This document shows positions 1-64,000 of a stretch of 64,000 nucleotides of DNA, piece by piece. How positions within the stretch are numbered: position 1 is the stretch's first letter; each line of letters opens with the position of its first letter. The position numbers and the translations under genes were made by a program. The DNA comes from Acidobacteriota bacterium (lineage in GTDB: Bacteria > Acidobacteriota > UBA6911). The notes under the pieces were generated by a model. It was not told the DNA's origin, searched no databases, and was given only the letters and a program-made list of their open reading frames with translations. Location of the stretch: assembly GCA_012719355.1 (NCBI GenBank), contig JAAYAM010000100.1:1-64000 (forward strand), read 5' to 3'.

Positions 1-2
1 AG

Positions 3-464
3 AGGAGCGTGCTTGAGGGGAAGGGTGCGAAAGGGATTGAGGACACCAGGAGTTTCCATTCCGGAGTCGAATGCGTTTCGTGTCACATGAGTGAAGGCAA
101 CCACCTGATGAAAGTGATCAGGCCGGACGATCCGGAGTTGTCGGAAAAGCGCATCGATACCTGTACAGCATGTCACAAGGACAATAATCGGGAAGCACGC
201 GCCGAGCAGATACAAGAGTGGCAGAGGTGGTACAGGAAGGCGATGGATCCGGTGCAGGCCGATCTGAAAGCAATCGAAACCGCGCTCAAGCAGAACCCGG
301 ATATCCTGAACGCCGAACTGAAGGCGAAGTTGAACGACGTGAAGGCCAATATCGCCATAATAATCTCGGACCGATCCGAAGGAGCTCACAATCTCGACTT
401 TGCTCTCGAGATCATGTCCCTTGCGGCGGCTGACTTGAAGGAAATCCAGGCTGCCATGAAATAA
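3..464 (+). CDS. Multiheme cytochrome c, C-terminal fragment (5' end outside window)
   Basis: Two CxxCH haem motifs (CVSCH, CTACH). The frame is open to the left edge of the window and the helical C-terminal part resembles NrfA-like/multihaem cytochromes. Confidence 0.7.
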   Translation, partial: RSVLEGKGAKGIEDTRSFHSGVECVSCHMSEGNHLMKVIRPDDPELSEKRIDTCTACHKDNNREARAEQIQEWQRWYRKAMDPVQADLKAIETALKQNPDILNAELKAKLNDVKANIAIIISDRSEGAHNLDFALEIMSLAAADLKEIQAAMK

Positions 465-539
465 TTCATGCCGGCCGCAGGGGCAGCCGGCTTCCGGGTC
501 GTCAGTCCCTGCTCATTCCCATCTCTGCCCGCAGCCGCC

Positions 540-1670
540 TTACTGCTTTTCCTGGATCTTCGAGCTGTGCCGCAGTATCACTGAAAACAGATCCCGGACG
601 AACTCTTCCGGCAGCCCAAGCGACTTACCCCATTCGTCGCGCTGGAGCATCATTCTTTTCTCCCGATCGGGATCGACGACCGGGGCGGCCTGGTTTGCTT
701 TCAGCTTTCCAATCCTGCGTACAACCTCGATCCGGTGTCCGAGCGCCGACAGTATCTGTTTGTCATAGCGGTCTATCATGCTGCGCAGATCGTGCTTGCG
801 CGGCCTGGCAGAGCTCTCCGGTCCCATTTTGCGCCGTTGTTTTGCCGCCTGCTCCCAGGCAACCGCGGTCGATTCGTCCGATATCCTGCTCTTAAGGTTG
901 GAAAGAGTTGCGCTGAAGCGATCGACGGCGTTCCCGACCGCTTCCTTGTTGGTCTCCAGAATTCCTTTCCAAATCCAGTAGTCTGAAGCCGCCAGGCGGG
1001 TCATTTCCAGAAATCCTCGCCCCGCGATCTTGTCGAGCATGGCATGCTCCGCATCGCCTGCCAGGGCCGTCTGCATGAGGGCGACGGCGACCAGTTGAGG
1101 AAGGTGGCTGACCAACGCCATGATACCGTCATGCTCTTCGGGATCCAGCGTTATCGGAACCGCCAGGAGGGTCTCCACAAGGTCCATAAGTGACAGCAGT
1201 GCGCCACGAGGTGTGTCCGGGTAAGGGCACAGGATATATACCCTGTCGCTGAACAGGAGCGGTTCAGCGGCTTCGACGCCGGAACGCTCTGATCCCGCCA
1301 TTGGATGCCCGCCGATGAAGTGAGCTCCGGGTGGCATGAGAGATTGTGCTTCCGACATGATGTTCCTCTTGGTGCTGCCGACGTCGGTCACCACGGTGTT
1401 CGGACGCACAAAAGGGCGGATCAGCCTGATAGTGTCCAGAATTGACTGGACGGGAGTCGACACGATGACAAAGGAGCTGTCGGGAACGTACATGCTCAGC
1501 TCGTCCATGGTCCCGATCTGGTCGGAAATCCCGGCTTCGCGCATCGCGGGAAGACGCTCCTTGAGATCAAGACACGCGATGGAGTATTCGGGCTTTCTTC
1601 TCTTGAGGGCAAGCGCCATCGAGCCGCCGATCAGCCCGCATCCGATTATCGTGATCTTTATATTGTCCAT
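540..1670 (-). CDS. tyrA: Bifunctional prephenate dehydrogenase (N-terminal) / chorismate mutase (C-terminal)
   Basis: N-terminal IIGCGLIGGSMALALKR Rossmann motif and IGGHPMAGSE. C-terminal AroQ-type helix (LRSMIDRYDKQILSALGHRIEVVRRIGKLK). Confidence 0.9.
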   Translation of the reverse strand: MDNIKITIIGCGLIGGSMALALKRRKPEYSIACLDLKERLPAMREAGISDQIGTMDELSMYVPDSSFVIVSTPVQSILDTIRLIRPFVRPNTVVTDVGSTKRNIMSEAQSLMPPGAHFIGGHPMAGSERSGVEAAEPLLFSDRVYILCPYPDTPRGALLSLMDLVETLLAVPITLDPEEHDGIMALVSHLPQLVAVALMQTALAGDAEHAMLDKIAGRGFLEMTRLAASDYWIWKGILETNKEAVGNAVDRFSATLSNLKSRISDESTAVAWEQAAKQRRKMGPESSARPRKHDLRSMIDRYDKQILSALGHRIEVVRRIGKLKANQAAPVVDPDREKRMMLQRDEWGKSLGLPEEFVRDLFSVILRHSSKIQEKQ

Positions 1671-1673
1671 CTT

Positions 1674-2702
1674 TTACTTCGCCTTTCCCAAACGACGGCC
1701 TATTGTAGTCGCAATAATCCGGCAACGGTTCATGAGAAGACCAAATTCCTCAAACGTGAGTGACTGCGGTCCGTCCGAGAGAGCCTTGTCAGGGTTGGGA
1801 TGGATTTCCACCATGATTCCGTCCGCGCCCGCCGCAACTGCCGCCCTGGCCATCGGTGCCACGAACCGCCGTGTCCCCACTCCATGGCTTGGGTCCACGA
1901 TAATCGGCAGGTGCGACAGGTGCTTTATCACCGGGACCGCGGAGATATCGAGCGTATTGCGCGTGGCATTCTCAAACGTCCTGATCCCGCGCTCGCAAAG
2001 GATGACGTCCGGGTTTCCTTCAGTCAGAATATACTCGGCGCTCATCAGCCATTCCTGGATTGTCGCGGACATTCCGCGTTTTAGAAGGATCGGTTTGTTC
2101 ACCTGTCCGAGTGCAGTCAGGAGGGGATAGTTCTGCATGTTACGGGCGCCCACTTGCAACAGGTCCGCATATTGGGCCACGGCGTCGATCTGTTCAATTG
2201 ACATTACCTCGGTCACGACCGACAGGCCTCGCTTGTCGGCGGCCTTTCGCAGCAGCTTCAACCCCTCTATTCCAAGACCCTGATATGAGTAGGGGGATGA
2301 GCGGGGTTTGAATGCGCCGCCCCGGAGCAGCTGTGCGCCCGCGGAAGCGACCATTTCGGCGCTGGCCTCAATCTGCTCCTCGTTTTCTACCGCGCAGGGG
2401 CCCGCCATAACCGTGACCTCTCGTCCACCCACGAGGCTGATCTCTCCCACCCGGACTATGCTGTCTTCGGGGTGAAACTCCCGGCTTGCCAACTTGTAAG
2501 GTGTCGACACCATCACCACGTCGCGGATTCCCGGCATCATCGATACCGCGGCGATGTCCAACCGGTTCCGGTCGCCGACAACTCCTATGATTGTGTGTTC
2601 CACTCCGTCCGACCTGTGCACATCCAGGCCGGCTTCGCGGATCTTCTGTTGCACCGCGTTGATCTGCGCTTCGGTTGCTTTAGCTTCACATACGATGATC
2701 AT
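1674..2702 (-). CDS. aroF: 3-deoxy-7-phosphoheptulonate (DAHP) synthase with N-terminal ferredoxin-like regulatory domain
   Basis: [14 protein letters not shown]-terminus; [38 protein letters not shown]. The start is placed at the internal ATG (2702) rather than the GTG at 2732, because family members begin with M-I-[IV]. Confidence 0.9.
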
Positions 2703-2724
2703 GGAGAACCTCTCTAAACGCGAA

Positions 2725-2752
2725 CGGCCCACCGGGTCATCCTGGTGGGCCG
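2725..2752 (-). terminator. Candidate transcription attenuator hairpin upstream of DAHP synthase
   Basis: Perfect 9-bp stem CGGCCCACC/GGTGGGCCG with a 10-nt loop. It lies between the leader ORF and the aroF RBS. The following T-tract is weak (TTCGCGTTT). Confidence 0.6.
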
Positions 2753-2795
2753 CATTATTCTTTCTGATTCCACGAAGAAAGGGAAACGCAGGCCC

Positions 2796-2846
2796 TCAGG
2801 GGTCCGTCGCGTATGAGCTAAAGCAGTAATAGAAGCGTCTGCTCAT
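2796..2846 (-). CDS. Aromatic amino-acid leader peptide MSRRFYYCFSSYATDP
   Basis: ATG AGC AGA CGC TTC TAT TAC TGC TTT AGC TCA TAC GCG ACG GAC CCC TGA, preceded by purine-rich GGAAGGAAGAGAAAG. 5 of 16 residues are Phe/Tyr and it lies directly upstream of DAHP synthase-tyrA. Confidence 0.75.
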   Translation of the reverse strand: MSRRFYYCFSSYATDP

Positions 2847-3057
2847 CTTTCTCTTCCTTCCGCTGACAATAGTAGCAGAATTTCCACTCGGCAGTATTCG
2901 AAATTCTTCGAGGCAGATTGCGCGCATTTAGCCACAGGTCCGGCATGCGACATGGTTTTGCAGCAATTATCCCTTCGTGATAATCATACCTTGTGGGAGG
3001 ATATATGGGCGAATCGGGCAGTCGAATGCTGAGAGGACGGGTTTATAAGATGAGCCC

Positions 3058-3711
3058 TTGTTAATGGAGACTGGAAACGTGATTGTCAGGCAAATGGAAG
3101 TTGGAAATTTCAACATATTCAGTTACCTGGTGGCCGACGAGCGGTTCAGGGAAGGGTTGTTCATAGATCCGGCGGCTGAACCTGACCTTCTTCTGAAAGA
3201 AGCGGCCGATCATGAGCTGTCGATAAAATATATCGTGAACACTCATTCCCATATTGATCATGTGATGGGTAATAGTGAGATGGTGCGGAGGACCGGAGCG
3301 AAAATTGTCATTCACGAAGCCGACGCGCCGGGTCTTCTCGACACTCCCAGGAACCTGCTGGAAATGTTCGGAGCGGTGCCTTCGCCCATGGCGGACATTC
3401 TGGTGTCCGACGGTCAGGAAATACGGGTTGGAGATGTCTCGCTGCGTGTGATCCATACGCCGGGCCACACTCCGGGAGGCATGTGTCTTTATCTTGAAGG
3501 AATGGTCTTTACCGGAGACACGCTCTTTGTCGGCTCAATTGGAAGGACTGATTTCCCGGGTTGCTCGTACGAGGATCTGGAACGATCGATAAGGACGAGA
3601 CTCTATACGCTTCCCGGAGAGACTATCGTGTATCCGGGACATAATTACGGGTCGTCTCCGTCATCCACCATTCAGCAGGAGCGCCGCACCAACGCTTTCA
3701 TCCGCGATTAG
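3058..3711 (+). CDS. MBL-fold metallo-hydrolase (glyoxalase II-like)
   Basis: THSHIDHVMGN, HTPGHTPGG, FTGDTLF, PGHNYG motifs. Confidence 0.85.
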   Translation: MLMETGNVIVRQMEVGNFNIFSYLVADERFREGLFIDPAAEPDLLLKEAADHELSIKYIVNTHSHIDHVMGNSEMVRRTGAKIVIHEADAPGLLDTPRNLLEMFGAVPSPMADILVSDGQEIRVGDVSLRVIHTPGHTPGGMCLYLEGMVFTGDTLFVGSIGRTDFPGCSYEDLERSIRTRLYTLPGETIVYPGHNYGSSPSSTIQQERRTNAFIRD

Positions 3712-3713
3712 CG

Positions 3714-4370
3714 CTAACCGGAGCCGGTCTTCTCCACGGCTTCCAGTATCGTGCTTAACAGCATAGACTCGGGCCCGGATCCTTCGATCACATACTCCTC
3801 GTTGATGACGGTTTTCGGCACGCCGCGAACGGAGTATTTCTGTGCGAGGTGAGGGAATTCCGATATCTCGACGGCATCGGCGGTGATGAGAGAGTTTTCC
3901 ATGGCAGCCTGGTGAGCCAGCCGCACCGCAGCCGGGCAGTACGGTCAGGTAGGAGTCGTGAACACCTGCAGGTGTACAGGAACCTTGATATCCTGCAAGG
4001 CCTTCCTGGTTTCATCCGAAAGGCCGGACTCATTCCTCGACACCATCAAAATCGCGTCGAGGAGGGAAGAGAATTCGTAGCCTGCCGGTATACCGTAAAA
4101 CCGTATCCCGGAGGCACCGCCGTTCGAGACCACGGTTGCCGGGATTTTGTCGATCCTGTAGCTCCTGACCTGTTCCTGGTCGGTCTTGAAGTCGTAAACC
4201 TCAATTCTGATTTTTTCCTCAATTGACGAGAGCTCCTCAAGCAGCTCCCGCGTTTCACGGCAGAAATCACATTCAACATCCTGGGTGAAATAGCTGAGGG
4301 TCACGTCGGAACGCATGTCCCTGAGCCGCTCCTTCACGGCAGGTCTATCAGCATCTTTGATGAAGCTCAT
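3714..4370 (-). CDS. Candidate selenoprotein: protein disulfide oxidoreductase (PDO/glutaredoxin-like), UGA at codon 142 read as Sec in a U-P-Y-C active site
   Basis: ORFs 3945..4370 and 3714..3926 are in the same frame, separated by one TGA plus codons P-Y-C-P-A-A. The N-terminal Trx domain carries CDFC; the C-terminal domain reads VHLQVFTTPT(TGA)PYCPAAVRLAHQAA, where PDO homologues have TPTCPYCP. Confidence 0.8.
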
Positions 4371-4461
4371 GATGTCTCTCCCGGGGGGAAGAGTTCAGTT
4401 GTCCCGCTACCTTTCGATCAATTCTACTCTGAGGATCCCCCGGTTTGAAGATCCGCGACCG

Positions 4462-6468
4462 TCAGCTCTGATAGAGACGACGCATCAGCTCCGCGAATTG
4501 TGGGAAGTGCAGCGCCTGTGGACCGTCGCTCAATGCTTCTTCCGGTTCAGGATGGATTTCGATGATGAGGCCATGCGGACCGACCGCATGCGCCGCCAGC
4601 GCCAACGGCACCACCAGCTCTCTCCGGCCTGCGGCATGTGATGGATCGACCACTATTGGAAGATGCGTCAAACTTCTGAGGATCGGGATGGATCCAAGGT
4701 CGAGCGTGTTGCGGGTTGCAGTCTCGAAGGTTCTGATGCCGCGCTCGCAAAGGATGACCTGGTGATTGCCATGCGCGAGAATGTACTCGGCAGCGTTCAG
4801 GAATTCCTCCATTGTCGACATCATGCCGCGCTTCAGGAGAATCGGGCGATTCGAACGTCCGGCTTCGTTCAGAAGGCTGAAATTTTGCATATTGCGCGCC
4901 CCGATCTGTAGGACGTCGGCATAGCGTGACACGGGTTCCACATCCGCTGGAGACAGGACTTCAGTGACTATGGGCAGGTCATATTCTCTCCCGGCTTCGG
5001 CCAGCATTTCCAGGCCTTCAAATCCCAGGCCCTGGAAGCTGTAGGGAGATGTCCTGGGTTTGAAGCAGCCTCCACGCAACAACTGACCACCGTGTTCCCG
5101 CACGTACCTTGCGCATTTGTGGATCTGTTCCCGCGACTCGACCGCGCAGGGACCGGCGATGACGACAAATCCTGGACCGCCTATCCTGACTCCTCGTACC
5201 GAGATGATCGTATCATCAGCCCTGTGCATGCGGCTCGCCAGCCTGTAGCTCACCTTCTCCTTCTTCTTCTCGCCGGGTTCGGATGTGGCCGGATCACTCT
5301 CCGGCATTCCACCTGCGAGGATCTCGACTTTGGGTGCAGTCCTGGCGCGGTGCTGCATCGGGTAGCATCCCAGGACTTTCAGTGATGTGGTTGCGGACCT
5401 CAGCTTTTCGAGCGCCTCTGATACCGTCGGATCCGCGATGTTCCCCTCGAAATCAAGGTAGAAGAGGTACTGAAACGGCATGCCGGGAATGGGCCGGCTT
5501 TCGAGCTTCGACAGGTTTATCCTGTACTGGTGCAGGAGGGCCAGCGCTTTGAGCAGGGAGCCTTCCTCGTGAGGTGTGGCCATTATCAGCGAAGTCTTGC
5601 ACGGAATGCGAAGGTCGATAGTCGCCGGTTTCTTTGCAAGAACGAGAAAGCGCGTGAAGTTGTTCTGCTGATCCTCTATGTTCCGCCGCAGTACCTTCAA
5701 ACCATACAGCCTGCCGGCGTCTTCCCCGGCTATTGCCGCTGTGGACGGGTCTCCTTCATCCCGGACCTTCTTGACCGCCATCGCCGAATCGGGGCAGGTA
5801 AGGGTCTGGCAGTTCGGAAGCTTCGAGACGAATTTCATGCACTCGGTCAGCGCCTGCGGGTGGGCGCAGATCCGACGAATACTGCTTATCGGTATATCGT
5901 CGAGTGCGAGAAGACTCAGCTCGATCCGCAGCACTTCCTCTCCCACGATGGACAGCTGTGCACAGGAGAGAAGATCGTAGACCTCGTTGATGCTGCCGGC
6001 AGTGGTATTCTCGACCGGGAGGATGCCATAGTCCGCTTCTTCATTTTCAACTGCATCAACAATCCCCTCCATCGTGTCGGATCCGACGAACACCGTCTGA
6101 TCTATGAAAGGAGCAAAAAACTTCTGTCCGGCCAACTGGCTGTAAGCCCCTTCAATGCCCAGAAAAACCACACGCTTGATGCCGGATTTGTCGTAGTCGA
6201 GAAGGTGGAGTTGCTGAGACCGGATCGAGTCGTCGATGATTTCATGAAAAACCCTTGTGACCAGGTGCGCGTCCAGTCCGACGCCACGCCCCATCGAAAT
6301 GAGGTGCTCCAGCACCTGCTCCTCCCTGAGTTCATCGCGGAGCGGGGTCCCAAGCTCGGACTTGGTTCTGATTATCTGCTCTGCAAGTTTACGCCTGGCG
6401 GCGAGAGCCTCGATAATTCGCTGGTCCACCGAGTTGATTTCATCCCTGATCTTCTCCAGGTCTTCCAT
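4462..6468 (-). CDS. pheA: Chorismate mutase / prephenate dehydratase / ACT / DAHP synthase fusion
   Basis: N-terminal AroQ CM ([28 protein letters not shown]), then PDT ([14 protein letters not shown]...[15 protein letters not shown]), ACT ([20 protein letters not shown]), and C-terminal DAHPS ([37 protein letters not shown]). Confidence 0.92.
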
Positions 6469-6649
6469 GCCTATCTCCCTTTTTACAGATCCTAATGAAA
6501 ATACAATTGTCCCACAGTTGCCCCGAGTCTAGAATAGCGGCTGTGGATAAACTCCTGGTCTCCGCGCCTTGGCAGGGGAGAGGGCGCCCTTGCTGAAAGT
6601 GGCTGTGTTTCGACTCTGATCATAAAACCCCGTTCAGGTTGTACATGCT

Positions 6650-8062
6650 GTGAAACCGGAATCGCCCGATATGCCTGACCCACTTACGAGAACAGGCGGG
6701 AACCCTTCTCCCGGGGCGAAGTCTGCGCTGACGCTACTCCTCCTGATCAATCTGTTCAACTACATTGACCGGCAGGTTCTTGCCGCAGTGATCGGTCCGA
6801 TAAAGAAGACCTTTTTCAATTACGAAGGCGGTGCGGCGCTTACCGGCAATCACTACCTTGATTCTGCAATAGAGTGGTTTCAGATGCGTCTTGGATTCAA
6901 ACCTGAAGACGCCCTCCTTGGTCTGCTCGGTACTGCATTCATGCTGATGTACATGATAGGGGCGCCCGTATTTGCGCGCGTCGCCGAAAAGAAATCGAGA
7001 TGGTTCATCGTCGGCGCGGGGGTGATTCTCTGGAGCCTGGCGAGCGGAGCATCCGGGCTTGCCGGCACCTTTGTGGTCCTTCTTCTCACCCGTTGTTTCG
7101 TGGGGATAGGTGAAGCGGCATACGGACCGGTAGCCCCCGATATGATTTCGGACCTGTATCCGATCAGAACCAGGGGGCGCGTCCTCGCCTGGTTCTACAT
7201 CGCTATTCCGGTCGGAAGCGCACTCGGTTATGTTCTGGGCGGGCTGGTGGCGAACTCCAACATCGGGGGCTGGGCCGCCGGCTGGTCGGGGATCGAATTC
7301 GAGAGCTGGCGCTGGGCTTTTTTCATTGTGACACTTCCCGGAATTGTGCTGGGGCTGCAGAGCTTTTTCATGCGAGAGCCTCCCCGCGAGAAGACACCCA
7401 AAGTGACACGCCTCTCTGCGGCGACATGGCGCAAGTATGGAGTTCTGATGCGCACGCCCTCCTATGTCCTGTGCACTCTCGGGATGACTGCTATGACTTT
7501 TGCCATCGGCGGCATCGCTTTCTGGATGCCCTACTATCTGGAAAGCCGGCCCGGCGCTCCGCCCAATTCGACCATTGTCTTCGGCGGCATCACCGCAGTC
7601 GCGGGACTCTCGGCTACACTGCTTGGAGGAATAGCCGGAGACAAACTGCGTGAACGCTTCCCCGGGTCCTATTTTCTCGTTTCGGGCGCCGCAATGATCG
7701 TCGGCTTCCCGCTATTCCTGGCTGCCCTGCATGCTCCCTTCCCGTGGCTGATCTGGGTCTTCATCTTTCTCGCCTGCTTCTGTCTTTTCTTCAATACCGG
7801 GCCGACCAATACGATTCTGGCAAACGTCAGTCATCCTTCAATGCGCGCAGTGGCTTTTGCACTGAATATTTTCGTGATACATGCCTTCGGGGATGTCATC
7901 TCTCCCGTCGTCATAGGACTTCTGAACGACTTGCTGGACGACATGAATAAGTCATTTCTGATTGTCGGCCTTATGTTTCTTGTTGCCGGTGTTCTGTGGC
8001 TCGTGGGAGCACGCTATCTCAAGCGGGACACCGAACAGGCCCCGTTACGCCTGGCTGACTAG
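6650..8062 (+). CDS. MFS transporter (spinster/sugar-phosphate-like)
   Basis: LLLINLFNYIDRQVLAAVIGPIK N-terminus and about 12 hydrophobic segments. Confidence 0.85.
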   Translation: MKPESPDMPDPLTRTGGNPSPGAKSALTLLLLINLFNYIDRQVLAAVIGPIKKTFFNYEGGAALTGNHYLDSAIEWFQMRLGFKPEDALLGLLGTAFMLMYMIGAPVFARVAEKKSRWFIVGAGVILWSLASGASGLAGTFVVLLLTRCFVGIGEAAYGPVAPDMISDLYPIRTRGRVLAWFYIAIPVGSALGYVLGGLVANSNIGGWAAGWSGIEFESWRWAFFIVTLPGIVLGLQSFFMREPPREKTPKVTRLSAATWRKYGVLMRTPSYVLCTLGMTAMTFAIGGIAFWMPYYLESRPGAPPNSTIVFGGITAVAGLSATLLGGIAGDKLRERFPGSYFLVSGAAMIVGFPLFLAALHAPFPWLIWVFIFLACFCLFFNTGPTNTILANVSHPSMRAVAFALNIFVIHAFGDVISPVVIGLLNDLLDDMNKSFLIVGLMFLVAGVLWLVGARYLKRDTEQAPLRLAD

Positions 8063-8273
8063 TGAGTAGAACTACCCTCCCCCATATGGGTATTTCAGCG
8101 GATTCCGTCTCTGGCGGAACGATGGTTGAATAGCGGTCACAAGCTGATGTAATCGGCGGCATCAAAAGAGCCCCCCCGAGGCGTGTCCATCCCCGCCGGA
8201 TGCCAACCGTCGGCAAGAATCATTAACTCCTTTCCATTAATTCTGTATCTGGAATAGCAAGGCAGGAAGACAC

Positions 8274-8873
8274 ATGAGCGACCATCCGGAATCACCGATC
8301 AATGAAAACTCGGATTCTTTCATACCGGCCGCTTCGCCACTACCTTATCTGCAGTTCGCGTCAATTCTCCTGAAAGGATTGGAAAAGCTGGCCGAGATTC
8401 AGAAGATGACACTTGATACTTATGAAAAATACGCCCGGGAAACCGGAGATGCTGCGGCATCGATAAAACAGATTTTTCCGGTCGCACCCGTACCTTTGTT
8501 CGAGATGGCAGAAGAGGCGATCCGTGCTTTCCTTCAGATGCAGGTGAATATACTGGACCTGATGCTGAACCAGACCAGGGCACAGGTAGAGTCGATAAGG
8601 ACGAACGGAGCGCTTGATTACGAACGCAATATAGCCAGGCTGATGCGTTCGTCGGCCGACTGTCTCCTGGAAATGCAGGAAAAGGCCTTTGGATTCTTCG
8701 TGCAGCAGAATAACACGTTTGCTGCCGAGGCCACCGGTTCCGCAGTTCAGGACGGCACTGATGCAATCATACAGGCGCAGAAGAAATTCTGGGACGTTAC
8801 CTTGAAGCCGTTCAAGGCCTGGCAGGCCGAAGCGTCTCAAGCAATCGAGAACATGATGGCGGCAGGGAGGTAG
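8274..8873 (+). CDS. Phasin-like hypothetical protein
   Basis: 199 aa, strongly helical/amphipathic, no TM. Phasin-like pattern (FWDVTLKPFKAWQAEASQAIENMM). Confidence 0.5.
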   Translation: MSDHPESPINENSDSFIPAASPLPYLQFASILLKGLEKLAEIQKMTLDTYEKYARETGDAAASIKQIFPVAPVPLFEMAEEAIRAFLQMQVNILDLMLNQTRAQVESIRTNGALDYERNIARLMRSSADCLLEMQEKAFGFFVQQNNTFAAEATGSAVQDGTDAIIQAQKKFWDVTLKPFKAWQAEASQAIENMMAAGR

Positions 8874-8910
8874 TCCGCCGCCATCAGCCCTGACTGCTGT
8901 TGGTAAAAGG

Positions 8911-11244
8911 CTATGTTACCTTCAGTGTGAGTTTCTGCAGGTCCTGGTCCCGGGAGGAATTCCCGATCATTATCTCGAATTCCCCCGGTTCTACGACATA
9001 CTCGAAATCGATGTTGTGGAATGCCAGGTGTTCCGGCGTGATGTCGAATGGGACGGTCGCCGTCCGGCCCGGTTCCAGAGTGATTCGCTGGAAGCCCTTC
9101 AGTTCCTTCACCGGCCTGGTAACTGAGCTTACCTTATCCCTTATGTACATCTGAATCACTTCATCTCCGATCATTGTTCCGGTGTTGGTGACGTTCACGT
9201 GTACGCTGGTGGTCTGGTTCCTTCGTATGGATGTCCTGGCCAGGCGGGGCTCTCCGAACTGAAAAGTTGTATAGCTAAGACCGAAGCCGAAGGGGAACAG
9301 AGGGCTCACGTCGTCAAAGAGATAACCACGGCGTGCGGCGGGTTTGTGGTTGTAATAGGCCGGGATGTGTCCCGCAGAACGTGGAATCGTTATCGGCAGT
9401 TTGCCGCCGGGACTGCATTTCCCGAAAATCACCTCAGCCACAGCGTCGCCGGTTTCCTGGCCAAGATACCAGCATTCGAAGATCGCCGGGACTTTTGCGA
9501 CCAGGTTGCGGACCGAAAGAGGACGGCCGTTGAACAGGAGTGCGATGACCGGCTTGCCTGTTGCCGCAATCGCATCGACAAGCTCGTCCTGGCGTCCCAC
9601 CATATCGAGCGACGGCCTGTCGCCGAGATGATTGAGAGCCCAGGCCTCTCGCGAGGTCTGTTCATTTCCCCCGATTGCGAGAATAACGGCGTCAGCCCTG
9701 CGCGCAACCTCAACTGCTTCCGCAATGCTCTTGCGGTCTTCTTCCGGATCCGACGGCACAATCTCGTCCTGGTTCCATGCTCCGCCGATCGTGATTTTGC
9801 ATCCTTCGTGATAGAGAACCTCGATGTCGCCGGCGTGCTTCCTTATCCCTTCAAGCACCGTCGAGCAGTGTTTCGGTTTGCCGCTGTATCCACCGAGCAG
9901 TGGACGATCCGCATTCGGCCCAATGACCGCGAGCCTCCGTATTCTCTTCGGATCCAGAGGAGCCACGTCGCCGTTATTCTGCAGCAGCGTGATTGTCTTC
10001 CGTGCGGCCTGGAGCGCCAGATCACGGTGCGCCTGACGTCCTGCTATCTCCTCGGCTGCGTCAGGATCAACATAAGGATCTTCGAAAAGACCTAGTCGGA
10101 ATTTCCATAACAACATCGGAGCCACAAGCTCATCGATCAACGATTCCTTGATGATCCCTTTGCGAACCAGTTCCGTGAGGCTTGGATAGCAGTCGGGGTC
10201 GGGCAGTTCTATGTTGACGCCTGCCTTGACCGCCAGAGTTGCGGCCTGCTTTCCATCTGCTGCCAGGTAGTTGCCGAACAGCTCGGGGCGTTCGTGCAGT
10301 TCCCGTATGGCGAAGTAGTCAGAGACGACGTAGCCTTTGAATTTCCATTCCTTTCGCAATACCTGCCTCAAAAGCCACGTGTTTGCGTGAGAGGGGACGC
10401 CGTCAATTTCGTTGTAGGAAGCCATTACGCTGATGGCGCCTCCCTTTTCTATCGCCTCTTTGAACGGCTGCAGGAATACATCTCTGAGCAGACGCTCCGA
10501 AACGTTGACAGGTGCGCAATTGGTTCCCGATTCCGGCTGGCCGTGTGCGGCAAAGTGCTTCAGGGTTGCAATGACATGCTTGTTGTCACGGAAACTCGCA
10601 TCACCCTGCAATCCCCGCACGGCTGCGACAGCCATACGGGAAACAAGGTACGGATCTTCTCCGAACGTCTCTTCGACCCGGCCCCAGCGCGGATCACGGG
10701 CGACGTCGACGACCGGGCTCAGGGCCTGGTGCGTCCCGCGCGAGCGCGCTTCTTCGGCGGTCATTTCGTACAGCCTCGTGACCAGATCAGGATCGAAAGT
10801 CGCCGCAAGCCCTATCGGCTGCGGAAAGCTCGTGGCATCGGCTTCAGCGAGACCATGCAGGCATTCCTCATGAAATATGACGGGAATGCCCAAGCGGCTG
10901 TTTTCGACGAAAAACTTCTGTATTGCATTGGTCAGTTCGGCCATCTCCCTGGCGTTCCTTCCGCCTGCCGCATCGCCCGGCCGTCCAACCTGGCCGAGGC
11001 CGGCGCGCTGTCTGAACCAGGATCGTGCTTTGGGGGGATCGAAGTTCCCCTGCTCGTCGACAAGCGCAGATGCCTTCTGCTGCCAGACACAGAGCATCTG
11101 TGCAGTCTTCTCTTTCAGCGTCATGCGCGACAACAGGTCGCGCGTTCGCCGCTCAGCCGAGAGTTTGGGGTTGAGATACGCGGGTACCGGACTCTTCCTG
11201 AAGTTGGGCTTCACAGCATGTCTCCTTTCGATCATGAGCATCAC
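8911..11244 (-). CDS. Glycoside hydrolase family 3 beta-glucosidase-like, with fibronectin III-like C-terminus
   Basis: RDLLSRMTLKEK, GIPVIFHEECLHGLAE, SPVVDVARDPRWGRVEETFGEDPYL, KGYVVSDYFAIREL; C-terminal Fn3-like domain. No obvious signal peptide. Confidence 0.92.
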   Translation of the reverse strand: MMLMIERRHAVKPNFRKSPVPAYLNPKLSAERRTRDLLSRMTLKEKTAQMLCVWQQKASALVDEQGNFDPPKARSWFRQRAGLGQVGRPGDAAGGRNAREMAELTNAIQKFFVENSRLGIPVIFHEECLHGLAEADATSFPQPIGLAATFDPDLVTRLYEMTAEEARSRGTHQALSPVVDVARDPRWGRVEETFGEDPYLVSRMAVAAVRGLQGDASFRDNKHVIATLKHFAAHGQPESGTNCAPVNVSERLLRDVFLQPFKEAIEKGGAISVMASYNEIDGVPSHANTWLLRQVLRKEWKFKGYVVSDYFAIRELHERPELFGNYLAADGKQAATLAVKAGVNIELPDPDCYPSLTELVRKGIIKESLIDELVAPMLLWKFRLGLFEDPYVDPDAAEEIAGRQAHRDLALQAARKTITLLQNNGDVAPLDPKRIRRLAVIGPNADRPLLGGYSGKPKHCSTVLEGIRKHAGDIEVLYHEGCKITIGGAWNQDEIVPSDPEEDRKSIAEAVEVARRADAVILAIGGNEQTSREAWALNHLGDRPSLDMVGRQDELVDAIAATGKPVIALLFNGRPLSVRNLVAKVPAIFECWYLGQETGDAVAEVIFGKCSPGGKLPITIPRSAGHIPAYYNHKPAARRGYLFDDVSPLFPFGFGLSYTTFQFGEPRLARTSIRRNQTTSVHVNVTNTGTMIGDEVIQMYIRDKVSSVTRPVKELKGFQRITLEPGRTATVPFDITPEHLAFHNIDFEYVVEPGEFEIMIGNSSRDQDLQKLTLKVT

Positions 11245-12752
11245 TACGAATGTGCAGACGGGACTGCCTGTGTCAATTCGGGCTGGAACTTCCTGCGTCT
11301 TTCTGCAAGCTCATCCTGTATTTGGATGTTGAGCTTCTTGTTGATCGTGTAGAAGAGGAGAGCGATCACGATCACCCCATACAACATCGCAGGGTAAATG
11401 CTGATCGTCATCCTGATGCCGAGCAGAGCCTTGGTTGTCTGGACTGCGTTGGCCTGGTAGCCGTACGCCGAAAGGAGCCACGCTGCAATGGCTCCTCCGA
11501 GGCTCAAACCGGCTTTGAGGGCAAACATGATTGTGGCATATATGACTCCCGTAGTGCGCCGCCCGGTCTTCCATTCGGCATAGTCTGCCACATCGGCAAA
11601 CATCGCCCAGAGAAGAGGAATCGTCGGCGCGTACGCCAGGGCACGTATGTATTCCAGGAGGAAGGTCGCTCCAACGGCATCAGCAGGGAGCAGTATAAAG
11701 GCGGCCATGAAGATGCTGGTCAGAGAGAAGCCGGCGAGCACTACCGCTTTTTTCCCGAACCTGATGGAAAGACAGGTAGCGCATACCACCCCGATGAGCG
11801 TCACGAACTGGCTGGACATGTTGAAAAGGCTGAATCCGACCGAAGCAACGTTAGTCTTTTCCGCGTCCACGATCAGGCCGAAAGTATTCAGCAGGCGATG
11901 CCACATCCCGCCGCCGGTTCCGGTCAATCCAACAGCCTGAAGCAGGTCGAACAGCTTTTCCTGGTTCACGTAGTATTGGAAATAGTAAACAACGGTGCCG
12001 CCTCTCATTGCCGCCACAATGAAATGAGCAAGCGTGACTATGGACATGGCGATCCACGGGCCATTGTCAAGCAATCCTTTGAAATCCTCTTTTGCCGAGG
12101 TTTTCTGCTTGGGGTCAGGCTGAATCCGTTCTTTAGTGCTGAGAAATGTGATCAGGAAAAGTATGACGCAGATCACAGCCCACAAACCGATTGTCATCTG
12201 CCATCCTTTTGAGTCATCACCCTGTCCGAACTTCGATACCAGAGGCAGGGTAAAGCCGCCGACCAGGAGCGTGGCGATCATGGCAGAGACAAAGCGGTAG
12301 GATGACAGGCTGGTGCGTTCGTTGATGTTGCCTGTCATCACGCCGGTCATGGCTGAATATGGCGTGTTGTTGATCGAATAGAGCGTCATCAGGAGGGTAT
12401 TGGTGACGCAGGCCCAGACTATCTTACCCGTGGTCGAATAGTCGGGCGTCGTGTAGGCAAGAACCATAACGATGCCCCAAGGAACGGCTGACCACAAGAC
12501 CCAGGGGCGGAATTTGCCCCAGCGTGTGTTTGTGCGGTCGGCGATGACGCCCATCATGGGATCGAAGAATGCGTCCCAGAGGCGTCCCACAAGGAGCAGC
12601 GAACCTGCAACGGCCGCGGCAATTCCCAGCGTGTCGGTATAGAAGTTCAGCTGGAAAATGATCATGGTCTGAAAAACGAAATTCGCGCCTGCGTCGCCCA
12701 GGCTATATCCTATTTTCTCGAGCACCGGCAGTTTCTGAGTCTCTGGATTCAT
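11244..12752 (-). CDS. GPH-family (MelB-like) sugar:cation symporter
   Basis: EKIGYSLGDAGANFVFQTMIIFQLNFYTDTLGI, DAFFDPMMGVIADRTNTRWGKFRPW. Start set at ATG 12752. Confidence 0.9.
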   Translation of the reverse strand: MNPETQKLPVLEKIGYSLGDAGANFVFQTMIIFQLNFYTDTLGIAAAVAGSLLLVGRLWDAFFDPMMGVIADRTNTRWGKFRPWVLWSAVPWGIVMVLAYTTPDYSTTGKIVWACVTNTLLMTLYSINNTPYSAMTGVMTGNINERTSLSSYRFVSAMIATLLVGGFTLPLVSKFGQGDDSKGWQMTIGLWAVICVILFLITFLSTKERIQPDPKQKTSAKEDFKGLLDNGPWIAMSIVTLAHFIVAAMRGGTVVYYFQYYVNQEKLFDLLQAVGLTGTGGGMWHRLLNTFGLIVDAEKTNVASVGFSLFNMSSQFVTLIGVVCATCLSIRFGKKAVVLAGFSLTSIFMAAFILLPADAVGATFLLEYIRALAYAPTIPLLWAMFADVADYAEWKTGRRTTGVIYATIMFALKAGLSLGGAIAAWLLSAYGYQANAVQTTKALLGIRMTISIYPAMLYGVIVIALLFYTINKKLNIQIQDELAERRRKFQPELTQAVPSAHS

Positions 12753-12903
12753 CGGCAAGTCCTTTCTCGCGGAGCCGGACCGGATCAACAAACCTAGCTG
12801 AAATCTGAAGGGCTATACTATCACGAAACTGTCTGACGAGGAGCAAGCGCGAAGCAGGCTGTCGGCGAGTTGACGAGAGGCGAGGGAGTACGCGGCTGGA
12901 CGG

Positions 12904-12945
12904 GTCCCGCAGTCGACCTCGATTCACATCGGTCTTCTGCGGGAC
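12904..12945 (-). terminator. Hairpin downstream of rpoD
   Basis: Inverted repeat GTCCCGCAG...CTGCGGGAC with inner GACC/GGTC. No good T-tract, so the terminator call is tentative. Confidence 0.35.
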
Positions 12946-12967
12946 TCAAAACTCCGGACGGAGAGGA

Positions 12968-14518
12968 TCATGCGAAATCGTGCAGCTTATTCAGAGTGTG
13001 TGGCGTCCTGAGCTTCAGTAACGCCCGTTCCTCGATTTGCCGTATCCGCTCACGAGTGACCTGGAATTTCTCGCCGCATTCCTGCAGCGTGTACTCCCGG
13101 TTGGCTTCATTCAGCCCGTAGCGCATCCGCAGGATTTCCTGCTCGCGTGCAGAGAGCATGCTCAGTGCCGACTGGGTCACTTCGGAAAGGTTCGCGGTCA
13201 TCAGCGGCTCTTCGGGAGAAACCGCCTTTTTGTCTTCGACCAGATCGTTGAGAACTGTGTCCTTGTTGTCCGACATGCTTGCTTCCAGGGAAACGGTTTC
13301 CTGGGCGGCGCTGAGAATCTGCGTCACTTTCGCAACCGGAATCTTCAGTTCTTTCGATATATCTCCGGCCGCAGGCTCATGTCCCAGACGCTTGCGCAAT
13401 TCATTGGCTGCTCTGAGGACTCTGTTAATTGCTTCCGCCATATGCACCGGGACTCTTATGGTGCGTCCCTGGTCGGCGATGGCCCGCGTGATACTCTGCC
13501 GGATCCACCAGGTTGCGTAGGTAGAGAACTTGTTGCCCAGGTGGTAGTTGAATTTGTCGACAGCCCGGATGAGCCCGATATTCCCCTCCTGGACAAGATC
13601 GAGGAAATCCAGACCGTAATGCGAATACTTGCGAGCTATGCTCAGCACAAGCCGCAGATTCGAACGTATCAGCTGATCCTTCGCCTGCAGCATTTCCTTC
13701 TTGTTTTCACTTATGGAGCTGCGGATCTTGCGAAGGCCTTCGAGATCGCTGAGGTAGATCGTCTCCAACTCCTTAAGCCGTGCAGCGGCCTCCCTGGAGC
13801 TCTTCTTACAGGATTTCTCACTCTGGGCAGTCCTGCGGGCCTGTTCCATCAGGCGCAGCGCTTCGTCAATGCTCTCCACGAGCGTGTTTATCTGCCGTTC
13901 ATTGAAATCGATACGTTTCAGAGCGAGAAAGATTCCCTCGCGGCTCAAATCCTTGCCTTCAGCCGCTGCGCGAGACCTGCTTCTGTGCCGTTTGAGTTTC
14001 GCCGCCCTGTACCTCGATTCGAGTCTCCTGATCCTCAGAAGCGCCTTTTCGATGAGTTCGATTCGAATCTGGTTGCGTTTCATTGAAGCGGCATTGCCAT
14101 CATCGCTGTCTCCCGCTTTGAACGGAAAGACCGCCGGTGGCATCTCCGCCGACTGCAGGTCGCTGGCGATTTCCATCAGCGTTGAGGTGGCCACCGGCGT
14201 TGCGGACAGAAGGCGGAGGATGTTGAATTTCGCCGTCTCGATTTTCTGGGCCAAGTGGACCTCTTGTTCTCTGGTAAGCAGAGGAATCCTGCTCATGCTG
14301 CGGTAATACACAAAGAGCGGATCCATGGTGTATGAGGCTGATCCTGTTCCCTCATCACCGGCAGAAGGTCTGCTATCGGCCAACTTTCCAAATCCTTCCG
14401 GCCTTCCGGCAGAAGGCTGCGAAAAGCTGTCATAGCTGTCGTCTGAGTCTTGCTGGTCGTCCAGATCGAACGGGTCGTATTCGATCTCTTCAAGTAGTTC
14501 GTCTCTCAGTTCCATCAT
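12968..14518 (-). CDS. rpoD: Primary RNA polymerase sigma factor (sigma-70)
   Basis: [115 protein letters not shown]-terminus. Confidence 0.95.
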
Positions 14519-14790
14519 GATCTGTAGTTCCCTCGAATGTAAACGCAGGCGCTATTACATCAAAAGGAACGCGACGACGATATTCGGAGAAATACTCCTT
14601 TTGCACTAAGTAGTTACACCCAAGGAGATGCAGGAATCAGGGTGCAGACCGACACCTTGGGTTCCTGCCCCTGTGGGATGGTGCGGGAGCTTTTCCTCGT
14701 CCGGCGCTGTACTCCGCCCGCTGGTCTGCCCGCAATTCTTGATTGTTTCGACGAAGCTCTTCTGGAAGCAAAAATGCATCTTGTCATCTG

Positions 14791-15555
14791 ATGGAGTCGA
14801 GAGGATTGGTTGGCTTTCTGCGTTGGTTTGGCGAACTGACGTTCTTCGTTCTGAACGTCTTTCGAGCAACCATAACTCCACCGTTTCACTTCGGTGAATT
14901 GCTCCGGCAGATGTACGAGATCGGCGTCCGGTCACTGCCGCTGGTTGTACTGGCGGGAGCTGCCATCGGGGTAGTCCTAAGTCTTCATTCTCGCGATTCG
15001 CTGGTTCGTTTCGGGGCTACTTCACTCGTCCCGGTCCTCATCGTGATGTCGGTGATCAAGGAGACCGGTCCGATCATAACTGCACTGATTGTCAGCGGTC
15101 GCGTGGGAGCGGGAATAGGAGCGGAACTGGGTTCAATGCGGGTGACCGAGCAGATCGATGCTATCGAGGCGAGCGCCGTCGATCCTGTGCGGCTGCTCGC
15201 CGTAACCCGTGTGACCGCGTGCATCCTGATGCTCCCGCTCCTGACGATCTTTGCGAATTTCAGTGCAATAGTCATGGGATGGATCGCCAATACGGTTGTC
15301 GACTACATAAGTTTTACCAGATATATAGATTCGGGTTTTCGAGTGGTGAATTTCAGTGATCTGCTCCCTTCCACCTTCAGAACTGCAGCCTTCGGCGCAA
15401 TTATCGGAGTCATCGGCTGCTTCCAGGGAATGCGGACAAAGGGTGGGACCGAAGGAGTCGGCCGCTCAGCCACCAGTTCGGTAGTTCTCTCTTCTCTGTT
15501 CGTCATCATAGCGGATGTGCTCCTCGTCCGGATCATTCAAATCATCTGGGGTTAG
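14791..15555 (+). CDS. mlaE: MlaE-family ABC transporter permease
   Basis: LPLVVLAGAAIGVVLSLHSRDSL...VIKETGPIITALIVSGRVGAGIGAELGSMRVTEQIDAIEA. Start set at ATG 14791 (MESRGLVGFLRWFGEL). Confidence 0.93.
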   Translation: MESRGLVGFLRWFGELTFFVLNVFRATITPPFHFGELLRQMYEIGVRSLPLVVLAGAAIGVVLSLHSRDSLVRFGATSLVPVLIVMSVIKETGPIITALIVSGRVGAGIGAELGSMRVTEQIDAIEASAVDPVRLLAVTRVTACILMLPLLTIFANFSAIVMGWIANTVVDYISFTRYIDSGFRVVNFSDLLPSTFRTAAFGAIIGVIGCFQGMRTKGGTEGVGRSATSSVVLSSLFVIIADVLLVRIIQIIWG

Positions 15556-15561
15556 GAGCCC

Positions 15562-16332
15562 ATGGATAAAACGAGTGCTGTCGAACAGCGGAACGACGAA
15601 AGGAACGCCGTCGAAGTACGTGCGCTGTCCAAATCGTTTGATTCTCAGAAGGTGCTCGACAGGATTGATCTTGACGTGAAGAAGGGGGAAACGGTCGCGG
15701 TTCTGGGGCGAAGTGGCGCAGGGAAAAGTGTACTGCTCAAGCTGCTGATCGGGCTTCAGCGGGCGGATTCCGGTTCGATCAGGATACTGGGGCACGAGAT
15801 GACGGCACTCAGGACCAGTGGCCTAAACCGGGTGAGAAAACGGATGGGATTTTCTTTTCAGTACTCAGCTCTGTTCGATTCTCTTGATGTCGAACGGAAT
15901 GTCGCTTTCCCGCTTGACCACCACACGAAGCTCTCAACCGCTGAAAAGCGTCAGAAAGTCCTGGAACTTCTCAGAACCGTCGGGATGGAGGGGAGCATTG
16001 AAAAGCTTCCCGCCCAGCTGTCGGGCGGAATGCGCAAACGGGTCGGTATTGCCCGTGCCCTGGCGCTCGATCCTGAAGTGATGCTTTTCGATGAACCAAC
16101 AGCCGGGCTCGATCCGATCACCGCGCACGGTATCGACACGCTAATCCGGCGCCTGGGGCAGGAACGCAATATCGCATCGATAGTAGTTACTCATGACCTG
16201 CGCAGCGCAGGCCTGATCTCCGACAGGGTCATGCTCCTGAACGAAGGACGGGTCAGCTTTGAGGGCCCGTTCGAAGAACTCGAGCGCAGCAGTGATCCGT
16301 TCGTACAACAATTTCTGGCTTTGAGCTCTTAA
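15562..16332 (+). CDS. mlaF: MlaF-family ABC transporter ATP-binding protein
   Basis: Walker A GRSGAGKSVLLKLL, signature LSGGMRKRVGIARAL, Walker B EVMLFDEPTAGLDP. Confidence 0.95.
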   Translation: MDKTSAVEQRNDERNAVEVRALSKSFDSQKVLDRIDLDVKKGETVAVLGRSGAGKSVLLKLLIGLQRADSGSIRILGHEMTALRTSGLNRVRKRMGFSFQYSALFDSLDVERNVAFPLDHHTKLSTAEKRQKVLELLRTVGMEGSIEKLPAQLSGGMRKRVGIARALALDPEVMLFDEPTAGLDPITAHGIDTLIRRLGQERNIASIVVTHDLRSAGLISDRVMLLNEGRVSFEGPFEELERSSDPFVQQFLALSS

Positions 16333-16343
16333 GAGGTTGATAT

Positions 16344-17591
16344 ATGTCTCGCGCAATCGTGGTAGGACTTTTTGTTTTTGGAGCTCTGATAATCCTGATC
16401 GCGGCGGTCTTTCTGATCGGAAGGAAAGAACTGTTGTTTTCGGAGACGTTCGAACTGAGGGCCGAATTCCCGAACGTTGCGGGGCTTGCTCCCGGTTCGG
16501 AAGTGAGGATCGGAGGCTTGAGAAAGGGAACCGTGAAGGAGATCCGGCTTCCCGAATCACCCGGGGAAAACGTCACCGTGGTTCTGTCTGTGGAAAAGGA
16601 TACCCGCAACCTCATTCGCAGGGACTCTGTAGCCGGAATAGCCACTGAAGGCCTGTTAGGCAACAAACATGTGTCGATCTCGTTCGGGTCCTCAGACGCA
16701 GAACCCGTGCAGGACGGCGACACTCTCCGAAGCGTTACCCCGACCGACTACTCCGATCTCATAGACAGAGCCAACAAGGTCATTGAACAAACCGGTGAAG
16801 CCCTCAACGAAGCGAAGACCGCATTGAGAACAGTGAGCCGGATAGGCAGCGATATTGAAAGCGTGGTGGAAAAGATTGACCGCGGGGAAGGAACGATTGG
16901 GGCCCTGGTCAACGACAGGACTCTCTACAACCAGGCGAACCAGATTCTCGCCAATGCAGACAAGACTACCAGGACAATTGATTCCGCCGCTGAGGATCTG
17001 TCGAAGAAAGCTTCTGCCGTCATAGACGATGCGCAGGCGGCAGTCCAGGATATCCGCCGGGCGACTACAGAAGTATCCGCCAACACGGGACCCGTAATCG
17101 AAGAGGCGAGGCAGGGACTCGGTGCCTTCAACGAGAATATGCAGGCCCTGAAGCGCAACTGGTTCTTCAGGGGCTTCTTCCGGGACCGTGGATATTTCAA
17201 TCTCGAGGATTTGACAAGATCCGAAATAGCGGACGTGCCGAAGGATCCCGCACGACGCTTTGTTATCGATGCGGACGATCTGTTCGATGAGCCCGATACC
17301 GCGGAGTTGAAGAAAGAGGATAAGCTGGAAGAGATCGGTCGCCTCATCGAAAGCAGCAATCCGGGACTGGTGGTTGTCACGGCTTACACGGATCCGAAGG
17401 GCGCTGCCGAGGAAAACTTGGACATGACCAGGGCTCAGGCCGGAGTCGTGCGCCGCTTCTTCATAGACAACTTCAGAGTGGATGAAGACGCGATCAGGAC
17501 GAAAGGCTTCGGGGAAAACGCCGCAACACGGGAGGGACGGATCGAGATCCTGATGTATTCAAGTCAGCCGGAGGTCAGGGAGACACAGTAA
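16344..17591 (+). CDS. MCE/MlaD-family protein with C-terminal OmpA-like domain
   Basis: N-terminal TM plus MCE domain (AEFPNVAGLAPGSEVRIGGLRKGTV). C-terminal VVTAYTDPKGAAEENLDMTRAQAGVVRRFFIDNFRVDEDAIRTKGFGENAATREGRIEILMY resembles an OmpA/MotB domain. Confidence 0.85.
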   Translation: MSRAIVVGLFVFGALIILIAAVFLIGRKELLFSETFELRAEFPNVAGLAPGSEVRIGGLRKGTVKEIRLPESPGENVTVVLSVEKDTRNLIRRDSVAGIATEGLLGNKHVSISFGSSDAEPVQDGDTLRSVTPTDYSDLIDRANKVIEQTGEALNEAKTALRTVSRIGSDIESVVEKIDRGEGTIGALVNDRTLYNQANQILANADKTTRTIDSAAEDLSKKASAVIDDAQAAVQDIRRATTEVSANTGPVIEEARQGLGAFNENMQALKRNWFFRGFFRDRGYFNLEDLTRSEIADVPKDPARRFVIDADDLFDEPDTAELKKEDKLEEIGRLIESSNPGLVVVTAYTDPKGAAEENLDMTRAQAGVVRRFFIDNFRVDEDAIRTKGFGENAATREGRIEILMYSSQPEVRETQ

Positions 17592-17592
17592 T

Positions 17593-17616
17593 CGGGGAGG
17601 GGAATCCCCCCCCCCG
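17593..17616. terminator. GC hairpin with C10 homopolymer between convergent genes
   Basis: CGGGGAGGGGAATCCCCCCCCCCG lies between the MCE gene (+) and the TonB receptor (-). Confidence 0.4.
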
Positions 17617-17626
17617 ACAGTTCCGT

Positions 17627-20600
17627 CTAGAAGAAGTATCTTGCGGTGAACATGAACGATCTGCCTAGAGCGTCGGTCTCACCTTCACTCAAGAACAGGA
17701 CGGGATTGGTGGTGTTGTTGACCACCGACAGCGGTACCTGGCTGAAGTTCCTGCGGTTGAACAGGTTGAATACTTCAAACCGGAGCTGGAGGTTCTGGTC
17801 TTCCGAGAAGGTCCTGGTGTTCTTGACAAAGGCCACGTCGGTATTGAAGAACCGCTGGCTCCTCAGGATGTTTCGACCCTGATTCGAGATCACGCCTGAA
17901 TTGGTCGGATCGGCGATGAACTGCGGATTCGGGTCGAATTCTGACGTTCCTGTCCTCGGTACCCCCAGCGGATTGAACGAGGCAAATTGGGTGAATGCAG
18001 CCGGGTTCTGTCCCGGCAGCAGTCCCAGGGCATTCTGGGCATTGTAGACGGTTAACGGGAATCCCGATGCCCACGCGGTGATGCCTGACAATTCCCACCC
18101 GCTGACCAGCCGCGACATAAGCGGACTGTCCCGCATGATGGTGGGAATGATGAACGTGTAGTTGGCTACAAACCTGTGCGGCTGGTCGATGTTCGAACGG
18201 CCGGAATAGGCTCTCGGGTTGAACGGATTCGGAACAGGAATCAGGAAATTGTCACTTTCGCTGATGTTGGAACTGTAAGTGTAGTGTGCGCCGAACTGAA
18301 CACCGTGGCTGAAGCGCTTGATCAGAGAGAATTGTCCCGAGTTGTAGATGGAGTTTGCAATGGGATCCAGCACCATCGTTGAGCCAAAGGCCGGATTGGG
18401 CCGAAATGCGGCTATTCCACCGGTCCCGTCAACAACCGGCTGCAGGTTGAAGGGGGAGAAGAACGCCGGATTCGCCGCCACGGCCGCCGCGGTTACTCCC
18501 GGGTTGGCATCATACTGCAGGTACAGATGCGTTCCCTTCGTCCCGACGTAATAGGCTCTGAAAACGAAGTCACGTCCGAATTCGCGCTCGAGGCCGAGTG
18601 TGTACGTCTGATAGTACGGAGTTCTGAAACGTCCGCTTTCACTTGTCACGATGGCCGTGGCAGGAAGCAGATCGGGATTCCCTCCGGCGGCCAGGAAGTC
18701 GTCGACCGTGATGGGATCCGGCGGCGTCGTCAAGCCCGAAACCGGTCCTATCGCGGTGTTGATGCCCCTCGGGAAGTTCCTGGAGAAAAGAGGAAGCAGT
18801 TGCCATGCAACCTGGTTGTTGTACATCAGGCTGTAGCCGCCGCGGATCGTAGTCTTCTCAAAGAACATGCCGCCGGCATCCGGCGCCCAGGCAAAGCCGA
18901 AACGGGGCCCGAAGTTCTTCTGCGAAGGAAGCACCCCCGAGAAGAACCCTTCGGGGATCTGCATGTACTCATACCGCAGTCCCAGATTGAGGCTGAAGCT
19001 TTTGCTCACCTTCCAGTCGTCGTGTACGAAGACACCCAGTTCAGTAGCATTTGATCTGATGAAATTGTCGCCCGTGTACTGAGTGAAGATCGCATTGGAG
19101 TTGGTCAGGAAATCCTGCAGGGAGGCATATGTCAGGGTTCCGAACGAGTTGAACGGGAAGATGGCGCGCATCCTGTAATGGACTGCGTCGCCGCCGATTT
19201 TGAAACTGTGGCTCCCCATCATCCACGAGACGATGTCCGCGAACTGGTATGACGTGTCCTTCCGGTTCTGCGGGAAATTCGGGTTTCCTACCGAGTTGAA
19301 CCCTCCGATGTTCAATCCGAGCCCGAGGAACGAATCGAATCGGTCCGCAAGTCTGGTGATTCCGAAGCGGAATTCGTTGATCACGCTGGGAGAAAAGATG
19401 TGAACGTCATTCAACTGACCACTGTGATTTTTGAAGTTGCGTGCTATTTCCTGTCCGGGGATGGCCGACGGGAATCCAGGATCTTCGAGACTGTCGTACA
19501 GGTAGCGCAGGTTCAGAGAATTGCTGCTGGAAATTTTGAACTGGAGCCGCTGCAGGAAACGGTCATAATCACGATCGTACCTGATTCCTCCAAGCACGCC
19601 GCGGTTGAATGTCGCCAGCGGAACCGGCGGATCCGTGATCACCACTTCACCGTCTCCAGGCTCGCCTCCGGGAGGAGGAGGTGCAGGGACCGCTATAGGA
19701 ACATTGATAACACCGAGGTTCGTCCCGATATTGGCGAGAGGGAATCTCGATGCAAGCAGATCAAGCGCTCCCGGTGCCAGGTTTCCCTCGATCGCCTGAA
19801 GCTCTGCAAAACCTTCCGGTGTGATCGCTATGGTGCTGGGATTGGCAGTTGCATTGAACCAGTCGCGGTCGAAACTGGAGAAGGAGAAGATCTTGTCTTT
19901 CCATATCGGGAATCCGCCTGAAGCCACTATGCGGTTGTCGACCACGACGGAACGGGCAATCCTGTACGCTTGACCATCGCTGAGTCCCGTGGCCGTAAGA
20001 GCATTGAACTGACGTTTTTCGTCCGTGCTCAAAGCATCCAGGGAATTGCCTGCCCACGTGTACATCAGGGTGCCGTGAAAACCGGTGCTCCCTGTCCGGG
20101 AGATCTGATCCACAAATGAGCCGCCGAACCGTCCTACCTGTGCGGGGTAGTTCCCGTTGATCATCTGGAACGTCTGGATAGCCTCGGGCGGCATACTCTG
20201 CAGATTGGTCCCGCGCACGGGATCCATGTTGTAGGCCCCGTCGATTGTGAAGTAATTGGAGTTTGGCCTTGTTCCATTTACTGCGAACGGAGAGCCGAAA
20301 TCCGTGAACAGCGAGCCCGGAGATCTGCGATCGTAGTTGAGGCTGTTGATGATTCCGGCCTCGGACGATCCGTAGAACGGCCTGTGACTCGGCACAACTC
20401 CGGGATGCAACAGCGCCAGCCCGTAAAGATTCTGGCGGCCCGGCAATTCGAGAACTGTCTTGGTGTTGACCGTTCTGTCGATCTCGCTGTGAGTCTTTTC
20501 AACAAGCGGAGCCTGAGCATTTACCACAACCGTTGCAGAAATCTGGGCTGCCGCCGTGGCGGCTGTGGCGGTGGCCGCCATTCCCGCCATGTCAACCATG

Positions 20601-20890
20601 TCGAGAGCGACTGACTTGCCCGAAGCAACTTCGGCTACCACGCTGTATCTCCCGAGCGGGAGATCTGCGATCCTGTACTTTCCGCTGTCATCTGTGACTG
20701 TCTCCTGTATGGAATCAGTCTCCAGATTCTTTACCGTGATTCTCGCGCCGGGCACAGCCGATCCGTCAGGGCGAAGAACATCGCCTTCAAGGGATCCGGT
20801 TGGAGCACCCCACGCGTTTTGCATCCCTGCTCCGGCAGCGAAAAGACATAATCCGGAAAGCAGAAATACATGTGCCGCAAAACGCCTCAT
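17627..20890 (-). CDS. TonB-dependent receptor with N-terminal carboxypeptidase-regulatory-like domain
   Basis: Signal peptide (MRRFAAHVFLLSGLCLFAAGAG), CarboxypepD_reg-like domain (GSLEGDVLRPDGSAVPGARITVKNLETDSIQETVTDDSGKYRIADLPLGRYSV), plug and long beta-barrel ending in aromatic Phe (MFTARYFF). Confidence 0.9.
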   Translation of the reverse strand: MRRFAAHVFLLSGLCLFAAGAGMQNAWGAPTGSLEGDVLRPDGSAVPGARITVKNLETDSIQETVTDDSGKYRIADLPLGRYSVVAEVASGKSVALDMVDMAGMAATATAATAAAQISATVVVNAQAPLVEKTHSEIDRTVNTKTVLELPGRQNLYGLALLHPGVVPSHRPFYGSSEAGIINSLNYDRRSPGSLFTDFGSPFAVNGTRPNSNYFTIDGAYNMDPVRGTNLQSMPPEAIQTFQMINGNYPAQVGRFGGSFVDQISRTGSTGFHGTLMYTWAGNSLDALSTDEKRQFNALTATGLSDGQAYRIARSVVVDNRIVASGGFPIWKDKIFSFSSFDRDWFNATANPSTIAITPEGFAELQAIEGNLAPGALDLLASRFPLANIGTNLGVINVPIAVPAPPPPGGEPGDGEVVITDPPVPLATFNRGVLGGIRYDRDYDRFLQRLQFKISSSNSLNLRYLYDSLEDPGFPSAIPGQEIARNFKNHSGQLNDVHIFSPSVINEFRFGITRLADRFDSFLGLGLNIGGFNSVGNPNFPQNRKDTSYQFADIVSWMMGSHSFKIGGDAVHYRMRAIFPFNSFGTLTYASLQDFLTNSNAIFTQYTGDNFIRSNATELGVFVHDDWKVSKSFSLNLGLRYEYMQIPEGFFSGVLPSQKNFGPRFGFAWAPDAGGMFFEKTTIRGGYSLMYNNQVAWQLLPLFSRNFPRGINTAIGPVSGLTTPPDPITVDDFLAAGGNPDLLPATAIVTSESGRFRTPYYQTYTLGLEREFGRDFVFRAYYVGTKGTHLYLQYDANPGVTAAAVAANPAFFSPFNLQPVVDGTGGIAAFRPNPAFGSTMVLDPIANSIYNSGQFSLIKRFSHGVQFGAHYTYSSNISESDNFLIPVPNPFNPRAYSGRSNIDQPHRFVANYTFIIPTIMRDSPLMSRLVSGWELSGITAWASGFPLTVYNAQNALGLLPGQNPAAFTQFASFNPLGVPRTGTSEFDPNPQFIADPTNSGVISNQGRNILRSQRFFNTDVAFVKNTRTFSEDQNLQLRFEVFNLFNRRNFSQVPLSVVNNTTNPVLFLSEGETDALGRSFMFTARYFF

Positions 20891-21147
20891 GATGTACAAA
20901 TTCCTCCTTTGTCCAGTAAGTGAAGTGTTACATCGTTCAGCCACATTCATTTTTTCTGGAGGGGGATTCTGCAGAACGCCGAAAGGCATCCTGCCCGTAC
21001 TACTCACCACTTGAGGGGGCCCGGGGGAATACTCCCGGTCAGGTGCACGCTGTATCGCAATCCGGATGCCAGAGTGAGGGCGACGAAGTTACTCACATTC
21101 GTTCATACACTTACGCACAGGCGTTCTTGGGAAGCTCTCAAAACCTG

Positions 21148-21184
21148 GTTCAAAATATTGAACGCATCCAAGAGATTGGATGCG
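21148..21184 (-). terminator. Rho-independent terminator of the act-cox operon
   Basis: Minus strand: CGCATCCAA-TCTC-TTGGATGCG (perfect 9-bp stem, 4-nt loop) followed by TTCAATATTTT, just downstream of coxD. Confidence 0.75.
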
Positions 21185-21238
21185 GCAAGCGTGGCCGGTC
21201 TTGACGATCGGTTCGCGCGAATGCGGGCTTACGGTTCT

Positions 21239-21532
21239 CTAACGAAACTGACCCCAGGAGCGCGTGGCATAGTCGGCAAAAGTAAGGACCAGCATAATCA
21301 TGATCCATGCAAGCGATATGAGGAGCACGAGCCAGACGAGACTTCTGCTTTCGCGCAGGTGCATGAAGTACACTGCAACCAGTCCGGCTTTGACAAGCGC
21401 AATGACCAGTGCGACCGTCACATTGAATGGTCCGAGATTGACTTCAGCTACGAGCGCCGTGAGTGCTGCCAGCACTATGAGCGCGAAGAAGACGCGGTAA
21501 TACACAGTTCGGCTAACAGCCTGCTCACTCAT
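21239..21532 (-). CDS. coxD: Cytochrome c oxidase subunit IV (prokaryotic COX4-like)
   Basis: Three TM segments, [23 protein letters not shown]. Overlaps coxC by 4 nt. Confidence 0.85.
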
Positions 21533-22179
21533 TGATGCCTGTCCACCAGGTAAAGGAGAGGATAGAGAAAGATCCAGACTATATCGACAAAGTGCCAGTA
21601 CAACCCGATGATTTCGACGTGTGCCGGAAACTCCGGCCGTATGAGGCCTCGCCAGGCCCGGATCAGAAGAAAACTCATCAGACCGAGGCCGACAATCATA
21701 TGGAGCGCGTGCAGCCCCGTCATTGCAAAGTAGAGGCACATGAACAGCAATGCGGCTCTCGCATATTCCGGCTCGAGCCTGAAACCGGGCCCCGGGAAGA
21801 GGCCCTCCTTGTAGTGATGGTAGTATTCAAAGCCTTTCAGCAGAAGAAAGGTAAGGCCAAGCACTATCGTGAGGACGAGGAACAGTATCAGTTTGCGCTG
21901 CCTGCCGAGGGTCGCGGCGTCGAGGCCGAGCACCACCGTAAGGCTGCTGGTGAGAAGTACGAAAGTGTTGATAGTTCCTATGGCAAAACTCGTATGCCCG
22001 CTGGCTTCCGCCCATGCCTCAGGATACATGATCCGGTAGACCGTGTATGCGAGAAACAATCCACCGAAGAACATGATCTCGGTCGCTAAAAACACCCACA
22101 TCCCTAGGGTGTCGGCGTCTTTTTGCTGTTCCAGGCTCTGAAACTGTTCTGCAACGATAGAGGTTTCAGGACCGTCCAT
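21529..22179 (-). CDS. coxC: Cytochrome c oxidase subunit III
   Basis: [60 protein letters not shown]. Confidence 0.95.
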
Positions 22180-23794
22180 CCTGCGCCTCCATGTCATGAT
22201 AGTTGTATGCACCCCACGTCACTTCAGGCACCTCGTGGAAATTGTGTTTCGGAGGCGGGGACGGAGTGAGCCATTCGAGACCTGTTGCACCCCACGGATT
22301 CGGTCCGGCCTCTTTGCCGTAACGCAGCGACCACAGCAGGTAGATAAGCGGCAGAATATATCCTACTCCGAGTATAGTCGCTCCCGCCGTTGACAACACG
22401 TTGAGGAACTGGAATTCGGGTGCATAGGTGGCATAACGGCGGTTCATTCCCAAATACCCGAGTAGAAACTGCGGAAAGAAAGTGAGATTGAAGCCGATGA
22501 ACCCGACTGTTGCCGCGAGCCGGCCCCACATGTCGGGGAAGAGTTTCCCCGAGATCTTGGGCCACCAGTAATGAATGCTCCCCAGATAGCCGAGAGCAGT
22601 CCCTCCTACCATGATGTAGTGAAAGTGCGCGACGATGAAGTAGGTATCATGCACATGAACATTGACGGCGAGGGTCGCAACGAATAGTCCCGTCAGGCCG
22701 CCGATGGTGAACAGCCCGATGAATCCCAGCGCATAGAGCATTGGGGTGTGGTAGGAAATTGAGCCTTTGTGCAGTGTGGCAGTCCAGTTGAAGACTTTGA
22801 TTGCTGATGGCACTGCCACCGCGAAGCTGAGGACCGAGAAAACCAGCCCCCCGTACATCGACATGCCGGCGACAAACATGTGATGAGCCCAGACGAGAAA
22901 CCCGAAGGTCGCGATCGCGAGGCTGGAGAAGGCCACAAAGCCGTAGCCGAAGATCCTCTTTCTCGAGAAGCAGGCTATTGCTTCGCTCACCCACCCCATT
23001 GCGGGCAGAATCATAATGTAGACTGCCGGGTGCGAGTAGAACCAGAAGAGATGCTGAAACAGGACCGGATCCCCTCCGAGGTTCGGATCGAAAATCCCGA
23101 CCTGGAAGGCCCGCTCGAACGCGATCAACAATAGCGTGATGGCCAGAACCGGCGTTGCGAGGATCAGTATCACTGACGTCGCATATATGGACCACAAGAA
23201 AAGAGGGAGCCTCAGCCACGTCAACCCGGGTGCGCGCATCGTGTGAATCGTTACGATGAAATTCAGTGCGGTCAGGATCGACGAGAAACCTGCTATGAAG
23301 ATGCCCGCGGCCATCCAGTAGACATGGGTCTTGGAGAAATTGCTGCTGAATGGGATGTAGAAAGTCCAGCCGGTGTCGACGCCTCCGAGCGCTGCTGAAA
23401 CGATCGCCAGGCCACCACCGGCCATGAACAGATACCAGCTGAGCAGATTGAGTTTGGGAAACGCCAGGTCTCGTGCCCCTACCATCAGAGGAATGGCAAA
23501 ATTGCCCAAAACATTTGGGATTGACGGGATCAGGAAGAACCAAACCATGATGATCCCGTGCATCGTGAAGAGCCTGTTGTAGGTCTCCGGCTTGAAGAGA
23601 GCGCCTTCGGGCGAAATGAGGTGGAGCCGCATCAGAAGCGCGAAAATCCCGGCGATGAAGAAGAAGCCGGTCACGCTGATCATGTAGAGGATTCCGATCC
23701 GTTTGTGATCCGTCGTCAGGAGCCACGATCTGAGGCTGTGCTCCACTTTCAGGTAATCGGGCTCGGTTCCCGCCCGGGTCGCTGTATCATCCAT
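22166..23794 (-). CDS. coxA: Cytochrome c oxidase subunit I
   Basis: [47 protein letters not shown]. Confidence 0.97.
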
Positions 23795-23803
23795 TGGGAC
23801 TAA

Positions 23804-24736
23804 TCACCGTTTCAGAGATTTGATGTATTCGATCAGTTCATTGAGTTGCTCATCGCTGATCTGCCCACGGTATGTGGGCATAGTGCTCTGGTATCCGTGC
23901 ACGATTCTGTCGGCGGGGTTCAGGATCGACTCACGCAGATAACTCTCGTCGGCGACAATCGATCCTCCCCCTTTGAGAGAGGTCTTCCGCTGATAGACGT
24001 TGTGAAGGGAAGGGCCAAGCGGCGTGTCGGTCGAAGAGTGACAGCTGTCGCAGCCGAGTCTGGCAAAGACTTCTTTCCCGCTGCTTTTCATTGGCTGCGT
24101 GGCGCGCTGCGCCTCGATCCACTGCTGGAAATCTTCCTGGCGCATTACCTCGATCGTGCCTATCATCCGGGAATGCTCGGTACCGCAATACTCGGCACAG
24201 AAAAGATGATATCTTCCGGGTTTCGTAGCCTGAAACCACTGGCTCGTATACCTGCCGGGCAAAACGTCCTGTTTGATGCGGAAGGCCGGTACGTAGAAAC
24301 TGTGGATGACATCCTGGGATGTCATGAGCAGGCGTACAGGATAACCTGCGGGAATATGCAGCTGATTGATTTCACGCGGACCTTCAAGATGCTGCAGCTT
24401 CCACATCCACTGCTTGCCGACGACATAGATATCGATGGTGCCCTTTGGTGGAGAAGAGCGTTCGTAGTAAATGACACCACCCCACGCGAAGATGCCCATG
24501 AAGATGAGGAAGGGTATTACGGCCCAGAACAACTCAAGTGGCACAAATCCCTCGATGTGCGCACCCCTCTGATCGATACGCCGGCGGCGGTAGCGGATCG
24601 AATACACCGTGATGAGTGTGAATATCAGCAGGGCGACAGATCCCGTTACCAGGATCAATGCAAGGTAGAGCCAGTCCACCTTTGGTGCAATTGTCGATGC
24701 CTGATCAGGAAAAAGCCAGGTAATCCATTCCGGCAT
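23804..24736 (-). CDS. coxB: Cytochrome c oxidase subunit II with fused cytochrome c domain
   Basis: CuA motif CAEYCGTEHSRM and C-terminal CDSCH haem motif. Start at ATG 24736. Confidence 0.95.
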   Translation of the reverse strand: MPEWITWLFPDQASTIAPKVDWLYLALILVTGSVALLIFTLITVYSIRYRRRRIDQRGAHIEGFVPLELFWAVIPFLIFMGIFAWGGVIYYERSSPPKGTIDIYVVGKQWMWKLQHLEGPREINQLHIPAGYPVRLLMTSQDVIHSFYVPAFRIKQDVLPGRYTSQWFQATKPGRYHLFCAEYCGTEHSRMIGTIEVMRQEDFQQWIEAQRATQPMKSSGKEVFARLGCDSCHSSTDTPLGPSLHNVYQRKTSLKGGGSIVADESYLRESILNPADRIVHGYQSTMPTYRGQISDEQLNELIEYIKSLKR

Positions 24737-24785
24737 CGCTTTCCTTATTCTTCGGGGGAACTTGATATCGTGGGAGGGAAGAACT

Positions 24786-25592
24786 TCAGGCTGTCTGTGG
24801 CGGCGCAGAGTTGCGTCCCGCTCGCCGGTGCAGGACAAGCCAGAGCAGTCCCAGCAACAGAACCGTTACAACTCCGGCGACTTGAACTACACGCGTCACG
24901 ACAAGGCTATACTTGCCCGTGAGCGCGTCATAATAATAGCAGAACAAAAGAAGCTTATTGACGGGCGAGCCGATCTTCTCTTCCGAAGCCTCTGCGAGCC
25001 CGAGCCGGAGATCGAGTGGGGAATACGAAATCCCGTAGAAATAGCGGGAGATTCTGCCGCGGGGAGTCGCGATCACGATCCCGCTCACATGTCCATACTG
25101 CTTTGACTGGGGATCGTAGGAATAGCGGAAACCCGTCGCATCAGCAACTGCCCTGATGTTGGGTTCTTCGCCCGTGAGAAAGATCCATCCTTTTTCAGCG
25201 GAAGGTCCACATTTCCTTACATATTCGATCTTTTTCTCGCGGGCCGCATCGGGTCCGTCACGCGGATCTATGCTTATGTTTACTACGAAGTAGTCCTTTC
25301 CCATTTCCCCCGGGACGCCGCTGAGCCCGCGCGCCATCCCGTCGAGGATCATTTTGCATAGCATGGGACACGTATAGTAAGCGAACGAGATAATCACCGG
25401 CTTGTCGCCGAAATATTGCCCCAACCGGACCTGCTTTCCGGCTTCGTCGCGGAACTGGACATCGAGCGGCAGCTGCGCATTGAGCTTCTGGTCAAAGCCG
25501 ACATTGCTCAAGGGTTGCGGAAGTTCCTGTGACAGGGAGGGAAGGCACGAAATTGCAGAGAATAGCAGCACGAGGAGCAGTTCATTTGCCAT
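24786..25592 (-). CDS. SCO1/SenC family copper chaperone/thioredoxin-like protein
   Basis: ISFAYYTCPMLCKMILDGM; start MANELLLVLLFSAISCLPS; C-terminal TM. Confidence 0.88.
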   Translation of the reverse strand: MANELLLVLLFSAISCLPSLSQELPQPLSNVGFDQKLNAQLPLDVQFRDEAGKQVRLGQYFGDKPVIISFAYYTCPMLCKMILDGMARGLSGVPGEMGKDYFVVNISIDPRDGPDAAREKKIEYVRKCGPSAEKGWIFLTGEEPNIRAVADATGFRYSYDPQSKQYGHVSGIVIATPRGRISRYFYGISYSPLDLRLGLAEASEEKIGSPVNKLLLFCYYYDALTGKYSLVVTRVVQVAGVVTVLLLGLLWLVLHRRAGRNSAPPQTA

Positions 25593-26004
25593 TGCCCTGA
25601 GCCGGTTGGGTGCCCTGAAGGCCCTCGCGTGCCGCATTTTCCATAGCGCGTTCAATAGGAATTCTGACCAGCCCTCTGTCCTTGTCAATCCACCCATAGC
25701 TGTCGAGCTGTTTCTGTTCTGCTTCCCGGAACTCTCTGAGGTCCCGCGGTCCCTGGACCTCGATTCTTGGGGTTGGGGGAAGTTGGTCTTGTCCCGCCTG
25801 AAACTGCGGGGGAGGGGGTGTTGCGTCGCTAAACCATACCATATTCTTGTAGAGCACCCCAGAGGCAACCGCTCCCAGGATCATGATCAGCGCGACCAGG
25901 CCGAGTCCGTAGATCAGGATACGGGAAACATTGGCGTCACGCACCTCGTATCCTTTCTCTTTCGATTCGTGCAGCCTGTCAGGCTGTGACTCTCGATTCA
26001 CCAT
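25582..26004 (-). CDS. Small single-TM protein of the act/cox operon (unknown function)
   Basis: One TM (ILIYGLGLVALIMILGAVASGVL) and a C-terminal YGWIDKDRGLVRIPIERAMENAAREG motif. Translationally overlaps the SCO gene. Confidence 0.7.
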   Translation of the reverse strand: MVNRESQPDRLHESKEKGYEVRDANVSRILIYGLGLVALIMILGAVASGVLYKNMVWFSDATPPPPQFQAGQDQLPPTPRIEVQGPRDLREFREAEQKQLDSYGWIDKDRGLVRIPIERAMENAAREGLQGTQPAQGNGK

Positions 26005-27163
26005 CGACCGGCTCTCTCAGCAACGGATCGTAGACGGGAACCAGCGGCCGCCTTGTCAGCTGGTGGAGGAAAACCGCCAGCCATATGCCCGCCAATCCGG
26101 CCGGAACAACTATGTCCAGCCAGTGTACAAAGAAGCCCTGGTGATGTACAGGTCCCACGATCCAGAGCAGTTCCGACCACCGCATGAGTAGCAGCCAGAG
26201 CGCGACGCCTGCCAGCATCAGCGGCCTGTGTTTGACTGAGCGTTGGAGGAGGAAGAAGAACGGCACGAAGAAATGAAAGATGATCAGGAACCAGGCAAAC
26301 GCTCCCCATCCGGCGTGGAAACGGCGTATGAACCAGGACGTTTCCTCCGGGATGTTGCCGGCCCACACAATGAGGTATTCGGTGAAGGCGATGTAGGCCC
26401 ACAGCATTATGAGCGTGAGAAGGATGTTGCCCAGGTCTCTGAGTCGCTTCCTGTTTATCAGTGGGGCAATGGGGTCTATGGAAGAGAGCAGCATGGCAAC
26501 CGCGATCGCAAAAGCGGCCGCGCTGACCGCATGCCCCGTGATGAGACGAAACCCGAAGGTTGTGGAGAAATAGTGCGGTTCCAGCGACATTACCCAGTCG
26601 ACGGCTGCGAACGTGATCGCAAGACAGTAGAGGAGAAGCCCAGGACCACTGAAGAACCGCAGTCTCTCCAGCACAAAGGGATCGTCGCTCGCGTCCTGTC
26701 TGGCCGACCACTTCGTAAGGCTCAATGCCACAAGAATCCAGATGAGGAAATAGACAAGCTGACGAACTAAAAAGAAAGGAGTATTGAGATAGAACTGCTT
26801 GACTTGCAGTAATGGGTCCGCAGCGACTGTCTGAGGATTGGTCCATGCATAAAGATGCGACAGACCGAATAAAAGTGGAATCGTGAAGACGGCAATCAAC
26901 GGCAGGGTTCGGGCTGCGGACTCGAAAATGCGACGCGTGATCAGGCCCCAGTAGCCACTTGTCAGGTGGTGGAGCATTAACAGTCCGGCCGACCCGAGCG
27001 CCGTCCCAAGCAGGAGGGTATACCCTATGAGGTAAGATCTGAAGAACTGTGAGGGTTGGAAAAGAGCCGCCACTATGCCGGAAGCAACTGCCGCGAGCCC
27101 TGCAGCCAATGCCACAAGCCGAATCCTCCTGATCCGCGGCTCGACGCTTTCAATTCCGCTCAT
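25979..27163 (-). CDS. actF: Alternative complex III membrane subunit ActF
   Basis: About 10 TM integral membrane protein in act operon order. Start MSGIESVEPRIRRIRLVALAAGLA overlaps the actE stop. Confidence 0.82.
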   Translation of the reverse strand: MSGIESVEPRIRRIRLVALAAGLAAVASGIVAALFQPSQFFRSYLIGYTLLLGTALGSAGLLMLHHLTSGYWGLITRRIFESAARTLPLIAVFTIPLLFGLSHLYAWTNPQTVAADPLLQVKQFYLNTPFFLVRQLVYFLIWILVALSLTKWSARQDASDDPFVLERLRFFSGPGLLLYCLAITFAAVDWVMSLEPHYFSTTFGFRLITGHAVSAAAFAIAVAMLLSSIDPIAPLINRKRLRDLGNILLTLIMLWAYIAFTEYLIVWAGNIPEETSWFIRRFHAGWGAFAWFLIIFHFFVPFFFLLQRSVKHRPLMLAGVALWLLLMRWSELLWIVGPVHHQGFFVHWLDIVVPAGLAGIWLAVFLHQLTRRPLVPVYDPLLREPVDGESRVTA

Positions 27164-27711
27164 TGCTCTTTCCTCAGGTTTTCGAGTTCGTCCGGCGGAA
27201 CTGCCGAAAGGGGTGCAGCCTGACTGAACTGCAGAACCCTTATATAGCCGCTGATGGCCCAGCGATCTGAAACGCTGGTTCGATTCCCATAAGGCCACAT
27301 CCGCCCGATTCCGTGAGTGATGACTTCGAAATAGTGACTGTCCGGCACGGACTTCAATCTCTCGAGGTGAAAGGAAGGAGGTCGAGAGAATCCTCTCTGG
27401 ACGACCATGCCTTCTCCGTTTCCCAGGCGCCCATGGCATGGGCTGCAGAATATGTCGAAGCGCTCGCGTCCCTGCTGCAACAGTTCGATGGTCAGCGGAA
27501 ATGGAATGCCGCCGCCGCTGTCGCGCTTTGCGGTGGCCACCGTGCCGATTGTAAGAGGCCGCGCGGAGCGCTCGTCACTGAAGAAATCACTTCTTGCCAG
27601 CGTGCGATAGCTCGGTTGAACCGACATGTCATAGCTGCAACCGCACAGTGTCATGATCCCCGCGAATGCCACCACCAGGACTACGATTGAATGCCCGGAC
27701 CGTCGGCACAT
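27160..27711 (-). CDS. actE: Alternative complex III monohaem cytochrome c subunit ActE
   Basis: Lipoprotein-like signal (MTLCGCSYDMS); haem motif CSPCHGRLGNGEGMV. Confidence 0.85.
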   Translation of the reverse strand: MCRRSGHSIVVLVVAFAGIMTLCGCSYDMSVQPSYRTLARSDFFSDERSARPLTIGTVATAKRDSGGGIPFPLTIELLQQGRERFDIFCSPCHGRLGNGEGMVVQRGFSRPPSFHLERLKSVPDSHYFEVITHGIGRMWPYGNRTSVSDRWAISGYIRVLQFSQAAPLSAVPPDELENLRKEQ

Positions 27712-27723
27712 CTCTTCTCCTCG

Positions 27724-28257
27724 TCACTTCTCGAGTTCGATTACTCCCATGGGATTCAGTCCCATCAGAAAGTCTCTGGTCCTGTCCGGGTCGAACAGCG
27801 GATCGTCCGCTTCTATGCAGAGATAAAACCTGTCGTTCGAGGCGTGCTTGGCGAATGACGCGCTATTGAACACCGGGTGATAGGGCATGGGCAGACGGTT
27901 GATTATCAGCAGTGCCAGAAACCCGATTGTCCCCGCTGAAAGCACCGTCAGCTCGAATGAAATAGGAATGTAGGCCGGCCAGCTGTTCAACGGCCGACCG
28001 CCGACGTTGATTGGATAATAGACGACCGAAATGTAGTACAGCAGCAGAAAACCTCCGACGGCACCGGCAATCCCCATGATCAGAAACACGAAAGGTATTT
28101 TGGTGCGCGCCAATCCCAATGCCTCGTCCAATCCTTCGATGGCAAAGGGTGAATAGGCATCCATTTTCCTGTACCCTTCGCGGTAGGCTGCGCCGGCTGC
28201 ATCCGCCAGCAGACGCGGATCATCGAATTCCGCCATGAAACCGTAACGCTCTCTCAT
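27724..28257 (-). CDS. actD: Alternative complex III subunit ActD (DUF3341)
   Basis: MRERYGFMAEFDDPRLLADAAGAAYREGYRKMDAYSPFAIEGLDEALG; two TM. The upstream part of the ORF-track entry (to 29511) is an out-of-frame shadow of actC. Confidence 0.88.
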   Translation of the reverse strand: MRERYGFMAEFDDPRLLADAAGAAYREGYRKMDAYSPFAIEGLDEALGLARTKIPFVFLIMGIAGAVGGFLLLYYISVVYYPINVGGRPLNSWPAYIPISFELTVLSAGTIGFLALLIINRLPMPYHPVFNSASFAKHASNDRFYLCIEADDPLFDPDRTRDFLMGLNPMGVIELEK

Positions 28258-29639
28258 GCCGTATGGCCTCGCTGTCTGTGCAGGAGCTCCCGGACTTCCG
28301 ATATCGGAATCATCGGGAGCAGCCGCATAAAGAGGAACTGCATTGTGAAAAACAGGCCCAGGGATCCGAGGAGTGTCAGCCAATCCCATAGAGTAGGTCC
28401 GTAGATCCTCCAGGCGGACGGCAGATAATCCCTGGAGAGGCTCTGGACGACGATAACGAATCTCTCCATCCACATTCCGATATTTATGGCGATTGAGAGT
28501 ATGAAGAGCAGGACGGTGTTGCGCCGGTAGCGACGCACCCACAGCAACTGAGGGAGCACCACGTTGCAGAACAGGACGGTATAGTAGACCCAGGCATAGC
28601 GTCCCTGCAGCCGGTCGAGCACGATAGCCTTCTCGTAGGTATTCCCGCTGTAAAACGCCATGAAAGTCTCCATCAGGTATCCGTAAGCGACAATCAGGCC
28701 CGTTGCGAGGAGAAGTTTCGCGCAGTTGTCCAGATGCCGGAGAGTGATCAGGTCCTTGAGCCCGTAAAAAGAACGAATCGGAATAATGAGGGTGAGGACC
28801 ATGGCAAATCCGGAGAATATGGCCCCGGCGACAAAATACGGCGGGAAGATCGTGCTGTGCCAGCCGGGAAGAAGCGATATCGAGAAATCCAGGCTTACGA
28901 CAGTATGAACGCTGACTACGAGCGGTGTGGCAAGTCCGGCAAACAAAAGATAAGTAATCTGATAGTTGTGCCAGTGCCGCGCCGAGCCACGCCAGCCCAA
29001 CGAGAGGAAGCCATAGACGGTGCGCGCAAAACCGCTTCGCGCGCGGTCCCGCAAGCTGGCGAGATCCGGAATCATCCCGGTGAACCAGAAGAGCAACGAG
29101 ATAGTGAAATATGTCAGAACCGCAAAAACGTCCCAAACCAGAGGGCTGCGGAACTGCGGTTGCACTCCCATGGTGTTGGGGTAGGGGAAGAGCCAGTAAA
29201 AGAGCCACTGGCGTCCCAGGTGCAGCAGGGGCATCAGGCCTGCGCACATGACCGCCCAAATGGTCATTGCTTCGGCCAACCTGTTGATCGACGTGCGCCA
29301 CTGCTGGTTCACGAGGAGCAGAATCGCCGAAATCAGTGTGCCTGCATGTCCGATTCCGATCCACCAGATGAAGTTGGTGATTGCGAATGCCCACGCCGCT
29401 GGAATCCTGACGCCCCAGATTCCGACGCCCTGCTGCACGTCGTAGATGATTGCAACCAGAAAGATCAGCAGGAAAAGGAGCGAGACGGCGAGGCCCAGCA
29501 TCCACTGCCATCGGGTGCCGCTGACGGGCGCCAGCGGTATCGAAGCTACTTTTTCGCCGACTGACTCATACGTATGCCCGGGAGGCAATACCGCTTCCGG
29601 AGAGTCGAAAGGAGCATTCAGCAGACGTGCATCATCCAT
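28254..29639 (-). CDS. actC: Alternative complex III NrfD-like quinol-binding subunit ActC
   Basis: NFIWWIGIGHAGTLISAILLL, NrfD-like topology, position in operon. Confidence 0.93.
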   Translation of the reverse strand: MDDARLLNAPFDSPEAVLPPGHTYESVGEKVASIPLAPVSGTRWQWMLGLAVSLLFLLIFLVAIIYDVQQGVGIWGVRIPAAWAFAITNFIWWIGIGHAGTLISAILLLVNQQWRTSINRLAEAMTIWAVMCAGLMPLLHLGRQWLFYWLFPYPNTMGVQPQFRSPLVWDVFAVLTYFTISLLFWFTGMIPDLASLRDRARSGFARTVYGFLSLGWRGSARHWHNYQITYLLFAGLATPLVVSVHTVVSLDFSISLLPGWHSTIFPPYFVAGAIFSGFAMVLTLIIPIRSFYGLKDLITLRHLDNCAKLLLATGLIVAYGYLMETFMAFYSGNTYEKAIVLDRLQGRYAWVYYTVLFCNVVLPQLLWVRRYRRNTVLLFILSIAINIGMWMERFVIVVQSLSRDYLPSAWRIYGPTLWDWLTLLGSLGLFFTMQFLFMRLLPMIPISEVRELLHRQRGHTA

Positions 29640-29643
29640 CTCT

Positions 29644-32601
29644 TTACCCCAGTTCCGGATTTGGATTCCTCACACCGGCCAGGTACCTGGTTCTTGGGAC
29701 AGTATTGAGCTCAGCCAGCATGCCGTAGGCGAGCGGATTTCGCGCCGCGCGGGAAACCATGCTGTTGCTGTCATTGAGATCGCCAAAAGTGAAGACCTTT
29801 GTCGGACAGGCCTGCTGACATGCCATGATGATTTCTCCGTCTTTGACAGGGCGATTCTCTTTCGCAGCGTTGATTTTGGCTTCCTGGATCCGCTGCACGC
29901 AGTACGTGCATTTCTCCATCACTCCGCGGCTGCGTACCGTGACATCGGGATTGCGCAGCGGTTTGAGGCTGGGAGTGACGTAGTCGCTGTACTGAAGGAA
30001 ATTGAACCTGCGCACCTTGTATGGACAGTTGTTTGAGCAGTACCTCGTGCCGACGCAGCGGTTATAGACCATCTGGTTGAGTCCCTCTGAACTGTGCGTC
30101 GTGGCATGAACGGGACAGACGAGTTCGCAGGGGGCTTTTTCACAGTGCATGCAATAAACCGGCTGAAAGTGAGTCCTGGGGCTATCCGGCTTGCCGGAAT
30201 AATACCGGTCGATGCGCAGCCACTGCATTTCCCTCGCCATCCCGACCTGCTCCTTGCCTACAACCGGGGAGTTGTTTTCTGCGACACAGGCGACGACGCA
30301 GGAATTGCAGCCGATGCACCGGCTCAGATCTACAGTCATCGCCCATTTGTATTCGTGATACGGCCAGGATGGATAGAGCGAATTGTGCAGCATGGGACCA
30401 GCCTGCTGCGTTTCGGATTCAGGGTCCGTATCGAGATCCTGAATGTCAAAAACGCGCATCAGATTCCGGCCGTTCAGCGAAAAATGTCGTTGGGTGGTAG
30501 CCAACATTGCCGTGGAATCGAGCTTGCGGACCTCGAGACCAGAGTAGAACCATGGGGCTTCGGAGGTGCGCAGAGCGTATGCGTTGAATCCGCGTCCTGT
30601 TGCGTGTTTGCCACCCCGCTGGAGGCCGTAACCCAGATGCGCGGTGACGGAGTTGTCAGGGTGTCCCGGGAGCAGGAAAATGGGCGCCTGCACCGAGCGA
30701 CCGCGGTACCGGAGTTCCACCAACGGCACCGGCAGGCCCTGCGACCCTGTGCGGGATACATCGTTGGGATCGAATCCGAGGCTTCTGGCGGTTGCGGGAC
30801 TCATCAGGGCGGCATTATCCCAGGTCAGCTTCGTGAGCGGTTTCGGGAGTTCCTGGAGCCAGCCGTTATTTGAAAAACGTCCATCGTAAACGCAGGGATC
30901 GATCCTGAAATTGATTTCGAGCCCGGCGGCGTCTTCGCGCCGCGCGGCCTTGGGTGTCCGGTTCTGCAGCGTGACATCTTTTGAATCGAAAGCCGTGTCG
31001 GGAACGACTCCCGTCTGCAGCGCGGATGTCCAGAAATTCTCAAAATCCTTCGCCTGCGATGCCGATTGCCAGTACCGTCTCACAGTCTCGTAAGGAGTTG
31101 CACTGGGATTCTCCTGAAGGAGCGCCAGAATTTCATGGGGAGACCGGCCGCCGTAAAGAGGCATGATCAGGGGTTGAATTATGGTCGCGGATCCATCGAA
31201 GGCCCTGACGTCGCCCCAGGACTCCAGGAAATGAGCCTCGGGCACGTGCCAGGATGCTGATGCGGCCGTTTCATCGTTGTACATACCGAGGTAGACGCTT
31301 GTCACGGTCCTCTTCAGCGCTTCCGCAAATTCAAGATCTGCTGGAGCGGTGAACACAGGATCGAAGCTGAGGATAATCAGCAGGTCCACCTTGCCCTGCT
31401 TCATTTCGCCGACAAGTTCCGTGAGTGACTCGATGTGATCCACCGGAGCGGGTTCAACCGGTGCGGTGTGGATGACTGTCTTGTTTGTGTTTCCCAGCGC
31501 GTGGTTAAGTGAATGAGCTAGTGCGTGCACGGCGGCCGGCTGGTGTGTGCCCGGGACTACGATGCTCGATCCGCGATGCTGCAGCAGATCTCTTGCCACG
31601 GCGTCGGCCCATAGCCCACGAAGGTCGCTTGTCTGCGGCTGTGGAGACTTCTGGACATTCATTTCGACTCTGCGGAATACAGTTCGGGCGAAATCCTCGA
31701 TTTCGGACGCACGCACTGCCAGGCGATTATCGGCGACGGCGCCCGTACAGGTCGGAGTGCTCTCCAGGGCGTACAGCCTGCTCATGCCGCCGGAGCCGTT
31801 CCTGCGCTGACGTCTTTCGGCCCAGTGACGCGAATAGTGCAGCCAGGCGGGCCCCTCGGTGAGAAAATCCGAATCGAGCGAAAGCACGATGTCTGCACTC
31901 TCGAAGCGATACCGCGTCCAGACAGGTTCCCCGAAGGCGAGCAAGCTCCCGGCAAGCTGCGTGCTCCCGTTGTCGGGGTCGTACTGATGCCATTTCGCCT
32001 GGGGGAAGCGCTGCAGGATCTGCTGCAACTGCGAGTACAGGGTTGGAGAAGTCACGCTCCCGGTCAGGATCCGCAATCCTGCACCCTGTTTCGAAACCTG
32101 GGTCCGGACTTCGCCCTCCATTGCGGAGACAAAGGTGGCCCAGCTGGAGGGCCTCGACCGCCGGCTGACACTTCTTGCCCTGTCCGGATCATAGAGGGAA
32201 AGTACTGAAGCCTGTGCATATGGATCTGTTGCCCCAAGGCTCGCCGGGTGCCTTGGGTTCCCTTCGACTTTTGTCGGCCTCCCCATATGGCTTTCTACAA
32301 GCAAGCCTCTGCCATATCCTCCAAGCGGCATTGCGGTGGCGAAATAGAGTGGGTGTCCAGGAATGATCTCGGAAGGTTCGTGGACGTAGGGCACGATCTT
32401 CCGTGGCGGAACGACCGTTGTGCAGCCTGCGAGGCCGGCGAGCGTAAGGGATGCTCCCATCAGTTTCAGCATCCTTCGGCGATCCAGTGGCATCTTCCGG
32501 TTCGGGAGCGGTCCTGCGGCTGCACCCGCCAGCTCATCTATGCTGCGCCAGAAGCGATGGTTTTCCGGTGATCCGGTTCCCGTCTCTGTTATCGGTGACA
32601 T
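29644..32601 (-). CDS. actB: Alternative complex III Fe-S/molybdopterin-oxidoreductase-like subunit ActB
   Basis: Tat-like RRRMLKLMGASLTLAGLAGC; ferredoxin motifs CIGCNSCVVACVAENN, CMHCEKAPCELVCPVHAT, CVGTRYCSNNCPYKVRRFN. Start at ATG 32601. Confidence 0.93.
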   Translation of the reverse strand: MSPITETGTGSPENHRFWRSIDELAGAAAGPLPNRKMPLDRRRMLKLMGASLTLAGLAGCTTVVPPRKIVPYVHEPSEIIPGHPLYFATAMPLGGYGRGLLVESHMGRPTKVEGNPRHPASLGATDPYAQASVLSLYDPDRARSVSRRSRPSSWATFVSAMEGEVRTQVSKQGAGLRILTGSVTSPTLYSQLQQILQRFPQAKWHQYDPDNGSTQLAGSLLAFGEPVWTRYRFESADIVLSLDSDFLTEGPAWLHYSRHWAERRQRRNGSGGMSRLYALESTPTCTGAVADNRLAVRASEIEDFARTVFRRVEMNVQKSPQPQTSDLRGLWADAVARDLLQHRGSSIVVPGTHQPAAVHALAHSLNHALGNTNKTVIHTAPVEPAPVDHIESLTELVGEMKQGKVDLLIILSFDPVFTAPADLEFAEALKRTVTSVYLGMYNDETAASASWHVPEAHFLESWGDVRAFDGSATIIQPLIMPLYGGRSPHEILALLQENPSATPYETVRRYWQSASQAKDFENFWTSALQTGVVPDTAFDSKDVTLQNRTPKAARREDAAGLEINFRIDPCVYDGRFSNNGWLQELPKPLTKLTWDNAALMSPATARSLGFDPNDVSRTGSQGLPVPLVELRYRGRSVQAPIFLLPGHPDNSVTAHLGYGLQRGGKHATGRGFNAYALRTSEAPWFYSGLEVRKLDSTAMLATTQRHFSLNGRNLMRVFDIQDLDTDPESETQQAGPMLHNSLYPSWPYHEYKWAMTVDLSRCIGCNSCVVACVAENNSPVVGKEQVGMAREMQWLRIDRYYSGKPDSPRTHFQPVYCMHCEKAPCELVCPVHATTHSSEGLNQMVYNRCVGTRYCSNNCPYKVRRFNFLQYSDYVTPSLKPLRNPDVTVRSRGVMEKCTYCVQRIQEAKINAAKENRPVKDGEIIMACQQACPTKVFTFGDLNDSNSMVSRAARNPLAYGMLAELNTVPRTRYLAGVRNPNPELG

Positions 32602-33248
32602 GTGTAACAGTCCGTGAGCCTGTCGGCCGGCGCAATTCCATAGTCGCGCATGAGTTCGTTCCCGCGCCTGGTTTGATCCGCCCCGGGGGTCCATTCCATA
32701 TTGAAGATCTCGCTGCGTGGCCGGATGCTCGTTTGCGGGGCTCGATGGCAGTCCAAACACCAATCCATCCGAAGCGCAGTGAACTGGTAGACCAGCGGCA
32801 TCTGATCGACCCTTCCATGGCAGGTCGAACAGCCGATACCCTTGTTGATGTGGATGCTGTGATTAAAAAAGACAAAATCCGGGAGCCGGTAAACTCGTTG
32901 CCATTGAATGGACGTGTTGGTTTGATAGCTGGTTCGCACCGGTTCGAGAATCGGGCTGGTCTGCCAGAGATCCGAGTGGCAGGTCATGCATGTTTCAGTC
33001 GAAGGGATTCCGGCAAAATCCGTCTTTTCGACGGTCGAGTGGCAGTACCGGCAATCAATCCCGTCGTCGCTCACATGATGTTTATGACTGAACTGAACGG
33101 GCTGTTCGAGCGGAGTTCCGACACCGGTGACGTAATCGGACTTTGCCAGTTCGACTGCAAGCCAGATGGAGATTGCCGCGAGTACCAGCGCGACATAGAT
33201 GCTGGCGTGTGACAGATTGTTGAAACTGCGCGGAAAAAGTTGAGCCAT
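32589..33248 (-). CDS. actA: Alternative complex III pentahaem cytochrome c subunit ActA
   Basis: Five CxxCH motifs (CRYCH, CMTCH, CSTCH, CLDCH, CYTCH) and an N-terminal TM. Confidence 0.92.
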   Translation of the reverse strand: MAQLFPRSFNNLSHASIYVALVLAAISIWLAVELAKSDYVTGVGTPLEQPVQFSHKHHVSDDGIDCRYCHSTVEKTDFAGIPSTETCMTCHSDLWQTSPILEPVRTSYQTNTSIQWQRVYRLPDFVFFNHSIHINKGIGCSTCHGRVDQMPLVYQFTALRMDWCLDCHRAPQTSIRPRSEIFNMEWTPGADQTRRGNELMRDYGIAPADRLTDCYTCHR

Positions 33249-33426
33249 CGGCCGAAGCAGGGAATCAGTTTATCCCGGTGAGGGGGAGCCGAGAATCGAT
33301 GTAGCCGTCGGATCGGGGGAGGGAAACCCGCGGCATAGAAATTGTGATGTACGTAACTTGCGATACTGCTGGAAGTATATTCTGGATCAAAAACCGTTAC
33401 AAGATCCCGGGGGCAATTGAAGGCTG

Positions 33427-34020
33427 TCAGCTCTTTCTGGGATGCGTGCAGCGCCAGAGCTTTGCGGGCAGAAAATTGAGCAGCTCAAAATCACGCTGCA
33501 CGCGCTCAAAAGTCCCCTCGAGGTAAGGCTTCACGCGTGAGGAGAAACTGTACACGAGACAGGACCCGTGCGGCTGAAGAACCGAGAGAGTCGCACGCAT
33601 TATGTCCTGCCGGAGTTCCTCGGGGATGGTTCTGAAAGGAATTCCCGTTATCACGTAATCGGCCTTGCGATAGCCCAGATTATTGAGCAGTTGACAGATT
33701 TCAGTTGCCGAACCGTGTATCAGGTGCAGGCGGCGGTCGTGCAGTTTCCTGCGCAGATAGCGGATGAAGTCCTCATTTGTCTCGACGGCCACAAGGACTG
33801 AGTTGGAGCGCATGCGCTTCAGGATTTCGATTGTGAAGGATCCCACTCCCGGTCCGTATTCGACAATGACATTGGCCTTCTGCCAGTCGACCCACTTGAG
33901 CAACTCATTGATGAGAAAGCGGGAACTGGGGAGAGGCCACCCCAACATGGAAGGATGCTTGAGAAAATTCCTGGCGAATAGAACCAGGCTGCCGAACCGA
34001 TCCCCGTTTCCTGATGTCAT
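33427..34020 (-). CDS. SAM-dependent methyltransferase (phospholipid N-methyltransferase/KsgA-like)
   Basis: VIVEYGPGVGSFTIEILKRM motif I; ADYVITGIPFRTIPEELRQDIM. Confidence 0.78.
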   Translation of the reverse strand: MTSGNGDRFGSLVLFARNFLKHPSMLGWPLPSSRFLINELLKWVDWQKANVIVEYGPGVGSFTIEILKRMRSNSVLVAVETNEDFIRYLRRKLHDRRLHLIHGSATEICQLLNNLGYRKADYVITGIPFRTIPEELRQDIMRATLSVLQPHGSCLVYSFSSRVKPYLEGTFERVQRDFELLNFLPAKLWRCTHPRKS

Positions 34021-34259
34021 AGAAACCAGATTCTCCCTTCTTCAACAGCAGGGTTAGGGGTCGTCCCGCCGCAAAGATGCACAAGACGGGATTGTAGCAA
34101 ATAAAGGTCGTGAATACGCATAGGGATTTGAAGCAATCATCCATTCAATCGGAGGGTTGACCGACGTTGCCACCGTTACCGGATAGAAAAATAGCTCTGC
34201 ATCGGCACTTGTATTATGTGACGATTCCGGTGCAACCTAAGATATCCCGGAGGTGATGT

Positions 34260-35705
34260 ATGGATTTGAACAGATCCAGATTTTCGATAGTCCTCGTTCT
34301 CATTGTTCTTTTTTCCGGCGCCTGCCGCGACCGTTCTTCCGGCACGCAGGAAGCTCCCCAGCGTGTGCTGCCCAGCCCTCCCGCACGCACGACCTCGATC
34401 GAGTCATATGCGGATGTGGTGGAAAAGGTGGCTGCTGCTGTAGTCACGGTGCGATCAGAGAGGCTGGTCCGTCCTGCCCGCCCGTTTCCTTTTTTCAACG
34501 ACCCCTTTTTCGATTTTTTCGGCTTTGGAGGCCGTGAGAGAGCTCCGCGGCTGGAGAGGGGGCTTGGTTCCGGTGTAATCATAACGGAAGACGGTTATAT
34601 CGTAACCAATCACCACGTCATTGACGGCGCGGACGAGATAAAAGTGGAATTGGGTGAGAGCCAGACTGAAGATGCCAAGATCATAGGCTCGGATCCTCCC
34701 ACGGATCTTGCTGTCCTGAAGATCTCATCGAAGAATCTCACTGCCTTGCCCCTTGGAGATTCGGACCAGGTCAGGGTCGGTGATGTTGTTCTGGCCATAG
34801 GCAATCCGCTCAATGTCGGTCAGACCGTGACGGCAGGAATAATCAGCGCAAAAGAAAGGGCGACCGGCTTGGGAGAAGGGACATTTGAAAGCTTCCTCCA
34901 GACCGACGCGCCTATCAACCGCGGCAACTCCGGGGGCGCGCTCGTCAATACCGCCGGTGAATTGATCGGGATCAATTCACAAATCCTTTCAACGACGGGC
35001 GGCAGCATCGGAATTGGTTTTGCGATTCCTTCAAACATGGCTCGCCAGGTATCAGAACAGCTCATCGCAAAAGGAAAGGTGCGTCGCAGCAGGTTGGGAG
35101 TCACGATTCAGCCTCTCACACGCGAAATGGCTGAAAGTCTCGACCTGGATGTTACCAGCGGTGCGATCGTGAGTTCAGTGGAGCCAGGCAGTGCGGCCGA
35201 CCGTGCGGGCCTGAGGCAGGGAGACGTGATCACCGAGCTGAATGGACAGAAGATAGTTGATACCAATCAGTTTCGGAATCGGGTCGCAGCCACGGAGCCC
35301 GGGACTGAGGTCACTCTCACGATCTTCAGGGACCGGCAGAGGCAGCAGGTACGCGTCAGGTTGCAGGAACTGTCGGATTCGGCACAGGCCGAGTCACGGC
35401 GACGGTCTGGCGGAAATGAGGAGGACGGCGAGTTTTACGGCATGAGAGTGGCCGCACTGACTCCCGAAATCGCTAGAGAGCTGGGACTGAGCAGAAACAC
35501 CAGGGGATTGGTGGTGACAGACGTCGAACCGGCTGGTTCGGCTGCCCGATCGGGGATACAACGCGGCGATGTGATAACGAAAGTGAACCAGCAGGACGTG
35601 AGGTCGGTAGACGACTTCCGTAAGCTCGTGGAAGATTCCGGCCGCCGTCCGGTGCTTCTGCTGGTGCAGCGGGAGGGGATGTCGCATTTTGTCACCGTGC
35701 AGTGA
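34260..35705 (+). CDS. degP: DegP/HtrA-family serine protease, putative lipoprotein, two PDZ domains
   Basis: Lipobox-like LFSGAC; catalytic TNHHVIDGAD, DPPTDLAVLKI, NRGNSGGALVN; two PDZ regions. Confidence 0.94.
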   Translation: MDLNRSRFSIVLVLIVLFSGACRDRSSGTQEAPQRVLPSPPARTTSIESYADVVEKVAAAVVTVRSERLVRPARPFPFFNDPFFDFFGFGGRERAPRLERGLGSGVIITEDGYIVTNHHVIDGADEIKVELGESQTEDAKIIGSDPPTDLAVLKISSKNLTALPLGDSDQVRVGDVVLAIGNPLNVGQTVTAGIISAKERATGLGEGTFESFLQTDAPINRGNSGGALVNTAGELIGINSQILSTTGGSIGIGFAIPSNMARQVSEQLIAKGKVRRSRLGVTIQPLTREMAESLDLDVTSGAIVSSVEPGSAADRAGLRQGDVITELNGQKIVDTNQFRNRVAATEPGTEVTLTIFRDRQRQQVRVRLQELSDSAQAESRRRSGGNEEDGEFYGMRVAALTPEIARELGLSRNTRGLVVTDVEPAGSAARSGIQRGDVITKVNQQDVRSVDDFRKLVEDSGRRPVLLLVQREGMSHFVTVQ

Positions 35706-35712
35706 TGCGCGT

Positions 35713-38700
35713 CTAGAAAGCCTGCCCGATGCTGAAAAAGAATGCGCTTCCTCTCTCCCCCGGTCTCCGGTCGAGCTTGAAGCCATAATCGAACCGCAGG
35801 AGGAGATAGCGTATCTTGATCCGCAGTCCGGCGCCTGCCGACTTCCTCAGATCACTGAGGCTGAAGTCTGAAACGGTCTCAAAGACGTTTCCTATGTCAA
35901 GGAAAACCGCACCGCCGAAAATCCTGTAGATCGGAAACCGGATCTCGTTATTGAGCAGGAACAGAGCTTCTCCTCCGAGCGGAACCAATCTGGCCTCGCC
36001 GTCGATAAGCTGTTCTTCTACAGGGCCAAGCAGGTCCTGTCCGAAACCGCGCATCGTGGTTCCGCCGCCTGCAAAAAATCGTTCCGGAGAGATGATCCCC
36101 TGGTTTTCGAGAGCCTGCGTGATGCCGAGCCGAATGGCAGTGGCGAAGATGAACCTCGGCGGTGTGGTCCTTCCTTTTTCGTCTTCAGGCCGTCTTCCGA
36201 GTAAGCGGTCGAGACCGAAATAGCGGAAGTACTGGCCGAAGTACTTGTAGAAACCGATCTCCGATCCAATCCATTCGGGCCCGAATTCGAAGGTGTTCGA
36301 CATGAACTCTCCCCTGGTCGCATCAAGAATGCTGTCACGGGTGTCGCGCCAGAGTGTTCCACTGAGCCGTGCCACCGGGACATTGGCGACAAACAGGGTC
36401 GGGTCCTCGGGCACACCTTCCCAGCGCACGTTGTCATAGCGGTACCCGTAATCGAGCACGAACTCCTTCGGGAGTTCCTTCTGCTGAAAGAGAGACATTC
36501 CAACCCGATGCGCCCGGAACCCCGGCCTGGTTTCCCGTGCGAGAATGATGCTACCGTCGGTCTTCAGCCGCAGTCTCCTGATCAACGGCTGGGCATAGTA
36601 AAGCCGTGCAAGCCTCAGATCATTATCGTAGCGCGCGCGGAACCCGAGCGCCGCTCCGTGGCCGAATGGGCTCCGCCTCACCACGTCGGCTATACCGCCG
36701 GGCCCCCGGTCGGTATCGTAGTAACCGCCGTAATCGACCCGGTAGGTGCTGAGTTCACGCAGCTGCACGTTAATCCGGACGGGCTTCGTATTTGCCCCAG
36801 GATCATCTTCCGGCAGGTCCTCGATTTCGAAATCGGCAAGGGAATATATGCCCGTGTCGTAAAGGTTTCTGCGTGAGATTCCCAGCTGTTCATGGTTCAG
36901 CACGTCGCCCGTGTCGAATGTCAGCATTCTTCTCACGAGGCTCTCGTCGATCAGGCGGTTTCCACTGATCGTGATTTCTCTGATGGCCGATCGCCGGTTT
37001 TCGTCAATCACAAATGAGATATTCGCCAGAGCGGAATCAGGGTCCGTTTCGACCTCATAGGAAATCGACATCTCGTTGTATCCATTGGTGCGGTAGATGC
37101 GTTCGATGATATCGGACGATTCCTGCACGAGATCAGGAGAATAGACGCTGCCGCTCGATATGGGGATGCGGATCCACAGTTCATCATCGCTGTAGGCTCT
37201 ATTGCCGGAGAAGGTCAGGTCTCCGATCAGGAACAACGGACCCTCTGTCACGGGGATTTCAACGGTCCCCGTTCCTGCGCGCGGATCCAACCGCTTCGCC
37301 GGCGGCGAAACAACAGCACCAAGGTAACCACGATCACGGTAGTAACTCTCGAGATAGTCTGTCACCCTTTCAGGATCGAGGAACACGTCGAGATAGATAC
37401 CCGCATTCTCGATCGCGCCGGCCAGTTCATCCGACCCGATTTGGGAAGCTCCTGGAAAGACGAGTTGGACATCCCTGTAGCGTGTGCCGGGCGTGACCTT
37501 GAATCGAACTACTTTAGTGTCTCCTGTCAGCTCTGTTCCCTGGGTTATCTCCGCCTCGAGATAGCCGTCTGTGATGAGAGACCGCCTGATCAATTGAATG
37601 GATTCGCTCACTCTGGCGAGATCGAATACCCCTTCCTGCCATGCCTGCCTCACTTGCTTCCTGCTGTCGTCTGATACCGGTCCTTCGAAGGACAGCCGAA
37701 CCGCCGGACCCGGATCGATTTTGACATTAAGATCTACGGTCCGGTTGGTTCGCTGTCGTTCGAGCCGTATTCTTGCCTCGAGACGGTCCTGTTCGTTGTA
37801 CATCTTCCTGAGGTTCTCGATCCCCTTCCGTACTTCCGGAAACTCGTAGGTATCGCCCGTCTTAAGGTCGAATTTGTCTCTGAGGGTTTCAACAGGGAAG
37901 AGGTTGCTGGTATCGAAGGTGATATTGCCGATCTCAGGCTTTCGTGCACGGCCCCTTCTTCCTGTAGATCCTCGAGAAGCGCCTATCTGAACTTGGTGAG
38001 TGAATCCCATCCGGTATGAGTTGTCTTCCTGTCCAATCGCCCGTGCGCTCAGGGTGCGCGTGATATCGTACTGAGCAATCCAGAGCTGGTCGCCCGCATT
38101 AACAAGGTTCATCGAGTAGCCGAGACTCAAGTCACGGGTCAAATCCTGGCCAAGTGTGACCCTTGCTCCGGGATCGTGGGTTTCAGACGCGATGAAACTC
38201 GGTTCAAGGCGAAAGGTCGTAATTCCCAGCACTTCCCGCGCCTGGCCCGCCAGTTCCTGCCCCGCCTGCCCTGCCAGCAGCGAGAGTGCCTGTGCCTGTG
38301 CGAGCTGCATCTGTCTTCCGGTAAGATCTGTATCTCTGCTGCCGGTCAGGAGAACCGATATGATCTCGGTCTGTGAAAGGGCCGGTTCTGAGGTCAGTTG
38401 TGTTTCCAGCCGATCGGGAGTCCCGGTAATCAGCATTGTTATTTCCCACTCGGACACCTCCGTCTCGGCCTGGATATTCAAATCAGGTTCGATTCTTGTC
38501 TGGTTATTGAAAGTTATGATGCCTTGGCGGAGGTAATAGGTGCGCTCGTTCAGGAAGATCTGCCCTCCCTCTTCGAGATTCACTGTTCCTACGATCGACG
38601 GGGCGTAGTAGCTTCCAACGAGGCGAAGGTCCGCGTCAGCTTCCAGATCGGCCATATTGTTCCGGACTGCAATCGGGTTAACCGTCACCACGGCCACGTT

Positions 38701-41700
38701 AAAGCGTATTCTCGACAGCGACGGGCTGCGGTCGTGTTCCGGGTCGTGCTCGGGAGACTGCTGGAGCAGCTCGCTGAGATCGCCGCCGAAATCCTTGCGA
38801 TAGGAGCTTTCCACAACCCTGACTTTGCCGTTGACCATGATGAGGTCTTCTTTAGAGACGAATGTAAGGTTGGCATTGAAGGAGGATTCAAGGCCTTCCG
38901 GGAGCTCCAGGAACACGTCGCGCAGGTTGGCGGAGAGATTGAAGTTTGTCAGGCTGCCTCCAATGAGATCCATGCTCCCAGAGGCTTTGACGGTTCCGCC
39001 GTTGAGTATCCCGTCGAACCTTTCAACCGTGATGCGGCGACCGGCGAAATCGAATCTGGCATTGAGGCTGTCCAGAGCAATGTCGGCGGGAGTTCGCAGG
39101 CTCGCCTGCCCGTCGCGGACCTCGATCGATCCTGAAAGTTCAGGAGCGGCCGCCGTGCCTTTTACTGCCAATTCAACCTGGACTGGGCCGGCCAGTATCG
39201 CATCATCGATCAGAAAAGCGAGCAGCCCCGCATCTGTCGTCCCCCTTATCTGCAAGTCGGTAGGGGTCATTCCGACCAGTGCGGACGTGCCGCTGACCTG
39301 GAGCTCCGTCTGCGGGCCGACCAGTGTGAGGCTCCTGATCGTGATGATGCCGTCGCGAAGCGCAAGGGAGGATGGCTCGCGCTGCCGGACAACGATTCTG
39401 TTGAGGCTCAGACTCAGCTTTTCTACGGTGACGTCGGCGATCACCGAGTTCAGGTCGAACGACGTCGCGCTCCCCTGTGCCCTTACCGAAATCTGGACAT
39501 CCATATTGCGCGGGAGTCTTCCCGTCGATGCCAGTGCAAAATCGGTCAGCTGCAGGTCAAACTGAGCAGGCCCGTGTTTCTGCTGTTGAAGGAGGGGAAT
39601 AGGTATTCTCCGGACAAGCATCCCGACGGGGAGAGTTCCTGTGAGGCTTATCCTGCCCGAGTCCATGGATGCCAGGGCCTGCTGCAGGACGATTTCATCT
39701 CTCCGCAGTTCGGCCCGGATTGAAATGCCCGTCAAAGGTGACGGAAGCGCCGGATGCCGCAAAGAACCGCTCGACACTGCCGCTGTCCCTGAGACGTTTC
39801 GATCGTCCGCGCGTCCGGCAATCGCGATGTCAAACTCAGCGTTGCCTGAGACCTCTGCTTTCTGGAGGAATGTGCTGAGTTGAGAGAGAGTTGCGATATT
39901 GATCTTCCCTCTGGCGAGGAATTTGCCGGCGGGAGCTTCCGGGCGTATGGGAATCGTGCCGGCGACCCTGAGAGACGAATCCTCGATGGTTATTGCCGCT
40001 TCCTCCGCCATCACGACCATCCCGTCCCGATATTGGACATCCACAGGACCACCGGTCCCGATGTTGGTATCCCCCAGCTTCATAGAGACATTGCGGGCGC
40101 TGAAGGTGAGATCGCTCTTCGAAGGATTCCGAAGATTTCCCGAACCGGCCGCGTTCAGATCCAGGGTGCCGGTCAGGGGGCGATTCCCTGGTCCCGTAAG
40201 GCCGAGCAGTCCCACATCAAACTCGGGAGCAATCGCTTTGAACTCTAACGGGTACGGCTCTTCAAGTCTCATCCGGATGGAGGCGGTCGAACCGAAGCGT
40301 GGGAGTCTCGCATCGAGGACGACAACCCGGTTCACAATAGATGCGTCTGTCTCAATTGAACCGAGCCTGACTTTTCGTAATTCAACATCTGCAGCAGAGA
40401 AATGCACATCGATCGTGTGCTGTGCCTTCGTTCCCGAGCCTTTTGCCGCAAAGTCGGCGGTCCCGCGGAACGGTATCCCTCCGGGCAGCACGAGTTCGTT
40501 GAACTGCAGCGAATTGCCTGTCGCGTGAAAAGCAAAGCGCCCCCGTCCGAGCTCGTATGAAAACTGGACATCCATGTATCCGCTTGCAGGATCTCTGGGA
40601 TTCTTCGTCAGCCGCAGGTCGGGAAGACGGATCTCTCCGCGCGAAATCACGATGCTCGAGGCGAGACTCCCCATGGGTTCCTCGTAAATCTTCAGCGATT
40701 CCGCCTTCAACGATCCTGATCCATTGAGGTTGTCGAGTGTGCCCTCGAGGTGGAGCGTAGCCTGTGCCGTCCCGCCGGAAGAGATTCCTATTCCGAATAG
40801 CGGAAGCAATAGCGGCAGCGGTATCCGGCTTGCGTTCAGGTCGACATCGAGGGTGGGCTCTGTGCCGGTGAGGCCGATTCTCCCGGAAGAGGTGACGAAC
40901 ATGTCAGGAGCCGGCGAGAAATCGGCTGTGAAATCAATATGCGATCGGGTCACTCTGCCATCGGCCTTCAGCTTCACATTGTTGAATTCTCCTACCGTGA
41001 GGTCGGATGATTCGAATGTGACGGCGGCGTCAGGGGATCCGATTGCCCCGGTCACTTTGGCTGTGAAAGTGGCCGGTCCTGCCAATCCAGTCGGGATGAG
41101 GTCCTCTTTACCGAGGAAGAGAGCGAGGTTCTTCGCAAAAACATCGGCATCTTTGATGAAACCGCCGAAATCGGCTTCGATTGTTTCGAATGAAGGAAGA
41201 ACAACGGTCCCCGAGACTTGGGTGTCGAGTGCGGCAATGTCGGTCACCTGAGCTGACAGGGTACCGGCCCGTATCCGGAATTCCGTCTGACCGGAAAGCG
41301 GCAGTATGTTCTTTTCCGGCGTCCGGCGTGATGCATTGAGGACGAGTCTTGCATCTGCCGATATCGTTGCAGGGCTGATGTCGCCTTTCCACTGTATCGA
41401 GACTCTTCCGGTGGCGCGGCTGGCGAGCGCCATTGAGTTTTGACCCCTCCGTGAGGCCGGAAGCAGGTCGAAGTTATCCAGATCCGCCATCAGCGAGCTG
41501 AAGGACGTGCGTGATCCAGGATAGAGACTTGCTGTCCCGGACGCGGATCCAACTGAAGATGTCAAATCGTAACGATCCACCCGTATCAATCCCTCTTTCC
41601 TGTTCCAGAGGGCGCGGAATTTCAGGTCAGCTCTCAAACTCGTGTAATTGTCGATAGTTAGCCCGTCACCTTTCATTCTCCCGTCGAAGGTCAGTTCGTC

Positions 41701-41943
41701 GACTGTTCCCCGGATCCTGATGGTTCCGGTGAGATTCCCCGCTGCTCTGACGCCCGTAACACCTGCCACCTTGAGAATGCGTCCCAGTTCAACAGTAGGA
41801 GTGATCTCGAGATCGAGTGTAATTCCAGGGGGTGGCTGGATGACTTGTGGCAGGAGGAATGCGGGAAAGAAAATGACGATTATCGCTAGTGGGATCCGAG
41901 AGAAACTGCGTCCCTTCACACCCTTCGGCTTGAGCGCGATCAT
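35713..41943 (-). CDS. TamB (DUF490/AsmA-like repeats) fused to multi-POTRA Omp85 outer-membrane barrel
   Basis: Uninterrupted 2076-aa ORF. TamB-type repeats end in ITFNNQTRIEPDLNIQAETEVSEWEITMLITGTPDRLETQLTSEPALSQTEIISVLLTG. POTRA repeats start near IGNITFDTSNLFPVETLRDKF, and the Omp85 barrel has an RGF motif (FFAGGGTTMRGFGQDL). Confidence 0.9.
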   Translation of the reverse strand: MIALKPKGVKGRSFSRIPLAIIVIFFPAFLLPQVIQPPPGITLDLEITPTVELGRILKVAGVTGVRAAGNLTGTIRIRGTVDELTFDGRMKGDGLTIDNYTSLRADLKFRALWNRKEGLIRVDRYDLTSSVGSASGTASLYPGSRTSFSSLMADLDNFDLLPASRRGQNSMALASRATGRVSIQWKGDISPATISADARLVLNASRRTPEKNILPLSGQTEFRIRAGTLSAQVTDIAALDTQVSGTVVLPSFETIEADFGGFIKDADVFAKNLALFLGKEDLIPTGLAGPATFTAKVTGAIGSPDAAVTFESSDLTVGEFNNVKLKADGRVTRSHIDFTADFSPAPDMFVTSSGRIGLTGTEPTLDVDLNASRIPLPLLLPLFGIGISSGGTAQATLHLEGTLDNLNGSGSLKAESLKIYEEPMGSLASSIVISRGEIRLPDLRLTKNPRDPASGYMDVQFSYELGRGRFAFHATGNSLQFNELVLPGGIPFRGTADFAAKGSGTKAQHTIDVHFSAADVELRKVRLGSIETDASIVNRVVVLDARLPRFGSTASIRMRLEEPYPLEFKAIAPEFDVGLLGLTGPGNRPLTGTLDLNAAGSGNLRNPSKSDLTFSARNVSMKLGDTNIGTGGPVDVQYRDGMVVMAEEAAITIEDSSLRVAGTIPIRPEAPAGKFLARGKINIATLSQLSTFLQKAEVSGNAEFDIAIAGRADDRNVSGTAAVSSGSLRHPALPSPLTGISIRAELRRDEIVLQQALASMDSGRISLTGTLPVGMLVRRIPIPLLQQQKHGPAQFDLQLTDFALASTGRLPRNMDVQISVRAQGSATSFDLNSVIADVTVEKLSLSLNRIVVRQREPSSLALRDGIITIRSLTLVGPQTELQVSGTSALVGMTPTDLQIRGTTDAGLLAFLIDDAILAGPVQVELAVKGTAAAPELSGSIEVRDGQASLRTPADIALDSLNARFDFAGRRITVERFDGILNGGTVKASGSMDLIGGSLTNFNLSANLRDVFLELPEGLESSFNANLTFVSKEDLIMVNGKVRVVESSYRKDFGGDLSELLQQSPEHDPEHDRSPSLSRIRFNVAVVTVNPIAVRNNMADLEADADLRLVGSYYAPSIVGTVNLEEGGQIFLNERTYYLRQGIITFNNQTRIEPDLNIQAETEVSEWEITMLITGTPDRLETQLTSEPALSQTEIISVLLTGSRDTDLTGRQMQLAQAQALSLLAGQAGQELAGQAREVLGITTFRLEPSFIASETHDPGARVTLGQDLTRDLSLGYSMNLVNAGDQLWIAQYDITRTLSARAIGQEDNSYRMGFTHQVQIGASRGSTGRRGRARKPEIGNITFDTSNLFPVETLRDKFDLKTGDTYEFPEVRKGIENLRKMYNEQDRLEARIRLERQRTNRTVDLNVKIDPGPAVRLSFEGPVSDDSRKQVRQAWQEGVFDLARVSESIQLIRRSLITDGYLEAEITQGTELTGDTKVVRFKVTPGTRYRDVQLVFPGASQIGSDELAGAIENAGIYLDVFLDPERVTDYLESYYRDRGYLGAVVSPPAKRLDPRAGTGTVEIPVTEGPLFLIGDLTFSGNRAYSDDELWIRIPISSGSVYSPDLVQESSDIIERIYRTNGYNEMSISYEVETDPDSALANISFVIDENRRSAIREITISGNRLIDESLVRRMLTFDTGDVLNHEQLGISRRNLYDTGIYSLADFEIEDLPEDDPGANTKPVRINVQLRELSTYRVDYGGYYDTDRGPGGIADVVRRSPFGHGAALGFRARYDNDLRLARLYYAQPLIRRLRLKTDGSIILARETRPGFRAHRVGMSLFQQKELPKEFVLDYGYRYDNVRWEGVPEDPTLFVANVPVARLSGTLWRDTRDSILDATRGEFMSNTFEFGPEWIGSEIGFYKYFGQYFRYFGLDRLLGRRPEDEKGRTTPPRFIFATAIRLGITQALENQGIISPERFFAGGGTTMRGFGQDLLGPVEEQLIDGEARLVPLGGEALFLLNNEIRFPIYRIFGGAVFLDIGNVFETVSDFSLSDLRKSAGAGLRIKIRYLLLRFDYGFKLDRRPGERGSAFFFSIGQAF

Positions 41944-42021
41944 TCTTCTCCCAAGACAGCAGGGGGAAGGGGGTTACTAAAGTGTAGCAGAAGAGGAATT
42001 CGTTCGAAGAAACCGGAATCC

Positions 42022-42056
42022 GGACATCCATCTGCATGTTTCTTCGATGGATGTCC
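42022..42056 (-). terminator. Hairpin downstream of UroD-family gene
   Basis: Perfect 11-bp inverted repeat GGACATCCATC/GATGGATGTCC with a 13-nt spacer. Confidence 0.45.
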
Positions 42057-42075
42057 AGATTTGATCCAGATTTGA
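42054..42075. repeat. Perfect tandem duplication of 11 bp (TCCAGATTTGA x2)
   Basis: TCCAGATTTGATCCAGATTTGA read directly. Confidence 0.9.
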
Positions 42076-42129
42076 AAGACGGCCGTCCTGCGGTTCGCCG
42101 ACCGGACGGCACGCGAAGGCTATCTGAGG

Positions 42130-43452
42130 TTATCTGCTGTATTCGAGGGATGCTTCATACATTGCCCGGAGACAGTCGGGATTGCCCTTGTCGATACTTG
42201 CCCCGCCGGTAAGTATGAATCCGCCCCCTTCGCCGCACACCTCAATGAGTTTCCGGCAGTATTCCTTGACGGCTTCCGGGGTGCCGGTACAGAGCAGGGA
42301 TGCGGGTACATTGCCTGCGATGCAGGCGTTATCGCCCAGAATCTTCTTGGCCCGGAACATGTCGGTCCGGTCGAAATGCCAGATCACCTTACCTTTGGGA
42401 AGGTCTCTGATTATCTCAAGCCGGCTGTCGTATCTCCCCTCCGCAAACAGCAGCGGAACGGCGCCTTCATCAATCAGTCCGAGAATGACTCGGCGGAAAT
42501 GCGGCCAATAGAACTTCTCGTACTGCTGGTTCGACATAAAGGTGTCGTCCCCTTTGTGCAAAGCGAAGAAAACGATCGGGTTACCGGACAGATTGACGCC
42601 CTCCATTCCGCAGTCGACGTTCATCTTTTCCACTTTCTCCATTGCCGCCAGGAGCTTGTCGGGCTGCCGGTACATGTCCATGATGATCCCTTTGGTTCCC
42701 CGGAGCGTGTCGGCCAGAATATCGAACGGCGCATGCGCCTGTCCTCCGAAAAGCGTCGGATACCCTGCCGCAGTCGCCTCCCTGTGGAACTGCATGATCG
42801 GTGCCATCCATCTTGCCGTCTCTTCGCCGTAGTCGATGATAGCCTGATATGCGGCACGGACTTCGGGCATTGCGGCCGGAGCAAGAAACTTGTTCGGCAT
42901 GCCCAGGATGAAAGGAGTAGGCGAAAACCGGGCAAAGGGAGCCAATGCCCCCAGGCTGCGCGGCAGGTAACGGCGCAGGCAGAAATCGGTCAGATCCTCG
43001 AGAAACAGGTCGTACTCGTCGGCCTTCATGTACTCCCCCTCGACGAACTGGACCATTGATGTGTTGTCCGGTAGCCCATGCCCGGGCCATTTGATCGTAA
43101 GGCTGTCGATAATTCCGGCAGCCCGCGCCGAAGGTACCAACGCAGGACTGGCGAAGGTGTCCGACTCGAATTCGGTCAAGAATTTCCTGTAGGCCTGCAA
43201 GAGCCGTTCATTATCGTGCATGCCCTCTTTCAGAGTCATGCCGGCGTAGTATAGAGGGTAGGTCCCTGCAGGAAGGATGACCGGCACCCGGTCCGGTATC
43301 TCCAGATTGAACACCTTGATGAACCTGGTGACCCTTTCCTGATATGCTTTCTTTGCTGAAGGATTTGCGAACTCAGCGTGCGGCGCACTAAGCCATTTTT
43401 CGAATCTCTTTTCCCGCTTCTGTTCCGGCGTCACGGTCTCCCCCATTCTCAT
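42130..43452 (-). CDS. Uroporphyrinogen decarboxylase (UroD)-family protein, paralogue 1
   Basis: ALHKGDDTFMSNQQYEKFYWPHFRRVI, LFAEGRYDSRLEIIRDLPKGKVIWHFDRTDMFRAKKILGDNACIAGNVP; UroD/methyltransferase-like fold. Confidence 0.82.
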   Translation of the reverse strand: MRMGETVTPEQKREKRFEKWLSAPHAEFANPSAKKAYQERVTRFIKVFNLEIPDRVPVILPAGTYPLYYAGMTLKEGMHDNERLLQAYRKFLTEFESDTFASPALVPSARAAGIIDSLTIKWPGHGLPDNTSMVQFVEGEYMKADEYDLFLEDLTDFCLRRYLPRSLGALAPFARFSPTPFILGMPNKFLAPAAMPEVRAAYQAIIDYGEETARWMAPIMQFHREATAAGYPTLFGGQAHAPFDILADTLRGTKGIIMDMYRQPDKLLAAMEKVEKMNVDCGMEGVNLSGNPIVFFALHKGDDTFMSNQQYEKFYWPHFRRVILGLIDEGAVPLLFAEGRYDSRLEIIRDLPKGKVIWHFDRTDMFRAKKILGDNACIAGNVPASLLCTGTPEAVKEYCRKLIEVCGEGGGFILTGGASIDKGNPDCLRAMYEASLEYSR

Positions 43453-43462
43453 TGAGCCTCGA

Positions 43463-43503
43463 GAGTCGACAGGCGTGATACCGCTTGATAAAAATGTCGA
43501 CTC
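43463..43503. promoter_or_regulatory. Inverted repeat GAGTCGACA-N23-TGTCGACTC just upstream of the UroD-family start
   Basis: Perfect 9-bp arms, 11 bp upstream of the minus-strand ATG at 43452, in a divergent promoter region. Confidence 0.4.
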
Positions 43504-43630
43504 GATTTAGGATGGAATTCACCTGCGAGATTACATTTCATTATGTTCGAGGATCTTATCATCGGTTCCGGCAGTTCAGAACAGATAAATTCTGGAGGGA
43601 CGCAGCACTACGAATGGCCGGGATCTATGA

Positions 43631-43680
43631 ACGTAGGACAAGAAGGTGGTTGCGGTGAGATAAAGGCCGCTACCCTACGT
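43631..43680 (+). ncRNA. Candidate structured 5' leader of the ferredoxin/AOR operon
   Basis: ACGTAG-gacaagaa-GGTG-gtt-GCGG-tgagataaagg-CCGC-TACC-CTACGT: three stacked helices with a contiguous 3' strand and 5'-side bulges. Confidence 0.4.
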
Positions 43681-43716
43681 AGTTATCGTAAATGGAATTG
43701 AAAGAGGTGTCGTCCA

Positions 43717-44439
43717 ATGGCTGGAGACAAGAAAGTAGATAAGAAGTTCTCAAGACGTGATTTCGTGGTAGGGAGCGGGACCGCAATTGCTGGGGGCGCC
43801 ATTACGGCGCTTTCTCCTGCAACGCAGGTTGCTGCCGCTGCTGAGTCCTATCCGCTTTCAACCGCGTATCTGGTGTATGACAGCAAACACTGTGCAGGCT
43901 GCTATGGCTGCATGATTGCGTGCTCTCTTGTGCACGAAGGGGAAGTCAGCCTGTCTCTGTCCCGGATTCAGATTCACAGGGCGGTTCTTGCTGAATATCC
44001 ACTGGATATCAGCATCAACGTCTGCCGGCAGTGTCCTGAACCGTTGTGCGTGAAGAACTGCCCCACCGGTGCTGCGCACGTCAGTGCCGCCAATGGCAAT
44101 ATCAGGATGATAGATGCTGAAAAATGTATCGGATGCGAGACCTGTATAAAGTCCTGTCCGCACATTCCCCATCGCACCATCTGGAATCCGCAAACGAAGA
44201 AATCGACGAAGTGCGACATGTGTGTCAACACTCCGTACTACAACAAGAAGGGTGGAATCGGCGGATCTCAGGCTTGCGTCGAGGCCTGTCCTGCCAACGC
44301 GCTCAAAATAGTGAACGAGCTTCCGTCGCAGACCGACATCAGCGGGTACGACAGGAACCTGCAGCCGCCCCGAAAACCTGGTGGTCCATTCGGACCTGGT
44401 GCCAAACCGAAGGCTGCAAAACCGGCGCCAAAAGCCTAA
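43717..44439 (+). CDS. Tat-exported 4Fe-4S dicluster-type ferredoxin subunit
   Basis: Twin-arginine SRRDFVVGSGTAIAGGAITAL; four Cys clusters (CAGCYGCMIAC, CRQCPEPLCVKNCP, CIGCETCIKSCP, CDMC...CVEACP). Confidence 0.9.
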   Translation: MAGDKKVDKKFSRRDFVVGSGTAIAGGAITALSPATQVAAAAESYPLSTAYLVYDSKHCAGCYGCMIACSLVHEGEVSLSLSRIQIHRAVLAEYPLDISINVCRQCPEPLCVKNCPTGAAHVSAANGNIRMIDAEKCIGCETCIKSCPHIPHRTIWNPQTKKSTKCDMCVNTPYYNKKGGIGGSQACVEACPANALKIVNELPSQTDISGYDRNLQPPRKPGGPFGPGAKPKAAKPAPKA

Positions 44440-44460
44440 CTGAAAGAAAGGAGGATAACT

Positions 44461-46527
44461 ATGGCAACACCAGGATTTGGAGGCAAGATTCTCTTAGTCA
44501 ATCTGACGACGAAACAGATCACGCGGCTCGATACCGAGAAATACGAGATGTATGGCGGCGGCCATGGAACGTCCACAGCTCTCTTCTGGGAATACTGTGT
44601 CGCTCCAGGAGACTGGGACTTGCAGGATGCATTCGATCCCAGGAACATGGTGTCTCTTATGACCGGCGCTGTGGCAGGAACTGGTATTCCTTTTGGCGCG
44701 AGAACGAGTGTTTCCGGCATGTCCCCGCAGTGCTACCCCATCCAGTGGTTCTGCCACAGCAATTTCGGGGGCACATTTGCGACGATGCTCAAGTTTGCGG
44801 GATGGGACGGAGTCGCGGTCATCGGAAGGGCTGAATCGCCTGTATACATCAATATTATGGATGACAAGGTCACGCTCGAAGACGCCAAGGCTCTGTGGGG
44901 CCTTACGACTTGGGAATGTCAGGAAGAGATCTGGAAGAGATCCGGTGTCCGCTACGGCCAGGAATGGCAGCAAGTGGATGGCGGCTTCACTCTGCAAAGG
45001 CCTTCTATCGTCACAATCGGGCCCGCGGGAGAGACCCTTACACGCGTTGCTTCGCTGGTTCACGGCGGCGGCAGCGGCGCCGGGCAGGGTGGTTTCGGCG
45101 GCGTGTTCGGATCGAAGAATCTCAAAGCGGTCGCTGTGCTGGGTACGGGCAGCATCAAGATCGCCGATCCCAGGGGACTGAAAGACGCCAGAGAATGGTG
45201 GGATAAGACGTGGCGTCGTGGCGGTGGCGGCTTCGGCGGTTTCGGGGGCGGACAGTCAGTCTCCTCCTGCTGCGTTGGTTGCGGAGCCAGGATGTGCCAC
45301 AACAGGAACAGGGCCTACAGCGTCGACTCCGATGATTGCGCGGAATCGACATGGTTCAGCCTTGCACCGCCGCATCCTCCTACGTCACAGATGGTCAACC
45401 AGAAAGGGACTGACATCGTCCAGCAACTCGGGCTGAATGCGATGGAAACCTGTTTCATGGGACCGATGTCATTTGACACTTCCCACAACAAGGATTTCCC
45501 GATTCAGCCGAAGGTCCCCGCATACACAGCGCTGGGCTGGTACATGAAGAAGATGTACGACATGAAAGTGATCGGTCCCGGCACCAAGTTCGACATGGCC
45601 CCGCTGCCAATGGACGATTTCGAGAAACAGGAGTTTATGGAAATCTACGGAATCGCGCTCGCTAAGCGAATCGGGATCGGCAATCACCTGGCCGAGGGAA
45701 CCGCCCGTTTTGCAGAGAAGCTGGGACGGACCGATGATTTCAATACACTCTGCCGGCTGACCATGTGGGGCTATCAGGATCACTGGTCCATGCCTGGAGT
45801 GGAATGGGCTTACGGTAACCTGATGGATTCCCGCGACATCAATAACCACGACATGTCGGTTGGGACCAAACGGGGCTACACCTGCGAACAGTTCGTGAAA
45901 ATCCTTGCCGAACGAACGCTCAAGAACGATCCGTTCTGGTTCGATTACAGCTGGGATACCGATCAGGCTTACAAGACCGGGATCTATTCCAAACACAAAG
46001 CCGAATGGGTCGCCTGGCATCAGCATTACTGGAACTACTACAAAGAGTCGGTAGGTTTCTGCGATTGGGGATACTCGCAGCTCTTCAACCAGGCACACCC
46101 CGAAGGGAAGGGGCATACTCCTGAAGCCGAACCCCGTTTCCTCAACGCCATCACCGGAAGAAAACACACTTTCGATGACGGCATGGAAATCGGAAGGCGC
46201 TCATGGAACCTGAAAAGGGCGATTTTTGTGCTCCAGGGGAGACACCGCAAGATGGAGAATTTCACCGGATATTACTACCGGCCGGGAGCTTCATATTGCG
46301 GATTCGCCCCCGAACTCCCGATTTTCGACGGCAGCAAATGGGAGTGGAAGAACTGCAAGGAGCTCTACTTCTCCAGGGAAGGGGTTGATCAATGGAAGAC
46401 CCACTTCTATGAAGTCGAGGGATGGGATGTCGAATCCGGCTTCCCCAAACGCAAGACCCTCGAAGATCTCGGCATGAAACAGGTAGCCGATCTTCTCCAG
46501 TCGAAGGACAAGCTGGGCAAAGCTTAA
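44461..46527 (+). CDS. Aldehyde ferredoxin oxidoreductase (AOR)-family tungsten/molybdenum enzyme
   Basis: FGGKILLVNLTTKQITR N-terminus; Cys cluster CCVGCGARMC; AOR-like length and layout. Confidence 0.87.
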   Translation: MATPGFGGKILLVNLTTKQITRLDTEKYEMYGGGHGTSTALFWEYCVAPGDWDLQDAFDPRNMVSLMTGAVAGTGIPFGARTSVSGMSPQCYPIQWFCHSNFGGTFATMLKFAGWDGVAVIGRAESPVYINIMDDKVTLEDAKALWGLTTWECQEEIWKRSGVRYGQEWQQVDGGFTLQRPSIVTIGPAGETLTRVASLVHGGGSGAGQGGFGGVFGSKNLKAVAVLGTGSIKIADPRGLKDAREWWDKTWRRGGGGFGGFGGGQSVSSCCVGCGARMCHNRNRAYSVDSDDCAESTWFSLAPPHPPTSQMVNQKGTDIVQQLGLNAMETCFMGPMSFDTSHNKDFPIQPKVPAYTALGWYMKKMYDMKVIGPGTKFDMAPLPMDDFEKQEFMEIYGIALAKRIGIGNHLAEGTARFAEKLGRTDDFNTLCRLTMWGYQDHWSMPGVEWAYGNLMDSRDINNHDMSVGTKRGYTCEQFVKILAERTLKNDPFWFDYSWDTDQAYKTGIYSKHKAEWVAWHQHYWNYYKESVGFCDWGYSQLFNQAHPEGKGHTPEAEPRFLNAITGRKHTFDDGMEIGRRSWNLKRAIFVLQGRHRKMENFTGYYYRPGASYCGFAPELPIFDGSKWEWKNCKELYFSREGVDQWKTHFYEVEGWDVESGFPKRKTLEDLGMKQVADLLQSKDKLGKA

Positions 46528-46625
46528 GAAGCTTTTTGACAAATCGGGAGATCTCCAGGGTGGCGCATTCTGAAGATCTCTCTGTCTATGGCCGCAGATT
46601 ACAACGCAAGCAGGATTCTCTCACG

Positions 46626-48338
46626 ATGAATAAGAAACTGTATCCCCTGATTGACCCTCGAGGAGTGCAGCAGCGCCCTGTCATCACACTCGCCCCACGC
46701 CCCGCTCTCGAACAGCTGAAGAACGGGAAAATCCTGTTCTATGACAACACCAAGCTGAGCTTCTGCAACTATGGCGAGGTCTTCGTACGAATCAAAGAAC
46801 GTCTTCGCGAAATTGGCGTCAGTAATTTTGTTGATTACCGCGAAACGGTGCGCGGCAAGGATACACGAGGGCTGGAGAACTATGCGGCAATGCTCGCACA
46901 GGAAAAGCCCGTGGCCGCCGTGGTGGCGCTGGGCGATATGGGGACTTCTCCGGCAACCTGTATCGTAACCATTGCCCTTGAGAAACTCGGAATTCCGACT
47001 GTCTATATTACGGCACCTCCTGGTGGAGATCTGGTCGAAGGGGTGGCCGTCTACCGGGCCGGAAATCTGTGTTTGTGCAAGATCGACATATATCAGGCCA
47101 GCACTGCTGCTGAGGTCAGGGAACAGATCGATCTGAAGTGGGAGTATATAATCGGCTCTCTGACGGCTGCCCCCGAGAGACTGAAGGAGCTCGCCCACAT
47201 CGACTTCAAGATGGACCTCGTTCCTCCCGCGGCAGATGGATTGCTTCCGGTCACCGGGTCAATAGAGGTTGAAGAGAGCAGGCTGCTCGAGCCGGGATGC
47301 TACATGGAAGAGATTATGGATTACCTCGACCGTGAGCATATCGGGGACGGACTGCCGGTTATTCCTCCAACTAAAGGGCGTCTGGAGAAAATGTACGCCT
47401 ACTGCCCGTTCGATCCGGAGATGGTGCTGTGGCGGGAAGTCGGACCCACTGGCAAAGACGTCAATGTGAGGGATGTCGCGATTGCCGCGGTGATGGCTGG
47501 CTGCAGGCCGGAGGCGATGCCGATTCTGGTCACGGCATTCAAGGCGCTGGCAGATCCGAAATACAACCTGCTCCAGTCGGTCACGACCTCACATCCAGGC
47601 GGAAATCTTGTCCTGGTGAGCGGACCCATCGCGCAGGAAGTTGGAATATCGGGAAAGCAGGGATGCCTGGGGCCCGGTTATCCCGCAAATGCGACGATCG
47701 GAAGGGCCGTCAATCTCGTAATTTTGAACGTCAGCCGCGCGGTGCCGGGAGTCTGCGACCTCGACTGCATCGCGTCCCAGGCGGAGTTCACGTACTGTTT
47801 TGCCGAAGAACCGTCGCTGGCGCAGTGGCCGATGATCAATGAGGAACACTACGATGCCTCGACCACTACTGTCTATGTGCTGAAGGCCGAACCGCAGCAC
47901 GATATCATCGATTTTCTCAGCCCGGATGGACATGATCTGCTCGACACCATCACCGACAGCTGTACCACCCTGGGGTCCAACAACGCTTACATCCCGGGGC
48001 CGCTGCTGCTGGTCCTAACTCCGGACCACGGAATGATGCTTAAGAACGCCGGCTACACAAAGGACATGATAAGGGAGCATATTCATCTTCGTGCCGTGCA
48101 TGATGTCCCGATGGTAAGGAATCGCGGCCTCGTACCTGTCCGGCCGCCGGACTTGGCCAACAGGCATCCGATGCCCGTAACCCGCAGTCCGAAGGATGTC
48201 GAAATGGTCGTCGTCGGGGGGCGCGGAGGGCATTCCGGCGTTATTCTCCCCTGGGCATTGCACAGCGAGAGCATCGTGTTGCCGATTACTCTGCCGGACG
48301 GCAGAATCGCTCGAAGTATTCAGGAGTTCCGCAAATAA
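46626..48338 (+). CDS. UGSC-like domain protein with additional C-terminal domain
   Basis: TLAPRPALEQLKNGKILFYDNTK and VVALGDMGTSPATCIVTIALEKLGIPTV resemble UGSC (seleno)protein layout. C-terminal ~350 aa (YCPFDPEMVLWREVGPTGKDVNVRDVAIAAVMAGCRPEAMPIL) of unknown function. Start reset from 46422 to ATG 46626. Confidence 0.65.
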   Translation: MNKKLYPLIDPRGVQQRPVITLAPRPALEQLKNGKILFYDNTKLSFCNYGEVFVRIKERLREIGVSNFVDYRETVRGKDTRGLENYAAMLAQEKPVAAVVALGDMGTSPATCIVTIALEKLGIPTVYITAPPGGDLVEGVAVYRAGNLCLCKIDIYQASTAAEVREQIDLKWEYIIGSLTAAPERLKELAHIDFKMDLVPPAADGLLPVTGSIEVEESRLLEPGCYMEEIMDYLDREHIGDGLPVIPPTKGRLEKMYAYCPFDPEMVLWREVGPTGKDVNVRDVAIAAVMAGCRPEAMPILVTAFKALADPKYNLLQSVTTSHPGGNLVLVSGPIAQEVGISGKQGCLGPGYPANATIGRAVNLVILNVSRAVPGVCDLDCIASQAEFTYCFAEEPSLAQWPMINEEHYDASTTTVYVLKAEPQHDIIDFLSPDGHDLLDTITDSCTTLGSNNAYIPGPLLLVLTPDHGMMLKNAGYTKDMIREHIHLRAVHDVPMVRNRGLVPVRPPDLANRHPMPVTRSPKDVEMVVVGGRGGHSGVILPWALHSESIVLPITLPDGRIARSIQEFRK

Positions 48339-48374
48339 ATCTTCTGCGCGAAGGATCTTGGAGAAGGAACGACT

Positions 48375-49805
48375 ATGGAGATTTATGGTGAATACGACGT
48401 TGTGATAGCCGGAGGAGGGACCTCCGGAGTTGCCGCTGCCATCGCCTCGGCAAGGGCCGGCGCAAAGACCATCCTGATTGAACGGCTCGGAACGCTGGGA
48501 GGGCAGATGAACGTGTCAGGTCCTCCGGGCTTTGCATATGCCTATATGTTCAACCCGCGCGGAGAGCAGATCATCGCCGGCATAATGGAAGAGACACATG
48601 CCCGATTGCTGCAGGATGGCCACGCCCTGCCCCACACGACACCCGATTTCAGAGTCGGCTACAGCTTCTCCCTTGTCGATCCTGACTATTGGGGCCTGTT
48701 GATCTTCGAGATGATGACCGAAAACGGCGTGAACCTGCTGCTGTATTCTGTCGCCGTAGATGTCGTGAAAGAGGGAAATGCCGTCAAAGGAGTAATAGTC
48801 GAGAACCCCTCCGGAAGGCAGGTAGTTTTGGGCAAGGTGATCATTGACTGCACGGGAGAAGGTCATATCTCTGCCAGAGCAGGGGCGCCGTACGAGCAGG
48901 TTCCGAAAGATCAGCTGGAACCGCATACGATTTCCTTCACTGTTGACGGCGTGGATTGGGAGAAGGTTCTGCAGTACGTCAGAGACAATGCCGCGTATGA
49001 ATTCAACGCGATGACGCATCCCTACCTCGGCTGGACTGATGAGCAGATCGCCGAAAGGATCCGCAGAGTCAAAGACATCACTGAAATCTCCAACTTCATG
49101 GGCTACTACTCCCTCAGAGATGCGGCCATAGCAGCCGGCGACTGGCATCCTTACAGCGGCGTGGGATTCTTCATCATGCCCAGGGAGAACGGCGTCTTCC
49201 AGGCGCACTTCCAGCATTCATCGCAGGTCGGGAACGTCGATCCGACGGATGTAAGGGATCTCACGTATGCGGAGATCGAATGCCGAAAGCAGGTCACGAT
49301 GGCCCTGAAATTCATCAAGAAATACATGCCCGGGTTCGAAAATTGTTACCTGACGCGGATGTGCCACGAGTTGAGGATCAGGGAAAGCAGAAGAATTATG
49401 GGCGATTATGTCCTGACCAAGGCGGATGTCGCCGAAGCCAGGAAATTCGACGACGTGATCGGAAAAAGCTCATTCTCATCGGGCGCCAAGCATGTCGCCA
49501 CAAAAGACACGATCAGCTATGAAGGGATCGTGTATCCCAAAGACGGCGGATCGTACGATATACCCTACCGATGCCTCGTTCCCAAGGTCGTTGAGAACCT
49601 GCTGGTAGCAGGAAAAGCGATCTCGGCCGATAGGGATTCCTACAAAAGATTTCTGCAGGAGACGATGGTTACCGGCCAGGCCGCGGGAGCCGCGGCGGCG
49701 GTCTGCGCGCGCAACGGGATTTCTCCACGAGAACTCGAGCGCGACGTCTCGGAGCTGCAGAAGGTACTTCTCGAGCAAGGCGTCATACTGTACGGAACCT
49801 ATTGA
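48375..49805 (+). CDS. FAD-dependent oxidoreductase (FAD_oxidored family)
   Basis: EYDVVIAGGGTSGVAAAIASARAGAKTILIERLGTLGGQMN dinucleotide-binding motif; C-terminal RFLQETMVTGQAAGAAAAVCA. Confidence 0.88.
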   Translation: MEIYGEYDVVIAGGGTSGVAAAIASARAGAKTILIERLGTLGGQMNVSGPPGFAYAYMFNPRGEQIIAGIMEETHARLLQDGHALPHTTPDFRVGYSFSLVDPDYWGLLIFEMMTENGVNLLLYSVAVDVVKEGNAVKGVIVENPSGRQVVLGKVIIDCTGEGHISARAGAPYEQVPKDQLEPHTISFTVDGVDWEKVLQYVRDNAAYEFNAMTHPYLGWTDEQIAERIRRVKDITEISNFMGYYSLRDAAIAAGDWHPYSGVGFFIMPRENGVFQAHFQHSSQVGNVDPTDVRDLTYAEIECRKQVTMALKFIKKYMPGFENCYLTRMCHELRIRESRRIMGDYVLTKADVAEARKFDDVIGKSSFSSGAKHVATKDTISYEGIVYPKDGGSYDIPYRCLVPKVVENLLVAGKAISADRDSYKRFLQETMVTGQAAGAAAAVCARNGISPRELERDVSELQKVLLEQGVILYGTY

Positions 49806-49844
49806 ACAGGAAGTCTCATCCCGGTCTTTAGAAAGGGGAATGCT

Positions 49845-52256
49845 ATGGGCTATCGACCCTGGACCTGGAAACCGCCTGAAGGGTACAAAGAGACTCAGAG
49901 CTCCATCTCGCGACAGGACGCCCACGAAAAAGTCAGCGGCAAGGCGGCTTATACGAGGGATATCGTTCTGCCCGGAATGCTCTATGCCAAGATTCTTACT
50001 TCCCCGTATGCGCACGCAAAGATCATCCGCATCAATACCGCCCAGGCAGAAGCTCTCGCCGGTGTGAGAGACATACTCAAATACAACGACCCGGATGTCG
50101 AGTATGACAGCGGCACAGGAGCATGGTACGAGATTTCAGGTAACTACAACCTCCTCACGCTTCCCGGCACGAGCGATTTCTACCACCATCCAATGGGAGT
50201 AGCGGTTGTCGCCGACAGCGAGGAAATCTGTGACCGTGCCCTGCGCCTCATGGAAATCGAATGGGAAGAACGCCCCTTTATCCTGGATATGGAGGAATCG
50301 GTGAAGCCCGACGCCGTCAAGGTGATGGCCGAAGTAAGGCGCACCAATGCAAAGGCAAGGGAACCGAACACTGTCCTGGCTGAAGAGGTCGAGTACGGTG
50401 ATGTCGATAAGGCTTTCGCAGAAGCCGACCGGGTGATCGAATACAAGATCACCCGGGAGGTGAACTCATCGGCGGGCGTGGAACCGGCTGTGTGCATCGC
50501 GCAGTGGCGCGGAGACTTCCTGGATCTCTGGGTCCATCACCAGGATATTCCTCAGTGGTTTCTAATATCGCCCGTCACCGCCAGGGAGAAAGCCATCCCT
50601 CCTTTGGCCGAGTGGTCGAAGATTACCGTGACGATGCCGTACCAGGGCTCCATGTTTGGGGGCTTTTCCTGGCTTGGCTATTCATGCTGTTTCACGCGTC
50701 TGGCTGTCATCCTTGCAAGGCGTGCCGAAGGAAGGCCGGTCAAGCTTCTCTTCGACGAGGGCAACCATTACGCTCTCGGGGACGATGCCGGGACTTATAC
50801 GTGTAAAGTCGCGGCCAGGAAAGATGGGACTATAACCGGCTATCACTGGCATATTGTCGGGCCGAGAAACGCCGCGGTGGAGAAGACGTTCGAAGGGACA
50901 ATGATCCCGAATATACGTGGCACGCACGAATGGGGACTAACCAACAAGGGGCATTTAATCTGCATCCGGCATGGAGCCCACTCCTGTGTGCCGCACAACG
51001 TCATGTTTGACCGTGTTGCCGCGGAATTCGGACTCGATCCGACCGAGGTGGCATTGAAGAACGACGGCTGCCGCGGGCACGACTGGGACTGGATAACACG
51101 CTATCAAAAGGAAAACGGTTTTCCGCAACGATGGAGCCTCAAAGAAGTCATTGAGAAAGGTAAAGAGGCCATCGACTGGAACAGGAAGTGGCACCCTCCG
51201 GGAGCGAAGCGGCTTTCCAACGGCAGAATGCACGGTCTCGGATTCATGCAGTCGATTGAATGGACCTGGGAGGCACCGGCCCCGGCAAAGACTCACGCAT
51301 GCCTGATGCTGCGCAACGGCATATGTGCAATAGTAGGGGTGCGTAGCGACATAGGCTCCGATACCGAATCCGGAGCACGGCACATCGTGGCGGCCGAACT
51401 CGGTTTGAGATATGAAGACACCGTGATCCATGAGCGGCGGTCCGACAACAGCAGCTTTTTCATGTGGCAGCCGGGGGGATCATTTTCCACTGCTTTCATC
51501 ACTACGCAATTGATCATGGCTGCCCGCGAATTGAAGCAAAAGCTGCTCGAATGCGCCGTGAAGCCTACGCCTGCTTACAACACAAGTCATTTCTTCAAGA
51601 CCGTTCAACCTCCCGCGTTTCCGGGAAAACGGCCGGAAGAACTAGACATCAGGGAGAGCATGGTTTTTGAGAAGGCGAATCCCGCGAATCGGAAAAGCGT
51701 GAGGGAGGTGGCGGACATCTTTTGGGATGTCGATCCTGCAATCACTCACCCCGTTGTCGGGACTGTCTCAGGTCTGACGGTGGATGGGAAGCCTGACGAG
51801 AACCTGTACGTAATGGCGCGGCAGGCGCACTTTATCGAGGTGGAAGTCGATACCGACACCGGCATGGTTGAGGTAACGAATATCGTGTGCGTCAATGACG
51901 TGGGCCATTTGTTCAATCCCACAGGCGCTGCCGCTCAGCAGTACGGTGGCGCAATCATGGGGCTCGGCAGAAGTGCCACTGAAGAGCATGTCTGGTGTCC
52001 GCGTACGGGTGTTGCCCTGAATCACGACCTGATCAACTATCACATCGGGACGATGAACGACTATCCTCGCTCAACGTGTCTCATCAATGAGAGCCATCTA
52101 GGCTATGCGGCCTTTGGGGCCTATGGCGTAGGTGAGAATTCGGGAGCCGCGATGTCCGGTCTCACTTCGTCGGCCATCTACAATGCTACCGGCAAATGGG
52201 TCATCGATTTTCCAACCACTCCGGCCCGCGTCATGAAAGCCCTTGGAAACATATGA
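49845..52256 (+). CDS. Xanthine dehydrogenase-family molybdopterin-binding subunit
   Basis: RQDAHEKVSGKAAYTRDIVLPGMLYAKILTSPYAHAKI; C-terminal GAYGVGENSGAAMSGLTSAIYNA-like active-site Glu motif (GVGE). Confidence 0.9.
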   Translation: MGYRPWTWKPPEGYKETQSSISRQDAHEKVSGKAAYTRDIVLPGMLYAKILTSPYAHAKIIRINTAQAEALAGVRDILKYNDPDVEYDSGTGAWYEISGNYNLLTLPGTSDFYHHPMGVAVVADSEEICDRALRLMEIEWEERPFILDMEESVKPDAVKVMAEVRRTNAKAREPNTVLAEEVEYGDVDKAFAEADRVIEYKITREVNSSAGVEPAVCIAQWRGDFLDLWVHHQDIPQWFLISPVTAREKAIPPLAEWSKITVTMPYQGSMFGGFSWLGYSCCFTRLAVILARRAEGRPVKLLFDEGNHYALGDDAGTYTCKVAARKDGTITGYHWHIVGPRNAAVEKTFEGTMIPNIRGTHEWGLTNKGHLICIRHGAHSCVPHNVMFDRVAAEFGLDPTEVALKNDGCRGHDWDWITRYQKENGFPQRWSLKEVIEKGKEAIDWNRKWHPPGAKRLSNGRMHGLGFMQSIEWTWEAPAPAKTHACLMLRNGICAIVGVRSDIGSDTESGARHIVAAELGLRYEDTVIHERRSDNSSFFMWQPGGSFSTAFITTQLIMAARELKQKLLECAVKPTPAYNTSHFFKTVQPPAFPGKRPEELDIRESMVFEKANPANRKSVREVADIFWDVDPAITHPVVGTVSGLTVDGKPDENLYVMARQAHFIEVEVDTDTGMVEVTNIVCVNDVGHLFNPTGAAAQQYGGAIMGLGRSATEEHVWCPRTGVALNHDLINYHIGTMNDYPRSTCLINESHLGYAAFGAYGVGENSGAAMSGLTSSAIYNATGKWVIDFPTTPARVMKALGNI

Positions 52257-52280
52257 GGTGGTAAGGCCGTCATAGGCGTA

Positions 52281-54197
52281 CTACACAAACACAAAGGTCT
52301 CCAGGATGATGACAATGATCCCGGTGATTGCGCCACCGGCAATCAGGCCTGCGCAGACCGGCTCGAGATTCTGAACCATGACTTTGTGTCCGAGACGGGA
52401 AGGATCCTTCATGGACCGTCTGCAGAGCCAGAACACAAGCGACCCGATGAACATCGCGAAGCAAGTGTTGAATGGGATCACGAAGGCCAACCCGATTCCC
52501 ACGCCGGAAAGCCAGAATCTCCCCTTGGTCTTGATTTTGATCGCTTCCAGCACAATTCCAAGGATCGCACCGATCAGCGCCGCCCACCGGGCGGATTCTT
52601 TCAGGTTCGACAGGCCGCTGGTGAGGACTTCAGCCACCGCTTTCCAGACAGAGGCGCCGGGCATTGGATATTGTTCGCTGATCAAACCCGCCGGATTGCC
52701 GCGCAGGAACACAAAATAGAAGACAGGCACTGCTACAAGAGCACCTGCAATGATTCCAAGTACATGCCCTATGGCCTGGTGACGCGGTTTTCCCCCGAGC
52801 ATGTAACCCGGCTTTATATCCATAAGAAGGTTGGATGCGTTGCTGGCGACTTCTCCCGTAATTGCTGCGGTCATCACATTCGTTGTGATGTTCCCGGGCG
52901 ATAGAGCCCCGAAGGTAAGCTGCGTCAATTTGCCCAAGGCTCCAGTAGGGGTGATCGAAGTGAGCGCCGTCGAATGCGCCGCGATCAGAGTGAAGAAGAA
53001 TACGAGCGGAATCGCAATGATCCCCATCAGGATCTCAACGCCGAAATACACGTGTGCAACATAGACGAGCACCGCTCCAATAATCGGAACCCCGACGACC
53101 GAGTAAGCCACAGGAAGCTCAATGTGCTGGAGAATGTCGATCTCGCCGGGACGTTTCCTCGAAAAGAGTCCGGAGAATGAAGCCAGAATCATCCTGGGCT
53201 TGGAGAAGAAGGCGTAGAGGGAAGAGGTCGTCATGACCGCGACTCCGCACCAGAGGGCCCACATTGTGATGTTGGTGAAGCCGTAGTGGGTCGTGCCGCC
53301 TACCACTGTGCCGGTGATGTCGCCGCGGTTGATCATCCATGGGGCGAGAATGAAGTAGTTGATGCACGCACCTACCATAAGAGACACGCCCGTGTGGATT
53401 CCCATCAGCCCACCCGCCGCCATCATGACGAAGTCCGTGTCCGGCCGGATTGTCAGCTCTCTAAGCTCAATGCCGCCGATCTTCAGCGGCCAGATCCTGT
53501 ATATCCAGCCGTCCAGATACTCCGGCACAAATAACGAGATTTTCATCCTGGCCATGATGGCCTGGCTTTGCATGATCTTGAGGAGAACCGCGAGAGCACC
53601 CGTCACCATGAGAATAACCGCCTTAAACACGCCTTCTCTGGAACTGCCGGAGTGGAGTGCATCCATCACGACTCCGGCCGCCTTCCCTTCAGGGAAAGGA
53701 TGCTGCTCCTCGTTGATGAATCGTTTTTTCAAAGGGAAGGCGAACAGGACGCCGAGAACCGCGAGAAGAGTGATCCAGACGAAAGTCAGCTGCATGGGAA
53801 TGACTTTCTCCGTGATCATCATGTAAGCCGCGAGACTCGAAATCATCGGCGCAGTCATGTAGCCGGCGGCAGTGGCGATCGATTGCATGCAGTTGTTTTC
53901 AAGGACACTGAACTCCTTGGCCAGGTGCATGGAACTCATCAGCTTGAAGAACGCGAAGGCGACGATGACCGATGTGATGCCGACTCCGAGCGTCCAACCG
54001 GTCTTCGCGCCTACGTAGAGATTGGTCAGCGACAGAATTCCTCCAATCAGCATGCCCGAAATGGCGGAGCGAACCGTCAGCTGAGGCATGTCGCCCTTCC
54101 AGACGTTTTCGAGCCACCATTTGTCTTTCTGTTCGAGCGACCATTCCTTGATTTGTTCTTCTGATAGTTGCTTTATCGCCATTGAACATCCTTCCAC
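52281..54197 (-). CDS. OPT-family oligopeptide transporter
   Basis: LTVRSAISGMLIGGILSLTNLYVGAKTGWTLGVGITSVIVAFAFF; HPFPEGKAAGVV; IKPGYMLGGKPRHQAIGHVLG. Confidence 0.93.
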   Translation of the reverse strand: MEGCSMAIKQLSEEQIKEWSLEQKDKWWLENVWKGDMPQLTVRSAISGMLIGGILSLTNLYVGAKTGWTLGVGITSVIVAFAFFKLMSSMHLAKEFSVLENNCMQSIATAAGYMTAPMISSLAAYMMITEKVIPMQLTFVWITLLAVLGVLFAFPLKKRFINEEQHPFPEGKAAGVVMDALHSGSSREGVFKAVILMVTGALAVLLKIMQSQAIMARMKISLFVPEYLDGWIYRIWPLKIGGIELRELTIRPDTDFVMMAAGGLMGIHTGVSLMVGACINYFILAPWMINRGDITGTVVGGTTHYGFTNITMWALWCGVAVMTTSSLYAFFSKPRMILASFSGLFSRKRPGEIDILQHIELPVAYSVVGVPIIGAVLVYVAHVYFGVEILMGIIAIPLVFFFTLIAAHSTALTSITPTGALGKLTQLTFGALSPGNITTNVMTAAITGEVASNASNLLMDIKPGYMLGGKPRHQAIGHVLGIIAGALVAVPVFYFVFLRGNPAGLISEQYPMPGASVWKAVAEVLTSGLSNLKESARWAALIGAILGIVLEAIKIKTKGRFWLSGVGIGLAFVIPFNTCFAMFIGSLVFWLCRRSMKDPSRLGHKVMVQNLEPVCAGLIAGGAITGIIVIILETFVFV

Positions 54198-54219
54198 TGG
54201 GGATTCTGAAACCGGGCGG

Positions 54220-55551
54220 CTACCGGTAGACGCCGTATTCCTTGGTAAAGTCTATCATCGCCCTTACGGTATCTTCCTTAGCATCGTCAAGCTGGGTGCC
54301 CGAACAGAGAATGTAACCTCCACCCTTTCCGCAGTAGTCGATCAGATCCCTGCAATACGCCTTGACCTGTTCAGGCGTGCCCGTGGCTATCATGCTGATC
54401 GGCACATTCCCCATGATCGGGCTGTGACCGCCGAGGACATCCTTCGCCCTGTGCATGTCGGTCCTGTCGAAGAACCATAAAACAGACGCTTTCGGGAGTT
54501 CCAGCAGATAATCAAGCCGGTGGGTGTAGGATCCTTCCGCGAATGGCGCCGGGATCAGCCCTTCGCCTATCATGGTCAGCAACTGCTGCTTGAATGTCGG
54601 CCAGTAGAATTTTTCAAACTGTTTTCTTGAAATGTGAGTATCGTCGCCTTTGTGCAACGGCATCATGACAAGGGGAGCGCTTCCGATCGGTATATCGGGA
54701 ACAGGAGAAAGCTCGAGTATCTTCTCGCAGGTCCTGATGACTCTGTCTGGGCAGCGGTAAAGGTCTGTCAATACTCCGCGGGTGCCTCTCAACATGTCTC
54801 CCAGGAGGTCAAAGGGTGCTGAGTCGAATCCGGTGAATAGATGGGGAAACCCCATTGAGGCCATCCGGTTTGCCGTTTCCATTGAGATCCGCTTCGGGGT
54901 CACCGACATCTCGGCGGCTTTCTTCATGATGGCGATTGCTTCCTGTACTTCGGGATCCATGAATGCCTCGATGACGCGCGCTCCGATCTGGGGAGCTTCG
55001 CGGCCGAACCAGGGGAGCTTCTGCAGCCCTTTCAATGATGTGTACATGCGCGGCATGAAGCGGCGCAGCATGAAATCGGAAGGATCGAGCAGAAAGTGCT
55101 CGTATTCGTCGGCCTTCATGTATTCCTGTTCAACATACTGGTACTGTACGTCATCGGGCAAACCGTATCCGGCCCACTTCATATTGGTCTGACCCAGGAA
55201 CTCCATTGAAGCTCCGGCCATCATGAATGAGAGCGCCGTGCTGTCCGGCTGGAAATCGTTCTGAAACTTGATCACGGCTTCAGCCGCTTCTTCCCACCGG
55301 TCATACATCGTCGCCTTCTGAGGGATCCCGACGCGACGGTAGACGAAAGCGCCTCCGAGACCTGCTATCGGGACACGATCGGGTGTCTTCAACTCGAGTG
55401 CGTCGCGGAATCTCTTAGCCCGCTCACGGTACCTGGTTTTGGCTTCGGGACTGTCAAACTGTATGCTGTCTCCACTAGCCCACGCATCGAGCCGGTAGCT
55501 TCTCTTTTCCTCCGCAGTCATGCTGGTCCAGTTTTCCGGTTTGTCCATCAT
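54220..55551 (-). CDS. UroD-family protein, paralogue 2
   Basis: Clear paralogue of 42130..43452 (EYMKADEYEHFLLDPSDFMLRRFMPR; LHKGDDTHISRKQFEKFYWPTF; FFDRTDMHRAKDVLGGHSPIMGNVP). Confidence 0.82.
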   Translation of the reverse strand: MMDKPENWTSMTAEEKRSYRLDAWASGDSIQFDSPEAKTRYRERAKRFRDALELKTPDRVPIAGLGGAFVYRRVGIPQKATMYDRWEEAAEAVIKFQNDFQPDSTALSFMMAGASMEFLGQTNMKWAGYGLPDDVQYQYVEQEYMKADEYEHFLLDPSDFMLRRFMPRMYTSLKGLQKLPWFGREAPQIGARVIEAFMDPEVQEAIAIMKKAAEMSVTPKRISMETANRMASMGFPHLFTGFDSAPFDLLGDMLRGTRGVLTDLYRCPDRVIRTCEKILELSPVPDIPIGSAPLVMMPLHKGDDTHISRKQFEKFYWPTFKQQLLTMIGEGLIPAPFAEGSYTHRLDYLLELPKASVLWFFDRTDMHRAKDVLGGHSPIMGNVPISMIATGTPEQVKAYCRDLIDYCGKGGGYILCSGTQLDDAKEDTVRAMIDFTKEYGVYR

Positions 55552-56672
55552 ATCAAATGTCCTTTCATCTGCTGATCCAGTTGGTGTAAGGCATACGCAT
55601 ATGCGCCGATGGCAATAGCTTCACTGGTCCCCAGGCGCGAGATTCCTACCCCGACGCGCTGGATGGGATCATACACGACCGTCCTGCTGGTGCCGGGAAC
55701 GGTGATCTCTCTTCTCCCCCCGGCTATGAACTCCCTTAGTTGCTCCTGATCTTCGAGATTGTAGGCTGTCGCTGTAAGGCGCCGGAAGCTCTTTCCGCCG
55801 GGATCTGTGTAGGGACTGTTCAGTTCTGAGACGAGCGCCGGCAGAAATAGCGGCCATGCCGCCGAGATTCCACCGCCGATGACCGTCAGGCCGTCGATCA
55901 GGGTGAGTACATTTGCGATGGCGTCTCCAGCGACCTCTCCAAGTCGGCCGAAGGATTCGAGTGCCGCAGCCTGATTGCCAGGGCTCTTCCCGGCGGCAAT
56001 ATCGCAGATTTCCCTTGGTTCCGGGGCCAGCTCCAAGGGAATGCCTGCGAGCTCCGCATAAACCCGCCGAACGGCTCGTATGCTCGCTCCCTCTTCCGCA
56101 TTCATCTGCGGCGACAGCTTGTTGCGTAACAACCAGACTTCACCTGCTATCGAATTGTCACCCGTAAACAGCGTGCCGTCATGGACAATGCCACCGCCGA
56201 ACCCGGTTCCGAGCGTCACTCCCAAAAGGTTTCTGTAGCGCCTGGGACTCCCTGCCTCTTCAAGCAGCCTGTTCACATATGGCAGAAATCCCGAGATCGC
56301 CTCGCCATACGCGAAGAGGTCGCCGTCATTGTTGATGAAGGTTGGAATCTTGAATATCTCTTCGAGCATGGGGCCGAGCGCCACGCCTCCCCTGAATCCG
56401 GGGAGATTCCCGAGGTCGCCGATGATGCCGCCGGGATAGTCGGCCGGTCCGGGAAATGCAAAGCTGATTGCCACGGGCATGACCGGGCACTGCTTCTTTA
56501 TCCTTGTGAATCCTTCGACGATATTTGCAAGGCACCTGTCGAGATTGTCGCCGTTCGATTGCATTGAAACGGTTTCGGTGACGGGGCGATTTCCGCATAT
56601 GGCCGAAAAACGGAAGTTCGTTCCGCCCGCATCGAGTGTCATAACAACCCGGGCATCGTTTTGTGGATCCAT
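55548..56672 (-). CDS. ROK-family sugar kinase
   Basis: MTLDAGGTNFRFSAI; FAFPGPADYPGGIIGDLGNLPG; GVTLGTGFGGGIVHDG. Overlaps the UroD-family gene by 4 nt. Confidence 0.85.
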   Translation of the reverse strand: MDPQNDARVVMTLDAGGTNFRFSAICGNRPVTETVSMQSNGDNLDRCLANIVEGFTRIKKQCPVMPVAISFAFPGPADYPGGIIGDLGNLPGFRGGVALGPMLEEIFKIPTFINNDGDLFAYGEAISGFLPYVNRLLEEAGSPRRYRNLLGVTLGTGFGGGIVHDGTLFTGDNSIAGEVWLLRNKLSPQMNAEEGASIRAVRRVYAELAGIPLELAPEPREICDIAAGKSPGNQAAALESFGRLGEVAGDAIANVLTLIDGLTVIGGGISAAWPLFLPALVSELNSPYTDPGGKSFRRLTATAYNLEDQEQLREFIAGGRREITVPGTSRTVVYDPIQRVGVGISRLGTSEAIAIGAYAYALHQLDQQMKGHLI

Positions 56673-56695
56673 CTCCGCCTCTTCTACTCCCCTGT

Positions 56696-57880
56696 TTACG
56701 CTTCTACGATTTCCGATCTGTTCTCTCTGGCAGCAGCGACGGGCTTCTGTCGCTTCAGCGAGAGGATCATAAGATAGACGAAACAGGTAAGGGGTACTAT
56801 ATAGGAAATTTCATCCCATCCCAGATCGAAAAACCAGCTCATCAGAAGCGGCAGCAATGCACCTCCCGAAATTGCCATGCACATCAGGCCACTGAGTTCA
56901 TTTGCGCACTCAGGCTTGTCTTCCACTGTGATGGAGAAGAGCACCGGCCAGATATTCGCGAAACCCAATCCGGCCGCGACGACTCCGACAACCGCGAGTG
57001 ACTCGAGCCCGGTCATGAGTGCTGCTGCGCCGGCAAGTCCCAGGAGCGCGGAAATTCTGAAACACGTGCGTGGCGTCATGACGGTGAGGACCGCGCTCCC
57101 CAGAAGCCGGCCGATCGTCAGCAACAGAAAGAAAAGCGCCGGGCCGTACCGGTTGGCCGCCAGTTCGTCCATGCCGAAGCCCTGAAGCGTGGGTTTCAGA
57201 AAGCGTCCCATACACGATTCCGCCCCCACGTACAAAAAGATTCCGAGTACGGCAAGAAGGAAGATCGGATGCTTCAGAAGTGCGACGCTTGATCCAAGGC
57301 TGGGCGGCTTCTCTGCCTTTGTTTCCTCGACCTTAAGAGCGGAGATTGCGATAAAGGCGAGTACCATCAGAACAAAGAAGAGCGGGAAAGCCCCTCGCCA
57401 TTCCATGCCTGCCAGCAATGCGATTCCCGCAACAGCGCTTATCAGGTAGGTGGATGCGGTGCTGCCTATGCCTTTGATTCCCTGGGCCAGACTGAGGTTG
57501 CGACTGTAGGCTCCCTCAGGACTGACGTCGCGCATGATGGGATTGCCGGCCACCTGAAGAAAAGTTGTGCCGATTCCAAGAAGGAATATGCATCCCAGCA
57601 GAAGACCGAAACCAGGCATGTGCAGTGACGGCAGCAGGAGAGCAACCGCATTGAGGCCAAGCCCCAGCATGAGAAGCCTCTTCTTGCCGATGCGTGCAGC
57701 CAGGAGCCCTCCCGGAATGCTGAAAAGAGCGAAGGCGATGAAAACGAAAAAAGGGAGCAGGGTGGCCATGAGGTTGCTGAGTTCGTACTGTCTTCTCACG
57801 CCATCAGACATGGGCCCCATGGCATCCGCGAGTCCCATCAGGAAGAATGCCAGGAATATAGGGAGTGTTTTCAGCCGCAT
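56696..57880 (-). CDS. MFS sugar transporter (FucP/GlcP-like)
   Basis: LPIFLAFFLMGLADAMGPMSDGVRRQYELS and 12-TM pattern. Confidence 0.85.
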   Translation of the reverse strand: MRLKTLPIFLAFFLMGLADAMGPMSDGVRRQYELSNLMATLLPFFVFIAFALFSIPGGLLAARIGKKRLLMLGLGLNAVALLLPSLHMPGFGLLLGCIFLLGIGTTFLQVAGNPIMRDVSPEGAYSRNLSLAQGIKGIGSTASTYLISAVAGIALLAGMEWRGAFPLFFVLMVLAFIAISALKVEETKAEKPPSLGSSVALLKHPIFLLAVLGIFLYVGAESCMGRFLKPTLQGFGMDELAANRYGPALFFLLLTIGRLLGSAVLTVMTPRTCFRISALLGLAGAAALMTGLESLAVVGVVAAGLGFANIWPVLFSITVEDKPECANELSGLMCMAISGGALLPLLMSWFFDLGWDEISYIVPLTCFVYLMILSLKRQKPVAAARENRSEIVEA

Positions 57881-57881
57881 T

Positions 57882-59183
57882 TCAGTTCCTTACACGAGTC
57901 TCCAGCACTTCCGCCGGTCGACCGGCTTCAATTGGTTTTGGTGCGCGCAGCAGCCACCACAAAAAGGTGACGCCGATGATATCCAGAAAAGCGATGATGA
58001 TGAAGATCGGTCCGTATCCAATTGTCTCCGCCACGTAACCTACAACCGCGGTGAAGAACATTCCGCCAAGAACGGCTGTCGTTCCTGACAGGCCGTTGGC
58101 AGTCGCCACCGTCGACTTGGGGAAAAGATCCGCAGGCAGTGTCATCAGTGTAGAAGACATCGCCTGGTGAGCAAATGCCCCGACACAGAAAAAGAAAATC
58201 GCCCACCCAGGCGAAGGTGCGCGCCCGATGAAAATCGCAAATACCATTATGAGAGCGGCGGTCGCTGCAGAGCACTTGCGCGCCGTCATCACCGACATTT
58301 TCAACTTGCCGATGAAAAACGGCGACAATGCGCCGCCGAAGACAGAACCCAGATCAGCAGCCAGCCAGGGGAGCCAGGCAAAATAGCCGATCTGCTTCAG
58401 GTCCATATGCCGTTCCGTATAAAGATAAAGTGGGATCCAGTAGGTGAAAAACTGCCAGGCAGGCTCCGAGAAGAAACGTGCGATTCCGATGGCCCAGAAG
58501 TTGCGCTGGTACAGAACGATCTTCCATACGCCTTCTCCTGATTTTCTTTCCTCCACCAGCAACTCTCGCTGCCCCTCGTTGATGACCGCCAGTTCTGCTT
58601 TGGAGATGAAGGGATGCTTTTCGGGATCTCGGTAGAAGAAGAGCCACAGCCCCAGCCAGACAAATCCGAAAGCGCCGGTGACGACGAAGGCTGTCTTCCA
58701 GTTTGATACCGTAAGTATGTATACGACCAGCGGAGTCGCGATGATGGCTCCAAACCCCGCTCCCATATTAATGATGCCGGTTGCGAGCGTTCTCTCCTTT
58801 GGGCTGAACCACTGACTGACCGTCTTTGCCGCGCCGGGGAAATTGCCTGCTTCCGTCATGCCCAGCAGCGCGCGGTACACGGCAAATGACTTCCAGCCGG
58901 TCGCAAACGCTGTCGCCATCTGGGCAATCGACCAGCTGATAATCGAGAGCGTAAACCCGAGTCTGAGCTTCAGCCAGTCGATGATACGTCCCGAAATCGG
59001 CATCATTATGAGGTAGGCGAGCTGAAATGCCATGGCAATGCGGGAAAACTGGATTTCCTTTATGTCGAGATCTTCTCTCAGGACGGGCCCGACCACAGAC
59101 AGTACCTGCCGGTCGAGATAATTGATGGTCGTGATCCCTGTAAGAAGGATAACGATCCACCACCGCACGTTCTTCATCTCGAA
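57882..59183 (-). CDS. MFS hexuronate-type transporter (ExuT-like)
   Basis: MKNVRWWIVILLTGITTINYLDRQVLSVVGPVLREDL; AGNFPGAAKTVSQWFSPKERTLATGI. Exact start uncertain; ORF-track residues upstream overlap uxaC. Confidence 0.85.
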   Translation of the reverse strand, partial: FEMKNVRWWIVILLTGITTINYLDRQVLSVVGPVLREDLDIKEIQFSRIAMAFQLAYLIMMPISGRIIDWLKLRLGFTLSIISWSIAQMATAFATGWKSFAVYRALLGMTEAGNFPGAAKTVSQWFSPKERTLATGIINMGAGFGAIIATPLVVYILTVSNWKTAFVVTGAFGFVWLGLWLFFYRDPEKHPFISKAELAVINEGQRELLVEERKSGEGVWKIVLYQRNFWAIGIARFFSEPAWQFFTYWIPLYLYTERHMDLKQIGYFAWLPWLAADLGSVFGGALSPFFIGKLKMSVMTARKCSAATAALIMVFAIFIGRAPSPGWAIFFFCVGAFAHQAMSSTLMTLPADLFPKSTVATANGLSGTTAVLGGMFFTAVVGYVAETIGYGPIFIIIAFLDIIGVTFLWWLLRAPKPIEAGRPAEVLETRVRN

Positions 59184-59208
59184 TTTTCTTTTCACGGAAG
59201 TCACCCGC

Positions 59209-60654
59209 TCAAAGCCTGTAAGATTTTTTCGGCAGTGTATATGCCAGATCCACTGCCAGCTCTCTTGCTTCGTCTTCCTCAACCCTGTGCTCGGCCACGA
59301 GGCGTGCAAGGAATGCGCAGTCAACCCGTCTGGCCACATCGTGACGTGCAGGTATGGAAGGGAATGCTCGCGTATCGTCGTTGAATCCCACGGTATTGTA
59401 AAAACCTGCCGTTTCGATGACCCGCTCGCGGTAGAAACGCATGCCTTCGGGACTGTCGTAGAACCACCACGCAGGGCCAAGTTTCAGTACGGGATAATGT
59501 CCCGCCATGGGAGCCAGTTCCCGCGAATAGGTCGATTCGTCCAGAGTGAAAAGTATAATTGAAAGCCGTCTGTCGTTGCCGAAGCGGTCGAACAGCGGCT
59601 TCATGGCATGTACGTAATCAATCCGCGTCGGGATATCCGCGCCTTTGTCTCTGCCGAACGCGTGAAAAACGGCTGCGTTGTGATTGCGGAAGGATCCCGG
59701 ATGTATCTGCATCACCAGGCCGTCCTCGATACTCATCCGTGCCATCTCGATCAGCATTTGCCCACGGAACTGCTCGCTCTCCTCTGGAGTGATTCTTCGC
59801 AGCAAAGCTTTATTCAACAGAGACTCGCATCGGGTGCGGGGGAGGTCAAAAGTCGCGGCGGAGGGATGCCCGTGATCGGTAGCGGTTGCCCCGAGTTCTG
59901 TGAAGAAACGGCGGCGTTCGAAGAGAGCGCGTAGATAGCCCTGCCATGATGCCGTGTTCTCGCCGGTGATCCGGCCGAGTCGCAGGACATTGGACTCAAA
60001 TTCCGGGAGTTCGGGGTCGACAACCGGATCGGGCCGAAAAGTGGGAATAATGCGCCCCTTCCATCCCGAGTCGCGGAGTTTCTGATGATGCGCAAGCGAG
60101 TCGAGCGGCGAATCAGTTGTTGCGAGCACCTCGATGTTGAACCGATCAAAGAGTGCACGCGGGCGGAAATCGGGTCGGGTGAGGCAGTCGGCGATCCAGT
60201 CGTAAATGTGGTCTGCCGACTCAGCCGACAGCTTCACTTGCACTTCGAACAGTTCATGCAGCACGTATTCCATCCACATACGTGTCGGAGTGCCGCGGAA
60301 CAGATGCCAATGGCCGGCAAACAGGCGCCAGATCCTGCGGGGGTCTCTTTCGACCGGGCCGCCGTCGAGCCTCGGAATTCCGAGATCTTCGAGCGGAACA
60401 CCCTGGCTGTACAGCATCCGGTAAATGTAATGGTCCGGGATCACAAGTAAGGCAGCGGGATCGGGAAAGGGCTCATCTTCAGAGAACCACTTTGGATCGG
60501 CATGGCCGTGTGGACTGATTATCGGCAGATTTCTGACTTCCGCGTAAAGACTGCGCGCGATCTCCCGCTGTACGGGATCAGATGGAAAGAGCCTGTCCTG
60601 ATTGAGAGGGGACATACATCGTAACCACAGAAAACCGGGATTGCTGAATTGCAC
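59209..60654 (-). CDS. uxaC: Glucuronate (uronate) isomerase
   Basis: ISPHGHADPKWFSEDEPFPDPAALLVIPDHYIYRMLYSQG; QIHPGSFRNHN; FNDDTRAFPSIPARHDVARR. Confidence 0.95.
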   Translation of the reverse strand: MQFSNPGFLWLRCMSPLNQDRLFPSDPVQREIARSLYAEVRNLPIISPHGHADPKWFSEDEPFPDPAALLVIPDHYIYRMLYSQGVPLEDLGIPRLDGGPVERDPRRIWRLFAGHWHLFRGTPTRMWMEYVLHELFEVQVKLSAESADHIYDWIADCLTRPDFRPRALFDRFNIEVLATTDSPLDSLAHHQKLRDSGWKGRIIPTFRPDPVVDPELPEFESNVLRLGRITGENTASWQGYLRALFERRRFFTELGATATDHGHPSAATFDLPRTRCESLLNKALLRRITPEESEQFRGQMLIEMARMSIEDGLVMQIHPGSFRNHNAAVFHAFGRDKGADIPTRIDYVHAMKPLFDRFGNDRRLSIILFTLDESTYSRELAPMAGHYPVLKLGPAWWFYDSPEGMRFYRERVIETAGFYNTVGFNDDTRAFPSIPARHDVARRVDCAFLARLVAEHRVEEDEARELAVDLAYTLPKKSYRL

Positions 60655-60659
60655 AGACC

Positions 60660-61439
60660 TCAGATCTGGTTGACGCCGCTGGCGAGGATGCCGCCGTCAA
60701 TGACGATGATCTCGCCGTTTACGAAACTGGCAGCGTCCGATGCCAGATACACCGCGGCGCCGGCGACTTCTTCCAACCTGCCGAAACGCTTCAACGGCGT
60801 CCTCATCAGGACTTCACGTCCGCGCGGAGTCCCTTCCAGCATTTTCTGAGTCAATTGCGTCAGGAAGAAGCCAGGCGCAATCCCGTTCACGTTCACTCCC
60901 AGCGGTCCCCATTCGATCGCGAGAGATCTGGTGAGCGCCGCAGCCCCTGACTTGGCAGCAGCATAGCTGGTCACTCGGTATAAAGCCACAAAAGAACTCA
61001 TGGAAAGAATATTGATGACTCTTCCGTATCCGTTTTCGAGCATATGCCTGCCGAAGATCTGGCAGGCGCGCAGTGTCCCCGTCAGGTTGATCTCCAGGAT
61101 TCTGTTCCAGTCCTCTTCAGTGATGTCCAGGGTCGGGATGAGCTGGCTTTTCCCTGCGCAATTGACCAGGATGTCGATCCTGCCGCATTCCGCTACAGCT
61201 GCATCCCGCAGACGTTCAAGAGAACTCCGGTCCGTAACATCGCTTGTTTTCCGGATCGTGCGACGTCCGTATTGCTCGATTTCGGACGCGACGCGGTTGA
61301 CGTGTTCCGCGTCCCTGGAAGATGCGATGACATTGGCGCCGGCTTCAGCGAGGCCAAGGCTGATGGCTCTTCCGATTCCCGTTGTTCCCCCGATAGTCAC
61401 CGCATTACGGCCTTCGAGGCTCAAAGCTTTAAGTCCCAT
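60660..61439 (-). CDS. SDR-family oxidoreductase (gluconate 5-dehydrogenase/KduD-like)
   Basis: AVTIGGTTGIGRAISLGLAEAGA; YAAAKSGAAALTRSLAIEWGPLGVNVNGIAPGFF. Confidence 0.88.
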   Translation of the reverse strand: MGLKALSLEGRNAVTIGGTTGIGRAISLGLAEAGANVIASSRDAEHVNRVASEIEQYGRRTIRKTSDVTDRSSLERLRDAAVAECGRIDILVNCAGKSQLIPTLDITEEDWNRILEINLTGTLRACQIFGRHMLENGYGRVINILSMSSFVALYRVTSYAAAKSGAAALTRSLAIEWGPLGVNVNGIAPGFFLTQLTQKMLEGTPRGREVLMRTPLKRFGRLEEVAGAAVYLASDAASFVNGEIIVIDGGILASGVNQI

Positions 61440-61492
61440 GATTATTTCTCTGCAAAACAGTTTTCAGTCAAAGTTCCTGACAATATCGCGAT

Positions 61493-63898
61493 CTACTTTA
61501 CAGTGAGAGTCGTCTCGATGAGATCGACGGAGTTGCCGCCTGCCATGATCTTGAAAGTTCCAGGTTCTACGACACGCCGCATATCGCGGTTCAGGAACGA
61601 CAGTTCTTCCAGGCCGAGCGTGAACTCCACCTTCTTTGTTTCGCCGGGATCGATTGTGATTCGACGAAAGCCCCGCAGTTCTTTAACCGGCCTCGTAACT
61701 GAACTCACTTCATCACGAATGTAGAGCTGCACCACTTCATCGCCGCGTACTGCACTGGAATTTGTCACCTCGACTGAAACCGTGGTCTTTCCCCCGGTCC
61801 CGATAGTATCAGGTGAGAGCGACAGGTTCCCGTATGTGAAGGTCGAATAACTGAGTCCCCAGCCGAACGGGTAAAGCGGCGTCGATGACGAGTCTACGTA
61901 GTCAAGCCGTGCTGATGGTTTCTGCGAATAGTAATTTGTCAGATGGCCCGCGGAACGGGGAATGGAAATCGGCAGCTTGCCTCCGGGGTTATACTCCCCG
62001 AACAAAACGTCAGCAACCGCTGTTCCGGTTTCCTGTCCGAGATACCATCCCTCGAGAATGGCCGGGACGTTGTCCGCGATGAAATTGATCGAATTCGGAC
62101 GGCCATGAATCAGGAACACAACCAAAGGTTTACCCAGCGGGAGGAGGGCTTTCACAAGATCGTCCTGATTCCCGAGCAGATCGAGGCTGCTCCGGTCTCC
62201 GAGGTGGTTTTCCCATGCTTCCCGGCAGGTCTGGTCATTGCCGCCCAAAGCGAGGATAATCAGGTCTGATTTTCTTGCGGTCTCTACGGCTTCCTGAATG
62301 CGCTTTGCATTCAGGACCGGATCGCCGAGTGTGACCTTATTCTCATATATCGGCATTGTCTCTGAATCCCCGACTGTTTCGGTAATCCTCGTGCCGAGCG
62401 CGTAGACTATCTCGACTTCCGGTTCAACTCTGGCTTTGATTCCGTCGAGGATGCTGACTCCGCGTCCGGGCATGCCGCTGTAGCCGCCCAGGTGCACTTC
62501 CTTGGCATTGGGGCCGATGACGGCAATTCGCTTGTAGTTTTCCTTCTTCAGCGGAAGAAGGCCTCCCTCGTTCTTCAGAAGGATGATCGATTTCCTCGCC
62601 GCCTCGAGTGCAAGGCGCTGATGCTCCTCGCTGTTTGTGACCTTTTCCGCGACAGCTGGATCGACGAAGGGATCGTCGAAGAGCCCGGTAAGGAACTTTG
62701 ATCTCAGAATCCGGGCGACGGCGCGGTCTATGTAGGCTTCGGATACTTTCCCCTGCTTCAACTGGTCCAGCAGGAGGCCATTTGTTTCAAGGTACGGGAG
62801 CTCGATATCCACGCCGGATTCCAACGCCAGTTTAGCCGCTTCTGCATCCGTGGCGACAACATGGTGTTTGCTCCTCAGTTGCCTAATGCCGAAGTAGTCA
62901 GAGACGACCGTGCCTGTGAATCCCCACTCCTGCCTCAGAATTGTCTCCAGCAGGAACCTGTTTCCATGTGAAGGAACCCCATCGATTTCGTTGTAGGAGG
63001 CCATGACACTCTGGATGCCAGCTTCCCTCACGGCTGCTTCGAACGGTTTCAGAAAGTATTCACGGACGATGCGCTCCGAATAGTTGCCCGGGCCAACGTT
63101 TGAGCCTCCTTCGGGCTGGCCATGCACGGCAAAATGTTTCGCTGTTGCGATCACGTGGGATTTGTCGATCACGGGGCCGGTTCCCTGAAAGCCTCGCACA
63201 GCCGCGACTCCCATCCTCGCCGCCAGGTAAGGATCTTCGCCGTAGGTTTCTTCGGTTCGTCCCCATCTGGGATCTCTAGCAATGTCGAGCACGGGCGTCA
63301 GGCACTGCTGTGCTCCGCGTGTTCTGACCTCAAGGGCGGTTGCAGAGAACACCTTCTCGACGATTTCGGGATCCCACGACGAGGCAAGCGCAAGAGCCTG
63401 TGGAAAGGAAGTGCCTTTGTTTGCCGCATGTCCGTGAAGGCACTCTTCATGGAACAGAACCGGTATTCCCAGCAGTGTGTTTTCCTTCACCCACTGCTGA
63501 ATGGTATTTGTGAACTCAGCCATCTCACGCGGACCGCGCATCATGCTGGGACGCGATATCTGGCCGATTCCATGCTTCAGGAACGTCGCGGCCTGATCCG
63601 GCAGAAAATTCCCCTTTTGATCGACCAGTGATGACTTGGAATCTGATCCTACCGCTGTCCGGTCCATGGCACTGATGAGCTGGGCTACCTTTTCCTCCGG
63701 AGTCATGCGGGAGAGGAGATCGGAAATTCGCTGTTCAATGGGAAGCCGCGGGTCCCGGTACGGGAAACCGGTTTGTGCACAAAGAGAGCCGGCAGTCGCG
63801 GAGCAGATCAGCAGAAAAAGAGCGATTTTCGACATGCGTGCAGACGCTTTCGGATGCTTCGCCATCATGTCCTCCAGGGTGAAGGGCCTTGTTTGCAA
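61493..63898 (-). CDS. Secreted GH3 beta-glucosidase-like protein
   Basis: Signal peptide (ARMSKIALFLLICSATAGSLCAQ); RISDLLSRMTPEEK, GIPVLFHEECLHG, TPVLDIARDPRWGRTEETYGEDPYL; Fn3-like C-terminus. Confidence 0.93.
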   Translation of the reverse strand: MQTRPFTLEDMMAKHPKASARMSKIALFLLICSATAGSLCAQTGFPYRDPRLPIEQRISDLLSRMTPEEKVAQLISAMDRTAVGSDSKSSLVDQKGNFLPDQAATFLKHGIGQISRPSMMRGPREMAEFTNTIQQWVKENTLLGIPVLFHEECLHGHAANKGTSFPQALALASSWDPEIVEKVFSATALEVRTRGAQQCLTPVLDIARDPRWGRTEETYGEDPYLAARMGVAAVRGFQGTGPVIDKSHVIATAKHFAVHGQPEGGSNVGPGNYSERIVREYFLKPFEAAVREAGIQSVMASYNEIDGVPSHGNRFLLETILRQEWGFTGTVVSDYFGIRQLRSKHHVVATDAEAAKLALESGVDIELPYLETNGLLLDQLKQGKVSEAYIDRAVARILRSKFLTGLFDDPFVDPAVAEKVTNSEEHQRLALEAARKSIILLKNEGGLLPLKKENYKRIAVIGPNAKEVHLGGYSGMPGRGVSILDGIKARVEPEVEIVYALGTRITETVGDSETMPIYENKVTLGDPVLNAKRIQEAVETARKSDLIILALGGNDQTCREAWENHLGDRSSLDLLGNQDDLVKALLPLGKPLVVFLIHGRPNSINFIADNVPAILEGWYLGQETGTAVADVLFGEYNPGGKLPISIPRSAGHLTNYYSQKPSARLDYVDSSSTPLYPFGWGLSYSTFTYGNLSLSPDTIGTGGKTTVSVEVTNSSAVRGDEVVQLYIRDEVSSVTRPVKELRGFRRITIDPGETKKVEFTLGLEELSFLNRDMRRVVEPGTFKIMAGGNSVDLIETTLTVK

Positions 63899-64000
63899 TC
63901 CTGTAAATGCGTGGTACTATAGCACTTCACGAAAAGTGACGCACCCATAGAATTTCAGCAGAGCAACAGACGGCCGGTAGTCCGGGGCACGTCCGCCGGG

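Follow-up and report, generated by a model that had tools for sequence, protein, structure and literature searches.

A single reading frame interrupted by TGA

The window analysed in this study (the whole stretch of 64,000 nucleotides) corresponds to C11:1-64000 of an assembly that comprises 4.57 Mb in 377 contigs, with completeness rated at 100% and contamination at 4.2%. Window positions 3714-4370 (minus strand) carry two ORFs, 3945..4370 and 3714..3926, which the original prediction had assigned to the same frame. They indeed form a single 218-codon frame, and its sole interruption is a TGA at codon 142 (TGA = 3947..3945) in the context TTC ACG ACT CCT ACC TGA CCG TAC TGC CCG. Ordinary gene calling would split it into a 141-residue protein cut short at the TGA and an orphan product of 70 residues; reading through the TGA rescues this mis-split gene. 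The features of the locus are as follows.

3714..4370, minus strand: predicted selenocysteine (Sec)-containing protein disulfide oxidoreductase (PDO) gene with two thioredoxin folds, encoding 218 residues before the stop codon (from the sequence and from profile and structure-sequence matches)
Within 3714..4370, minus strand: N-terminal site C34-D-F-C37 and predicted C-terminal site U142-P-Y-C145 (from the read-through translation)
3945..3947, minus strand: in-frame TGA, codon 142, predicted to be read as Sec (among distinct homologues, 95 have TGC/TGT here and 41 have TGA)
3917..3935, minus strand: bSECIS-like hairpin CCGGCUGC-GGU-GCGGCUGG, with an 8-bp stem and a loop spanning +18..+20 past the UGA (from folding energy and comparison with Sec homologues)
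4376..4382, minus strand: probable ribosome-binding site GGGAGAG before the ATG (from the sequence)

The read-through protein matched the NCBIfam model TIGR02187 (protein disulfide oxidoreductase) over residues 6-211 with 273 bits against a cut-off of 185 (1e-81), and its residues 1-212 were aligned with the solved PDO 1a8l (1.7e-49). Matches to the thioredoxin and glutaredoxin equivalog models were far under the cut-offs. Each fold has a CxxC-type site if Sec is allowed, namely C34DFC37 and U142PYC145. The TGA lies at the position of the first Cys of CPYC in 1a8l and aligns with the first Cys of TCPYCP, which agrees with the earlier proposal that UGA replaces the catalytic N-terminal Cys of CPYC in a PDO-family protein.

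The Cys-containing PDOs of hyperthermophiles (1a8l and 2ywm) share the two-fold architecture with the window protein, and the alignment extends over the full length. However, the window protein has a predicted Sec in place of the first Cys of the C-terminal CPYC, and its N-terminal site is CDFC, whereas that of the hyperthermophile PDOs is CQYC. Sec-containing thioredoxin and glutaredoxin resemble it in having a thioredoxin-fold UxxC site whose N-terminal residue is Sec (PMC13188914); unlike the window PDO with its two folds, they are single-domain proteins.

Alternation of Cys and TGA codons among homologues

Codon 142 was read in 142 homologous loci, of which 136 were distinct; TGA was present in 42 loci (41 distinct). 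Across the 136 distinct homologues, the codon was TGC or TGT in 95 and TGA in 41, and no other codon was found, so that the Cys/UGA alternation suggested as a check by the original prediction is evident. In all 42 TGA loci, this TGA was the only stop inside the gene, and the remaining stops in the alignments were gene ends. Since every homologous codon at this position is TGC, TGT, or TGA and there is no other internal stop, the TGA at codon 142 is not due to chance. The TGA forms were derived from the window's phylum, Chloroflexota, Ignavibacteriota, Bacillota, TA06, and Acidobacteriota, and those other than the window gene were 33-55% identical to the window sequence.

Residues downstream of the TGA were at least as conserved as those upstream (mean identity, 53% after vs 45% before), and the coding pattern, measured as GC by codon position, persisted past the TGA. 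The earlier argument that a conserved downstream half speaks against decay is thus borne out. SelA over the cut-off was found in the genomes of 11 of the 11 TGA loci with named records, compared to 9 of the 27 sampled Cys loci. The TGA form therefore goes with selA (Fisher p 0.0002, a value that serves only as a guide because related genomes are not independent).

Selenocysteine machinery in the genome

SelA (555 bits by TIGR00474), SelB, and SelD, the latter two each over the cut-off, and a tRNA-Sec with anticodon TCA were found in the genome; selA, selB, selC (tRNA-Sec), and selD, which had been named as genes to look for, are thus all present. An in-frame UGA at a redox Cys, other UGA-bearing homologues, and a genome with selA, selB, selC, and selD are among the features expected of a bacterial selenoprotein, and all of these are present here. 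SelD of this genome has an in-frame TGA of its own, located at the active site (..LSSASGUASKMSP..; L018, contig C126, 1468-2505, plus strand). A second match of the tRNA-Sec model, on contig C150, was a tRNA-Ser. Formate dehydrogenase was sought in the genome as a further selenoprotein and gave no match over the cut-off. SelA was over the cut-off in eight of the nine congeners, as well as in the majority of the other near relatives searched, so that the Sec trait is native to the lineage.

A conserved SECIS-like hairpin after the UGA

After the UGA, we searched for hairpins whose first two loop positions include a G, with synonymous-codon shuffles of this gene as the background for comparison. 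The hairpin of the window had a folding energy of -11.7 kcal/mol, and 2.5% of the synonymous shuffles were as good (p 0.025). Taken alone, for one gene, this hairpin is only modestly unusual. The constraints described for bSECIS elements are a loop of 3-9 nt with G in the first two positions, a stem of 4-16 bp, a distance of 16-37 nt from the UGA, and an energy of at most -7.5 kcal/mol (PMC13188914). The window hairpin conforms to them, with a 3-nt loop (GGU), 8 bp, 17 nt between the UGA and the loop, and the above folding energy.

The best such helix in the 41 Sec forms had a mean energy of -8.9 kcal/mol and a median p of 0.065, and its loop started at +18 in 29 of them. In contrast, the 95 Cys forms showed a mean of -3.5 kcal/mol, a median p of 0.42, and scattered loop starts. 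When the 5′ arm was fixed at +10..+17 and any loop length from 3 to 6 nt was allowed for Sec and Cys forms alike, the four inner pairs formed in 39-41 of 41 Sec rows vs 59-64 of 95 Cys rows; these figures are contrasts and not exact probabilities, since the choice of loop length leans to pairing in both groups alike and the rows are related. The inner pairs are retained in the Sec homologues and not in the Cys homologues, and pairs 3-5 occur as GC, CG, AT, and GU versions, which amounts to compensatory change.

When the 45-70 nt downstream of the UGA were folded freely, a different helix had the lowest energy. It begins right at the UGA and is unexceptional, and so it was comparison that revealed the conserved hairpin. 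The stretch from the UGA onward that forms this other helix should be within the ribosome during UGA decoding. Of the bSECIS-like hairpin originally predicted downstream, the presence of a conserved SECIS-like hairpin holds, but the loops then sketched, CGGCTGGCT or CTCA, are not those best supported. The CTCA-loop hairpin was formed only when the first 9-12 nt were omitted, and it has no G in the first two loop positions; it was not adopted. Scanning the locus against Rfam returned no relevant match.

Decoding of the UGA codon

The apparent stop almost certainly encodes Sec, the 21st amino acid, at the active site, an assignment nearly as secure as sequence evidence alone allows. This assignment is drawn from the one frame that is open except for the TGA and its full-length TIGR02187 match, the exclusive TGC/TGT/TGA alternation among homologues from many phyla, the four Sec genes in a genome whose SelD has its own in-frame TGA, and the tie between the TGA form and selA. 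It is also indicated by the bSECIS-compliant hairpin with compensatory changes in Sec forms only, by the conservation and coding GC pattern that continue after the TGA, and by the place of TIGR02187 among catalogued selenoprotein families. We hold it to be highly probable that the gene encodes a PDO with a U142-P-Y-C145 C-terminal site and that its UGA is decoded as Sec via SelB and the stem-loop. SelB would act on the stem-loop starting ten nucleotides past the UGA and deliver Sec-tRNA(Sec) to the ribosome, and the UGA would thereby be decoded as Sec instead of a stop. The predicted product would be a two-thioredoxin-fold PDO with U142-P-Y-C145 in place of C-P-Y-C at the C-terminal active site. 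In cytoplasmic thiol-disulfide exchange, the presumed setting, the selenolate may serve as the attacking nucleophile of UxxC and be resolved by C145; exchange with the N-terminal CDFC site, the likely relay partner, and an electron partner are presumed.

Three other explanations were weighed against Sec decoding. If the gene were decaying and the TGA a genuine stop, the cell would make the N-terminal fold alone or no useful product, and the absence of the gene from the congeners searched fits this explanation in that the gene may be a recent, dispensable arrival. Decay is nevertheless very unlikely, considering that there is no further stop or frameshift, that the part after the TGA is conserved like the part before it, and that 40 other distinct homologues have TGA at exactly codon 142 and nowhere else. 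A sequencing or assembly error would need a change of just one base if the real codon were TGC or TGT. However, the same base is present in 40 other distinct loci from independent assemblies, where it is tied to the presence of selA, and the SECIS-like hairpin is in place; an error is even less probable than decay. Within a non-exhaustive search for suppressor tRNAs, nothing specific favours the reading of the UGA as another residue through a suppressor tRNA or a changed code, and against it stand the complete Sec pathway, the other recoded TGA examined, which is the classic Sec site of SelD, and the association of the TGA state with selA across genomes. We give this explanation as little credence as a sequencing error.

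Relation to known selenoproteins and occurrence in the phylum

The UxxC form of TIGR02187 figures in lists of predicted selenoprotein families under the name "homolog of AhpF N-terminal domain (Grx-like domain protein)", with ABB15282.1 as an example (PMC9312934, PMC13188914), and two such proteins, from Carboxydothermus hydrogenoformans and Symbiobacterium, were counted in 2006 (PMC1794560). The TIGR02187 model of NCBI bears the name PDO_seleno_TRX. The selenoprotein family has thus been catalogued since about 2005-2006, and the window gene is one more member. The original prediction regarded Sec in a PDO with two thioredoxin domains as unusual, and this view is not sustained; since UxxC in TIGR02187 was already catalogued, the Sec-PDO is a true yet ordinary finding for its kind. 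The window protein resembles the catalogued Sec proteins in family (over the cut-off) and in the UxxC motif, and it comes from another lineage than the catalogued example.

In the window's phylum, which is probably Acidobacteriota to judge from named relatives, 396 genomes were sampled. A close match was present in 71, and in 29 of these 71 the gene had a TGA, which was located at codon 142 wherever it was read. Only small points are new: the absence of the gene from the nine congeners searched, the empty site in the nearest of them, and the commonness of Sec forms in the phylum. What is added here is the support for Sec, the corrected hairpin, and the count of 29 TGA-bearing genomes among the 71. 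A well-supported Sec site joins a family with few literature-listed examples. With its many Sec and Cys forms, some of them in close relatives, the family is well suited as a natural series for studying the benefit of Sec in a disulfide oxidoreductase with two folds.

Genomic neighbourhood and origin

The pdo gene is adjoined by a gene for a fused chorismate mutase, prephenate dehydratase, and DAHP synthase of 668 residues (window 4462-6468, minus strand), which is found at full length in six congeners with 72-79% identity. Because this adjacent gene is so similar to its counterparts, the contig belongs to the present genus, and contamination was ruled out. On the other side lies a gene for a hydrolase of the metallo-beta-lactamase fold (window 3058-3711, plus strand), which resembles glyoxalase II according to matches that fall short of the cut-offs. 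It is convergent with pdo and ends two bases from the pdo end. The hydrolase gene also has the fused aromatic gene as its neighbour in a congener that lacks pdo.

The PDO gene was absent from all nine congeners searched. In G008, the nearest of them as judged by the neighbouring gene (79% identity), the metallo-hydrolase gene is separated by 71 bases from the gene for the chorismate mutase-prephenate dehydratase-DAHP synthase fusion, with nothing between the two, and pdo fills that place in the window. This absence and the empty site would mean a gain by transfer into the present species or a loss in the others.

A quick tree grouped the window sequence with Sec and Cys forms of an Ignavibacterium and of other families of its phylum (89% SH-aLRT). 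At least 10 Sec/Cys changes were needed overall; the starred branches force only 2. We lean, without strong conviction, towards the following joint picture: Sec-PDO is common and not rare in the window's phylum, Cys and Sec have been switched several times even between near neighbours, the SECIS hairpin is anchored at +18 with a loop of 3 to 6 nt, and the present species acquired pdo recently, at the place where its nearest relative has an empty site. In one genus, the closely related PDO genes L150 and L146 have TGA and TGC, respectively, at the same codon. This pair looks like a recent Sec/Cys switch and could serve for comparing Sec and Cys forms.
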